A DNA stretch of 64,000 nucleotides from an uncultured Prochlorococcus sp. GTDB lineage: Bacteria > Cyanobacteriota > Cyanobacteriia > PCC-6307 > Cyanobiaceae. Position 1 is the first letter of the stretch; each line of letters begins with the position of its first letter. The stretch is from the NCBI GenBank assembly GCA_902560875.1, contig CACENO010000007.1, forward strand, positions 1 to 64,000, in the 5' to 3' direction. Below the pieces are notes generated by a model. The model made no database searches. It worked only from the letters and a program-made list of their open reading frames with translations, and was not told the origin of the DNA. Below, one piece after another: positions 1 to 64,000 of this stretch. Both the position numbers and the translations under genes were made by a program.

Positions 1-367
1 TGTAGCAGAGAAGAAAGCTGCAGCTGAAAGGAAGTCTGCTGCTGAGAAGAAGGCTGCTGCTGAAAGGAAGGCTGCAGCAGATAAGAAGGCTGCAGCAGAG
101 AAGAAGGCTGCAGCTGAAAGGAAGGCTGCAGCAGAGAAGAAGGCTGCTGCAGATAAGAAGGCTGCTACTGCAAGAAGAGCTTCTGATCAGCTAAAAGCAC
201 AATCGATAAGTAAATCAAAATCAGTCTCGGAAGTGAAACGAGATAAAAGGACTCAATTATTCACTGTTTCTGTCTCTGTGAATACTGCAAAAATTGCAAC
301 TGTTGTTTCAATTGGCGTAATTGCATCAGCTGTCTTCGTTGCAGCTTTGGCTTTCATTGCAAGGTGA
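1..367 (+). CDS. Lys/Ala-rich repeat protein with C-terminal membrane anchor (5' truncated)
   Basis: The frame is open from base 2 to a TGA at 365-367; the start lies left of the window. The visible 121 residues begin with about nine tandem hexapeptides of the type A-E/D-K/R-K-A-A, predicted to form a long charged helix. A Ser/Lys-rich linker follows, then one hydrophobic segment of about 25 residues ending in Ala-Arg just before the stop. This looks like a tail-anchored or TolA-like rod protein whose repeat region lies outside the bilayer. I do not recognise the family, and Lys/Ala helices arise readily by convergence. A short gene at 1090-1224 has a similar membrane tail. Confidence 0.7.
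   Translation, partial: VAEKKAAAERKSAAEKKAAAERKAAADKKAAAEKKAAAERKAAAEKKAAADKKAATARRASDQLKAQSISKSKSVSEVKRDKRTQLFTVSVSVNTAKIATVVSIGVIASAVFVAALAFIAR
5..166 (+). repeat. 18-bp tandem coding repeat (about nine units)
   Basis: Nine consecutive 18-bp units each encode A-(E/D)-(K/R)-K-(A/S)-A. Units differ mainly at third positions and by E/D and K/R exchanges. The array begins at or before the window edge and degenerates after about base 166. It is a protein-level repeat, prone to slippage, and not a CRISPR. Confidence 0.85.
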
Positions 368-404
368 TTGTCTTTTATTAAGTGCACATCCCTTCAGTGC
401 TTGA

Positions 405-947
405 ATGTGTTGCAAACTTGAGGGACAGCCAGTGGTAAGGGAGAGAATTAAAGAATTGGTCGACTTTGTTACCACTGAGTCGCCATATCGGGATGCAAAT
501 AAGGGATGGTTGACTGATGATGTCTATATCCAATGGGGATCCTCTCCGGTTCAAGATTCCTCCAGAGGTGTTGAGTTTGCAAATATTTCTGTTCTTTGGA
601 AACCGATAAATCAAATTCTGCTCATCCTTTTTACTGTTCTTCTTCTGTCTGCACTCTTTGTATTTGTTGCTGTTTCTTGGTCTCATGGGAAATTTGAGAT
701 TCCTCTAAGCACTCCTAGTTCCACTTCTCAATTGGCTATTGATACAAGTGAGTTGCAAATTCAAACAAATTCAAGTTTGGAGGCCAAAGAAGAGATTGGA
801 GAACAGGCTGAAGGGCCAATTGCTACCCCAATTAGTTCTGAAATGGCCTCCTTAGAAATTCGTCCTGTTTCTACTCCTTCCCTGGACTCTGGTTTGGAAC
901 AGCAAGCATCTGGCACACTAAATATGTTGCAGCCCAAAGGCAGCTAA
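405..947 (+). CDS. Hypothetical single-pass membrane protein
   Basis: An open frame of 180 codons from ATG 405; a GTG at 432 is an alternative start. The product has a soluble N-terminus of about 65 residues containing Trp, one strongly hydrophobic segment around residues 68-92, and a Ser/Thr/Glu/Gln-rich C-terminal tail that looks disordered. I recognise no domain. It sits 37 bp downstream of the repeat protein and before the 44-residue membrane peptide at 1090, so three small membrane proteins are grouped here. It could be a cell-envelope component, but that rests on topology only. Confidence 0.55.
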   Translation: MCCKLEGQPVVRERIKELVDFVTTESPYRDANKGWLTDDVYIQWGSSPVQDSSRGVEFANISVLWKPINQILLILFTVLLLSALFVFVAVSWSHGKFEIPLSTPSSTSQLAIDTSELQIQTNSSLEAKEEIGEQAEGPIATPISSEMASLEIRPVSTPSLDSGLEQQASGTLNMLQPKGS

Positions 948-1089
948 ATGCCGCAAGAAGATCAATTTCGGCTTATTTGTGTAAAGGATTGCTGAATTTT
1001 TAGAAGAAATTCTGTTTGAAGACTGCTTCCTTGAAGTTTTTTGGTGATATGCGGTGCTTGAATAATGGTGTTTTTTTAAGGATCAAAAA

Positions 1090-1224
1090 GTGGCAGAAAA
1101 ACAAGGTAATGAGTTGGCAAGCATATCGGTCTATCTCAATACACCAATAGTGGCTGTATTACTGGGAGTTGGTTTTATTGTCGGATCTGTCTTGTTTGCA
1201 GGTGTCATGTTGCTCGCAAGATGA
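1090..1224 (+). CDS. 44-residue membrane peptide related to the repeat protein's tail
   Basis: A short GTG-started frame with an AAGGA Shine-Dalgarno-like run at about 1078-1082. It encodes a short polar N-terminus and one hydrophobic helix ending in Leu-Ala-Arg at the stop. It resembles the last 33 residues of the protein ending at 367: both have a Ser-Val-rich entry, an Asn-Thr before the helix, and a helix ending in an Arg stop. That suggests a shared anchor module. Function unknown. Confidence 0.5.
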   Translation: MAEKQGNELASISVYLNTPIVAVLLGVGFIVGSVLFAGVMLLAR

Positions 1225-1353
1225 TGTCTTGAAATCATTCTTGCGTCTTCTATTTCATTTGGAGTTTTGATCTACATAGCTGATATGTGGATTCCTTTTC
1301 AGTCTTAGATCTTCTTCCCCTTTGAAGCTTTTTTTCTCTAGACCTAAAAATTC

Positions 1354-2262
1354 TTAGGTTTCTAATCTTTGTATGTGAAGTTTATAGAGCTCTCTTGATA
1401 AAGCTGGTAGTAAGGATTTGTCTGCTGAGTTTTGCCTGCCTTGGCTAAATACAACCAAAAGCATTGGATTTCTTTGTGGTTGGCAAACCCATGCAGCATC
1501 GTGACGAGCTTGACTCATCCATCCAGCTTTGCTCCATAATCGAGTCCCTTTAGGTAACCCTTCTCCAAGGAACCCGTCTACCTGATTTTCAGGATCGGCT
1601 TGTCGTTGAGTTAAATCTATTGATCTTGCAAGCAAGGTTCTTAATCTTTTACATGCTGGGGGTGAGATCACGCTGTTAGTCATTATTGCTTCCAAAAAAC
1701 GAGCTGTCGCTGAGGTATTTATTGAATTTCGATTGATGTTGCCACCTTGATAAAAATCTTTTTCTCGGCCATATGGGCCTTCTCCCCAGGTTTTTTGGCA
1801 ACAATTGATTCCTTCCAATTCTTTCCAGTCAAAGCTTTTTAGCCATTCGTTAATGAGCAGTCGTTGGTTTTGCCAAGCATTCCATCTTTCTCCAAATAAT
1901 GAAGGACCACTTGTTGTACCAGTTAACACATCAACAATGAAACTAGTGGCATCATTGCTTGAATTTGAAAGCATATCTTTCATTGATCTTTGTAGCTCAG
2001 CTGAATCTTTGAGCATGTCCTTTTGCAGCCATGCTTCAATCGCTAATGCATAGATCAGTTTTACAACGCTTGCTGGATAGATAAGCTTTTGCTCTGACCA
2101 ACTAGTTCCTACTCCACTGCATGGCTCGGGGCTGGGTTGGTCATAACTAATCCAATTGATTGCGATGCTTTTGTGAAGTCCTGGACGACCTTCTTTGGCC
2201 AATTGATTCAGGAGACTGCCCAATTGGGCAGTCATTTTTGGATCAGATCGATAGAACGCCAT
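1354..2262 (-). CDS. Beta-lactamase-fold serine hydrolase (class A-like)
   Basis: A product of about 302 residues from the ATG at 2262. The reading frame stays open 47 codons further upstream, but that stretch overlaps the divergent NlpC gene and looks non-coding. Visible motifs fit the serine beta-lactamase/PBP fold: S-V-V-K (SxxK) at residues 65-68, S-N-D at 102-104 in the SDN position, and K-A-G at 245-247 in the KTG position. Such proteins in cyanobacteria are more likely cell-wall D,D-peptidases or esterases than drug-resistance enzymes. The 5' end faces an NlpC/P60 peptidase gene 20 bp away, consistent with a peptidoglycan role. No clear signal peptide follows from this start. Confidence 0.8.
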   Translation of the reverse strand: MAFYRSDPKMTAQLGSLLNQLAKEGRPGLHKSIAINWISYDQPSPEPCSGVGTSWSEQKLIYPASVVKLIYALAIEAWLQKDMLKDSAELQRSMKDMLSNSSNDATSFIVDVLTGTTSGPSLFGERWNAWQNQRLLINEWLKSFDWKELEGINCCQKTWGEGPYGREKDFYQGGNINRNSINTSATARFLEAIMTNSVISPPACKRLRTLLARSIDLTQRQADPENQVDGFLGEGLPKGTRLWSKAGWMSQARHDAAWVCQPQRNPMLLVVFSQGRQNSADKSLLPALSRELYKLHIQRLET

Positions 2263-2282
2263 AGCGCCCTCATGAATCAGAG

Positions 2283-3035
2283 ATGACCTTAGGAGCCCCA
2301 ATACAAATAGAAAAGATGCTTGCTGGAAGTTGTTGGCAATTGTGCTCTTCGGTGAATGGATATGTAGGGCCAAGATCCTCTGAGTTGGCCACACAGGCTG
2401 CAAGTGGAAGGCATTTTCAATTAATTAATGGCTTTCCTGACAAAACTGTGAGCTCCTATGCAAATTTAAGAATCGAAGTATCGCTTTTAGAAGACGGGTA
2501 TAGGTGTTGGTTTGATTTGGTCGAGATTTTTGATAATGCGTTTTGCGGTGAGCCTTGGAGCCCAATATTGCTAAACCAAGTTGAGATTCAACAACGCATT
2601 CCAGACGTTCTTTGTTGGCTGGGTAAAGCTGCGCTGCTTCCAAATCAATACCTTTGGGGAGGGACTTTAGGACCTAATTTTGATTGCTCCGGGTTGGTTC
2701 AGTCAGCATTTGCGAGTCAGGACATTTGGTTACCTCGTGATGCGTATCAGCAAGAAAAATTTTGCCAAAAGATCGATATATCTATTGAAAATCTTGGAAT
2801 TTTGAAGCCAGGTGATCTTTTATTTTTTGGCAGTGTTGAAAAATGTACTCATGTAGGAATTTGCTATATGGATGGCAGCTTTTGTCATTGTTCTGGGATT
2901 GAACATGGACATAATGGGATTGGATTTGATCGCCTGGAGATTTTCGATAGATCTTCAGTTGCTTGCCATTATCTATCACAACTTCGTGGTGCTGGGCGTG
3001 TCATTCGTTGTCATGATGGGCTTACGCTCCCTTAA
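2283..3035 (+). CDS. NlpC/P60 family cell-wall peptidase
   Basis: A 250-residue protein. The N-terminal 85 residues resemble the SH3-like domain of cyanobacterial NlpC proteins (Gly-x-Cys-Trp-x-Leu near 15-20, then a T-Q-A-A-S-G-R motif). The C-terminal catalytic domain has D-C-S-G-L at 134-138 (nucleophile C135), H190 in T-H-V-G, and H202 as probable third residue. The family cleaves gamma-D-Glu-diaminopimelate bonds in peptidoglycan stem peptides. ATG 2283 is used; the in-frame ATG at 2316 would start just before the conserved region and widen the very tight divergent spacing. No export signal is visible. Confidence 0.88.
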   Translation: MTLGAPIQIEKMLAGSCWQLCSSVNGYVGPRSSELATQAASGRHFQLINGFPDKTVSSYANLRIEVSLLEDGYRCWFDLVEIFDNAFCGEPWSPILLNQVEIQQRIPDVLCWLGKAALLPNQYLWGGTLGPNFDCSGLVQSAFASQDIWLPRDAYQQEKFCQKIDISIENLGILKPGDLLFFGSVEKCTHVGICYMDGSFCHCSGIEHGHNGIGFDRLEIFDRSSVACHYLSQLRGAGRVIRCHDGLTLP

Positions 3036-3077
3036 GGTTATATCTGATTGAACTCATCTTTAGAATCCATTAATGGG

Positions 3078-4049
3078 ATGACCACCCCCATAGCTATTTC
3101 CGTAGTTGTTCCGGTATATAACGAAGAAGACAGTCTGTCTGAGCTGGTAGAGCAGTTGTTAGCTGCAATGCGCCCTACTGGAGAATCTTTCGAGTTGGTT
3201 TTAGTGAATGATGGTTCTGTTGATAGGACTGCAGAAGTTTTGTCTCGGCTCAGTGCAGACGTTCCAGAACTTGTATGTATTTTGTTGCGAAAAAACTATG
3301 GGCAAACTGCTGCTATGGCAGCTGGCTTTGATATTTCATCTGGGGAGGTAGTGGTTAGTCTTGATGGGGACTTGCAAAATGATCCAGCTGATATTCCTGC
3401 ACTAGTAGCGAAATTGAGAGAAGGATTCGATTTAGTAAGTGGTTGGCGTTATCAAAGACAGGATGCCGCTCTTAGAAGAAAATTACCTTCAAAAGTTGCT
3501 AATCGATTGATTGGACGTGTTACAGGAGTTCGACTTCATGATTATGGTTGTTCTTTAAAGGCCTACAGGAGAGAAGTTTTATCAGATATGCGTCTATATG
3601 GCGAACTGCATAGATTTTTACCTGTTTTAGCCAATATTGAAGGTGCAAGAATCACTGAGGTAAAGGTTAATCATCGAGCAAGACAGTATGGGAATAGTAA
3701 ATATGGAATAGATAGAACTTATAGGGTTCTGATGGATTTGCTCACTGTCTGGTTTATGAATCGGTTTTTAACAAGGCCTATGTATATATTTGGCTTTGGA
3801 GGGATTGTTGCAATTGTGGGAAGTTTACTAGTTAGTGCATATTTATTAACTTTAAAAATATTTGGAGAAGATATTGGCAATAGACCACTTCTAATATTTG
3901 CATTGGTACTGGGAATATCAGGGGTACAGCTTTTTTGTTTTGGTCTTCTGGGGGAACTTCAGATTCGCACCTATCATGAAAGTCAAGGGCGACCTATTTA
4001 TCGCATAAGGGCAACATTACGAGGCGGCCGCAATCTACTGAGTTCTTGA
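3078..4049 (+). CDS. Family 2 glycosyltransferase, polyprenyl-phosphate type
   Basis: About 323 residues from ATG 3078; an in-frame TTG at 3048 is less likely because the family fold begins right at this Met. The GT-A domain shows V-V-P-V-Y-N-E near residues 10-16, N-D-G-S at 44-47, and D-G-D-L-Q-N-D-P at 96-103 (metal and nucleotide-sugar binding). Two hydrophobic segments in the last 100 residues follow an R-x-Y-G-x-S-K-Y motif. This is the DPM1/GtrB-like architecture, which transfers a sugar to a lipid phosphate at the cytoplasmic membrane. Donor and acceptor cannot be told. The 3' end overlaps the convergent HEAT gene by 52 bp. Confidence 0.9.
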   Translation: MTTPIAISVVVPVYNEEDSLSELVEQLLAAMRPTGESFELVLVNDGSVDRTAEVLSRLSADVPELVCILLRKNYGQTAAMAAGFDISSGEVVVSLDGDLQNDPADIPALVAKLREGFDLVSGWRYQRQDAALRRKLPSKVANRLIGRVTGVRLHDYGCSLKAYRREVLSDMRLYGELHRFLPVLANIEGARITEVKVNHRARQYGNSKYGIDRTYRVLMDLLTVWFMNRFLTRPMYIFGFGGIVAIVGSLLVSAYLLTLKIFGEDIGNRPLLIFALVLGISGVQLFCFGLLGELQIRTYHESQGRPIYRIRATLRGGRNLLSS

Positions 4050-4489
4050 TTCAATAAAGAAGCCTTCTTCCCTGAGATACGATGCTTTTGGATTGCTCTT
4101 GCTGCCTCAATAACAACTCTAGGATCTGAATCTTTAAGTCCTCTCCTCAGCATGGGTAAAGCTCGTTTGTGACCCCATGCCCCTGCAAGTTTGATTGCTT
4201 CAAGACGTTCATCTGGGCTGCCTGAAATTAATTGTTGAAGTCTTTTTATTAGGACTAAACGCTCTTTTGAGTTTTTGGGAAGTTGCCATGTAATTGATGG
4301 GTTTGGTCTGTTCTCTTTGACGGATCGTCGCTCATATCTTTGAACTAGGGATATTTGATTAGCGCTATTAAGACTTTTTCCCAAAAATCCATCCTGATTT
4401 GCTTGTAATCGTTTTAGGGGATTCCTGCCAATCCCCCATAGAACTAGGGCAAGGGACAGTCCAAGAGCGCTTGCAAGAATTTGGTTCAT
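3998..4489 (-). CDS. Small HEAT-repeat protein with N-terminal membrane segment
   Basis: 163 residues from ATG 4489; an in-frame TTG lies two codons upstream. The first 20 residues are hydrophobic (signal anchor). A basic, disordered linker follows, and residues 85-145 contain HEAT/PBS-lyase-type helices with repeated E-A-I-K-L-A and A-L-P-M-L-R-x-G-L-K-D motifs. HEAT proteins act as scaffolds; no enzymatic motif is seen. It lies between a glycosyltransferase and psaI, and its last 52 bp are antisense to the glycosyltransferase end. Confidence 0.75.
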   Translation of the reverse strand: MNQILASALGLSLALVLWGIGRNPLKRLQANQDGFLGKSLNSANQISLVQRYERRSVKENRPNPSITWQLPKNSKERLVLIKRLQQLISGSPDERLEAIKLAGAWGHKRALPMLRRGLKDSDPRVVIEAARAIQKHRISGKKASLLNQELSRLRPPRNVALMR

Positions 4490-4632
4490 AGACAAAGGTT
4501 AGAGCTGATCAAGAGCAAGATCAATGTTTAATGCGCTGACAAAGGATTGAACTTTTATGTCACCAATGGCCTCTAAATAGGTACACCCCTAAGGGAATCT
4601 ATACAGTATCTATGGATCTTTTGGCAATTGGT

Positions 4633-4749
4633 ATGTCTAGTGAGTTTGCTGCCGCGTGGCTACCCTCAGTTTTTGTCCCTCTGATTGGCCTAGCGCTACC
4701 CGCATGTTTCATTGTGCTGATTGGGCGCCATATCACTGCAACCGACTGA
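4633..4749 (+). CDS. psaI: Photosystem I reaction center subunit VIII (PsaI)
   Basis: 38 residues from ATG 4633, exactly the usual PsaI length. One transmembrane helix follows a W-L-P-S-V-F-V-P-L motif that matches the conserved Leu-Pro-x-x-x-x-Pro-Leu of the family. An in-frame ATG at 4612 would add seven residues and is possible. PsaI is an intrinsic PSI subunit that supports PsaL binding and trimer formation. The gene lies 44 bp upstream of psaL and probably shares its transcript. The promoter should lie between 4490 and 4632, where a TATACAGT-like box is seen near 4600. Confidence 0.9.
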   Translation: MSSEFAAAWLPSVFVPLIGLALPACFIVLIGRHITATD

Positions 4750-4793
4750 AAGGCTGCTTTCTTTATTCAAGCAAACCCAGCTCTTGTTCCTAA

Positions 4794-5393
4794 ATGACTG
4801 ATTTTCAAGACCCATTCTTAAAGTCCAACCAACCTGTCAAATTCAATCAAAAATATATAGATGACAGTGTTCGGTCAACTGATATAGGGATAGCAGATCA
4901 GTGGGCTGTGAATCCCGCTGGCGATCCAGCTGGGGCTGATTTGGCCACTCCAGTTAATAGTGGTTATTTCACTAAGGCTTGGCTAAACAATCTTCCCTTC
5001 TACCGTCCAGGCTTGTCTCCAAATTTTCGCGGCTTAGAAGTAGGCGCAATCTTTGGATATTTCCTGTTTGGTCCTTTTGCAATTACTGGACCATTTCGTA
5101 ATAGCGATTTCGCTTTAACTGCAGGCTTGCTTAGTGCTGTAGGGGCTGTACATATTCTTACAGCTCTTTTGGTTCTATACAACGCTCCTGGTAAAGCTCC
5201 GAACGCTCAACCAGCGGATGCAACAATTAATAACCCTCCTGCTGACTTGTTTACTAAAGTTGGCTGGGCAGACTTCACAAGTGGTTTTTGGCTTGGTGGT
5301 TGTGGCGGAGCGGTTTTTGCTTGGTTGTTATGTGGAACTTTGCATGTAGATACGTTAATGAAGCAGGGAGCTTTCTTCCCATGGGTAGGTTAA
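4794..5393 (+). CDS. psaL: Photosystem I reaction center subunit XI (PsaL)
   Basis: 199 residues, typical for Prochlorococcus PsaL. The N-terminus contains the stromal V-N-P-A-G-D-P-x-x-G-x-L-x-T-P-V-N motif, followed by a Leu-Pro-x-Y-R-x-G-L-S-P-x-x-R-G-L-E motif and about three hydrophobic helices. PsaL forms the trimerisation domain of PSI and binds carotenoids and chlorophyll. It follows psaI closely and is followed by a strong terminator hairpin at 5435-5479. Confidence 0.97.
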
Positions 5394-5434
5394 TTTTTAT
5401 TCCTTTAAATTTTCCCCTCATAAAAGATTAGGTT

Positions 5435-5479
5435 AAAAAGATGTCCTAAGGTAGTATTACTGCCTTAGGACATCTTTTT
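5435..5479 (+). terminator. Rho-independent terminator of psaI-psaL
   Basis: A perfect 17-bp inverted repeat (5435-5451 with 5463-5479), 11-nt loop, with A5 on the left arm and T5 on the right. The T-run follows the GC-containing part of the stem in the forward direction. Its symmetry means it could also work on the reverse strand. Confidence 0.93.
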
Positions 5480-5540
5480 AAGTATCACTTCTTGGTTAGA
5501 AATTTTTCTATGTTGTATTAGATGATTTCCTCAGTTAAAG

Positions 5541-5744
5541 ATGAATTATGAAAATATGACTATTCATGGCGAACTAATTAGTCAGCTTTATAAAAGTTTT
5601 TCAAATATTAGCCACCCATTAGAAGGAACTTTTTATTTGTTTTTGCTAGCAGTTTTTTTTCGGTGGATATGGCCCTTAACATGGAATAATTTCTTGAGAA
5701 GGATCTCCGCTAGTATTCAAAAAGATGAAGGTCCTAAAGGTTAG
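5541..5744 (+). CDS. Small hypothetical membrane-associated protein
   Basis: 67 codons from ATG 5541 after the psaL terminator. The middle contains an aromatic hydrophobic segment (roughly residues 27-45, rich in Phe/Leu/Trp), followed by a basic stretch and a Lys/Glu/Gly tail. That composition suits a small membrane or membrane-surface protein. No family is recognised and the Shine-Dalgarno signal is weak. Confidence 0.45.
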   Translation: MNYENMTIHGELISQLYKSFSNISHPLEGTFYLFLLAVFFRWIWPLTWNNFLRRISASIQKDEGPKG

Positions 5745-6033
5745 ATTCCCTAAAATTTTCATTGAATTTAAGAAGCAGTTTTTTGCGTATTAGATAGAAA
5801 TTTTGAGTGAGGTTCAATTGAAATTTCATTTATTTTGCTAAATCTAAGTAAGCATTTCTTTGATTGGTTAATCTGAATAGTTTTTCCTAGATTCGGAAAA
5901 TTTATTTTGACACGATTAATTTATTTTCATAATTTAGTGAATCATTTTCTTTTGTATTTGAATATTGCCTTTCATTTATGAGATTGGTTGTATTGTGCAT
6001 TCATTATTTCAGTATTAATAGTTTCCAAAAGAA
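5745..6033. other. AT-rich intergenic region, no gene seen
   Basis: Very AT-rich DNA between the 67-codon ORF and the psaB terminator. I see no tRNA, no convincing ORF and no strong hairpin. Confidence 0.7.
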
Positions 6034-6062
6034 AACCCCGCCAGTGAATGACTGACGGGGTT
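6034..6062 (-). terminator. Terminator of the psaA-psaB operon
   Basis: Inverted repeat of 12-bp arms (6034-6045 and 6051-6062) with one mismatch and a 5-nt loop, starting 28 bp past the psaB stop. On the reverse strand the GC-rich stem is followed by a T-rich tail. Confidence 0.9.
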
Positions 6063-6090
6063 ATTACCTCTCGTTATGACCTTTGAAGAT

Positions 6091-8319
6091 CTATCCGAAC
6101 TTGCCTGCAGTTGAACCGATAACAAACGCTGCGTAAGTCACCGCTGTACCAACAACAAAGTGGGTAACACCAACTAGACGTGCTTGAACGATGGATAAAG
6201 CCACTGGCTTATCTCGCCATCCAACAAGGTTGGCAATTGGTGTGCGCTCGTGAGCCCAAACAAGTGTCTCGATGAGTTCTTGCCAGTAACCTCTCCAAGA
6301 GATCAAGAACATGAATCCTGTGGCCCAAATTAAGTGACCAAAAAGGAACATCCATGCCCAAACTGAAAGCTCATTGACACCAAATGGATTGTATCCATTA
6401 ATTAGCTGAGAGCTGTTAAGCCACAGATAATCTCTGAACCAACCCATAAGGTATGTTCCTGACTCATTGAATTGCGCGACGTTGCCTTGCCAGATAGCAA
6501 GGTGCTTCCAATGCCAGTAGAACTGAACCCAAGCAATTGTGTTGACTGCCCAGAAGAGTGCCATATATGTGGCATCCCAGGCTGAAGAGTCACAGGTGCC
6601 TCCCCGTCCAGGACCATCGCATGGGAAAGAATAGCCAAAGTCCTTTTTATCAGGAATCAGCTTTGTTCCTCTTGCATCCAAAGCACCTTTAATGAGGATA
6701 AGGGCTGTTGTATGGACACCTAAGGCAATTCCGTGATGGACCAAGAAGTCAGCTGGTCCTATTGGAAGGAAGTTACTCGTTGCGTCAGACGCATTGATCA
6801 TGTCCATCCAATAGTGATTCCCAGGTATTTGCTGAGATGCAATGGTGGCTGCACTATTTGCATTTGCTAGCAGTGCATCTATGCCATAAATTGTTTTTCC
6901 ACTAAATGCCTGAAGTGCTTGAGCAAAAACTGGTTCGATCAGAATTTGCTTTTCAGGAGTACCAAAAGCAATACAAACGTCGTTGTGAACATACAGCCCC
7001 AGAGTATGGAATCCGAGGAGCATGCAAACCCAACTGAGATGACTGATTAGTGCTTCTTTTGTTCCTAATACTCGGGCAAGAACATTACCCTTGTTTAGTT
7101 CAGGATCGTAGTCACGGACAAAGAAAATTGCACCATGAGAGAAGGCACCGCACATCAGCAATACTGCTATGTATTGGTGGTGTGTATAAAGAGCTGCTTG
7201 CGTTGTGTAATCCCTTGCTATGTAGGCATAGGAAGGTAAAGCACCCATATGATGGGCAACCAAACTGCAAACAGTTCCAAGACAAGCAAGTGCTAATCCG
7301 AGTTGGAAGTGCAGTGAATTGTTGACGGTCTCGTAGATCCCATTGTGACTAATGCCGAAATGTCCTTTATGAGGGTCATTTGGATGGGAAGTGTTATGAC
7401 CTTCTGTGATCTCCTTCAATGTATGACCAATACCGAAAGTATTTCGGTACATATGACCACCAATAATCATCACAACACCTAGTGCTAGATGATGATGGGC
7501 AATGTCAGTCAGCCAAAGAGACTCTGTGCCTGGATGTAATCCACCCATGAAGGTGTAGATAGCTGTTCCTGCTCCTTGTGATGTACCAAATACATGTTCC
7601 AAGGAGTCTGGATTCTGGGCATATGCGCCCCAGTTACCTGTAAAGAATGGTGCTAAACCAGCTGGGTGAGGAAGAACTGTTAACCAGTTGTCCCAACCAA
7701 CGTGTTGACCACGTGATTCTGGGATAGCAACGTGAACTAGATGAGCATTCCAAGCAATATTGCTGAAACCAAATAGAACAGCAATGTGATGGTTTAGTTG
7801 AGCCTCAGCATTTTTGAACCATGCCAAAGATGGACGGAACTTTGGCTGAAGGTGCAACCAACCTGCAAAGAGTAGCCAGCAAACCAAGATGTTGATAAAA
7901 ATCGCACCTTGGAAAAGCTGCTCGTTTGTTCTCATTCCAATTGTGTACCACCAGTGATACAAACCGGAATAAGCAATATTGACTGGTCCACTAGCACCAG
8001 CTTGGGTCATTGCATCAGTAATGCCTTGACCAAAATGAGGATCCCAGATTGCGTGAGCAATGGGTCGAATATGCAGAGGATCAGTGACCCACTGTTCAAA
8101 GTTGCCTTGCCAGGCGATATGGAACAGGTTCCCAGCAACCCAAAGGCCAATGATTGCAAGATGACCGAAATGTGTGGCGAAGATCTTTTGGTAAAGAGCT
8201 TCTTCGGTCATGCCATCGTGGCTCTCAAAATCGTGAGCCGTGGCTATGCCGTACCAAATACGGCGGGTTGTGGGGTCCTGTGCCAGACCCTGACTAAACG
8301 AAGGAAATTTCGTTGCCAT
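6091..8319 (-). CDS. psaB: Photosystem I P700 chlorophyll a apoprotein A2 (PsaB)
   Basis: 742 residues, full length. It starts with the classic [10 protein letters not shown] and carries the [12 protein letters not shown] motif near residue 570, which supplies two cysteines to the FX 4Fe-4S cluster shared with PsaA. Many His residues lie in about eleven helices and bind chlorophyll. PsaB forms the PSI core heterodimer with PsaA and carries part of P700. The gene follows psaA with a 22-bp gap and ends at a terminator. Confidence 0.99.
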
Positions 8320-8341
8320 TTGGGGATAAGGTCAGGAGAGG

Positions 8342-10618
8342 TCAGCCGAGCCCAATTAGGCGGGCGTGGAAGAAGGCCCAGGTGGTCACAATGCCCCCTA
8401 GGAGGAAGTGGGTTACACCCACAGCACGGCCCTGAGTAATTGAAAGAGCTCTTGGCTGAATTGTGGGAGCTAGCTTGAGCTTGCTATGAGCCCAGATGAT
8501 TGACTCAAATAGCTCCTGCCAGTAGCCGCGACCAGTGAACAGGAACATAAGACTGAATGCCCAGATGAAGTGAGCACCGAGGAACAACAAGCTGTATCCA
8601 GCGGTTGCTTCTCCATAGCCAGTCAGTACTTGAGATGATTGTGCCCAAAGGAAGTCACGAAGCCAACCATTAATGGTTATGGAGCTTTGAGCAAAGTTGC
8701 CACCTGTTAAACCCCATACATCACTTTGCATCTTCCAAGAGAAGTAGAAGATGATTACTGAGATGGAGTTGTACATCCAGAAGAGACCTAGGAATACATG
8801 GTCCCAAGATGACACTTGGCAGGTACCTCCTCGGCCAGGACCGTCACATGGGAAGCGGAAACCTAGCTGGGCCTTATCAGGAATTAGGCGAGAGCTTCTT
8901 GCATAAAGCACACCCTTAAGAAGGATTAGCAGAGTGACGTGAATGGTAAAAGCATGAACATGATGGATCATTAAATCAGCTGTTCCCAAAGGAATTGAGA
9001 AGGCTTCACTAACTCCACCAGGTAAATTTCCAGCTCCTACAAGATCAGCACTGCCTATGGAACCCTTCCATAAGTTTTGAACCCATTGAGCCAAAACTGG
9101 CTGTAGCTGAATAGCTGTGTCACTAAACATGTCCTTGGGACGACCCAAGGCACGCATTACATCGTTATGGATGTAAAGGCCGAAACTATGGAAGCCAATA
9201 AACATGCAAACCCAGTTCAGATGACTGATGATTGCGTCACGGGCTTTAAGAATCCGGTCAAGCACATTGTCTATATGAAGAGCTGGATCGTAATCACGGA
9301 TCATGGCAATACCACCATGCGCCGCAGCTCCACAAATCATTAATCCACCTATCCACATATGGTGAGTGAAGAGCCCAAGCACAGTTGGGTAATCATTCGC
9401 AATGTATGGATATGCAGGAAGCGCATATTGGTGATGCGCTACAACAATGCTGCCTGAGCCAATCATGGCCAGGTTGATACTTAGTTGACCGTGCCAACTG
9501 TTACTTAAGAAATCAAAAATCCCTGTGTGTCCTTTTGGAGCAGGGAAAAGTATTGGATCACCTTTTGCGTTCTCCATGATTTCCTTCATCCTGTGGCCAA
9601 CGCCGTGAACGTTGTTACCCCACATGTGGCCACCGATAACAGCAAAAACACCCCATGCAAGATGGTGGTGAGAGATGTCTGTCATCCAAAGGCTTCCTGT
9701 TACAGGATTTAATCCGCCTTTGTTGGTGAGGATATCGCTAAAGGCCCACCAGTTAAGGGTGAAGAAATTTTCAACCGTACGCCCTGCAAGGCTCGGGAAA
9801 ATTTGACTTGCAACAAGTGGGTCGCAGAGCCTTGTTGAAAGGCTAGTGATGTCTGCAGCGCTAGCGATGGTTACGCCATCAACTACTAGGGGCGTTCCAG
9901 CATCAATTGCATCCATCATTGCTGTAACTGGAGCACTGATATGAATCAGGTGACCAGCCCAAGCAATTGAGCCCAAACCAAACAGAATTATCTGATGGTG
10001 CTGAAGCATGGACTCAATTTTCTGGAACCATGCCAGTTTTGGAGCAGCCTTGTGATAGTGGTAGATACCTCCATGGAGCATGAGGCCCGCCATCACAACA
10101 GCACCAATGGCTAGTGCCATCAATTGTGTCTCGCTGGTGATGCCCCAAGATCTCCACATCTGGAAAATACCTGAGGTGATCTGAAGGCCATGGAAACCGG
10201 CCCCCACATCACCATTCATCACTTCTTGCCCCACAATTGGCCAGAGAACCTGGGCACTAGGTTTCACGTGCGTGGGATCTGCTAACCAACCGGAGTAATT
10301 AGAGAAGCGAGCGCCGTGGTAAAAGGCACCGCTCATCCAGATGAAAACGATTGCTAAGTGTCCGAAGTGGGCCGAAAAGATCTTTCGACTTGTTTCTTCA
10401 AGATCACCTATGTGGGTGTCAAAGTCGTGAGCGTCCGCGTGGAGATTCCAAATCCATGTAGTGGTTTTGGGTCCTTTAGCAAGGCTTCTTGACCAGAAAC
10501 CGGGTTTACCGGTTTGTTCCAGATCGGCTGGGACATGGTCCCTGTCGACAGGCTGGTTATAAGGAGTCGGAACTCCTGAAGCTGCTTTCTCCCCACGTTC
10601 TGGTGGGCTAATGGTCAT
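8342..10618 (-). CDS. psaA: Photosystem I P700 chlorophyll a apoprotein A1 (PsaA)
   Basis: 758 residues, close to the usual length. The conserved [12 protein letters not shown] motif lies near residue 590 and supplies the other FX cysteines. The N-terminus is charged and stromal; about eleven membrane helices follow. A luminal segment around residues 235-285 is relatively variable. First gene of psaA-psaB, with a 5' leader (from 10619 upward) that contains several inverted repeats. Confidence 0.99.
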
Positions 10619-10646
10619 CGAGAGATTCCTCGAGGTATGGGATCGA

Positions 10647-10729
10647 GGTGGGATTCCACCGCATGAACAAGTCGGATGACTTGTCTTTTGCCATAAGTCA
10701 AGATCATCTTTTTAGGAGATTTGACTTGT
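10647..10729 (-). promoter_or_regulatory. Structured psaA leader/promoter region
   Basis: Upstream of the psaA start are a perfect 5-bp hairpin with a tetranucleotide loop (10647-10660), a perfect 7-bp inverted repeat ACAAGTC/GACTTGT (10667-10684, 4-nt spacer), and a second GACTTGT at 10723-10729. Whether these act as RNA structures or protein sites depends on the transcription start, which I cannot fix from sequence. Confidence 0.5.
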
Positions 10730-10824
10730 GGATTCAGTGCTAGCAAGGGCTTAGGCCTTTACTATCACTGTTGAGAGGGTTCCCTGGTTGGGGTCCGCAT
10801 CTTGAAATCTTAGAACCGAGAGCC

Positions 10825-10847
10825 TGTTACTACCTAGCCACGTAACA
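10825..10847. promoter_or_regulatory. Palindrome TGTTAC-N11-GTAACA abutting a start codon
   Basis: Perfect 6-bp arms separated by 11 bp, ending one base before the ATG at 10849. It sits where a ribosome-binding site would be. It could be an operator for the downstream gene or for the divergent psaA promoter region. The spacing does not fit NtcA (GTA-N8-TAC). Confidence 0.45.
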
Positions 10848-10848
10848 A

Positions 10849-11937
10849 ATGTTCTACCCACTGGTCATTTTCACCTGCTTTTTCAGAGCTCAGAAATTGC
10901 TCGCAGCCCTTCTCGCTGTGACGATTTTGAATTTTTTCTTGATCAATCCTGCAATTGCTCTATCAGAAAAGCCTATTAATACTGAAGAAAATAAGCGTCT
11001 AACTATCGGGATACTTTCTGAATCCAACTCTTTGGAAAGTGGTTTGCAAGAAGTTCCTCCACCAGGAGCTGTTCAGCAAATAAGACAAAAATTAGCAAAA
11101 CATAATCCTCAGTTGACTCTTTTATCGCCTATCCCAGGAGAAATTCTTGCCAATGAGCTAAATGAATGGCAGCTTGTCTTGGATTTAAAAGATTGGCCTT
11201 TGGTCCAAGATCCGGATATGGGCATAGGCCCCCACCTTGTTATTCAAATAGATGATTTGGACCCAATACGTATAAGCCATGCGGATGGGGACAGAATTGT
11301 TCTCTCAATGGATTCGTTAGCTCCTGGAAGTCATCGTCTCGCGGCATATCTAGCTTTCCCATGGGGGGAGGCTTTGAAAGGACCTGGCACATTTTTTGAA
11401 TCTAGAATTCACTTTATTGATGTGCTCGAAGGTTCTCAGCCAGCAATGGATCAGCCTTGGCTAACAATTGCTAGTCCCTCCGAGTTAGCCCTTAATGAAC
11501 CATTATTGATTGACCCTTTGATTTGGAATGCACCTTTGCAGGGGCTCAAGGTGGGTGATGATCGATGGAGATTAAGAGTGACTATTAATGGTGGTAGTTT
11601 TCTATTGGATCGGCAGGAGGCTATTTGGGTGAAAGGATTGTTACCTGAGAAAAACATTATTCACTTTGAGTTATTGGATAATCTTGGGAACCCTATTACC
11701 CCATTTTTTAATAACAAACTTAGAATTGTTTCTTACCCTGTTTCGAAACAACCAATTTGGATGCATTCAAAATTGAGCAATGATGAGCTCTCTAGATTTA
11801 TTGGTGAGCCTGAAGACTTAGATGCACAGATTTCATCTGAAAGCCAGTCAGATTCAAATAATAAATCTATCTTGAGTCAACGAGAAGAGGATACTTCTAT
11901 TCCTAAGTATGAGGTCATTTTCCCAAGATCAGATTGA
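10849..11937 (+). CDS. Secreted or lipoprotein-like protein of unknown function
   Basis: 362 residues. A hydrophobic segment at about residues 17-37 ending near Pro-Ala-Ile-Ala-Leu looks like a signal peptide. The mature part has a motif P-P-P-G-A-V-Q-Q-I, then beta-rich sequence with S-P-I-P-G-E and S-H-R-L-A-A-Y stretches reminiscent of Ig-like or FixG-like extracellular domains. The tail after about residue 315 is Ser/Asp/Glu-rich. I recognise it only as a probable conserved cyanobacterial exported protein. Divergent from psaA, with a palindrome directly in front of its ATG. Confidence 0.75.
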   Translation: MFYPLVIFTCFFRAQKLLAALLAVTILNFFLINPAIALSEKPINTEENKRLTIGILSESNSLESGLQEVPPPGAVQQIRQKLAKHNPQLTLLSPIPGEILANELNEWQLVLDLKDWPLVQDPDMGIGPHLVIQIDDLDPIRISHADGDRIVLSMDSLAPGSHRLAAYLAFPWGEALKGPGTFFESRIHFIDVLEGSQPAMDQPWLTIASPSELALNEPLLIDPLIWNAPLQGLKVGDDRWRLRVTINGGSFLLDRQEAIWVKGLLPEKNIIHFELLDNLGNPITPFFNNKLRIVSYPVSKQPIWMHSKLSNDELSRFIGEPEDLDAQISSESQSDSNNKSILSQREEDTSIPKYEVIFPRSD

Positions 11938-12151
11938 AAAATTTTGTTTGATAAAGTACATCTAATCGAAACCTTATTGATTTATTTTTTTTTATGGTTC
12001 AATTGTTTTAAGTTCCTCAAGCTCCCTTCTAGAATGTAACAATCACGCTAATCCTTCAAGTAAATTTTATCTATTTATTCCTCTGATTAACTCAAATCTT
12101 TCAACAACCTCACGGAAAATTGCGCTTGGACTTTCTACAAGCTCATGGACA

Positions 12152-13924
12152 TTGCTTCAGCGTCTCAAGCTTCGTAAGCATGTTGATCTTGTGGCTTTGA
12201 CTCCTAAAGCTGCTTTGAGTTTGCATTTAAAGCCTAAAGATTGTTTAGTTGATTCGGCTACTGAAATATTGAGCAAATATTGGAATGAAGGAGGGCTCTT
12301 TCTTATTGTTGGTGCAATAGGTGCTGCAACAAGGTTGGTTGCTCCATTAGTTAAAAGCAAAGATTCTGATCCTGCTGTAGTTGTTATTGATGCTCGGGCA
12401 AGGAATGTCGTCCCTATTTTGGGAGGGCATAAGGCTGGTGCCGTTGATTTTGCCTTAGCACTTGCTGAAGATTTAGGAAGTAATCCTGTAATTACTGGCA
12501 ACTCTGAAAATCAAGAAGATCTTGCTTTAGATAGTTTTGGCGATGCTTGGGGATGGAAAAGAACAGGAGATACCTCCATTTGGAAGACGTTGATGATTCA
12601 TAAGGCAAATGGAGGAGCATTAAAAGTTGAGCAATCTTCAGGTTCAAAGTTGTGGATTAACTCGAAGGCAGCATCAAATTCACTGGCATTTAAGAATCAC
12701 ACAAATTCTTGCTTATCAAAGACCTTGATAATTGGTTCAAGAAGTGAGAATGATTGTTGTTGGCATCCACCAACACTTTGGGTTGGGATTGGTTGTGAAA
12801 GGAATACGGAAAAAAGTCTTCTTGAGAGATCCTTGGCAGAAGCCTTTTCCCAAGCAGGATTAGCTCAAGAATCTATAGCTGGACTTGCCAGCATTGATCT
12901 CAAGTCTGATGAACCTGCTTTGCTTTGGATTGCGAAAAGAGAAGGTTGGCCAATTCGTTTCTTTAATGCTGATTTACTTGCACAGGTGTCTATTCCTTCA
13001 CCTTCTGAAAATGTCAAAAATGCTGTAGGCACGCCTTCAGTAGCTGAAGCAGCTGCTCTTTTGGCAGCTGGAAAAGGTGCAGTCTTGAGATATAAAAAGC
13101 ATATTTATCATTCTAAATCTAATGAAAAAGGTGCTGTAACTATTTCTATTGCAGAAGGGAAAGTACCATTTTCTCCTCAACGGGGTGAACTCCACTTGGT
13201 TGGGAGTGGCCCAGGAGATCCATCTTATTTAACTCACGATGCTCGTTTTGCTTTGGCCAGAAGTGCAGTTTGGATTGGTTACGGTCGTTATTTAGATCTC
13301 CTAGAACCATTAAGGCGTAGTGATCAAGTTCGAATTGATGGTCACTTAACACAAGAAAAAAATCGATGCAATCATGCTCTTGATTTAGCTACCCAAGGAA
13401 TTCGGGTTGCACTTATTTCTTCTGGTGATAGTGGAATTTATGGGATGGCAGGATTAGCTTTGGAACTTTGTTTAGAGAGGCCTCAAGATGAACGGCCAAA
13501 GTTAAATATTCATCCAGGTATCTCAGCTATTCAAATCGCGGCAGCATATATAGGTGCGCCCCTCATGAATGATTTTTGTACAATCAGTCTTAGTGATCAC
13601 TTGACTCCATGGGTAACAATTAAAGAGCGACTTCGTGGAGCTTTGATAGGTGATTTTGTTATTGCTATTTATAACCCAAAGTCGAAAGATCGAGATTGGC
13701 AGCTTCAAAGTGTAATTGAATTAATTAGAGAATTTCGGCCTGTAACAACCCCAGTAGTTTTTGCTCGTCAATTAGGCAGATTGGAGCAAAAGATCTCTCT
13801 ATTTTCCTTGCAGAATTTCCCAGTGAAATCAGTTGACATGTTGACAGTTATTTTAATTGGAAATAGTCAAAGTGTTGTTAAGGATGGTTGGCTTGTAAAT
13901 CCCCGTGGATATTTAAAATCGTGA
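12152..13924 (+). CDS. cobJ: CbiG-CobJ fusion, precorrin-3B C17-methyltransferase
   Basis: 590 residues from TTG 12152. Residues about 1-310 are CbiG-like: a G-A-I-G-A-A-T-R-L motif and G-G-H-K-A-G-A-V-D, then the CbiG C-terminal domain with W-V-G-I-G-C-E-R. Residues about 343-590 are the SAM-dependent tetrapyrrole methylase domain, with [12 protein letters not shown] near its start and [11 protein letters not shown] in the middle. It catalyses ring contraction and C17 methylation in cobalamin synthesis. The frame stays open upstream to 11981 and that stretch reads like CbiG N-terminal sequence, so the true start is probably upstream at a non-standard codon. Confidence 0.93.
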
Positions 13925-13941
13925 AACACGTCATATGCGGA

Positions 13942-14015
13942 TCGGGATGGCAGGATTCGAACCTGCGCCCCCTTCGTCCCGAACGAAGTGCGCTACCAAA
14001 CTGCGCTACATCCCG
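13942..14015 (-). tRNA. tRNA-Pro (CGG)
   Basis: On the reverse strand a complete cloverleaf is seen: a 7-bp acceptor (CGGGATG/CATCCCG), D-arm, anticodon stem CTTCG/CGAAG with loop TTCGGGA giving anticodon CGG, T-loop GGTTCGAATCC and discriminator A. No CCA is encoded. It lies between cobJ and lipA, opposite to both. Confidence 0.96.
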
Positions 14016-14097
14016 ATAAGTCAACTTTAGAAGATTCTGAATAAATAAAGTGATTTACTTGCTTCTTTTATAGAGTTGCTTTATTAGCATTACAGCT

Positions 14098-14967
14098 TTG
14101 CTTAAACCCGATTGGTTACGTGTTAAGGCTCCACAAAAAGAACGCATCGGGGCAGTTGCGGATCTTTTGGTGGATTTAGGACTTAATACAGTTTGTCAAG
14201 AGGCAAGTTGCCCAAATATTGGTGAATGCTTTGCAGGTGGTACGGCTACATTTTTGATAATGGGACCTGGATGTACACGTGCTTGCCCTTATTGTGATAT
14301 TGATTTCGACAAAAGTGTTCGGTCCTTGGATCCAACTGAGCCTTATCGTCTTTCAGAAGCTGTTTCAAGATTGGGGCTTGATCATGTAGTTATTACTTCT
14401 GTTAATCGGGATGATTTAGTGGATGGAGGTGCTAGTCAATTTGTTGCTTGTGTGGAACAAATTCGTAAATATTCTGCAAAAACAACTATTGAATTATTGA
14501 TTCCAGACTTTTGTGGCAATTGGGATGCTTTGGGTTTTGTTATGGATTCGACTCCTGATGTGTTGAATCACAATATTGAAACTATTCCAAGGCTTTACAA
14601 AAGGATTCGCCCTCAAGGGATTTATGAAAGATCATTAGAACTTCTTATGCGTGTTAGGGATGGTTGGCCGAAGGTGTATACAAAGTCGGGGTTAATGGTT
14701 GGGCTTGGAGAAACAGATAGGGAAGTAATAGATGTCATGTCAGATCTGAGTATTAATAAGGTTGATATTCTTACTATCGGCCAATATTTGTCTCCTGGTC
14801 CGAATCATTTGCCTGTAGACAGATATGTAAGCCCAAATCAGTTTGATTATTTTCGGCAGGAGGGAGAAGAAAAGTTTGGGTTTTTACAAGTGGTTAGTTC
14901 ACCTTTGACACGTAGTAGTTATCATGCTGGAGAAGTCAAGAGACTGATTGCAAATTATCCTCGTTAG
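14098..14967 (+). CDS. lipA: Lipoyl synthase
   Basis: 289 residues from TTG 14098, the only start near the family's usual N-terminus. Auxiliary 4Fe-4S cysteines are C33, C38 and C44 (C-x4-C-x5-C); the radical SAM cluster is C59, C63 and C66 (C-x3-C-x2-C), and the C-terminal R-S-S-Y motif ligating the auxiliary cluster is present. The enzyme inserts two sulfurs into octanoyl groups on lipoate-dependent enzymes. It ends one base from the convergent YciI gene. Confidence 0.96.
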
Positions 14968-14968
14968 A

Positions 14969-15277
14969 CTATGTAAATTTTTTCTTTGAAATATTTATCC
15001 ATTGTTGAAGCTTCCAATGAACAAATCCAGATTTAATCATAGGATCAGTTCTAATTATTGATTGTGCTGATTCGAATGAGATAGCTTCAATTAATAGCAA
15101 CCCACCTCCTCCTGGGAGCCCATTTTGATCAATTAAATAACCACTGTATACTTTAGTTCCTGATTCATTTAATTTATTCACCCAAGAACAGTGCTTTTTG
15201 ATAACTGCTCTTCTCACTTCTTCTTTTAAATCTTTAGCTTGTGCAGTAAAACTTTCAGTTTTAATAAACCAAGGCAT
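14969..15277 (-). CDS. YciI-family protein
   Basis: 102 residues with the small ferredoxin-like fold typical of YCII proteins: an N-terminal M-P-W-F-I strand, a central G-L-P-G-G-G-G-L-L-L-I-E segment, and a D-P-M-I-K-S-G-F motif near the end. Function in this family is mostly unknown; some members act in small-molecule catabolism. It lies 13 bp downstream of glsF on the same strand and is probably co-transcribed. Confidence 0.8.
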   Translation of the reverse strand: MPWFIKTESFTAQAKDLKEEVRRAVIKKHCSWVNKLNESGTKVYSGYLIDQNGLPGGGGLLLIEAISFESAQSIIRTDPMIKSGFVHWKLQQWINISKKKFT

Positions 15278-15290
15278 ATTTTAATGAATA

Positions 15291-18200
15291 CTATTTAGAA
15301 GTTTTTAACTCTAACTTCTCTGTTTCGCTGGGTGGAACAAGAATTTTAAATAGCATTTTCCATCTTGACCAATTTGAGAGTATTTCTTTTGCGGTTTTGC
15401 TATTTGTTTGTTCAAAATGCTTTTCTATAAGAGGTTTAAGTATGCTTTCTTGTGTTTGATTCCTGATGGAATGTATTTGGACAATGTCTTTGTTTACCTT
15501 ATCAACTGCAGTATTTTTTTCATCGAGTAGGAATGTTAACCCGCCTGTCATGCCTGCAGCCACGTTCCTTCCTGTTGACCCCAATATCACAATTATTCCA
15601 CCTGTCATATATTCACAACAGTGATCACCTGCACCTTCGACAACTGCTTTTGCTCCGCTATTTCGAACGGCAAAACGTTCACCTGCTCTGCCCAGTGAAT
15701 AAAGTTCACCTCCAGTTGCTCCATATAAACATGTGTTCCCAAGAATTACTTGACTTTCAACTATGGAATTTGTTGATGGAGGAACAACAGTGATTTGACC
15801 ACCATTAATACCTTTGCCAACATAGTCATTTGCCTCACCAATGAGAAGGATATTCATGCCTTGAATTGCAAATGCCCCAAAACTTTGTCCAGCAGAACCT
15901 TGAAATGTGAGATTTATTTGTCCTTTAAAACCTTTATTCCCATACAACTCTGCAATTTCACCAGATATTCGGGCGCAAACACTTCTATCAGTGTTCGTAA
16001 TATCAATTGTTTTGGAAAATCTTCCATGGTTATTAATTGCTTTGATGAATGTCTCATCTGACAAAAGCTTGTCTTCGAGGATTTCCCCATTCCCATGTGC
16101 ATTGGGATTATGTAAGAGCCATGATCTGTCTTCGGCTTCTTCTATGGGTTTGAGGAGACATGTTAGATCGAGCGAATTAGTCTTGGCTAAGTTGGTATCT
16201 CTAGGCTCAAGTAGTTCTATTCGGCCAATTAGTTCTTCCAGACTTCTGGCGCCAAGGACGCTCATTAATTGTCTAACTTCTTCAGCTATAAATATAAAGA
16301 AGTTTACAACATTTTCTGGTACACCTGTGAAACGCTTTCTTAGAGACTCCTTTTGGGTTGCGACGCCTACTGGACATTTGTTTGTATGACATACCCGGGC
16401 CATGATGCACCCTTCTGCAATCATTGCAACTGATCCAAATCCATATTCTTCCGCGCCAAGTAAGGCTGCTATTACTACATCCCAGCCGGTTTTTAATCCA
16501 CCATCAGCTCTCAATAAAACTCGATCTCTCAAACCATTTTCAAGAAGAGAGCGATGAACTTCGCTAAGACCTAATTCCCAGGGACTGCCTGCATGTTTTA
16601 TTGAACTCAGAGGAGAAGCACCAGTACCGCCATCATGTCCTGAAATTTGGATGACGTCAGCATTGGCTTTGGCTACCCCTGCGGCAATTGTTCCTATACC
16701 AATTTCAGCTACAAGTTTTACACTTACTTTCGCTTTTGGATGAACTTGATGGAGGTCATGAATTAATTGAGCTAAGTCTTCAATGGAATAAATGTCGTGA
16801 TGTGGGGGAGGAGAAATAAGTGCGACTCCTGGCTTGCTATTGCGCAATTTTGCTATGTATTTATCAACTTTGGGGCCTGGTAGTTGACCTCCTTCGCCAG
16901 GTTTTGCTCCTTGGGCAACTTTAATTTCAAGTTGTTTACCACTCCTTAAGTATTCAGGTGTTACTCCAAAACGGCCAGATGCTATTTGTTTGATTGCTGA
17001 GCAAGCAGTATCTCCATTTCTTAGCCCTTTAATTGTTGGCAAAGTTTCTGAACGTGTATGTTCATTTACGTCATTAAGAACTTTGAAACGAGCAGGATCC
17101 TCTCCTCCTTCTCCACTATTGCTTTTACCACCAATTCTATTCATTGCAACAGCTAGCACTTCATGCGCTTCTCTAGAGAGTGCTCCTAAACTCATACCTC
17201 CTGTACAAAAGCGTCTGCAAATACTTTCTACGCTTTCAACTTCATTTAAGGGTATTGCTTTGGGTGCAGCTTTTAGACTTAATAAGTCGCGTAATGATGT
17301 CGATGGTCTGTTTGCTAGAAGAGTTTGATATATAGAAAAGTGATCGTAGTTTGGCCCAGCTTTCACTGCATTATGTAAGATTTTAGACATCTCTGGTGAG
17401 TTGAGATGAAATTCCCCACCACTTCTATATTGAACAAATCCCATAAATTCAAGTTTATTGCGATCTAATTCAGGGAATGCTTTGGAATGAAAGATCAGAG
17501 TTTCTTTCGCTAATTCTTTGAGGCTTAATCCGGCGACTCTGCTTGTAGTCCCTTTAAAAGCAAGGCTTATTAGATCTGCTCCAATACCAATTGCTTCGAA
17601 AATTTGAGCACCGTGGTAACTAGCAAGAAGTGAAATCCCAATCTTGGAAAGAATTTTGCGCAGCCCATCTTCTAATGCTGTGCGCAAGTTAGCTTGAGCA
17701 TCAGAAATTTCTAAATTCGGCAGCTTTCCAGTTTCTATTAGTTTTTGAGTTTTAGCATTCTTCCACCAATGTCTTGTAGTTTCCCATGTAAGCCATGGGC
17801 AGATAGCGCTAGCTCCATAGCCGATTAAACAGGCAAAATGGTGAGTACTCCAGCATTGGGCTGTATCTACAACTATGGATGCATTCAGACGTAAGCCTTG
17901 CTTTAGTAAATGATGATGAACTGCTCCAATTGCAAGGAGAGGTGGGATGTAAGAGTTAGTTGCATTTACTCCACGATCAGATAGGACTAATAATTCGTTT
18001 CCTTCATTTACAGCCTTCTCTGCGGCAAGACATAACTGCTTGATGGGAGTATTTAGATCAAGTGGGGCTTCGCTAATTGGGAATATTGTTGATAGAACTT
18101 TTGTATTGCGATTTTGTTTGATAAGACTATCAAGTTCTGCTTCATTTAATATTGGCGTTTTGAGGTGAATAACAGAGGCAGAAGATGCCTCAGGGAGCAG

Positions 18201-19874
18201 TGGAGAACCACGTTTACCTAAATGCATTTCTAAGCTCATTACAAGCTTTTCTCTTAATGGATCTATAGGTGGGTTGGTAACTTGAGCAAATCTTTGTTTG
18301 AAGTAGTCGTAAAGCAGGTGTGGTTTATCAGAAAGAACAGCAAGAGGGATGTCGTCGCCCATGCAATAAGTGGGTTCTTTTGCAGCACTAGCCATTGAGT
18401 CAATAATTAAATCAAAATCCTCAGCGGTGAATCCAAAAGCTGATTGTTGTTGGAGAAGTTCTTTGCCCTCTAATTGGGTTGACTCTTCCCACGCGCATTG
18501 ATTTAGAGTTTCACGATTTTGATTTAACCAATTTTTATAGGGATATCTCGCAGCAGCTTCTTTTTTGACATCCCAATTTCGAAGAATGCGATTTTTTTCA
18601 AGATCAACTGCCAGCATTTGACCAGGTCCAAGTCGCCCTTTCTCAATTATTTGGTCTTCTTCAATCTCTACGACACCTGTCTCAGAACCCATGATGACAA
18701 AGCCATCTTTCGTGATGCAATAGCGGGCTGGACGTAAACCATTGCGATCAAGTGTTGCGCCAACAAAGCATCCATCAGAGAACACAAGTAAGGCTGGCCC
18801 ATCCCAAGGCTCTTGAGTACATGCTGAGAATTCATAAAAAGCCTTAATTTCTGGTTGTTCTTTAAGTTCAGGTTGGTCACGAAAAGCTTCTGGTACGAGA
18901 GTAAGAAGACTGTCTGTTATTGGTCGACCACTTCGAACAAATAATTCCAAAGTTGCATCAAGGTTTGCTGAATCACTGAAAGAAGCATTAACTACAGGTT
19001 TTAAATCTTCTGCTGCTTCACCCCACACATCATCAAGGTTGATTTCTGTAGCCCTAGCCCAATTGAGGTTTCCAAGCAGAGTATTGATTTCACCGTTGTG
19101 ACCAAGAAGCCGCATCGGCTGTGCTAGTGGCCACCTTGGAAGAGTGTTTGTGCTGAATCTGCGGTGATAAACAGCAAATGCAATTTCGAATTTAGGATCT
19201 CGGAGGTCTTTGTAGAAGGCTGATAAAACTTCTGATCTGACCATTCCTTTATAAACAATTGTCCTGCTGCTTAATGAGGCAATATATAGGTCATGTGAAT
19301 TGCCTTTTAATATCTCTCTAGCTCGATCACCAATGCGCCTGCGCAGTCGAAACAATTGTGCTTCTAGTTGATTTCCTTTCTCTTTTCCTTCTATTAGCCA
19401 TTGTGAAATAAAAGGGGCAGTCTCCTTCGCAAGTGGTCCTAAAACAGAACTATTAACAGGAACATCCCGCCAACCTTTGGATTCGAAGCCCAAAGATTTA
19501 GCTTCTTGTTCACAAAAAAACTTTGCTTTATTTCTTAATTCTGGGTTAGGCGGCATGAACATCATGCCCAAGCCTGTTGACTGATTATTTACTCCCTTTG
19601 CATCTTCCCAAATGTTTTTTAAGTAATGCCAGGGAATTGCACAGAGCAATCCAGCGCCATCTCCAGAATCACTATCACCACCACATCCACCTCTGTGCTC
19701 CATACATTCCAGTCCCCGCAAAGCCTGTTGAAGTACCCAATTGCTAGGGACGCCATTTACGCTTGCTAAAAAGCCAACTCCACAAGCATCCCTCTCTCCT
19801 GACAAGGCGTTGGGTGAGCTGCTGTCGCAATACGGCCAATTAGGACTACGTGGAAGATGAGACATAAATTTCAA
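15291..19874 (-). CDS. glsF: Ferredoxin-dependent glutamate synthase
   Basis: 1527 residues. The amidotransferase domain begins at D-A-C-G-V-G-F, with C31 as the probable N-terminal catalytic Cys after propeptide removal. A central domain, an FMN-binding synthase domain (G-G-K-S-N-S-G-E-G-G-E-D) and the 3Fe-4S cysteines C-x5-C-x4-C around residues 1153-1165 follow. A C-terminal beta-helix rich in G-x-x-G ends the protein. It converts 2-oxoglutarate and glutamine to two glutamates with reduced ferredoxin. No adjacent small GltD subunit is present, supporting the ferredoxin type. A Met three codons inside is an alternative start. Confidence 0.96.
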   Translation of the reverse strand: MKFMSHLPRSPNWPYCDSSSPNALSGERDACGVGFLASVNGVPSNWVLQQALRGLECMEHRGGCGGDSDSGDGAGLLCAIPWHYLKNIWEDAKGVNNQSTGLGMMFMPPNPELRNKAKFFCEQEAKSLGFESKGWRDVPVNSSVLGPLAKETAPFISQWLIEGKEKGNQLEAQLFRLRRRIGDRAREILKGNSHDLYIASLSSRTIVYKGMVRSEVLSAFYKDLRDPKFEIAFAVYHRRFSTNTLPRWPLAQPMRLLGHNGEINTLLGNLNWARATEINLDDVWGEAAEDLKPVVNASFSDSANLDATLELFVRSGRPITDSLLTLVPEAFRDQPELKEQPEIKAFYEFSACTQEPWDGPALLVFSDGCFVGATLDRNGLRPARYCITKDGFVIMGSETGVVEIEEDQIIEKGRLGPGQMLAVDLEKNRILRNWDVKKEAAARYPYKNWLNQNRETLNQCAWEESTQLEGKELLQQQSAFGFTAEDFDLIIDSMASAAKEPTYCMGDDIPLAVLSDKPHLLYDYFKQRFAQVTNPPIDPLREKLVMSLEMHLGKRGSPLLPEASSASVIHLKTPILNEAELDSLIKQNRNTKVLSTIFPISEAPLDLNTPIKQLCLAAEKAVNEGNELLVLSDRGVNATNSYIPPLLAIGAVHHHLLKQGLRLNASIVVDTAQCWSTHHFACLIGYGASAICPWLTWETTRHWWKNAKTQKLIETGKLPNLEISDAQANLRTALEDGLRKILSKIGISLLASYHGAQIFEAIGIGADLISLAFKGTTSRVAGLSLKELAKETLIFHSKAFPELDRNKLEFMGFVQYRSGGEFHLNSPEMSKILHNAVKAGPNYDHFSIYQTLLANRPSTSLRDLLSLKAAPKAIPLNEVESVESICRRFCTGGMSLGALSREAHEVLAVAMNRIGGKSNSGEGGEDPARFKVLNDVNEHTRSETLPTIKGLRNGDTACSAIKQIASGRFGVTPEYLRSGKQLEIKVAQGAKPGEGGQLPGPKVDKYIAKLRNSKPGVALISPPPHHDIYSIEDLAQLIHDLHQVHPKAKVSVKLVAEIGIGTIAAGVAKANADVIQISGHDGGTGASPLSSIKHAGSPWELGLSEVHRSLLENGLRDRVLLRADGGLKTGWDVVIAALLGAEEYGFGSVAMIAEGCIMARVCHTNKCPVGVATQKESLRKRFTGVPENVVNFFIFIAEEVRQLMSVLGARSLEELIGRIELLEPRDTNLAKTNSLDLTCLLKPIEEAEDRSWLLHNPNAHGNGEILEDKLLSDETFIKAINNHGRFSKTIDITNTDRSVCARISGEIAELYGNKGFKGQINLTFQGSAGQSFGAFAIQGMNILLIGEANDYVGKGINGGQITVVPPSTNSIVESQVILGNTCLYGATGGELYSLGRAGERFAVRNSGAKAVVEGAGDHCCEYMTGGIIVILGSTGRNVAAGMTGGLTFLLDEKNTAVDKVNKDIVQIHSIRNQTQESILKPLIEKHFEQTNSKTAKEILSNWSRWKMLFKILVPPSETEKLELKTSK

Positions 19875-20156
19875 GCAAGTTCTTTCCCTACTTCTAAGCG
19901 AATGGGAAGCAATGGAAGGGCTGATTCAGAATCCTAGAGATGTACTGCCTGTATCAGGAATAGGTACATTCAAGCAACTTCTTTTGAACCAATGATATTG
20001 AGTCATTATTTCTTTAGCTAAAGCACAGAATTTTTTGGAAACTTTTTGAGAAGTTTTGTCATCCTTCGAAAGTTTATAGCTATTGACTGGTTCAGTTTAT
20101 CTTTAATTAGGACCTGTCTTTGGATTTCAAATTTCATATTTTAATCAATTGCTTTT
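19875..20156. other. Divergent glsF / str-operon spacer
   Basis: Contains the promoters of glsF (reverse) and the str cluster (forward). I see an AAACTT/AAGTTT inverted repeat near 20040-20055 but no good NtcA site (GTA-N8-TAC) and no gene. Confidence 0.5.
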
Positions 20157-20253
20157 GCGCAAAATGCGCCTTTACTTGGTACATGGTCATGTGAACCAGT
20201 AATGTTATGGATTCTGGAGACAGGTCGGATGTCCGGCCAAATAATGAACGTCG
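20157..20253 (+). promoter_or_regulatory. Structured leader of the str (rpsL) operon
   Basis: Contains a 5-bp perfect hairpin with an AAA loop (20157-20169) and a 6-bp hairpin with an ATGT loop (20223-20238). The second hairpin overlaps the start of a small upstream ORF. In many bacteria S7 represses this operon through an mRNA structure; an equivalent here is inference. Confidence 0.4.
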
Positions 20254-20285
20254 ATGCCCACTATCCAACAGTTGATTCGTACTGA
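20229..20285 (+). CDS. Candidate 18-residue upstream ORF overlapping rpsL
   Basis: ATG at 20229 is preceded by GGAG at 20216-20219 with 9-nt spacing, while rpsL itself lacks a clear Shine-Dalgarno sequence. The frame runs 18 codons and stops at TGA 20283-20285, 30 nt inside rpsL in another frame. It could couple or modulate rpsL translation, or be chance. Confidence 0.3.
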
Positions 20286-20628
20286 ACGTCAGCGCCTAAC
20301 GCGTAAGACCAAATCACCAGCGCTGCGGGCTTGCCCAGAGCGCAGAGGGGTTTGTACGAGGGTTTACACCTCTACTCCTAAAAAGCCCAATTCGGCCTTG
20401 CGCAAAGTTGCACGTGTTCGCTTAACTTCAGGTTTTGAAGTTACTGCTTATATCCCAGGCATTGGCCACAATTTACAAGAACACTCTGTTGTTTTGTTGC
20501 GAGGAGGGAGAGTTAAAGATTTACCAGGAGTGCGATATCACATAATTCGTGGAACTCTTGACACTGCAGGTGTTAAAGACCGACGCCAAGCACGCTCTAA
20601 GTACGGTGCTAAATCACCTAAGGAATAA
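20254..20628 (+). CDS. rpsL: 30S ribosomal protein S12
   Basis: 124 residues, full length, starting M-P-T-I-Q-Q-L-I-R as in all bacterial S12. The conserved K-K-P-N-S-A-L-R-K and [11 protein letters not shown] motifs are intact. S12 sits at the decoding centre. First structural gene of the str cluster, 56 bp before rpsG. Confidence 0.98.
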
Positions 20629-20684
20629 AAAGTTCTTTTCAGTTCCTTCTTTATTTAGTTCATTCCATTCAACTCTAACGGTTT

Positions 20685-21155
20685 ATGTCTAGACGTAACG
20701 CTGCTGAAAAGCGCCCTGTCCTACCTGATCCTCAGTTTAATAATCGACTTGCGACCATGATGGTTGCAAGATTAATGAAACATGGAAAAAAATCAACAGC
20801 ACAAAGAATTTTGTCAGAAGCCTTTGGCTTGATTAATGAACGAACAGGAAATGACCCGATAGAGCTTTTTGAAACAGCTGTAAAAAATGCAACCCCTCTA
20901 GTTGAAGTAAGAGCTCGCAGGGTGGGGGGTGCGACCTATCAAGTCCCAATGGAAGTACGTCAAGAGCGAGGCACTGCAATGGCTTTACGTTGGCTGGTTA
21001 ATTTTTCTAGATCAAGAAATGGTCGAAGTATGGCGCAAAAATTGGCAGCAGAACTTATGGATGCAGCGAATGAAGCAGGAAGTGCTGTTCGTAAAAGAGA
21101 GGAAACTCATAAAATGGCAGAAGCCAACAAGGCTTTTGCTCACTATCGCTATTGA
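20685..21155 (+). CDS. rpsG: 30S ribosomal protein S7
   Basis: 156 residues, full length, with the typical M-S-R-R-N-A-A start and [11 protein letters not shown] and A-F-A-H-Y-R-Y motifs. It nucleates assembly of the 30S head and commonly autoregulates this operon. 107 bp separate it from fusA. Confidence 0.98.
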
Positions 21156-21262
21156 AATTCTCAATAAGCCACAAGCAATTTAGCCACACAATTACCTCAA
21201 TTGAGGGGGCTGACCTGTAGAGTCACACCCGCCTTTTATGACCTGATTACGGAGATTTTCTT

Positions 21263-23338
21263 GTGGCTCGTGCCTTCCCCTTGGAACGCGTCAGAAATAT
21301 AGGGATAGCAGCCCATATTGACGCTGGTAAAACAACGTGCACAGAGCGCATTTTGTTTTATTCCGGTGTTGTTCATAAAATGGGTGAAGTCCATGATGGC
21401 GCAGCAGTTACGGACTGGATGGCCCAGGAAAGAGAACGTGGAATTACGATCACTGCAGCGGCTATTTCCACAACATGGCAAGATCACAGAATCAATATTA
21501 TTGATACCCCTGGTCACGTTGATTTCACTATTGAAGTTGAGCGCTCAATGCGCGTTCTCGATGGTGTAATAGCTGTATTTTGCGCAGTAGGTGGGGTTCA
21601 ACCTCAATCAGAGACCGTCTGGCGCCAAGCTGATCGTTATTCAGTTCCCAGAATGGTTTTTGTGAATAAGATGGACCGTACTGGAGCCGACTTTTTAAAA
21701 GTTTATAACCAGATTAAAGAACGTTTAAAAGCAAATGCAGCACCAATCCAGTTACCTATAGGTGCTGAGAATGACCTGAAAGGAATTGTGGATCTTGTTA
21801 AAAATAAGGCGTTTATTTATAAAGATGACTTAGGCAAAGATATTGAAGAAACTGATATTCCAGCTGATATGAAAGATATAGCTGCTGAATGGCGTGCGAA
21901 GTTAATGGAATCTGTTGCTGAAACTGATGAGAATCTTATTGAGACTTTCCTTGAAGAGGGTGAGCTTAGTCAAGGGCAGCTTGAGGAAGGAATTCGTGAA
22001 GGTGTTTTAAAACATGGTCTTGTCCCAATGCTTTGTGGCTCTGCTTTTAAAAACAAAGGTGTTCAATTGCTTTTAGATGCAGTTGTTAGCTACCTTCCGG
22101 CTCCAGTAGATGTCCCTCCAATTCAAGGATTGCTTCCAAATGGTCAAGAGGCATGTCGCACCTCTGATGACAGTGCTCCATTTAGTGCACTTGCCTTCAA
22201 GGTTATGTCTGACCCCTACGGGAAGTTGACTTTTGTTCGGATGTATTCCGGTATTCTTTCTAAAGGTAGTTATGTACTCAATTCAACGAAGGATCAGAAA
22301 GAAAGAATTTCTCGCTTGATCATTCTTAAGGCCGATGATCGTGAAGAAGTAGATGAACTTCGAGCAGGAGATCTGGGTGCGGTTTTGGGATTAAAGAACA
22401 CTACGACTGGCGATACTTTGTGCACAACAGATGATCCAATAGTTCTTGAAACTCTATTTATTCCTGAACCTGTTATTTCAGTTGCTGTAGAGCCTAAAAC
22501 TAAAGGAGATATGGAAAAGCTCTCCAAGGCTCTCACTGCATTGGCTGAAGAAGACCCGACTTTCCGTGTAAGTACTGATCCTGAAACTAATCAAACAGTT
22601 ATTGCAGGAATGGGGGAGTTACACCTTGAAATTCTTGTTGATCGCATGTTGCGTGAATTTAAGGTTGAAGCAAATATTGGAGCTCCTCAAGTTTCTTATA
22701 GAGAAACGATACGAGCAAGTGCATCTGGTGAAGGAAAGTTTGCGAGACAAACAGGAGGTAAAGGTCAATATGGACATGTGGTTGTTGAAGTTGAACCAGG
22801 AGAGCCAGGTTCAGGTTTTGAGTTTGTAAACAAAATCGTTGGAGGTGTGGTTCCAAGGGAATACATCAAGCCTGCTGAATCAGGCATGAAGGAGACTTCA
22901 GAATCTGGTGTTATTGCTGGATATCCTTTGATAGATGTAAAAGTAACTCTTGTTGATGGCTCCTATCACGATGTTGATTCATCCGAAATGGCCTTCAAGA
23001 TCGCAGGCTCTATGGCTTTTAAAGATGGAGTTAAGAAGTGCAATCCAGTATTGCTTGAACCAATGATGAAAGTTGAAGTAGAGGTGCCTGAAGATTTCCT
23101 TGGGTCTATCATTGGCGACCTTTCTTCACGTAGAGGACAGGTTGAAGGACAGTCGATAGACGATGGACTGTCTAAAGTAAATGCCAAAGTGCCTCTGGCT
23201 GAAATGTTCGGCTATGCCACTACGCTCCGATCAATGACCCAAGGTCGTGGCATATTTTCAATGGAGTTCAGCAATTACGAGGAAGTTCCCCGTAATGTGG
23301 CTGAAGCCATCATTTCCAAGAATCAGGGCAATTCCTGA
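21263..23338 (+). CDS. fusA: Translation elongation factor G
   Basis: 691 residues from GTG 21263, with GGAG at 21251-21254 as Shine-Dalgarno. The GTPase motifs [14 protein letters not shown] and N-K-M-D are present, followed by domains II-V. Drives ribosomal translocation. Between rpsG and tufA, as in most bacteria. Confidence 0.98.
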
Positions 23339-23380
23339 TCTCTAACACCTCCTTTTTTTACCCCCCGATTCTTTAAAACA

Positions 23381-24580
23381 ATGGCCCGCGAGAAGTTTGA
23401 GAGGAACAAGCCTCACGTCAACATTGGCACTATTGGTCATGTTGATCATGGCAAGACCACCCTTACTGCAGCAATTACAAATGTGCTAGCCAAGAAAGGT
23501 CAGGCTAAGGCGCAAGATTACGGTGACATTGATGGTGCTCCTGAAGAGCGTGAACGCGGCATCACAATTAATACTGCTCATGTTGAGTATGAGACCGAAG
23601 GTCGTCACTACGCCCATGTGGATTGCCCTGGTCATGCTGACTATGTAAAAAATATGATTACTGGTGCAGCTCAAATGGATGGAGCAATCATTGTTGTTGC
23701 TGCTACTGATGGAGCCATGGCTCAAACTAAGGAGCACATTCTCTTGGCAAAGCAAGTTGGTGTTCCGTCATTGGTTGTTGCCTTGAATAAATGCGACATG
23801 GTTGACGATGAAGAAATGATCGAACTTGTTGAGATGGAGATTCGTGAGCTTTTATCTAGTTATGACTTCCCTGGCGATGATATTCCTGTTATTCAGGTTT
23901 CTGCTCTTAAAGCTTTGGAAGGAGACTCTGCATGGGAAGGCAAAATAGACGAATTGATGACAGCTGTTGATGAGTCGATTCCTGAACCTGAAAGGGAGAT
24001 CGACAAGCCTTTCCTTATGGCTGTTGAGGATGTCTTCTCAATTACAGGTCGTGGCACAGTGGCTACAGGTCGTATTGAGAGAGGCAAGGTAAAAGTTGGA
24101 GAGGAAGTAGAGATTGTTGGTATCAAAGATACTCGTGTCACTACTGTTACTGGTGTTGAGATGTTCCGTAAACTTCTTGATGAAGGTATGGCTGGTGACA
24201 ATGTTGGACTATTGCTTCGCGGAATTCAAAAGGAAGACATTGAACGCGGAATGGTTCTAGTTAAGAAAGGCTCGATTACTCCTCATACCAAGTTTGAAGG
24301 AGAGGTTTATGTCCTTAAGAAGGAAGAAGGTGGAAGGCATACCCCTTTCTTTGCGGGTTATCGCCCACAGTTTTATATCAGGACAACTGATGTAACTGGA
24401 CAAATCACTGCTTTTACTGCAGATGATGGCAGCAATGTTGAAATGGTTATGCCCGGGGACAGAATTAAAATGACAGGAGAGCTTATTTGTCCAGTTGCGA
24501 TAGAAAAGAATATGCGTTTTGCTATTAGAGAAGGTGGGCGTACGATTGGAGCAGGGGTTGTATCTAAAATTATCGAGTAG
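23381..24580 (+). CDS. tufA: Translation elongation factor Tu
   Basis: 399 residues with [14 protein letters not shown] and N-K-C-D GTPase motifs and both beta-barrel domains. Delivers aminoacyl-tRNA to the ribosome. It has the short loop insertion after [10 protein letters not shown] typical of cyanobacteria. 42 bp after fusA. Confidence 0.99.
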
Positions 24581-24590
24581 TTGCTTAATT

Positions 24591-24624
24591 GAGGGTGACT
24601 AGGTTCTTTTGTCTAGTCATCCTC
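24591..24624 (+). promoter_or_regulatory. Hairpin between tufA and rpsJ
   Basis: 12-bp arms (24591-24602 and 24613-24624) with one G-U pair and a 10-nt loop. No T-run follows, so it is more likely an mRNA processing, stability or partial attenuation element than a complete terminator. Confidence 0.5.
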
Positions 24625-24729
24625 TAGGGTTATTAACTGGCTCGATCTTTTGGCTTTTTTGGCTGAAAGTATTCAAGAACCTTGAAAACTTAATTTTGCT
24701 GCTTTTGGCAGTATTCCCAGGTCTTATCT

Positions 24730-25050
24730 ATGTCAACCGCTATAGCTCAACAAAAAATTCGTATTCGCCTCAAAGCTTTTGATAGGAGGATGTTGGATTT
24801 ATCTTGTGAAAAGATTATTGAGACTGCTGATAACACTGCAGCTACGGCCATTGGTCCAATTCCTCTCCCTACAAAAAGAAAAATCTACTGTGTCCTTCGG
24901 TCTCCTCATGTTGATAAGGACTCAAGAGAGCACTTTGAAACTCGTACTCACAGGCGCATTATTGATATATATAACCCTTCTGCTAAGACTATTGATGCCC
25001 TAATGAAATTGGATCTTCCAAGCGGTGTAGATATAGAAGTTAAGCTCTGA
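24730..25050 (+). CDS. rpsJ: 30S ribosomal protein S10
   Basis: 106 residues with [17 protein letters not shown] and H-F-E-T-R-T-H-R-R motifs. In cyanobacteria rpsJ is commonly attached to the end of the str cluster after tufA, as here. Confidence 0.98.
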
Positions 25051-25113
25051 TTTATTAACTCCAACAAATTAGGTGGATGTTTCCTAGGATTTAACTCTGT
25101 TTGAAAGAAGCTC

Positions 25114-25773
25114 GTGAGCGATCTGGCTGTAAGGGAGTTACCTCTTTTTCCATTGCCTGATGTAGTGCTCTTTCCACAGGAGGTATTGCCACTGCATATT
25201 TTTGAGTCAAGGTATCGAATTATGCTTCGGACTGTCTTGGAAGGCGATAGTCGTTTTGGTGTGGTTCGTTGGGATCCAAAATCAAAGGAAATGTCAGAAG
25301 TAGGTTGTTGCGCTGAAGTGATAAAGCATCACACCTCTGAAGATGGCCGGAGCAACATCATTACTCTTGGTCAGCAAAGATTTCGAATTCTTGAAATTAT
25401 TAGAGATAAACCTTTTGCTACTGCAATGGTTAGTTGGATAGAAGATGCAAAGGTTAACGATCCTGATCAATTAAAGGAACTCTCTGACTTGGTTTTGGTA
25501 GCCCTTAAAGATGTTGTTTCACTTACTGGAAAATTGACTGAATCACAGACTGTTTTACCCGATGATTTGCCTGATCTTCCGAGAGAACTTTCATTTTGGA
25601 TTGCGGCCCATCTTGGCGGCCCAGTTTCTAGAGAACAGCAAAATTTATTGGAGATAAATACCACTGCAGATCGTTTGCAACGTGAATTTGAAATGCTGGA
25701 CTATACACGCAAGCAGCTTGCTGCTCGAACGGTTCTTAAGCAGACATTTTCAAATGTAGATCAGGCAAATTGA
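25114..25773 (+). CDS. LON N-terminal (substrate-binding) domain protein
   Basis: 219 residues from GTG 25114. The whole protein resembles the LON substrate-binding domain: E-L-P-L-F-P-L-P-D-V-V-L-F-P near residue 7 and L-P-L-H-I-F-E-S-R-Y-R near 26. No AAA+ or protease domain is present. Such stand-alone LON proteins are widespread in cyanobacteria and unassigned. It overlaps the next gene by one base (TGATG), so the two are translationally coupled. Confidence 0.88.
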   Translation: MSDLAVRELPLFPLPDVVLFPQEVLPLHIFESRYRIMLRTVLEGDSRFGVVRWDPKSKEMSEVGCCAEVIKHHTSEDGRSNIITLGQQRFRILEIIRDKPFATAMVSWIEDAKVNDPDQLKELSDLVLVALKDVVSLTGKLTESQTVLPDDLPDLPRELSFWIAAHLGGPVSREQQNLLEINTTADRLQREFEMLDYTRKQLAARTVLKQTFSNVDQAN

Positions 25774-26699
25774 TGGTAATTTTGATATTTTTTATTTCAA
25801 TATTTTCAATTTTATGTTTATTTTTATGGTTCTTTAAAGAAAGAAAGTATAAAACTAGTGACAGTGTTGCCTCTGCATATGATGATTGGACTAATGATCG
25901 GCTTTTAGAAAAGCTTTGGGGTGATCATGTTCATCTTGGCTATTACACTTTAGGATTGCCAAATAGAGATTTTCGCTCTGCAAAAGTTGATTTCGTCCAT
26001 GAACTTGTACGTTGGAGTGGATTAGACCTTTTACCGAGAGGTTCAAGAGTTCTTGATGTTGGATGTGGTATAGGTGGGAGTTCCAGAATCCTATCAAGAG
26101 ACTATGGATTTGATGTCGTAGGAATAACAATTAGTAGAGCACAAGTAGATCGAGCTAATCAGTTATCTCCTAGCGATTTGTTGTGTCGTTTTGAGGTAAT
26201 GGATGCGCTTCAGTTAAAGTTTGAAAAAGGAAGTTTTGATGGGATATGGAGTGTTGAGGCAGGTCCTCATATGCCTGATAAACAACTTTATGCAGATGAA
26301 ATGTTGCGTGTTCTTAGGCCAGGTGGCGTATTAGCAGTGGCGGATTGGAATTCTCGTGATTTAGAAGAGAAAGGAATGAGTAATTTGGAAGAATTAGTGA
26401 TGAATCAACTTCTAAATCAATGGGCTCATCCTGAGTTTGCAAGTATTAATGGTTTTAGAAGGAATTTATTAAACAGTCGTTTTTGTGGAGGCTCTGTGGA
26501 CGTTGATGATTGGACAAAATACACTCTTCCTTCATGGAATGACTCTATCTTCGAAGGATTTCGTCGCCCTGGAGCTGTACTTGGTTTAGGCCCTAACGCT
26601 TTAATGAAGGGATTACGAGAAATTCCAACGATTCTTTTAATGCGTTGGGCTTTTGCTTGTGGACTTATGCAATTTGGCGTATTTCGTACTCGGGGTTGA
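25773..26699 (+). CDS. MPBQ/MSBQ-type methyltransferase (plastoquinone/tocopherol)
   Basis: 308 residues from ATG 25773. The N-terminal 22 residues form a membrane anchor. It is followed by S-D-S-V-A-S-A-Y-D-D-W and W-G-D-H-V-H-L-G-Y-Y, features of the 2-methyl-6-phytyl/solanesyl-benzoquinol methyltransferase family. The SAM motif V-L-D-V-G-C-G-I-G-G is at about 94-103, and E-A-G-P-H-M-P-D and P-G-G-V-L-A-V-A-D-W motifs follow. From memory it resembles Synechocystis Slr0418 along its length. It methylates the ring in plastoquinone and tocopherol synthesis at the membrane; substrate is inferred. It ends 5 bp from the convergent pheA. Confidence 0.88.
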   Translation: MVILIFFISIFSILCLFLWFFKERKYKTSDSVASAYDDWTNDRLLEKLWGDHVHLGYYTLGLPNRDFRSAKVDFVHELVRWSGLDLLPRGSRVLDVGCGIGGSSRILSRDYGFDVVGITISRAQVDRANQLSPSDLLCRFEVMDALQLKFEKGSFDGIWSVEAGPHMPDKQLYADEMLRVLRPGGVLAVADWNSRDLEEKGMSNLEELVMNQLLNQWAHPEFASINGFRRNLLNSRFCGGSVDVDDWTKYTLPSWNDSIFEGFRRPGAVLGLGPNALMKGLREIPTILLMRWAFACGLMQFGVFRTRG

Positions 26700-26704
26700 A
26701 CATA

Positions 26705-27544
26705 TTAGATATTGATTTCACTACTTTGATATACTCCAAAGTTCACTAAATTTTCGCAAAAAGGCTCTAATTTTTTTTTCAATTTGCTGTAATTAGAAGT
26801 TTTAGAATCTGATAATTCAACATCTACGAAGAAAACATATTCACCTAACTCTCTTTTTGATGGTCTAGACTCAATTCGGCTCATGTTTAATCCTAGGTTC
26901 GCTATGCAAGATAGTGCTTCCAATAGAGCGCCGGGGGCATTCTTATGTAATGAGAAAGCTAGACTCGCAATATCGCCAGGCTGTTTAATTTCTTCTCTTT
27001 GAAGTAATACAAAACGTGTCCTATTTCCGGCTACATCATTAATTGGATAGGCTAATTCTTTGAGTTCTTGATTTCTTTTAGCAGATTTGGATGCAATAGC
27101 TGCGCGAAATTTGCTATTACAAATCATTCTTACAGCTTCTGCTGTGGAATTTGTTGGTAATTGAAGGGCATTAGGTAGATTTTTGTTAATCCACCCACTG
27201 CATTGAGCTAGTGCTTGAGGGTGTGATAGCACTTCTGAAATCTGATTAAGAGATCCACTACTTAGTAAACAATGTCTGATAGGGAGTATCAACGCTCTTC
27301 TGATAAATAAATCTGGATAACTCCAGAGTGCGTCAAGGCTTGCTGTCACTCCACCTTCAACTGAGTTTTCTATAGGCACTACCCCTGCATCGCAAATATT
27401 TTTTGCAACATGCTCGATTACAGAATGCAATCCTTTGCAAGGGATAAATTGTGGATCCTTTATTTTTTCTAGTTTTGCCAGGCTACAAGCAGCTTGTTCG
27501 GCATAGGTTCCCTCTGGTCCCAGGTAGGCCACTTGTGTCGGCAT
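26705..27544 (-). CDS. pheA: Prephenate dehydratase
   Basis: 279 residues. Starts with V-A-Y-L-G-P-E-G-T-Y-A-E; contains V-P-I-E-N-S-V-E-G-G and a C-terminal ACT domain with E-S-R-P (Phe-binding). Converts prephenate to phenylpyruvate in phenylalanine synthesis, feedback-inhibited through the ACT domain. No chorismate mutase domain is fused. Its start codon is 32 bp from the divergent DUF1997 gene. Confidence 0.96.
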   Translation of the reverse strand: MPTQVAYLGPEGTYAEQAACSLAKLEKIKDPQFIPCKGLHSVIEHVAKNICDAGVVPIENSVEGGVTASLDALWSYPDLFIRRALILPIRHCLLSSGSLNQISEVLSHPQALAQCSGWINKNLPNALQLPTNSTAEAVRMICNSKFRAAIASKSAKRNQELKELAYPINDVAGNRTRFVLLQREEIKQPGDIASLAFSLHKNAPGALLEALSCIANLGLNMSRIESRPSKRELGEYVFFVDVELSDSKTSNYSKLKKKLEPFCENLVNFGVYQSSEINI

Positions 27545-27576
27545 TTAGATAAATAAACGGGGGGGTCGATAGGATC

Positions 27577-28107
27577 ATGGCGCGTCAGTTGTCGATTATG
27601 TCTCTGGCTTTCGAAGCTCGACAGAAACTTGATCTGCCGGTAACCAGTCATGTCGAACGTCTTCCTGACTATCTCCTGCAACAGGAGAGGGTTGTTGGCG
27701 CAATGTTGGACTCAGAGAAACTTACGCTTCTTGGTCCTGGAAGCTACCGTTACAACGTAACGAGCTTTAAGGTTTTTCAATTGGAAGTAAATCCAGTTGT
27801 ATCAATAGCAGCAATTAATAGTGAAGGAAGGTTGAGTATGCATGCTGTGGACAGTGAACTGGATGGTTTGGGATTAGTGGATGATTTTGAATTAACGCTT
27901 AATGCAACTTTAGAGGCCACTCTTAGAGGACTTGAAGGAGAAGCTTTGCTAGGGGTTACTGTCAGTCCACCGCCTCTTTTGAAGCTAATTCCAAATAAAG
28001 TGCTTGAACGAACTGGGCAATCCATTCTGAGTACAATTTTGCTTGGAATTAAGACTCGTGTGAGAAAGCAACTAGTAGACGACTTCAGCGAATGGTGTAA
28101 GCAGTGA
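27577..28107 (+). CDS. DUF1997 family protein
   Basis: 176 residues with the plant/cyanobacterial DUF1997 pattern: a central L-L-G-P-G-S-Y-R-Y segment and a V-S-P-P-P-L-L-K-L-I-P motif near residue 130. It looks like a lipid-binding-type beta/alpha fold (START-like), soluble. Function unknown. Divergent from pheA by 32 bp and 13 bp from the convergent rnhB end. Confidence 0.8.
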   Translation: MARQLSIMSLAFEARQKLDLPVTSHVERLPDYLLQQERVVGAMLDSEKLTLLGPGSYRYNVTSFKVFQLEVNPVVSIAAINSEGRLSMHAVDSELDGLGLVDDFELTLNATLEATLRGLEGEALLGVTVSPPPLLKLIPNKVLERTGQSILSTILLGIKTRVRKQLVDDFSEWCKQ

Positions 28108-28120
28108 AGTTATTTATTTG

Positions 28121-28711
28121 TTAAACACATATTTTTGAGAGAAAAGATTTCCTATGTAAAGGAGTTGGCCCTAAATTTTGCAAAACCTTTATATGTAATT
28201 TTGTTCCATAACCAACATTTGTTGACAGTCCGTAGTCGGGATAAGTGATTGCTAAACCCTTAATTAGCTCATCGCGAGCTTCTTTTGCTAGAACACTAGC
28301 CGCTGCAATTGCTGGTGATTTTGTTTCTCCTTTTATTAATGTTTTTTGAGGTCCATTCCATGTTCTGATTGGTAATACCCCATCCACTAAAACTAGATCT
28401 ATTGTTTTTGTGAGTTTTTTGAGTGCTCTAATCATTGCCAATTCAGTAGCTATACGAATTCCTTTTGAGTCAATTTCTTGAGAGGAAGCGTCGCCGATAC
28501 CCCAGGCAAGAGCCTTCTGCTTAATTAGAGGAACAAGTAATGCTCTTCTTTTTGGACTCAGAGTTTTGCTGTCTTTGAGGCCAGCTTTGAGCAATTGAAT
28601 TCCTGCATCCTTGTCAAAAATCACTGCACCTGCAAAAACTGGGCCAAATAAACATCCTTTGCCAACCTCATCGACGCCTGCAATTTTGGTCTCGTCAGGA
28701 GTCATTTCCAT
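28121..28711 (-). CDS. rnhB: Ribonuclease HII
   Basis: 196 residues, with G-V-D-E-V-G-K-G near the N-terminus (D and E catalytic; the usual R is K), then K-D-S-K-T-L-S, V-D-G-V and the S-P-A-I-A-A-A-S-V-L-A-K stretch. Removes RNA from RNA-DNA hybrids. It overlaps the end of rne by 17 bp; an internal Met two codons later is possible. Confidence 0.93.
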   Translation of the reverse strand: MEMTPDETKIAGVDEVGKGCLFGPVFAGAVIFDKDAGIQLLKAGLKDSKTLSPKRRALLVPLIKQKALAWGIGDASSQEIDSKGIRIATELAMIRALKKLTKTIDLVLVDGVLPIRTWNGPQKTLIKGETKSPAIAAASVLAKEARDELIKGLAITYPDYGLSTNVGYGTKLHIKVLQNLGPTPLHRKSFLSKICV

Positions 28712-30620
28712 TGGAAGCTGAAGATCTTCTCCTGCGCCTGCGAGGGTCCTCTGCTTCTATGTTTGAGATGGAAGAAGGTTCAGACTCTAAGTTATTTTCC
28801 GGATCATTTTTTTCTTCATTCAAATCAACCTCTAGCTGCATATTTGAGATTTTTGCTTCAGGTTCTGCTTCTTTGACTAGTTCCTCTTCATTCATAGAAG
28901 ATTGAGTTTCTATGCTTCCACGACTGCCAGCACGATTATTCCCTCCTTTCCCTCTCCTCCTTCGTCGGATTAATGAGGATGCAAGTTGCTGCCTAGCTTC
29001 TTCTATGACTTCCTCTACGTCTTCGCCAGGGCGAACTACTCGAACTAATAGGTTGTCATTCTCTGGTAATTCGTCTAGTAAAAGAACTGGACTTAATCCT
29101 AAAAAGCTAAAAACTTCTTCTTGTTCAAGATTCATATTTATACCTATAAGTTCTTGTTCTTGTCTTGGGCTTGATATTTCAGTGGATGTTGCTTCAGATA
29201 TATTTTCATGCACGTTTGTGACTAACGATCCTTCAGGAATTGCATCTGAAGTATTAGAGATGGAACTTAGATCATTGCTTCGATTTTTGCTATATTTTTT
29301 CCTTTTAATATTAGTATCTCCATTAACTGCTTCGTCTGCTCTTGTAGAAATTGTAGTCCTAACTAAACCAGTTGCAGTTGCAGATGGCTTAAGTAAATCT
29401 TTTCCAGGTAGTAATGCTGTATGGCCTAACCCCCCACAGGCTTGACATTGTTTGCCAAATAATTCATATATATTTTGGCCTTGACGTTTGCGTGTAAGTT
29501 CAACAAGACCTAGTTCAGTTAGTTGCGCAATTTGTGGTCTTGCAGCATCGTCTCTTACAGCTGATGTGAAATGTTCTAGTACTTGTAATTGATCTCGACG
29601 CGACTCCATATCAATGAAGTCGATAATGATTACACCTCCAATATTGCGTAGTTTTAGTTGACGTGCAATTTCAATAGCTGCTTCACAATTAGTCCAAAGG
29701 ACAGTCTCCCTTGCATTAGCTGAGCGAGTAAAAGAGCCTGAATTGACATCAATTACTGTTAGAGCTTCTGTTGGTTCAATGATAATGTAACCGCCAGAGG
29801 GAAGATCAACCCTTGGTTGTAGAGCGTCTATTATTGCAGTATTTATTTTAAAATGATCAAGTAAATCGTTTGCTCCTGAATGAGTTTCTACTAAGACTTT
29901 AGATCCATCTTGACCTAGAAAATCATTAACACGTTTGATTGCGCTCGCATCATCAACAACAACTCGAACAAGGTCTGGACCGATGTGATCTCGAAGTATC
30001 CGATGTGTGAAATCTTCGTCACGGTTTAGTAATACTGGAGGCGTATAATTTTCAGCAGCTTGTTGAATTGCATCCCATTGTTGAAGAAGATTTTCTAGGT
30101 CATCTATTAGTAATTCCTCACTGATATTTTCGGCTTCAGTTCTAATGACAAGTCCATTCCCTGGAGGCTTAATTAATACTCCTAAAGCTCTTAATCGATT
30201 TCTTTCTCCTTCATTTTGAATCCTTCTTGAGATATTCACACCTTGACCATGTGGTTGAAGAATTAGATATCGTCCAGGTAGAGAAAGGTTCCCAGTCAGT
30301 CGAGGTCCTTTAGTACCTGTTGGTTCTTTCATAACTTGAACCAAAACTTTTTGTCGAGGTTCAAGTAATTCAGTAATTCCTGCTGCTCCTTTTTTAAGCT
30401 TTAAGGGGCCTAAATCTGTTACATGGATGAAACCATTCTTTTCACTTTCTCCAATGTTTACAAAGGCTGCATCTATTCCAGGTAGAACATTTTCAACTGT
30501 GCCTAAATAGACATCTCCAATTTGGTAGCGACCCTGTGCGACGATTAATTCGTCTACTCGCTCATCGGTAAGCAAAGCTGCTAGCCGCAGCTGCTCTGCG
30601 ATGACAATTTGCTGAGGCAT
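28695..30620 (-). CDS. rne: Ribonuclease E/G
   Basis: 641 residues. An S1 domain (G-D-V-Y-L-G-T-V-E-N-V-L-P-G), an RNase H-like and DNase I-like core with I-D-V-N-S-G and I-D-F-I-D-M, and a C-x2-C zinc-link motif (C-Q-A-C-G-G-L-G) are visible. A long acidic, disordered tail follows. The last 17 residues include six consecutive Arg (627-632), matching the polynucleotide phosphorylase-binding tail known for cyanobacterial RNase E. The main endonuclease of mRNA decay and tRNA/rRNA maturation. Precedes rnhB in an overlapping arrangement. Confidence 0.96.
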   Translation of the reverse strand: MPQQIVIAEQLRLAALLTDERVDELIVAQGRYQIGDVYLGTVENVLPGIDAAFVNIGESEKNGFIHVTDLGPLKLKKGAAGITELLEPRQKVLVQVMKEPTGTKGPRLTGNLSLPGRYLILQPHGQGVNISRRIQNEGERNRLRALGVLIKPPGNGLVIRTEAENISEELLIDDLENLLQQWDAIQQAAENYTPPVLLNRDEDFTHRILRDHIGPDLVRVVVDDASAIKRVNDFLGQDGSKVLVETHSGANDLLDHFKINTAIIDALQPRVDLPSGGYIIIEPTEALTVIDVNSGSFTRSANARETVLWTNCEAAIEIARQLKLRNIGGVIIIDFIDMESRRDQLQVLEHFTSAVRDDAARPQIAQLTELGLVELTRKRQGQNIYELFGKQCQACGGLGHTALLPGKDLLKPSATATGLVRTTISTRADEAVNGDTNIKRKKYSKNRSNDLSSISNTSDAIPEGSLVTNVHENISEATSTEISSPRQEQELIGINMNLEQEEVFSFLGLSPVLLLDELPENDNLLVRVVRPGEDVEEVIEEARQQLASSLIRRRRRGKGGNNRAGSRGSIETQSSMNEEELVKEAEPEAKISNMQLEVDLNEEKNDPENNLESEPSSISNIEAEDPRRRRRRSSASNGNDS

Positions 30621-30894
30621 ATATAAGAGTGAGTAAGAGCCCTACTTGGCTCAGAAACAATTACAAACTTGCAGTTGCTCTGCGAAGTTTTAAAAAGAAA
30701 AGGTGAATGACCTAAGGCCAATAGAAGAATTGTGTGGACCAATTGCTCCTTTTAGAGCCTTGGGTTACTTACCGGAGCTGTCGAAGCGGAAAAATGCGAG
30801 GGGCAATTGGCCTCGCTTTCCTCAAAATTGGGGTGAAGTCAGGACTGAATGAGTATGTGGCAATGTTGCCCGAGTCATCGTCCCTTTTAAGACC
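30621..30894 (-). promoter_or_regulatory. rne 5' leader/promoter region
   Basis: A 274-bp spacer on the rne side, between the TIGR03960-type gene and rne. Long autoregulated 5' UTRs are known for rne in other bacteria, but I cannot fix a transcription start here and see no gene or clean terminator. Confidence 0.4.
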
Positions 30895-33576
30895 TTAGCA
30901 TTGATGTAATTGGATTTCATCTCTTTTGACTTGTGAGATCTCTAAAGGTTGCTCAAGGTATTCCTCTAACCATTGCTTTATCTGCATAGGTTTAATGCTT
31001 CTTCCAATTGGATCTATATGCGCATTTAGCTGAACACGGATTCTATGATTGGTTGACGAATGATTTGGGTTATTTTTTATATTATCTATTTCAAGAGAGT
31101 GAAGTTCTTGTCTGCAATTTCTGCTTCTAGGCTTGCCACGTTTGTCATGGTCATGCCATACAAGTTTTTTTGCACTAATGAGTGAATCGATTGCTTTTTG
31201 CCAGGTCAATAAATTCGGATTAGTTCCTGATAGAACTTTCAGATCAAAACTCCAAATTGAAGCTGCCAGTTGTTTTGAAAGGCTAGTGCTTGTTAAGGGA
31301 ACTGATTTTGCGCTTAGTAGACCTAGTCCAATGGGGAGCTGTCTTTGAAGCTTTTCTCGTACAGTTTCTGTGTCGATTGATTCGAAAAAATCAACATCCA
31401 TCCATTCTCCAGAGGCTTCAACTCCTAGAGGTAAAGCGAGCGCAATCTTTAGACGAGGGAGAGGATGAAACCCTTCGCTATAGCTCACTGGTAAGTTGCT
31501 CCGTCTTAGTGATCTCTCAAATATTCGTAAAAGATCTAGATGACTAAGTAGTTCTAAAGGGTGTGTTTTTGTAAAACAAAATCGAACTCTAGATACCCTT
31601 TTACTTCGCGAGATAGTTGAAACTTTATGAGTAGGCACCTCGGGAGGTGTTGCTATCACATTGTGTCCTAACTCGGGACCACACACGCCACAATTACTAC
31701 ACCCATTAAATGAACAGTCTGGAACTATTGATTCCTCAAGAGCTCTTTTCAGGTCTTCTGCTAACCATTCTTTGTCGACTCCTGCATCAATGTGATCCCA
31801 TGGTAATGCTTGCATGCAGAGTGTATGAATCTCTTGAGGACTGAGTCTTTCAATATGATTCCAATTACCCATTTCTAATTTTCTGTATTTACCTTCAAGC
31901 CCTGCTTGTGAAATAGCTTTCGTCCATGCTTGATAAGCCCTATCGAGAGATTCGAACCATGCGTCCATTCCGGCTCCATCTTTCCAGGCTGCCTCAATCA
32001 CACTTGAGAGTCTTCTATCTCCTCTTCCAATAAAATCCTCCATTGCAGAGAGGCGTACGTCTGTAAAATTTCCTTTGACATCTTTTAAAAGTCTTAATTG
32101 GTTTTTAAGCAATTTTTGCCGACGTACAAACTCACTTGTGGAAACACTGTGCCATTGAAATGGTGTATGAGGTTTTGGTGTGAAATTACTTATGGTTAAT
32201 GTTAACTTTAATCGCCCTAAATCTATGCATTTCTTTTGGAGCATTTCACATGTAGAAGCAATACCTAGCACATCCTCATCTCTTTCTCCAGGGAGCCCAA
32301 TCATGAAGTAGAGCTTTATCTTTCGATATCCGTTAGCCATGGCTTTGCGGATGCCATTTATAAGGTCATTATCTGTAAGACCTTTATTAATAATGTCCCT
32401 TAGTCTTTGGCTACCAGCTTCTGGCGCAAAAGTTAAGCCTGATTTCCTAGAGCCTCCAAGAATGTGGGCAATATCATCAGTAAAGCGATCAACTCGTTGA
32501 CTGGGCAATTGCAAAGAGACGTTGTGATTGGCAAGCTTATTTTTTAATTCAACGCCTACAGCAGGTAGGGCTAAATAATCACTACAACTTAGAGAAAGCA
32601 GAGAAAAATCACTATACCCAGTCTTTTTCATGCCATCTTCTACAGCTTTGATTATTTCTTTAGGAGGCACGTCTCTGGCAGGCCTGGTAAGCATGCCTGG
32701 CTGACAAAAACGACACCCCCGCGTACAGCCTCTACGAATCTCAACAGTTAATCGGTCATGAATTGTTTCTATATTAGGTACTAATCCAGTTGCATAATGA
32801 GGCATAGGATTGGCTACCCTTCTTAATATTTTTCTGGGTGCAAAAGTATCTAAAGGTGTGAGTGTTGTAGTGTCTACTTCATATTTGTAAAAAGCTGGAA
32901 TATAAGTTCCTGGGATCTCGGAAAGCTCTTGAAGTAGTTTTCTTCTAGATAACTGTCTCTTTTTTGCATCTGAAACAATAAGGCCTATTTCTGGCAAAAG
33001 CTCTTCACCATCTCCAAGTGCAAATAGATCGAAAAAATCTGCAAATGGTTCTGGATTGCTAGTAGCTGTTGGCCCTCCTGCTAAAATTATTGGAGGTGAT
33101 TCTGGATGATCTATTGGCAAATCACCACGATCTTTTGAATAAATGGGGATATCTGATAAATCCAACATTTCCAAAATATTAGTAGCACCTAATTCGTAAC
33201 TAAGACTGAAGCCAAGTATGTCAAATTCGAGCAGTGCTCGACGACTTTCTAATGCAAATAAAGGTTGAGAGAATCTTCTTAGCTTGTTGGAAAAGTCTTG
33301 TGCAGGAAGGTAGGCCCTATCACAAATCTGCTTAGGTACGGAATTCAAAATTGAGTAAAGAATTATATGTCCTGTGTTACTTATTCCAACTTCATAGAGT
33401 TCTGGGTAAGTAAGTGCCCATCGGACTTCCGCAGATACCCAATCGCGGTTTTGCACACCTAACTCATTACCAAGGTATCTAGCAGGCTTGTTTACATCGC
33501 TATTTACTAACTTTTTAAAAGTAATTTCATCAAGTGGTTGCCTTCGCTTTTGATCTGTATGAGACCCATTACTCAT
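30895..33576 (-). CDS. Radical SAM protein, TIGR03960 type, with DUF2344 domain
   Basis: About 893 residues from ATG 33576; the frame is open 23 codons further upstream to 33645, but that stretch looks non-coding. The N-terminal region resembles a B12-binding-like domain, then the radical SAM motif R-R-G-C-T-R-G-C-R-F-C-Q-P-G (C-x3-C-x2-C). A C-terminal F-T-K-T-H-P-L-E-L-L-S-H-L-D-L and E-G-F-H-P-L-P-R segment is the DUF2344 type. Substrate unknown. It lies upstream of rne on the same strand and diverges from dapL. Confidence 0.88.
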   Translation of the reverse strand: MSNGSHTDQKRRQPLDEITFKKLVNSDVNKPARYLGNELGVQNRDWVSAEVRWALTYPELYEVGISNTGHIILYSILNSVPKQICDRAYLPAQDFSNKLRRFSQPLFALESRRALLEFDILGFSLSYELGATNILEMLDLSDIPIYSKDRGDLPIDHPESPPIILAGGPTATSNPEPFADFFDLFALGDGEELLPEIGLIVSDAKKRQLSRRKLLQELSEIPGTYIPAFYKYEVDTTTLTPLDTFAPRKILRRVANPMPHYATGLVPNIETIHDRLTVEIRRGCTRGCRFCQPGMLTRPARDVPPKEIIKAVEDGMKKTGYSDFSLLSLSCSDYLALPAVGVELKNKLANHNVSLQLPSQRVDRFTDDIAHILGGSRKSGLTFAPEAGSQRLRDIINKGLTDNDLINGIRKAMANGYRKIKLYFMIGLPGERDEDVLGIASTCEMLQKKCIDLGRLKLTLTISNFTPKPHTPFQWHSVSTSEFVRRQKLLKNQLRLLKDVKGNFTDVRLSAMEDFIGRGDRRLSSVIEAAWKDGAGMDAWFESLDRAYQAWTKAISQAGLEGKYRKLEMGNWNHIERLSPQEIHTLCMQALPWDHIDAGVDKEWLAEDLKRALEESIVPDCSFNGCSNCGVCGPELGHNVIATPPEVPTHKVSTISRSKRVSRVRFCFTKTHPLELLSHLDLLRIFERSLRRSNLPVSYSEGFHPLPRLKIALALPLGVEASGEWMDVDFFESIDTETVREKLQRQLPIGLGLLSAKSVPLTSTSLSKQLAASIWSFDLKVLSGTNPNLLTWQKAIDSLISAKKLVWHDHDKRGKPRSRNCRQELHSLEIDNIKNNPNHSSTNHRIRVQLNAHIDPIGRSIKPMQIKQWLEEYLEQPLEISQVKRDEIQLHQC

Positions 33577-33673
33577 GGCAGACAAAGATCTTCTTTGAAA
33601 TACATCGTATGTAAGAACTCCACAGAGGTGCTCTCTGCATAGCAATATGCGATGTGTTGATGCATCTGCTTTC

Positions 33674-34900
33674 GTGGTTCAGGTCAATTCCAATTACCTC
33701 AAGCTCAAAGCGGGATATCTGTTCCCAGAGATTGCCAGGCGAGTAAAGGCATTTAGCTTGAGTCATTCAGATAAAGATCTAATTCGCTTAGGCATTGGGG
33801 ATGTAACAGAACCACTCCCATTGGCTTGTCGACAGGCAATGAAGCAGGCTATTGACGAATTAGGGACTGAAGCCGGTTTTCATGGGTACGGGCCTGAGCA
33901 AGGTTATCTATGGCTTAGAGAGATTATTGCCAAGTCTGATTATCAGATTCGAGGTTGTGACGTGAGTGCTGATGAAATCTTTGTTTCCGATGGATCAAAG
34001 TGTGACAGCAGCAACATTCTCGATATCCTCGGGACAGGAAATCGCATTGCCGTCACTGATCCAGTTTATCCAGTCTACGTTGATAGCAATGTCATGGCTG
34101 GAAGGACAGGAAACGCCTTTGATACTGGGCGGTATGAAGGCCTTACTTATTTGCCAATTGATGCATCTAATAATTTCAAGGCTCAGATTCCAGAACAATC
34201 AATTGATTTGATTTATCTTTGCTTTCCTAATAACCCAACTGGTGCAGTTGTGAGTAAAGAGGAATTGGCGCGATGGGTTGCATATGCCCGTGAGCACGAC
34301 TCATTGATACTTTTTGATGCTGCTTACGAAGCTTTTATTCAAGATAAAGACTTGCCTCATTCGATTTATGAAATTGAAGGAGCAAGACATTGTGCTATTG
34401 AATTTCGTTCTTTCTCTAAAAATGCGGGTTTTACAGGAACACGGTGTGCTTTTACGGTTGTTCCAAAAGAACTTAAAGGTCAATCAATTACTGGTGAAAT
34501 AGTTGATTTATGGAGCCTTTGGAATCGTCGTCAAAGCACGAAGTTTAATGGTGTGAGTTATATAGTTCAGAGAGGAGCAGAGGCCGTTTATTCATCAAAT
34601 GGACAGACAGAAGTAAAGTCTCTTGTAAGTTTTTATATGGAAAATGCAAAAATTATTAGAAATGATCTTTTGCAAGCAGGTTATTCTGTTTACGGAGGAG
34701 AGCATGCTCCATATGTTTGGATCAAAGTCCCTGAGAAAATGAGTTCATGGGACTTCTTTGATTTCCTCCTAGAGAAGGCAAACATAGTAGGTACCCCCGG
34801 AAGCGGATTTGGAGCTTCCGGAGAAGGTTATTTTCGATTATCAGCTTTTAATAACAGATTAAATGTTGAAAAGGCTATGCAGCGTATTGGAGATCTTTAA
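33674..34900 (+). CDS. dapL: LL-diaminopimelate aminotransferase
   Basis: 408 residues from GTG 33674, giving the family's usual N-terminus [18 protein letters not shown]. An in-frame ATG at 33647 would add nine unlikely residues. The PLP-binding K249 lies in [11 protein letters not shown]. The enzyme makes LL-diaminopimelate directly from tetrahydrodipicolinate, the lysine and peptidoglycan route of cyanobacteria and plants. It overlaps clpS by one base (TAATG). Confidence 0.95.
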
Positions 34901-35274
34901 TGACAAAAACTTTCTTTTGCGATTGCTACATCACTCACTCAAAGGTGTGTGAGATTTACTACAAAAGTCATATCAAGTCTCAGCAAGTTGGTGGTGCTGC
35001 TGTAGTAGAGAAAAAGACTGAGATAGTTAGAAAAATATCACCAAAGTATAAAGTGCTATTGCACAATGATCCTGTTAATACTATGGAGTATGTTGTTACA
35101 ACATTACGGCAGGTTGTTCCCCAACTTTCTGAAAGTGATGCTATGGCAGTGATGCTTGAAGCTCACAACTCTGGTGTCGGATTAGTAATTGTATGTGATC
35201 TTGAGCCTGCAGAATTTTATTGTGAGACGCTGAAATCTAAAGGTCTTACCAGCACTATTGAACAAGAAACCTGA
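34900..35274 (+). CDS. clpS: ATP-dependent Clp protease adaptor ClpS
   Basis: 124 residues. The core, K-Y-K-V-L-L-H-N-D-P-V-N-T-M-E-Y-V and E-A-H-N-S-G and E-F-Y-C-E-T-L-K, is typical; it recognises N-degron substrates and delivers them to ClpAP/ClpCP. The first about 33 residues, rich in Cys, Ser and Lys, precede the usual V-V-E-K-K start and are abnormal; GTG 34945 could shorten the extension. The start overlaps the dapL stop, suggesting coupling. Confidence 0.93.
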   Translation: MTKTFFCDCYITHSKVCEIYYKSHIKSQQVGGAAVVEKKTEIVRKISPKYKVLLHNDPVNTMEYVVTTLRQVVPQLSESDAMAVMLEAHNSGVGLVIVCDLEPAEFYCETLKSKGLTSTIEQET

Positions 35275-35306
35275 TTTATTTTTTTGGCCAAATTTGGAGA
35301 CATTGG

Positions 35307-36170
35307 GTGACTCAACGTCATGGTTGGATTCCTACGGCTACTTTGATCCCCTTTATTTATATATTGGGTTGGTCGATAGCCCAATCTATTAGTGTTTTTG
35401 GCTTGGAGATGGAAGAACATGAGCTTAGTTTAATTGGTACTATTATTAGCTTTATAGCTTTTTTCATTGTTTTGCCGAGTTGGTTTAAATTTAGATGGAA
35501 TGATAATCATTGGGCCTTTACTATTGGTTTAAATAATTTATCAAAAGGAATATCTTTGAAATATTTTTATAAAGGCTTTTTGCTTTCAGTATTTTTAATT
35601 TTATGTGTTTCATTTTTTCTGGTTTTTTCGTCATGGGGTAAAGGTATTTTTGTCTTAAATAGCAGTGTTTTCTTCAATGCAATTTTTTTAGGCCTTGGTG
35701 TTGGCTTTGCAGAAGAAATTATTTTTAGAGGATGGCTTTTTTGTGAGATGAATCAATTACTTGGACCACGTAATGCTGTTTTAGCTAATGCAGCAATCTT
35801 TAGTCTTGTACATGTACGGTTAGACTTGGATTTTTTGTCTTTGTTTGGTTTAATGATTGGCTTATTTCTTTTAGGATTAGTCTTATGTAATCAGAGAAAA
35901 ATGAATGAAGGATCTTTATGGGGGTGTATTGGTTTGCATGGGGGATTAGTAGGTATATGGTTTGTGTTTGCAACTGGACTAATTAAAATTTCGCCTAATA
36001 CTCCTTCTTGGTTATTTGGTCCAGGGGGGTCGCAACTTAATCCAATTGGTGGATTGATAGCTATTCTACTTTTGCTTTTAATTCTTTGGAATCAGCGTAT
36101 AGCACTTGCTATGGCTGGGCCTCCTTTAAGTGGGGCATGTAAGGATTCTTCTAAAGGAGCTTTCCCATAG
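35307..36170 (+). CDS. CPBP family intramembrane glutamic protease
   Basis: 287 residues from GTG 35307, with about eight hydrophobic segments. The conserved motif F-A-E-E-I-I-F-R-G-W (E-E-x-x-x-R) near residues 136-145 and L-V-H-V-R near 170 mark the CAAX-processing/bacteriocin-processing (CPBP) family. Substrates are unknown. It follows clpS by 32 bp. Its last 79 bp overlap the convergent radical SAM gene. Confidence 0.87.
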   Translation: MTQRHGWIPTATLIPFIYILGWSIAQSISVFGLEMEEHELSLIGTIISFIAFFIVLPSWFKFRWNDNHWAFTIGLNNLSKGISLKYFYKGFLLSVFLILCVSFFLVFSSWGKGIFVLNSSVFFNAIFLGLGVGFAEEIIFRGWLFCEMNQLLGPRNAVLANAAIFSLVHVRLDLDFLSLFGLMIGLFLLGLVLCNQRKMNEGSLWGCIGLHGGLVGIWFVFATGLIKISPNTPSWLFGPGGSQLNPIGGLIAILLLLLILWNQRIALAMAGPPLSGACKDSSKGAFP

Positions 36171-37717
36171 TCTCGTTCTAACAATGTAAAAACAGTTTTA
36201 CCAAAATTTGTTGAATCTTTATCGAAAGCTTCGAGACATATTCCTCCAAAAATTTTGCCCATTGGCTCTGGATTCCAAAGTAGCTTCCTTGCAGTCCAAG
36301 GCATCATACTCATAGGATTATAGTTAGGTTTTATTAAGCCTTGTTCAAAACCATATTGTTCCAAATGTGTATGAGGTTGAAGTCCTATAAAGAAAATTGC
36401 TGGTTCAACTTTATCGGCTCCAAAAATATTTTCTAGTGCTCGATGATAAGCAACTGTTTGACGTATCGTTTCAGGTCGCTCATCTATCACGTTGAATGAG
36501 TAGTTGACAGAAACTTTATCTTTAAAGCCTGCTTTTGCAAGCATTTCGCAATTTTCAAGTACTGTTCTTAAGTTATACCCCATCCTCATTTTTCTTACTA
36601 GTTCTTGAGATCCAGAGGTTATTCCAATTTCGAAATAGCTCATACCTGTTTCGACCATTAATTCAGCCAGCTCATAATCTAAGTTATCAGCTCTAATATA
36701 TGCAGCCCATTTGATATCTTTCAGGCCTTCTTCTTTTATTCTTTTCAAGAGTTCCTTGGCATCTTCTATATATCTCCTTGCTGGTATAAATTGTGCATCA
36801 GTAAACCAAAAACTTCTAACTCCTAAGTCATATAGCTGACGCATTTCTTGGACAACTTCCTCAATAGGATTTACGCGAACTTGTTTGCCTTCAACTACTG
36901 TATATACGCAATAGCAACAATTATGTGGACATCCTCTTTTGGTTTGGACTCCGATATAAAAATCGCCTCCTTCAAGGTACCAATTAAGTTGTGACCATAT
37001 TGAATCAATATATTCGTAATTACATGCTGTTTTTGGTGAGCTTATTGGCTGCTCATGAATAAGTGCTGTTCTTGGCTTTTCCCCTACAACAAAACATCTT
37101 TCACCATTAATTGATTCATTTCGTAGTAATTTTTCCAAGAGAGGTTCGCCTTCTCCAACGGAAATAATTGTTCCTTTAGGTAAAGATTTTCCTAATTGCT
37201 CGTAGAAGACACTGACTGCTCCGCCACCAAGAATTGTCCTAACGTTACTTTGGTGTTTAAGGGCAGTGCTTAGGCCTTTGTTAATTAAATGCTGATTTCT
37301 CCAGAGCTCTCCGTAATGGCTTGACATTAATCTGAGCCCTCCTAGAGCACCTCGTAATCTCTTTAAGGGGTTTCGTGAATAAAAAACTTCAAAGGAGTTT
37401 TGCAGTGGATTCCCGCCTCGGCCATCGACAGGAGCATATATTTGAATATCACGCCAAGAAAAAACTAATAATGAAGGCTTAAAATCATTGATGGTTGAAG
37501 TTAAAATTCTCTCAACATCAATGATCGGTATAGCTGCTAAATCAAGTATCTTTTGAGAGATATCCGGAAATAATTTATGTATATGATCAGCTAGATAGAT
37601 TGGTCCAACTGGGAAAATTGGATTACAAGGTAGGCGAACTAAGAGGACTCTCTCTGCTAGTTGTATAGCATGAGAGGATTGCTTGGATTTGCTGTGTTTA
37701 GAGGATTCTTTTCCCAT
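36092..37717 (-). CDS. B12-binding radical SAM protein of unknown substrate
   Basis: 541 residues. The N-terminal 240 residues look like a B12-binding domain: L-L-V-R-L-P-C-N-P-I-F-P-V-G-P near 28-42 and a G-G-G-A-V-S stretch later. A radical SAM core with R-G-C-P-H-N-C-C-Y-C (C-x3-C-x2-C) follows, then E-I-G-I-T-S-G-S-Q-E and P-A-I-F-F-I-G-L-Q-P. This resembles BchE-type enzymes in layout, but nothing fixes the substrate. The 3' end overlaps the CPBP gene by 79 bp; no neighbour gives a pathway hint. Confidence 0.85.
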   Translation of the reverse strand: MGKESSKHSKSKQSSHAIQLAERVLLVRLPCNPIFPVGPIYLADHIHKLFPDISQKILDLAAIPIIDVERILTSTINDFKPSLLVFSWRDIQIYAPVDGRGGNPLQNSFEVFYSRNPLKRLRGALGGLRLMSSHYGELWRNQHLINKGLSTALKHQSNVRTILGGGAVSVFYEQLGKSLPKGTIISVGEGEPLLEKLLRNESINGERCFVVGEKPRTALIHEQPISSPKTACNYEYIDSIWSQLNWYLEGGDFYIGVQTKRGCPHNCCYCVYTVVEGKQVRVNPIEEVVQEMRQLYDLGVRSFWFTDAQFIPARRYIEDAKELLKRIKEEGLKDIKWAAYIRADNLDYELAELMVETGMSYFEIGITSGSQELVRKMRMGYNLRTVLENCEMLAKAGFKDKVSVNYSFNVIDERPETIRQTVAYHRALENIFGADKVEPAIFFIGLQPHTHLEQYGFEQGLIKPNYNPMSMMPWTARKLLWNPEPMGKIFGGICLEAFDKDSTNFGKTVFTLLERDYGKAPLEESLHAPLKGGPAIASAIR

Positions 37718-38293
37718 TTGATGAGATAAATGCTATTAATTAAAAAATTTCGATAATGGATAAGATAATAATTTATTGATAAGCGTTGTTCGAAATGCAA
37801 TTAAATTTTTTGAGCGTTTATACCAATTGAAAATGGTTGATGTGTTCATGACTAAAAAGATCCTTGAATTACTTGTTTAATTTGCTTGAAAGCCGATCAG
37901 GTTGGGCTGCTAATAATTGTGATTCGAAATCACAAGAAATAATCTATGGCTTTTCTCGTACTAAATCTTATCAAGACCTCTGAGCCTATGACGCCAATTT
38001 CCTTTTGTTCTTGACGCTTAAGGAAAGTTGCTCCAAAGATTGGGCAAATTGTTGTATTTCCAATCTTGTGATCGAATTTATACAGTCGCGTAATTCTCAT
38101 GGTTTATTTCTTGGCTTTGTGGCTGAAGTGACATTTCAGTGGCTCTATGCTTATGCAGTCGGTTTCTCTAAAGCACAACTTTGCTTACCAAAGACTTCAC
38201 TCGTTTAGAAGCCAAAGCTTCTTTAATTGAGAATCGCGTATTTTTTACTCCCATGTAGTTCTTTAGTTCCTTGAAGCATGCTCTAATTCATAG
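37718..38293. other. 576-bp intergenic region with inverted repeats
   Basis: AT-rich on the left. Contains a perfect 8-bp inverted repeat with 3-bp spacer (37917-37935), an ORF of 67 codons at 38005-38208 that I do not trust, and a terminator-like hairpin (38207-38222). A transcribed RNA between these is possible but not shown. Confidence 0.6.
38207..38222 (+). terminator. Possible small terminator
   Basis: A perfect 6-bp stem (AGAAGC/GCTTCT) with loop CAAA, followed by TTAATT. Weak for a terminator, but it is the only candidate end for a forward transcript in this spacer. Confidence 0.35.
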
Positions 38294-38365
<72 letters not shown>

Positions 38366-38407
38366 AGCAGAAGGAACCTAACATTTGGTATTTATGGATT
38401 ACAGACC

Positions 38408-38668
38408 TTGACCGACAATCTAGGCAAAGGCTCAAACTTGGATCCTCAATTGAGAGACAAGCTTCTACAAGAATTGAAGACTCCTTGGAGAGGTCTTCGA
38501 AGAGCAATATGGATTGCCTTTTTAGGCTCGTCGACTATTGGTCTTTTCGTTATGTCCTTAAGAGGACTGGCTGGAGAAGATGTTCCACTTAGCGATGCTG
38601 GTATACAAATATCTGCAGTTATGATATTTGGGTTCTTATTATTTTGGGATAAGAAAACTAAGAATTAA
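38408..38668 (+). CDS. DUF3493 family membrane protein
   Basis: The frame is open from 38309, but its first 19 codons are the antisense of tRNA-Thr. A TTG at 38408 gives 86 residues, matching the family region that begins near L-D-P-Q-L-R-D-K-L and P-W-R-G-L-R-R. Two hydrophobic segments follow. DUF3493 proteins are found in cyanobacteria and plastids without an assigned role. Confidence 0.75.
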   Translation: MTDNLGKGSNLDPQLRDKLLQELKTPWRGLRRAIWIAFLGSSTIGLFVMSLRGLAGEDVPLSDAGIQISAVMIFGFLLFWDKKTKN

Positions 38669-38748
38669 GGATCAATTTCTTTCTTAAGTTCAAATTTAGG
38701 TTGTTAATTTGAAGTACAATTCTCTGGAAAGAAATTGATTTATGCAAA

Positions 38749-41700
38749 TTAGGTATTGAGCTTCCTTTTCTGAGTAACAAACTTGTATGCCTCAATCTTG
38801 TCGCCTTCTTCCCAGCTGGCAAATCGATCACAACCTATTCCACATTCAAATCCAGTAGCCACTTCTTTAACGTCATCTTTATTTCGTCGTAATGAGTCAA
38901 GGTCTCCTTCGAATACGGTTTGACTTCCTCTTTGGACTCTAACTCTGCAGTTTCGTTGTAATTTCCCATTAGTGATATAGCAACCGGCTACAGAGCTCTT
39001 GCCGATGGTGAAAATAGCTCTAACTTCAGCTGTCCCAAGGGACTCTTCAATCATTTCAGGTTCTAGTAAACCTTCCATTGCTAATTGAATATCTTCGAGC
39101 AATTTATAAATGACCTCATAGTCTCTAACATCTACCCCTGTTGCATCAGCAGCACGTTTAGCTCCAGAAGCCATTGAAGTATTAAAGCCAACAATGACTG
39201 CTCCAGAAGCAGCTGCTAGATCAACATCAGTCTCTGTAATTTCACCTGGAGCGGATAATAGAACTCTTACTTGAACTTCATCTTTTGGTAATTGCTCTAA
39301 GGATCCAAGAATTGCTTCAACACTTCCTTGCACATCGGCTTTCAATATTAAATTCAGTTCTTTGAGCTCGCCTTCACTAGCTTGACCTGACATGGCGGAG
39401 AGAGATACTCGCCTTGAGGCCATTTGCTGAGCTAACCGAGTGGCGCGAGCATCTGATGCTCGTTCTCCCACTACTGCTCTTGCAGACTTCTCATCAGGAT
39501 AAACTTCGAACTCATCTCCTGCTGTGGGCACTTCATTAAAACCAAGTGCTTCTACAGCACTTGAAGGCCCACTAGTTTTCATTCTTGCTCCATTCTCGTC
39601 GACCATCGCTCTTACTTTTCCAAGTACTGGACCAGCGGTTATTACATCTCCGGTTCGTAAAGTTCCATTTTGAATTAAGAGTGTTGCGACGGGACCCTTT
39701 GCTTTATCAAGGTGTGCCTCAATAACTGTTCCTTTTGCAAGGCGATCGGGGTTCGCTTGAAGGTCTTCAACTTCAGTCACTAGCAAGATCATTTCAAGCA
39801 GTTTGTCTATGTTTTCTCCTTTGATTGCACTAACAGGAACCATGACAACATCTCCACCCCATTCTTCTGCGAGCAGGTTTTGGTCTGACAGTTCTTGTTT
39901 TACTCGATCGGATGAAGCCCCTTCTTTGTCAATTTTATTGATTGCAACGACGATTGGAACTTCTGCGGCACGAGCATGACTAATTGCTTCTAAGGTTTGA
40001 GGGCGGACTCCATCATCGGCTGCAACAACTAGTACAGCTACGTCTGTAACTTTTGTTCCGCGTGCACGCATTGCTGTGAAAGCTTCATGACCTGGCGTGT
40101 CAAGGAAAGTGAGCTTTCGGGCTTCACCTGAATGTTGAACCTCAACTTGGTAAGCACCGATGTGTTGTGTAATACCTCCTGCTTCTCCTGCAGCAACTCT
40201 TGCTTTTCGAATTGCATCTAACAAACTTGTTTTGCCATGATCTACGTGACCCATGACAGTAACGACAGGAGGTCGACGTATGAGATGTGCAATATCAGTT
40301 TCTTCAATGATTTCAGATGTTTTCTTTGCTGCTTCTTCAATATCATCTTGAAGAACTGGTACTCCAAATTCTTCTGCAACAGTCTCTATTGTTGAGAGGT
40401 CCAGTGATTGAGTAACGGTGGCGGTGATCCCTTTGAAGAAAAGTGATTTGATGATTTCCGAACTTTCTACGCTAAGCATGTCTGCAAGTTCTTGAACCGT
40501 GAGATTTGCTTCCGGAACAATTATCATTTCTGGCCTGACTTGCTTGGCTTCTCTAGCTGCCCTTAGTTCCATCGCGCGACGGCGCTGTCTCTGACGTGTA
40601 GTTTCTTTTTTCCGTTTGCGCATTGCTGCCATAGGTTTGGCAGCATTCTTTTGAGATGTTTTTGGTTTTGCGGGACGAGCAAGACTTGCAGTAAGGACTA
40701 CTGCTTGTTGTTCCCCGGCGAACCCACTCGTTTCTGTGGTAAGGGCATCATCGTTTTCGCCGATGATGTGAACTTTCTGTCTTTGCTTTTGGGGGGACTT
40801 ACTTCTAAGAGCCTCAAGTTTTGCACTGTCATCCCAATCGGGCCTACCTGTTCGTCTTGCTCCAGCATTTCCTGCGCCTGGACGATGACTTGGTCTCTTA
40901 GGTGCGGCAGCTGGTGTTGGTCTATTGACTGGTTTGTTGGGGCCTTTGGCACCTTCAGAAGGGCCTTTCGCTCCTACTGTTGTTCCATCAGGACGTCTTG
41001 GAGATGGTACCCCTGGCCGACCGTTGGGTTTTTGCAATTGCATTAACTCGCCAGGAGCCACTGGCTTCCTCATGCCTGGCGGCATATTTGAACGTGGTGG
41101 ATTCCCTTGACGGTTATTGCCATCTCTAGATGACTGATTACCACTTGAGCGATCACGTCTAATAGGTTTTCCTACTAGCTCTACTGGGTTTCCAGAAGAA
41201 CGAGGTTGACCAGGTCTATTAACGCCTTGCTTTGTTGGACCATTTTGTCTTTGTGCATTTGGATTGCGCTGTGGATAATTACTTCTCTGATTCGAGCCTC
41301 CAATACCTTTTTGCCCTCCCACTGCTCTTCTTTTGCCTTGTGTAGGGGGTGTTGGACGACTAGGAGGCGCAATAGGGCGCTTGGGTTGTGGGCGTCCAAC
41401 TAATTCTGGTTTAGATATTTGACTTTGCGATGGGCTTGATGGTTTGTTTGGCGCTCCAGACCTATGAGTGGATTGAGGTTTGGAAATGATTTTGGGTTTG
41501 GAGGCTGCAATATTTGTTGGCTTGTTAATGGCAGGAGCAGGCGGTCTATTGATTTTTGGATTCTTACTGGAATTACTTACCGTTGGCCTTAAAGGAGCCG
41601 AAGGTTTGTTTGCTTGACTGGGTGTAGGAGCTACTGGCCTACTTGGAGGGGCTGGACGATTGATATGAGTATTTGGTTGTTTCTTTGGTGTTGTTGGTAG

Positions 41701-42132
41701 AGAATTTTTTGATGCTTTATTGATAGTTGGGCTGACTGGTCTTGTTGGTGGTGACTTGGGTGTTGTTGGAGCTTGGCTTGTAATTTTGTTTGGTACTTGT
41801 GGTTGAACAACAGAGCTTGGTTTCTGTTGTGCACTTGGCGTTGATTTCTCTATTTTCTTGTGGTCTAAATGATTTGATTGTGTTTGTTTATCAGATGCTT
41901 TTTTAACGGAAAGGATTTCTTTCCCAGATTGAGGTTTGTTTTTAGGGCTGGATACGTGACTTTTCCCTCGCTTCAGATGGGAACGTATTCGTTGGGCTTC
42001 TTCGTCACTTATGGAACTGCTGTGACTTTTGGCCGCAATAGAAAGACTATGAGCGGCATCGAGCACGTTCTTATTATCCAGGCTCAATTCCCTGGACAGC
42101 TCATAAATTCTGATTTTGCCGCTGCTGGTCAT
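38749..42132 (-). CDS. infB: Translation initiation factor IF-2
   Basis: 1127 residues from ATG 42132, which has a GGAGA ribosome-binding site just upstream; the longer open frame to 42219 reads through the intergenic region. An IF2_N-like domain opens the protein; about residues 60-470 are low complexity (Pro, Ser, Lys, Asn, Arg, Gly). A second IF2_N domain lies near 530, and the GTPase domain starts with G-H-V-D-H-G-K-T-S near 622. Domains II-IV follow. It places initiator tRNA on the 30S subunit. Last gene of the rimP-nusA-ylxR-infB operon. Confidence 0.97.
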
Positions 42133-42193
42133 TAAGTTCTCCTTTCGTTCCAGGTACGGAGTACCTGGGGCAACAATTGACTGGTGCCATATG

Positions 42194-42472
42194 TCATCTT
42201 GCCTCAGCGGCTGCATCATTGCAGTGATTTAGCCGGTTTTGAAGCATCTCCCAAACGCTTGTAGGCACCTGACAACGCAGGGCTTTCTGAAGACGTTTGC
42301 GGCGCCACGACTCTTCTAGGCAGGCCTCATTGGGGCAAATATAGGCTGATCTACCCATGCCTTGTTCGAGGACTACACCATCCTGATAGTCCCTAGTAAC
42401 CTTGAGAAGTTGCTTGCGGTTGAGCAACTTCCGACAGGAAACACAGCGACGCAGGACGGGACTCTTACTCAC
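42194..42472 (-). CDS. ylxR: YlxR family (DUF448) RNA-binding protein
   Basis: 92 residues starting [14 protein letters not shown] with a G-R-S-A-Y-I-C motif. YlxR proteins are small, basic and lie between nusA and infB in most bacteria, as here. It overlaps nusA by 4 bp and precedes infB by 61 bp. Confidence 0.93.
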
Positions 42473-43890
42473 CGGGCTCCATCCTCTTCTTCTGAAGGCT
42501 CTTGGATTTCCTCTGTTGGGCTTTCGTTGAAAGTTTCCTCTTGGGCTGGTGGATTGTTTTCTACTGTCTCTGATTGCTCTTCATCAAATTCTTCATCATC
42601 TTCAGGAAGGGGATATAGCTCTCTTAGGCGCGCATCCTCTTCGGCTCTGGCGGCTTGTTCTGCTGCAAGACGTTCTTCAGCGTCTCTTTGTAAAGCTTCT
42701 TCTTCTTCTCTATGTTTAATCAACTCAGCTACCTCTGCATCTTCAGTGGCCTGATCGTATTCTTGAGAATTTTTAATGTCGATTTTCCAGCCTGTCAATC
42801 TCGCTGCTAATCGCACATTTTGACCTTCACGTCCGATTGCAAGACTTAATTGATCTGGAGGAACAAGTACATGTGCATGTTGTCCTTCAGGATCAACGAG
42901 CCTTACCATCTCCACTCTTGCTGGACTCAGAGAATTGCAAATATATTGAACAGGGTCTGGTGACCAACGTATTACATCTATCTTTTCGCCACGAAGTTCA
43001 TTTACAACCTGTTGAATGCGGGAGCCACGTGCACCTATGCAGGCCCCAACAGGGTCTACTTCTCTCTCTATGCTGTCTACGGCAACTTTTGTACGTGGAC
43101 CAACTGATCTGGATGGGGGATTGGCTTCACGGGCAACTGCAACAATCCGAACTGAACCTTCTTGAATTTCTGGAACTTCGTTCTCAAATAGATAGACAAC
43201 TAGTCCTGCATTGGATCTACTTACAAAGAGTTGAGGCCCACGTCTTGGAATTTCGCTGACTTCTTTTAAGTAGACCTTAAAAGTGGCATTTGCACGATAG
43301 TTATCATTTGGGAGTTGATCGCGCCTTGGGAGTTCTGCCTCGACCTCGGGCCTTCCTAGACCAGAACTTACTGCCATGATTACTGACTGGCGCTCAAAAC
43401 GAATTACCCTCGCTGTGAGTACTGGATCTTCTAAGTCAGCAAATTCTTCTTGGATCATTCTTCTTTGCTGATCTCTAAGCTTTTGCGCCAGAACTTGCTT
43501 TGTAGTAGCTGCTGCCATCCTCCCAAAATCTTCTTTTTCTGGAGTGACATCAAGAACTACGGTGTCACCAATTTGTGCGTCTTCAGCGACCTGCATTACT
43601 TCTGACAAAGCAATTTGATGGTCTTCACTTTCGACTTCTTCTACGATAATTTTGCTTGCAAGTACTCGATATCCTTCTTCCTCTAGGTCAAGCCCTACAT
43701 CAAAATTGCTAAAATATTCCTCTTCAAAAGGGTCTTCACTAATGCCTAAATATAGTGTTCGCCTATATCTTTCATAACCTTTTAGTAAGGCTTCCCTAAG
43801 GGCAGCTTCTACAACTTGTGAGGGGAGTTTTTTCTCCTCACTGATATCTTCTATCAGGTTATTCAGACCAGGGAGGAAAACTAGAGCCAT
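42469..43890 (-). CDS. nusA: Transcription termination/antitermination protein NusA
   Basis: 473 residues. The N-terminal RNA polymerase-binding domain, S1 domain, and KH domains with G-A-C-I-G-A-R-G-S-R-I-Q and A-I-G-R-E-G-Q-N-V-R are present. After about residue 380 the tail is a Glu-rich coiled segment. It controls pausing, termination and antitermination. Follows rimP by 65 bp. Confidence 0.97.
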   Translation of the reverse strand: MALVFLPGLNNLIEDISEEKKLPSQVVEAALREALLKGYERYRRTLYLGISEDPFEEEYFSNFDVGLDLEEEGYRVLASKIIVEEVESEDHQIALSEVMQVAEDAQIGDTVVLDVTPEKEDFGRMAAATTKQVLAQKLRDQQRRMIQEEFADLEDPVLTARVIRFERQSVIMAVSSGLGRPEVEAELPRRDQLPNDNYRANATFKVYLKEVSEIPRRGPQLFVSRSNAGLVVYLFENEVPEIQEGSVRIVAVAREANPPSRSVGPRTKVAVDSIEREVDPVGACIGARGSRIQQVVNELRGEKIDVIRWSPDPVQYICNSLSPARVEMVRLVDPEGQHAHVLVPPDQLSLAIGREGQNVRLAARLTGWKIDIKNSQEYDQATEDAEVAELIKHREEEEALQRDAEERLAAEQAARAEEDARLRELYPLPEDDEEFDEEQSETVENNPPAQEETFNESPTEEIQEPSEEEDGAR

Positions 43891-43955
43891 CGATGATGGG
43901 AATTAGAGAGGAAGACGAGTGAGTGTTGGAGCTGAGCTTTAAGACCTTGATGGAA

Positions 43956-44423
43956 TTATCCAGTAGGACTTGTGAGGCGGACTTCAATGACATCCTTTCG
44001 TGGAATACGATTTAATTTGCCTTTTATATTCAGATGAACATGATCTTTGGATCTCTCGTGCAGTAGACCGTTTTGATAAAGCTCAGAATGCTTGTTATCG
44101 CGAAAGGTAACCTTTACAGGGAATCCTCGAAATGTTTTGAAATCACGATCGCTAATGAGATTGTCTTTGATGCCTGGACTACTTACTTCCAGAACATAAG
44201 CCTCATTTAGTAGTTTATTTATTTCAATAGCTTCACCCATAGGGGAACTGAAACTAGCGCAATCCTCGAGAGATACATCATCGCCATCCATATGGCGAAT
44301 TTGGACCTGTATGGTCATTGGCTTTAGATGCGTGAAAAGATGGACACTACATAGATCAAAACCCTGCTGGGCTGCCGTCTTAGACGCGAGTGTCTCCAAT
44401 TCCGCGAGGATGGGATGAGGCAA
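43956..44423 (-). CDS. rimP: Ribosome maturation factor RimP
   Basis: 155 residues with the two-domain RimP pattern; Y-V-L-E-V-S-S-P-G is the family signature. Assists maturation of the 30S subunit. First gene of the reverse-strand rimP-nusA-ylxR-infB operon, divergent from htrA. Confidence 0.93.
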   Translation of the reverse strand: MPHPILAELETLASKTAAQQGFDLCSVHLFTHLKPMTIQVQIRHMDGDDVSLEDCASFSSPMGEAIEINKLLNEAYVLEVSSPGIKDNLISDRDFKTFRGFPVKVTFRDNKHSELYQNGLLHERSKDHVHLNIKGKLNRIPRKDVIEVRLTSPTG

Positions 44424-45842
<1,419 letters not shown>

Positions 45843-45879
45843 AGTTCTTGCTACGGTCTCGCCGGTGCTTAATTAATTG

Positions 45880-46593
45880 ATGTCGAACCTCCAAACACAA
45901 ATGAAGGAAGCAGTTGCTCAATCAGCTGTTGAACAAATTCATGATGGAATGGTTTTAGGACTTGGTTCAGGTTCAACAGCTGCCTTAATGATTGAGGCTT
46001 TAGGTTTAAAGCTCTCTAATGGGGAATTGAGAGACATTGTTGGAGTTACAACTTCTTTTCAGGGAGAAGTCTTAGCTTCGAAGCTTGGTATACCTTTGAA
46101 AAATCTTTCTGCAGTAAATCGAATTGATTTAGCAATAGATGGAGCAGATGAAGTCGATCCATCATTTCAATTAATCAAAGGTGGCGGTGCTTGCCACGTA
46201 CAGGAAAAGCTTGTAGCGGCTATTGCCGATAGGTTTGTTGTAGTTGTTGATTCGACTAAAATTGTTGAACGTCTGAATTTGGATTTCCAACTCCCAGTTG
46301 AAGTTTTGCCTTCTGCATGGAAACAGGTTCAAACTACCTTGAAAGAATTTGGCGGGGATTCAGATCTTCGTATGGCGACCCGCAAGGCTGGTCCTGTGGT
46401 TACTGATCAGGGGAATCTAGTGCTAGATGTTAGTTTTGAAAATGGTATTTTAGATCCAGTCAATCTTGAAAAAAGTATTAATAATATTCCAGGAGTATTA
46501 GAAAATGGACTCTTTGTGAATCTTACAAATGAAGTTTTGGTTGGCAAGATTGTGGACGGTAAAGCTTGTGTGGATAAGCTTATTAAGGCTTGA
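45880..46593 (+). CDS. rpiA: Ribose-5-phosphate isomerase A
   Basis: 237 residues from ATG 45880; a TTG codon directly precedes it. Motifs [15 protein letters not shown] and K-G-G-G-A are intact. Interconverts ribose-5-P and ribulose-5-P in the Calvin and pentose-phosphate cycles. 37 bp after htrA, and 10 bp from the convergent hisD end. Confidence 0.97.
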
Positions 46594-46603
46594 TAAATAT
46601 CAA

Positions 46604-47929
46604 TTAGGATCTTATCCTTATTGATTCAGCGTGGCTATGTAACCCTTCACTTTCAGCTAATTCAATAACAGCAGTAGAGGTTTTATCAAACGAATTCTTT
46701 GTAAATTCTATTAATGATGTGTTTTTCATGAAAGTTTCTACAGATAAAGCACCATCGAATCTTGCAGTGCCTGAAGTTGGCAAGGTGTGATTAGGACCTG
46801 CAAGATAATCTCCAATAGCTTCTGGCGTCCATTCTCCGATAAATATTGCTCCAGCATTATTTATTTTATCTACGATTGAATTTGGATTTTTTATTAAGAG
46901 TTCAAGATGTTCGGGAGCAAATGCATCACTTAATTTTATGCATGAATCTAAATCTTTACAGATGATAATTAATCCCCAATTGCTTAGGGAAGATTTGCAG
47001 ATTTCAGCACGGGGGTGTTTTTCTAGTTGGTGATCAATCTCTGCTAACAGAGCTTCTGCAAGTTTGGATTCAGTAGTAAGAAGAATGGAGGCTGCTAGGG
47101 GATCATGTTCTGATTGAGCTAGCAAGTCGGCTGCAACTTGTTGAACTTTCGCTGTTTGGTCAGCAATAATTAAGACTTCACTAGGACCAGCTAGAGAATC
47201 AATCCCAACTTTTCCATAGACTGCTTTTTTTGCCAATGTGACATAAATATTTCCTGGGCCAGTGATGACATCAACTTTTTCCACTGTTTTAGTCCCGTAT
47301 GCCAGGGCTCCAATAGCTTGAGCGCCTCCAATTCGAAAGACTTTGCTGACTCCGGCTAAATAAGCTGCAGCTAAAACTGTTTTATTTACTTGGCCATCTT
47401 TACCTGCTGGAGAAACCATTAAGACTTCTTGAACACCTGCAACTTTTGCTGGTATTGCATTCATAAGTACTGTGCTGGGATATGAGGCTCTCCCTCCTGG
47501 TATATAAATTCCTGCTTTCTTCACAGGGCGCCACCTACGCCCAAGCTTCTCGCCATATTCCCCATGGATTAGAAGGTCCCTTGGTAGTTGATTTTGATGG
47601 AAATTTTTGATTCGTCTGTGGGCCAGAACAAGAGCTTCTTGTAGTCCTTGAGGTGTTTCCTTCCATGCTTGCTTAATTGTCTTTGGCGAAATAATTAGGG
47701 GTTCTGGTCTGAATCCATCAAAATTTTCTGTGTATTTTATAAGCGCCTCATCGCCTTGATCTTCAATTTCAGCAAGGATATTTTCAACAGTATTTGTTGC
47801 TTTTTTTTGTTCTGCGCTAGAAGTTCGTTGGGATATTCGTGCTAATTCTCTTCTCCCTTGATCATGGTCGCGAATGCACCGGATTAGTGGTCTAGGCGTT
47901 TGGGAGTGATTCTGGCCGGTTTCAGCCAA
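46604..47929 (-). CDS. hisD: Histidinol dehydrogenase
   Basis: 441 residues with the signature around [11 protein letters not shown] and [11 protein letters not shown]. Zn-dependent, oxidises histidinol to histidine with NAD. Stands alone on the reverse strand, divergent from rpsT. Confidence 0.97.
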
Positions 47930-48051
47930 TTTTGAAATTAGAACTCTTTATTAAAGCTAGGTCCTTGACTCCTTGATTGTCTTGTAATTGCTTCATAGGG
48001 TCATTCAAATTCTGTGCTGCGGTAATCTGAACAGTCTTATATCTCGTCTAG

Positions 48052-48351
<300 letters not shown>

Positions 48352-48432
48352 AAACCCTGATCCCTTTCATTGTTTAATGCTTTCTGATTAGGTTTTACAT
48401 AGCAGAATGGCTTACAACTAGACCTTGATCTT

Positions 48433-49218
48433 GTGGACTCAATCCAACTTATAGATAGTCATTGTCATATTGTTTTTCAGAATTTCAATGACGATTTAGA
48501 TGAAGTTGCGACCAGATGGCAACAAGCTGGGGTTACTAGTTTGTTGCATGCTTGCGTAGAGCCTTCTGAAATTCCAGCTATTCGAGCACTAGCTGATCGA
48601 TTTCAAGAATTGAGATACTCCGTTGGCGTGCATCCATTAGATACGAAGCATTGGCAAAAAGACACCCTTTCAGTGTTGCGAAATGCCGCTTTAGCAGATG
48701 AAAGAGTTGTAGCTATTGGGGAATTAGGCCTTGATCTTTTTAGGGATTCCAATCTTGACGAACAATTGGCTGTACTCAGGCCTCAACTGCAATTGGCTTC
48801 TGAAATGGATTTGCCGGTAATTATTCATTGCCGAGAAGCTGCAGTTCCTATGTTGAAAGAGCTGCGCTCCCGGAAGGAGGCTGGATCCTGTCCTAAAGGA
48901 GTTATGCATTGTTGGGGTGGCACTAGGTCTGAGATGGAAGATTTTTTAGATCTTGGCTTTTATATAAGTTTTAGTGGAACTGTCACTTTCCCAAAGGCGA
49001 AAGAGACTCATCTATGTGCTCGTGAGGTTCCAACTGATCGCTTTTTAGTAGAAACTGACTGTCCCTTCCTTGCACCTGTTCCTCGAAGAGGCAAGCGAAA
49101 TGAGCCTTCTTTTGTGGTATTTGTAGCGGCACGTGTCGCTGAAATAAGAGGAGAAACGATTCAAAATATTGCAAAGGTCACTACTGCTAACGCTAGACGT
49201 TTGTTTGGATTGCCTTGA
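48433..49218 (+). CDS. tatD: TatD family deoxyribonuclease
   Basis: 261 residues from GTG 48433. Metal-binding D-S-H-C-H at the N-terminus, A-I-G-E-L-G-L-D, I-H-C-R-E-A and V-E-T-D-C-P-F-L mark the amidohydrolase-like TatD family. Some members are DNases. Between rpsT and rpoB, as in related genomes from memory. Confidence 0.93.
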   Translation: MDSIQLIDSHCHIVFQNFNDDLDEVATRWQQAGVTSLLHACVEPSEIPAIRALADRFQELRYSVGVHPLDTKHWQKDTLSVLRNAALADERVVAIGELGLDLFRDSNLDEQLAVLRPQLQLASEMDLPVIIHCREAAVPMLKELRSRKEAGSCPKGVMHCWGGTRSEMEDFLDLGFYISFSGTVTFPKAKETHLCAREVPTDRFLVETDCPFLAPVPRRGKRNEPSFVVFVAARVAEIRGETIQNIAKVTTANARRLFGLP

Positions 49219-49267
49219 GTTTCAAGACAATCTATGAAAAATGCACCAATAAGTGTAATATAAAAAA

Positions 49268-49420
49268 TTGGTCTGGCTTCGACGAGGATCATCTCGTCTC
49301 TGCCATCTGAAAGAGTCCATCTCCTTCACGTGCATTGTCGACGTCAGCAGTTCTGACACGAGTTCATTGAGCCTTTGAGGACGGCAACAGGTCTCTCCTT
49401 GGGAGGCCTGTTGCCGCTTT
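49268..49420 (+). ncRNA. Candidate structured RNA or rpoB leader
   Basis: The 281-bp gap between tatD and rpoB has no ORF but several structures: a 6-bp hairpin (49281-49298), a 5-bp hairpin (49343-49357) and a stem of about 16 bp (49382-49416). An AT-rich possible -10 lies near 49256-49264. The RNA could end at the long hairpin as an independent sRNA, or be the leader of rpoB. Ends are approximate and I cannot assign it to a family. It lacks the tmRNA, SRP and RNase P signatures I looked for. Confidence 0.5.
49382..49416 (+). terminator. Strong hairpin, terminator-like, upstream of rpoB
   Basis: A perfect 10-bp outer stem (49382-49391 with 49407-49416) continues inward with six more pairs (two G-U) and a 3-nt loop. 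Followed by CTTTATAT, a short and impure T-run. It could terminate tatD or a small RNA, attenuate rpoB, or mark a processing site. Confidence 0.6.
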
Positions 49421-49499
49421 ATATGCTTATTTGGCTTGATCTCGTCAAAGTCGCAAGTTCAGACTTTCCCTTAATTACTTCTCCAACTGCAGGTTCCGC

Positions 49500-52400
49500 A
49501 TGAGCAGAAGCGCCCTTCAGGTCGTTAAGACCGCTACTTATCTGCCCGACCTTGTAGAGGTTCAGCGAGCAAGTTTTAAATGGTTTTTAGAGAAAGGTTT
49601 AATAGAAGAACTGGAGAGTTTTTCTCCAATAACTGATTACACAGGAAAACTCGAACTTCATTTCATTGGTAGTGAATATCGATTGAAACGTCCTCGCCAT
49701 GATGTGGAGGAGGCAAAGCGAAGAGATGCCACATTTGCATCCCAGATGTATGTCACTTGTAGGTTGATTAATAAAGAAACAGGTGAGATTAAAGAACAAG
49801 AAGTTTTTATTGGCGAGCTGCCTTTAATGACTGAGCGTGGAACATTTATTATTAATGGTGCAGAAAGAGTAATTGTTAATCAGATTGTTCGCAGTCCTGG
49901 GGTTTATTTTAAAGATGAACAAGATAAAAATGGTCGTAGAACATATAATGCAAGTGTTATTCCTAATCGAGGAGCATGGTTAAAGTTTGAAACTGACAAG
50001 AATGATTTATTGCATGTTCGAGTTGATAAAACTCGCAAAATTAATGCACATGTTCTGATGAGGGCTATGGGCCTTTCAGATAATGATGTTGTTGATAAGT
50101 TAAGACATCCAGAGTTTTATAAGAAGTCAATTGATGCAGCTAATGAAGAGGGGATCAGCTCCGAAGACCAGGCCTTATTAGAACTCTATAAGAAATTAAG
50201 ACCTGGAGAACCGCCATCAGTCAGTGGTGGGCAACAGCTTTTACAAACAAGATTTTTTGATCCGAAACGTTATGACTTGGGGAGGGTTGGTAGATATAAA
50301 ATAAATAAGAAATTACGTCTAACTATCCCAGATAATGTAAGGACTCTTACTCATGAAGATGTATTGTCCACTCTTGACTATTTAATCAATTTAGAACTGG
50401 ATGTTGGAGGAGCGAGTCTTGATGATATTGATCATTTAGGTAATAGAAGGGTTCGATCAGTAGGTGAACTATTGCAGAATCAAGTTCGTGTTGGATTGAA
50501 TCGATTAGAGAGAATAATTAAAGAACGAATGACTGTTGGAGAAACTGATTCACTAACGCCAGCTCAATTAGTTAATCCAAAACCTCTTGTTGCAGCAATA
50601 AAGGAGTTTTTTGGTTCCAGTCAGCTGAGCCAATTTATGGATCAAACAAATCCTTTAGCTGAATTGACTCATAAGCGTCGTATATCAGCTTTAGGTCCTG
50701 GTGGGCTTACTCGAGAGAGAGCCGGTTTTGCTGTTCGTGACATTCATCCATCTCACTATGGTCGATTGTGTCCAATTGAAACTCCTGAGGGCCCAAATGC
50801 TGGTTTGATTAACTCTCTTGCTACTCATGCCAGAGTTAATCAATATGGATTTATAGAAACACCATTTTGGAAAGTTGAAAGTGGACGGGTAATTAAAGAG
50901 GGAGATCCTATATATTTGTCTGCAGATCTAGAAGATGAGTGTCGAGTTGCACCGGGTGATGTCGCAACTGATAAAGAAGGCACAATACTTGCAGAATTAA
51001 TACCTGTTAGATATAGACAGGATTTTGAGAAAGTCCCACCAGAGCAGGTTGATTATGTTCAATTATCTCCTGTACAAGTTATATCAGTTGCAACTTCATT
51101 AATACCTTTCCTAGAACATGATGATGCCAATAGAGCTCTGATGGGCTCAAATATGCAAAGACAAGCTGTCCCTCTTTTAAGACCAGAGCGCCCCTTAGTT
51201 GGTACTGGCCTAGAGACTCAGGTGGCAAGAGATTCAGGTATGGTGCCTATTTCCCGTGTCAATGGGAAGGTGACTTTTGTAGATGCCACAGCAATTGTCG
51301 TTCAGGACGAAGAGGGTCAAGACCATACTCATTATTTACAGAAATATCAGAGATCTAATCAAGATACATGTTTGAATCAACGGCCAATTGTTTGTCAAGA
51401 TGATCCTGTAACTGTAGGGCAGGTTCTTGCAGATGGCTCAGCTTGTGAGGGGGGTGAAATAGCCCTTGGCCAAAATGTTTTAGTCGCCTACATGCCTTGG
51501 GAAGGTTATAACTATGAAGACGCTATTCTTGTTAGTGAGCGTTTAGTTAAAGATGATCTCTATACATCTGTTCATATTGAAAAATATGAAATAGAGGCAC
51601 GTCAAACGAAATTAGGTCCAGAAGAAATTACAAGAGAAATCCCAAATGTTAATGAGGATAGTCTTGGAAATCTTGATGAAATGGGAATTATTCGTCCAGG
51701 GGCGTTTGTAGAAAGCGGTGATATTTTGGTAGGCAAAGTAACACCCAAGGGTGAGTCAGATCAGCCTCCTGAAGAAAAATTATTAAGAGCTATTTTTGGA
51801 GAGAAAGCAAGAGATGTGAGAGACAACTCTCTAAGAGTGCCTAGTACAGAAAGGGGAAGAGTTGTAGACGTTCGTATTTACACAAGAGAGCAGGGTGATG
51901 AATTACCCCCAGGAGCAAACATGGTGGTAAGAGTTTATGTAGCTCAACGTAGGAAGATTCAAGTTGGAGATAAAATGGCAGGCCGACATGGCAATAAGGG
52001 GATAATTAGCCGCATTCTTCCCAGAGAAGATATGCCTTATTTGCCTGACGGCACTCCAGTCGACATAGTGTTAAACCCTTTAGGGGTGCCAAGTCGAATG
52101 AATGTTGGTCAGGTATTCGAATGTTTAATGGGGTGGGCAGCTGCAAATCTTGACTGTCGTGTAAAGGTTGTGCCTTTTGATGAAATGTATGGCGCTGAAA
52201 AATCTCAGCAAACTGTTCAAGCCTATTTGAAAAAGGCTGCTCAACAACCCGGTAAAGAATGGGTATACAACCCTGATAGCCCAGGCAAATTGCAGCTTAT
52301 TGATGGGCGTAATGGTGAGCCTTTTGATCAACCGGTAACAGTGGGATATGCCCAGATTCTGAAATTGGTTCACCTTGTTGATGACAAGATTCATGCTCGC

Positions 52401-52793
52401 TCAACAGGACCCTATTCATTAGTTACCCAGCAACCTCTTGGTGGTAAGGCCCAACAAGGAGGTCAGCGATTGGGTGAAATGGAAGTTTGGGCTTTAGAGG
52501 CTTATGGTGCTGCTTACACTTTGCAAGAGCTCCTAACAGTTAAATCCGATGATATGCAAGGTCGTAATGAGGCTCTGAACGCAATTGTTAAAGGTAAGCC
52601 TATTCCTAGGCCTGGTACTCCCGAATCATTCAAGGTGCTAATGCGCGAACTTCAGTCTTTAGGACTTGATATCGCCGTTTATACCGATGAGGGTAAAGAG
52701 GTTGATTTAATGCAGGATGTTAACCCTCGCAGAAGTACCCCAAGCAGACCAACCTACGAATCTTTAGGAGTTTCGGATTACGACGAAGATTAG
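49500..52793 (+). CDS. rpoB: RNA polymerase beta subunit
   Basis: 1097 residues, the usual cyanobacterial length. Starts at ATG 49500; the [13 protein letters not shown] rifampicin-region motif and [12 protein letters not shown] are intact. Followed by rpoC1 after 54 bp. Confidence 0.99.
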
Positions 52794-54752
<1,959 letters not shown>

Positions 54753-54792
54753 GTCTTTAAAGATTTTTATTCAATTACCAACCGCTAGCTGA

Positions 54793-58911
<4,119 letters not shown>

Positions 58912-58980
58912 TATGAGTGCTTATGATCTGGAACTGCTTCCCTACGGATTATCTACTTGAATTGTTTGAGGATTAATTAG

Positions 58981-59133
58981 ATGCTTGAACCCAAACTTAT
59001 CCCTAAAAGAAAGTTATCTCGATATGGCTTTCATACTCATATTGAGAAATTGAATGGGCGACTTGCAATGATTGCTTTTGTCGTATTAGTCATATTAGAG
59101 CTGAATCTTCAGCATGGCATTCTGAACTGGTGA
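58981..59133 (+). CDS. hli: High-light-inducible (Hli/CAB-like) protein
   Basis: 50 residues from ATG 58981. One helix carries [13 protein letters not shown]22 and N25 are the expected chlorophyll ligands. Hli proteins bind chlorophyll and carotenoids and protect photosystems. Its stop (TGA 59131-59133) overlaps the GTG start of rlmN, so both could be co-translated. Confidence 0.9.
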
Positions 59134-60200
59134 CTAATACGCCTATGACAGGCGAAAAATTGGTTTTGCTAGGTCTTAGTGCAAATGATCTAGAAAGTTT
59201 TGCGGTTGACTTCGGTCAGCCGGCTTTTCGAGGTCGTCAATTGTATGACTGGCTCTATGCTAAGGGCGCAAGAGAACTTGGGGAAATTACTGTTCTGCCA
59301 AAGGAATGGAGAAGTTATCTCAAAAAGCGTAATGTTGAAATCGGAAGGCTGAAAGAGGTAGAACGTTTTGTCGCTTTGGATGAAACGACAAAATTATTGT
59401 TGGGGACTTCGGATGGTGAAAACATAGAAACGGTAGGTATCCCTACTAAACATCGTCTTACGGTTTGTGTTTCTACTCAAGTAGGATGTTCAATGGGCTG
59501 TCATTTTTGTGCGACCGGAAAGGAAGGCTTGCAAAGGTCATTGGCAACACATGAAATAGTAGATCAGGTCTTAAGTGTTCGAGAAGTAATGGAGAGAAGG
59601 CCCTCTCATATTGTTTTTATGGGAATGGGGGAACCTTTATTGAATATAGACTCAGTTTTGTCTGCAATTAGTTGTTTGAATACCGATTTAGGGATTGGTC
59701 AACGTCGTATAACTGTAAGCACAGTAGGTGTACCTCATACTCTTCCTAAATTGGCTGAACTAGCGTTGGAACGCTTAGGTCGTGCACAATTTACTCTTGC
59801 AATTAGCTTGCATGCACCAAACCAAGAATTGAGAGAGAAATTGATCCCTGTTGCTAAAACTTACCCTATAAAAAAATTACTTGAAGATTGCAAGCATTAT
59901 TTGAATGTGACAGGAAGACGAGTGAGTTTTGAGTACATACTTTTAGGAGAGCTTAATGATCATCGAGAGCAGGCACATCAATTGGCTGATCTTGTGAGTG
60001 GATTTCAGAGTCATGTCAATTTAATACCTTATAACCCTATTCAAGAAGAGCAATTTACTAGGCCTTCCTTGGAGCGTATTAAAGCTTTTCAAGCTGTATT
60101 GGAATCACATGGCATTGCAGTGAGTTTGCGCTCTAGTAGGGGTTTAGATCAAGATGCTGCATGTGGCCAATTGCGTCGTCAACATGCAAAGAGTTCCTAA
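59130..60200 (+). CDS. rlmN: Dual-specificity rRNA/tRNA methyltransferase RlmN
   Basis: 356 residues from GTG 59130, overlapping the hli stop by 4 bp; ATG 59145 is an alternative. The radical SAM cluster is C120-x3-C124-x2-C127. The M-G-M-G-E-P-L-L-N motif and the Cys in D-A-A-C-G-Q-L near the C-terminus (used for methyl transfer) are present. Makes 2-methyladenosine in 23S rRNA (A2503) and some tRNAs (A37). Confidence 0.95.
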
Positions 60201-60242
60201 AAGGTCTTAACTAGGAGTACTTAGCGAAACAAAATTTGCAAG

Positions 60243-62006
60243 ATGACAATTATTGATTGGTTGATTCTTATTACTTATTTGTTGATTTCATTGACTCTTG
60301 GTGTTTTTTTGGCGCGTAGAAACAGAAATAATGATGATTATTTTGTCGCAGGGCGTCGACTGAGTGGTTGGTTGGCAGGTGCTTCGATGGCTGCAACTAC
60401 CTTTTCGATAGATACGCCGTTATATGTAGCAGGAATAGTTGGAGCCCGAGGACTCTCTGGTAATTGGGAATGGTGGAGTTTTGGACTAGCACATATTGCA
60501 ATGACGATAGTGTTTGCACCTATGTGGAGACGTAGTGAAGTCCTTACAGATGCGGCATTTACTGAGTTGCGCTATGGAGGAGCACCAGCGGCTTGGCTTC
60601 GTGCTATCAAAGCATTTTTACTTGCTGTTCCCATTAATTGTATTGGGATTGGCTATGCCTTCCTTGCAATGCGAAAGGTTGCAGAGGCTTTGGGAATTGT
60701 TGATGGCCATCTTGTTTTTGGTGGCATTAGTGACACTATTCTGCTGATGGCCTGTGTCGCGGCTTTGCTTCTTGCTTATACCGTTATTGGTGGATTATGG
60801 GCTGTTGTAGTAAATGATCTTCTGCAATTGGTTATAGCTTTGTTCGGTGCGCTGGCCGTTGCTGTTGCTGTTATTTCAGCGGCAGGTGGGATGGATCAAT
60901 TGCTTGTGCAAATTGATGAATTAAATCGGCCTGAATTGCTTTCTCTTTTTCCTTGGCATTGGACGAATGATGGCGTGGAATGGCTTAGTGGTGCAGGGAT
61001 TAGTATTACAACCTTTATTTCATTCCTTACATTGCAATGGTGGAGTTTTCGCCGTAGTGATGGTGGGGGCGAATTTATCCAGCGAATGCTCGCAACACGC
61101 GATGAGCGCAACTCTGTTTTAGCGGGCTGGGTGTTCCTTGTTATTAATTATTTGCTTAGGAGTTGGTTGTGGATAATAGTTGCACTGTCAGCTCTGGTGT
61201 TACTTCCTGCTCAGCAGGACTGGGAGTTGAGCTATCCAACTCTCGCGATTGAATATCTACCACCTGTAGTTTTAGGAATTGTAGTTGTCTCCTTGGTTGC
61301 AGCCTTTATGAGTACGGTAAGCACCTCTGTGAATTGGGGTGCTAGCTACCTAACTCATGATCTTTATCAGAGGTTTTTAAGACCTTCAGCTGGGGCTAAA
61401 GAATTGCTTCTGATCGGTCAAATTACAAGCATATTTCTGATGTTGATAGGGATATTTACGGCTCTTGTGAGTGAAAGTATTGGGGCAGTTTTTCGTTTGG
61501 TTATTGCAATTGGAACTGGGCCTGGTGTGGTTTTAGTTCTTAGGTGGTTTTGGTGGCGGATTAATGCAGCAGCTGAGTTAGCGGCAATGCTTTGTGGTTT
61601 TGCAATTGGACTCACAACATCTGTGATTCCCGTGCTTCGTATTGAGGATTATGGTTTGAAATTAATGATTACAACATTGTTTACAGCAATTGTTTGGATA
61701 ATTGTTCTTTTCTCTACTCCAGCTGAGTCCCAAGAAGTTCTTGATAGGTTTGTTCTTAAAGTCCAACCTCCTGGGCCAGGGTGGCGGTTGATTCGACAGC
61801 GCCTTGGAGTTATGCCTGTTGAACCTTTAGGGAGCTTGATGCTGCGGTTCTTTCTTGGAATTGGAGTGCTTTTTGGAGGACTTCTTGGGAGTGGAGGATT
61901 TCTTTTACATCAGCAGAGAACTGGCTGGATAGGAATTGTGGTTGCTGTAATAAGTTTGTGGATTATGCGTAGAAAAAAAATATTTCATGTTTCTATTCTG
62001 TCTTGA
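60243..62006 (+). CDS. Sodium:solute symporter family transporter
   Basis: 587 residues with about 13-14 hydrophobic helices. The N-terminus W-L-I-L-I-T-Y and the D-D-Y-F-V-A-G-R-R-L-S-G-W motif are typical of the SSS family; A-S-M-A-A-T-T-F-S-I-D-T-P follows. Substrate unknown: the family carries sugars, amino acids, urea or other solutes with Na+. 42 bp after rlmN. Confidence 0.9.
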   Translation: MTIIDWLILITYLLISLTLGVFLARRNRNNDDYFVAGRRLSGWLAGASMAATTFSIDTPLYVAGIVGARGLSGNWEWWSFGLAHIAMTIVFAPMWRRSEVLTDAAFTELRYGGAPAAWLRAIKAFLLAVPINCIGIGYAFLAMRKVAEALGIVDGHLVFGGISDTILLMACVAALLLAYTVIGGLWAVVVNDLLQLVIALFGALAVAVAVISAAGGMDQLLVQIDELNRPELLSLFPWHWTNDGVEWLSGAGISITTFISFLTLQWWSFRRSDGGGEFIQRMLATRDERNSVLAGWVFLVINYLLRSWLWIIVALSALVLLPAQQDWELSYPTLAIEYLPPVVLGIVVVSLVAAFMSTVSTSVNWGASYLTHDLYQRFLRPSAGAKELLLIGQITSIFLMLIGIFTALVSESIGAVFRLVIAIGTGPGVVLVLRWFWWRINAAAELAAMLCGFAIGLTTSVIPVLRIEDYGLKLMITTLFTAIVWIIVLFSTPAESQEVLDRFVLKVQPPGPGWRLIRQRLGVMPVEPLGSLMLRFFLGIGVLFGGLLGSGGFLLHQQRTGWIGIVVAVISLWIMRRKKIFHVSILS

Positions 62007-62057
62007 GCCCACAGATTTGATGAATGGAAGCAGAATGATTCAAAATCAATTGGAATT

Positions 62058-62183
62058 TTGGGTTTCTTACGTTCCACTCTTTTGCCAATTCTCATAGTGG
62101 CTCTTTTTGGGGTTGCTTTGTTTGCCGTAAGTGCACGTATTTGGCTTCCTGGAGACATGCTTGCTCCTGCTTCTATGAATTGA
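62058..62183 (+). CDS. 41-residue membrane peptide
   Basis: TTG-started frame downstream of the symporter. It encodes L-G-F-L-R-S-T-L-L-P, a hydrophobic helix, then A-R-I-W-L-P-G-D-M-L-A-P-A. The pattern seems to recur in small marine picocyanobacterial proteins, from memory only. No ATG or GTG is available in frame. Function unknown. Confidence 0.5.
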   Translation: MGFLRSTLLPILIVALFGVALFAVSARIWLPGDMLAPASMN

Positions 62184-62214
62184 AGTATTCCTAATTTTCA
62201 TTAGGATCTTATTT

Positions 62215-63024
62215 ATGAATGAATTGCAAGGACATTTAGCTGATGAGGGGTTGGCAAATCTCGCCATAGATCCAGATGTGCTTGCTCGAGAACTAGAGGC
62301 TGAGTTGATAGGGGATCCTTTAGATGAGATTGATGTTGAAGAAAGTGATTCTGATGCTTTTGATGTTTCTAGAGAATGTGAAGTGGGCCTGCAGTGGTTA
62401 AAGCAAGACCATGAAAACCGTTTGCAAGGGCTAAGGGTGTTTTGTGAACACAGAGACCCACGAGCTCTTCCTTTGTTAGTCCCTCTTTTGCAGGAGCCTT
62501 GCCCCGTAGAGCGAATGAGTGCTGTTTATGCACTAGGACGTAATCCATGCCCTAGAGCTGTAAAAATCCTTCTCAAACTTTTGAGAACTGATAGCAACGC
62601 ATATGTACGCAAGGCCACAGCGTGGAGCTTAGGTAATTACTCTGATGCACCTGTTTTAAAGCCATTAATACATTCTTTGCAGAATGATGTGGCTGCTGTG
62701 CGTCTTTGGGCATCAGGTTCACTTGCTGAAGCAGGCGCTGGATCTTCAAAAAATGCTGCTATTGCTGCGAATCAGTTGCTTATAAGTTTGCAAATTGATA
62801 ATGAGCCTTTAGTACGAAGTAATTGCATTTGGGCTCTCGGTCGTTTATACGACACCTTGGAGATTCTGCGTAGGGATGAAATAGAGGAAGCTTTTTTGAA
62901 TGTTTTGCTGAATGATGCTGAGCCTTCTGTTCGTTATGAGGCTCGAACCGTGCTCGAGCAAATTGATAATCCGCCACTTAAGCAGAGGCTAAAACGCTTG
63001 GTAGATCAAGGCCTTCTAGCTTGA
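62215..63024 (+). CDS. HEAT-repeat protein
   Basis: 269 residues. An acidic N-terminus of about 55 residues (many Asp/Glu) precedes HEAT/PBS-lyase-type repeats: D-P-R-A-L-P-L-L-V-P-L-L, E-R-M-S-A-V-Y-A-L-G, Y-V-R-K-A-T-A-W-S-L-G and V-R-S-N-C-I-W-A-L-G. Such proteins are scaffolds or chaperone-like; some bind tetrapyrroles or phycobiliproteins. It begins a tight unit with DUF2997, Ycf35 and a ferredoxin. Confidence 0.8.
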   Translation: MNELQGHLADEGLANLAIDPDVLARELEAELIGDPLDEIDVEESDSDAFDVSRECEVGLQWLKQDHENRLQGLRVFCEHRDPRALPLLVPLLQEPCPVERMSAVYALGRNPCPRAVKILLKLLRTDSNAYVRKATAWSLGNYSDAPVLKPLIHSLQNDVAAVRLWASGSLAEAGAGSSKNAAIAANQLLISLQIDNEPLVRSNCIWALGRLYDTLEILRRDEIEEAFLNVLLNDAEPSVRYEARTVLEQIDNPPLKQRLKRLVDQGLLA

Positions 63025-63111
63025 TGCTTGTTTTAGAACATATTGTTGTAACAAGAACAGCCAAAAGAGCGGATTATTTTCTATAACATCACTGTTTCTA
63101 GCTTCAGATGC

Positions 63112-63318
63112 ATGCCTCAACGCATTCTGCGGTTTAAAATTCGACAAGATGGTCTCGTTGAAGAGACTGTAGAGGGAGTGCATGGAGATTCATGCCATAA
63201 ACTTACCCGCAAGTTGGAAAGTGATTTAGGGGTGGTTCAACTTCGAGAACCTACTTCCGAGTCATTCCTTCAAGGTGATGCCCAAGCTCAATCCATTTCT
63301 GTAGAACAACTTTCCTGA
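63112..63318 (+). CDS. DUF2997 family protein
   Basis: 68 residues. M-P-Q-R-I-L-R-F-K-I-R-Q-D-G and V-E-E-T-V-E-G-V-H-G-D-S-C are typical. Its TGA overlaps the ATG of ycf35 (TGATG), giving coupled translation. No assigned function; pairing with DUF1257 is usual in cyanobacteria. Confidence 0.85.
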   Translation: MPQRILRFKIRQDGLVEETVEGVHGDSCHKLTRKLESDLGVVQLREPTSESFLQGDAQAQSISVEQLS

Positions 63319-63710
63319 TGTCTCATTTTAGTACAGTTAAAACTCAACTTCGTAAGCGCCAGCCTCTGCTAAAGGCGCTTTCTGATCTCGGCTTTGTACC
63401 TATAGAAGGGGACAATTTAGTACGTGGATATCGAGGTCAAACTATCAAAGCTGAAGTGGCAGTGCCAATGAATAAAGGGGGTGATATTGGTTTCAGATGG
63501 AATGCATCTACTCAATCTTATGAATTAGTGGCTGATTTGGACCTTTGGCAGCAGGAAGTGCCTATAGAGAGATTCTTGGCAAAACTTACTCAAACATATG
63601 CACTGAATACAGTTCTTTCTGCAACTGCGAAAGAAGGTTTTGAAGTAGCAGAACAAAAAACAAATGTTGATGGATCGATAGAACTGGTTGTTACCCGTTG
63701 GGATTCTTGA
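63318..63710 (+). CDS. ycf35: Ycf35 (DUF1257)
   Basis: 130 residues. Starts M-S-H-F-S-T-V-K-T; residues 34-62 carry V-R-G-Y-R-G-Q and D-I-G-F-R-W-N, characteristic of Ycf35 encoded in red-algal plastids. Function unknown. It is sandwiched, with overlaps, between DUF2997 and the ferredoxin gene. Confidence 0.9.
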   Translation: MSHFSTVKTQLRKRQPLLKALSDLGFVPIEGDNLVRGYRGQTIKAEVAVPMNKGGDIGFRWNASTQSYELVADLDLWQQEVPIERFLAKLTQTYALNTVLSATAKEGFEVAEQKTNVDGSIELVVTRWDS

Positions 63711-64000
63711 GTAAAGAAGTTTTTGACCCTTCAGTAGCTTTTAAAGTTAAGGCTAAGGCGCTTCTTTTCCCAAATGGGAAAGAGCCATGCCTTGGGGGAA
63801 AGCTTCGTGAAAAGGCGGTTTGGGTTGATGAATCTGTCTGTATTGGATGTCGTTACTGTGCTCATGTTGCCACTAATACATTTGTAATTGAGAAACATTT
63901 AGGTAGGTCACGAGCAATTCGTCAGGATGGAGACAGCATTGAACTTGTTCAAGAGGCAATTGCAACATGTCCAGTTAACTGTATTCATTGGGTGCAATTT
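63707..64000 (+). CDS. 4Fe-4S ferredoxin (3' truncated)
   Basis: TTG 63707 overlaps the ycf35 stop by 4 bp; 98 codons are visible before the window ends. A C-I-G-C-R-Y-C cluster motif and A-T-C-P-V-N-C near the right edge supply the four Cys ligands of one 4Fe-4S cluster. The sequence between them is as in cyanobacterial DnaJ-linked or single-cluster ferredoxins. It is the last visible member of the HEAT-DUF2997-Ycf35-ferredoxin unit and could continue with another domain. Confidence 0.85.
   Translation, partial: MSKEVFDPSVAFKVKAKALLFPNGKEPCLGGKLREKAVWVDESVCIGCRYCAHVATNTFVIEKHLGRSRAIRQDGDSIELVQEAIATCPVNCIHWVQF

Follow-up and report, generated by a model that had tools for sequence, protein, structure and literature searches.

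The DUF2997-Ycf35-Fed7 trio of an uncultured Prochlorococcus as a tentative redox-switched unit of a chaperone or AAA+ pathway

Introduction

The genes encoding DUF2997, Ycf35, and the ferredoxin Fed7 have already been described together, as cluster g, in a 2014 review of the Synechocystis ferredoxins, which reports the order duf2997-ycf35-fed7 in nearly all cyanobacteria and gives no function for either DUF2997 or Ycf35 (PMC4284462). The same review assigns a variant, g', to Prochlorococcus strains (PMC4284462), and in Synechocystis the trio is reported to form a tricistronic operon. Synechocystis can do without Fed7 (Sll0662) except when oxidative, metal, salt, or iron stress is imposed, and expression of fed7 rises when inorganic carbon is limiting (PMC4284462). 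In the same organism, Fed7 binds the ferredoxin-thioredoxin reductase FtrC, through which it is reduced, and interacts with the DnaJ-like protein Sll1384; a Fed1-FtrC-Fed7-glutaredoxin redox route has been described, and an extra cysteine in Fed7 is thought to allow a switch from a [4Fe-4S] cluster to a dithiol (PMC4284462).

The ferredoxin domain of the DnaJ-Fer proteins (CDJ3-5) of green algae, plants, and Thaumarchaeota derives from cyanobacteria, with Fed7 as its nearest counterpart, and the algal proteins bind chloroplast Hsp70B and Cge1 (PMC3564930). In contrast to the locus analyzed here, their J domain is fused to the ferredoxin, and DUF2997 and DUF1257, the family of Ycf35, are not reported with them (PMC3564930). 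A stress operon of Synechocystis, slr0373-slr0374(Ycf46)-slr0376, is induced by low inorganic carbon, and EcaB activity is reduced when Ycf46 is mutated (PMC7496141, PMC7283877). Ycf35 itself appears in the open-access literature chiefly in plastid-genome reports, with DUF1257 and DUF2997 seldom mentioned; among red algae, plastid ycf35 and ycf46 are kept in most marine species and are absent from most freshwater species (PMC5940233).

Here, we analyze the trio in a stretch of 64,000 nucleotides from an uncultured Prochlorococcus sp. (contig CACENO010000007.1, positions 1 to 64,000; hereafter the window). An earlier note on this DNA had read a HEAT-repeat protein, DUF2997, Ycf35, and a ferredoxin as one coupled unit.

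Results

Gene content and overlaps of the locus

The window genome is a 1.36-Mb assembly, 74% complete and, to judge from its relatives and its size, of marine picocyanobacterial type, with a single DUF1257 gene. Four forward-strand open reading frames were confirmed at the end of the window, each with a significant Pfam match: a HEAT-repeat protein (62215 to 63024, 269 amino acids; HEAT_2, 1.5e-42), the DUF2997 protein (63112 to 63318, 68 amino acids; DUF2997, 8.2e-17), Ycf35 (63318 to 63710, 130 amino acids; DUF1257, 6.6e-37), and a [4Fe-4S] ferredoxin with a TTG start (63707 to 64000, cut by the window end; Fer4_13, 3.1e-16), whose gene continues to a stop at 64105 on the same contig. The last three are the genes of cluster g, on one strand and in the same order, with DUF2997 and Ycf35 as the core of the unit. 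The ferredoxin is of the Fed7 type, with a single [4Fe-4S] domain and all five conserved cysteines, and the pattern CxxCxxC...CPxxC, including the fifth, switch cysteine, is present in all 40 ferredoxin sequences compared.

The genes for DUF2997 and Ycf35 overlap by 1 bp (TGATG at 63318), an overlap that recurs at 9 of the 14 picocyanobacterial loci. The genes for Ycf35 and the ferredoxin overlap by 4 bp (TTGA, 63707 to 63710) provided that the TTG at 63707 is the start; an in-frame ATG ahead of the Fe-S domain was looked for, and none was found. From these overlaps, it is likely that duf2997-ycf35-fed7 is read as a single transcript. The overlaps link these three genes only, and the HEAT gene stops 87 bp upstream of DUF2997; of the four-gene unit proposed earlier, the coupling of the trio is retained and that of the HEAT gene is not. 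The 87-bp spacer (63025 to 63111, forward strand) contains a TTTCTATAA-like (TATAA-like) stretch that is common to three of four relatives in a DNA alignment, a faint hint that the spacer could hold a promoter of the trio; a consensus scan for promoters and terminators gave no signal over the shuffled background and no sigma-70 match in the spacer.

Past the window end, an aldo/keto reductase gene (contig positions 64130 to 65329, L002:2131-3330, forward strand) directly follows fed7. The unit seems to extend to this gene, which may be part of it: the reductase gene lies at -4 to 39 bp from fed7 in 13 of 14 picocyanobacterial loci (the match in L075 being unreliable), with a 4-bp overlap between the two genes in several of these relatives, and in picocyanobacteria it is coupled more tightly than the HEAT gene. 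A J-domain gene (L002:4152-4709) lies on the same strand about 2 kb downstream of fed7 and stays 1.6 to 2.1 kb from it in 14 picocyanobacterial loci. The window operon itself contains no Hsp70, GrpE, or AAA gene, there being only this J-domain gene downstream of it, and no isc or suf gene. Upstream of the HEAT gene lies a sodium:solute symporter-type gene (60243 to 62006), which is conserved at 10 of the 14 picocyanobacterial loci as well as in family f11, and the region downstream of the trio (L002:4933-9501) holds what appears from its sequence to be a run of biotin-synthesis genes.

Conservation of the trio and position of the HEAT gene

In a sample of 116 genomes of the class, DUF1257 is present in all 116, DUF2997 in 114, and Fer4_13 in 110. 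Of 40 fetched cyanobacterial loci, 39 have DUF2997 next to ycf35. For fed7, the count is likewise 39, and at the one locus without it the contig ends. The gene order is thus conserved across cyanobacteria, one of the points that the earlier note had put forward for checking, and because the same arrangement recurs across the class, it is not attributable to chance. Many cyanobacteria also carry a second Fer4_13 gene of about 300 amino acids; in one scanned copy (L065:844-1716, reverse strand), the ferredoxin domain is fused to a metallo-beta-lactamase-like domain.

By coordinates, the HEAT gene adjoins the trio in 15 of the 116 class genomes and is unlinked in the other 101. The 15 comprise every one of the 10 picocyanobacteria, together with five members of families f10 and f11; a HEAT relative is present in every class genome, away from the trio outside those 15. 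This rate comes from the 116 genomes, because about a dozen of the 40 loci had been selected through their HEAT match, which makes the HEAT frequency among them unusable as a rate. Because it adjoins the trio in so few genomes, and with no overlap in the window, the HEAT protein is better regarded as a regional, lineage-restricted neighbor than as the integral scaffold proposed earlier, a role that we reject. Both the HEAT protein and the aldo/keto reductase are probably lineage-specific accessories.

IaiH (slr1098) is a HEAT-repeat partner of IscA. The window protein shares with it the presence of HEAT repeats (Pfam). Its best match in a Synechocystis-like genome lies beside CpcT-like and carboxyltransferase genes, a context unlike that of the trio.

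Predicted structures of DUF2997 and Ycf35

Residues G14, C28, and E36 of DUF2997 are invariant in 66 sequences, those from phages and Bacillota included. Its AlphaFold2 model (pLDDT 79 overall and about 90 over residues 11 to 50) has a strand-strand-helix arrangement with the invariant Cys28 at the start of the helix. Ycf35 has a nearly invariant MSHF start, with no cysteine in the window protein and none that is invariant across the family, and is modeled as a two-layer alpha/beta domain (pLDDT 92.9, pTM 0.83). Both models are of single chains, from input alignments that left out sequences of annotated phage and plasmid entries. Foldseek and VIA-align gave no match with E < 0.001 and no close solved relative for Ycf35; its best fold similarity, to KA1-type and appendage domains, has a Z score of 6.0, which is ordinary for the method and may reflect merely a common two-layer arrangement. 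The same comparison returned nothing useful for DUF2997. Against the sequences of solved structures, Ycf35 had one chance-level match (E 0.28), and DUF2997 had weak matches to copper chaperones alone (E 0.16 or worse). Taken as models, the two structures would be compatible with a small module for binding and a thiol that is reactive.

Copies of the gene pair in cyanophages

DUF1257 genes, annotated as hypothetical, are present in phages P-SSM2, P-SSM5, and P-SSM7, which were isolated on Prochlorococcus NATL1A or NATL2A, and in P-SSM2 and P-SSM7 the preceding gene encodes DUF2997 (PSSM2_178/179 and PSSM7_222/223, corresponding to T4-GC 174 and 175; pairs in Prochlorococcus phages at L207:5802-6381 and L208:5832-6384). 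When viral contigs were scanned, 454 stretches with DUF1257 were confirmed. DUF2997 lies immediately upstream in 77 of the 80 stretches fetched (L127-L206, hypothetical where annotated), and two of the three exceptions start at a contig end. The phage pair resembles the window in gene order and in its overlap and differs from it in that none of the 80 fetched viral stretches contains fed7. The phage copies belong to T4-like genomes and adjoin ordinary auxiliary and structural genes; that of P-SSM7 sits between hli genes and psbA. In a DUF1257 tree, phage sequences form one clade (99/99) joined to picocyanobacterial ycf35 (83/95), and the phage copies are therefore most likely host derived, within a tree of 130 columns whose support is moderate and whose deeper order is uncertain.

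DUF1257 beside AAA+ and Hsp70-like genes and in NACHT proteins

Most cyanobacteria outside the picocyanobacteria have further DUF1257 genes. An AAA+ ATPase of about 500 amino acids (CDC48/PAN-like) adjoins 13 of the 18 fetched DUF1257 genes that lack fed7, and four such loci (L107, L118, L120, and L123) additionally have genes for DUF2997 and an Hsp70-like protein; in three of them, a gene of about 200 amino acids with a weak match to GrpE (E 0.0026 in L107, below the family cut-off) comes first. On a Pseudanabaena plasmid, the order is GrpE-Hsp70-DUF1257-ATPase-DUF2997-AAA. A gene for a pentapeptide-repeat protein adjoins one AAA-DUF1257 locus (L107:2160-2885). AAA, DUF1257, and DUF2997 genes also occur together on elements of Bacillus and Paenibacillus, of which L209, L210, and L220 are about 200 kb and have genes for FAD-dependent thymidylate synthase, helicase, and primase-type proteins nearby; they are possibly phage-plasmids. 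A Bacillus-type query over named genomes gave one Paenibacillus, and the spread in other phyla is accordingly undersampled. Lacking AAA+ and GrpE/Hsp70 genes, the window operon is not a member of this group of loci, and it is by analogy that its products may work in a similar way.

A third DUF1257 type forms a separate clade in the tree and is found in the gene order of a protein of about 116 amino acids, an AAA+ ATPase of about 503 amino acids, and DUF1257. Compared with the window trio, such loci have the AAA+ ATPase in place of fed7 and lack DUF2997. In layout and size they match slr0373-slr0374(Ycf46)-slr0376, and we infer from these features, rather than from sequence, that they are the same locus. 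In PADLOC, the AAA partners of DUF1257 score to IetA models, an assignment that was rejected as generic AAA similarity only.

DUF1257 of the third type is also found at the C terminus of larger proteins, one with NACHT and NNH2 domains (L221:958-4278, forward strand), one with a NACHT domain (L223:5048-7615, reverse strand), and a shorter one with no NACHT match (L222:3602-5275, forward strand). The fused domain is closely similar to the ordinary DUF1257 of a relative, a resemblance that would be expected of an integrated decoy.

Loss of the trio in genomes without photosystem II

In four genomes of one family (2.5 to 3.1 Mb), which by size and gene content look like those of diatom spheroid bodies, psaA and psbA are either missing or broken, and there is no intact trio. 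In some of them, trio remnants are broken by internal stops alongside the broken photosystem genes (DUF1257/DUF2997 remnants at G322:C1:760442-760687, G366:C1:767662-767883, and G295:C1:1077925-1078038). Two genomes of 1.4 to 1.5 Mb, which on the same grounds look like UCYN-A, keep photosystem I, lack photosystem II, and have lost the trio; the sole DUF1257 left is a partial profile match of the third type. UCYN-A has also lost carbon fixation, so loss of photosystem II need not be the cause of the loss of the trio. Thermostichus-like genomes have both photosystems without a Fer4_13 gene or a fed7-linked ycf35. The trio is therefore not essential for oxygenic photosynthesis, and its link to photosystem II is a tendency, not a rule.

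Discussion

As cluster g was published in 2014, with Fed7 mutants and partners known (PMC4284462), the suggestion that the window holds an undescribed system falls away. The redox role foreseen for the ferredoxin is indeed published for Fed7 (PMC4284462), and DUF2997 and Ycf35 were rightly said to have no assigned function: that review gives none, and both families are entered in PHROGs as of unknown function. New here are the NACHT fusions and the finding that the DUF2997-DUF1257 pair is shared by phages, by elements of Bacillota, and by AAA/Hsp70 loci.

We tentatively favor, as plausible but short of probable, a reading in which DUF2997 and Ycf35 serve a chaperone or AAA+ pathway as its client or adaptor unit, Fed7 being the redox switch. 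The two proteins would handle client proteins together, as an adaptor or holding factor, and Fed7, reduced via ferredoxin-thioredoxin reductase and able to bind a J-domain protein, would place them under redox control when its [4Fe-4S] cluster opens and exposes a dithiol. Under light, iron, or carbon stress, such a unit could help to maintain the proteins of oxygenic photosynthesis. We infer that the pair would bind each other, Fed7, and their clients and that the clients would be photosynthetic proteins. This reading draws on the recurrence of DUF1257 and DUF2997 beside AAA+ and Hsp70-like genes, on the binding of Fed7 to the DnaJ-like Sll1384 and to FtrC and the stress sensitivity of Fed7 mutants (PMC4284462), and on the binding of the algal DnaJ-Fer proteins to Hsp70B and Cge1 (PMC3564930). 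The linkage of the trio, the likeness in layout and size of the third locus type to the Ycf46 operon, the switch cysteine of Fed7 in all 40 sequences, the phage pairs, and the loss with photosystem II add to it. Against it stand the operon of the window, with no Hsp70, GrpE, or AAA gene, the weak GrpE-like match in L107, the lack of a close fold relative of Ycf35, the Thermostichus-like genomes without Fer4_13, and the phage pairs without Fed7; moreover, a shared operon does not require interaction.

The delivery of Fe-S clusters, as proposed in the earlier note, would have an IaiH-like HEAT protein, Fed7, and DUF2997 act as a carrier or scaffold for Fe-S proteins such as those of photosystem I. 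Fed7 does hold a [4Fe-4S] cluster and is needed in iron starvation (PMC4284462), DUF2997 has an invariant cysteine, and the HEAT protein is linked in picocyanobacteria. However, the HEAT gene is unlinked in most of the class, its orthology with IaiH is only putative, Ycf35 has no conserved cysteine, the operon lacks isc and suf genes, and the UCYN-A-like genomes lost the trio although they retain photosystem I. We consider this role unlikely; it has no specific support, and the genomic and published evidence points rather to a redox-controlled chaperone or AAA+ context.

It is conceivable, though improbable, that the trio, like the Ycf46-type operon, instead adjusts how the cell responds to low carbon, for instance by way of carbonic anhydrase or regulation of the thioredoxin type, and is no general chaperone. 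This would account for the induction of fed7 under inorganic carbon limitation (PMC4284462), for the behavior of slr0373-slr0374-slr0376 and the lower EcaB activity of the Ycf46 mutant (PMC7496141, PMC7283877), and for the absence of the trio from lineages that lost photosystem II, but the pair also occurs in plasmid-type elements of nonphotosynthetic Bacillota, and many other stresses affect both operons.

We are similarly doubtful of redox signaling without chaperones, in which Fed7 would serve only the published Fed1-FtrC-Fed7-glutaredoxin route (PMC4284462), with DUF2997 and Ycf35 as its dithiol targets. The invariant cysteine of DUF2997 would suit such a target; as a single cysteine, however, it requires a partner thiol, which is not conserved in Ycf35, and DUF2997 and DUF1257 occur without Fed7 in phages, AAA loci, and Bacillota.

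That the pair is a module targeted in phage-host conflict, the phage copy keeping or redirecting a host AAA or chaperone function, is very unlikely: the Prochlorococcus phage pairs and the 454 viral stretches, the NACHT fusions, and the IetA scores of the AAA partners in PADLOC speak for it, but nearly all cyanobacterial chromosomes carry the trio, the PADLOC matches are generic, and the phage copies lie among ordinary genes of T4-like genomes.

Returning to a chaperone or AAA+ pathway with Fed7 as the redox switch, it could be speculated further, at a long stretch, that Ycf35-DUF2997 is an accessory of an unrecognized AAA+/Hsp70 protein-quality family spanning cyanobacteria, Bacillota elements, and cyanophages. 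Fed7 would then provide light-redox control, the phage pair would preserve photosynthetic proteins during infection, and the DUF1257 borne by NACHT proteins, which are of immune type, would be an integrated decoy that senses attack on the pathway.

In conclusion, Ycf35 is kept in many plastids of the red-algal type and its family in every genome of the class sample, with its function unassigned. The AAA+/Hsp70 neighborhoods, the phage copies, and the losses in the absence of photosystem II make it a testable candidate for a chaperone adaptor, and marine cyanophages gain a most likely host-derived gene pair that was until now annotated as hypothetical.
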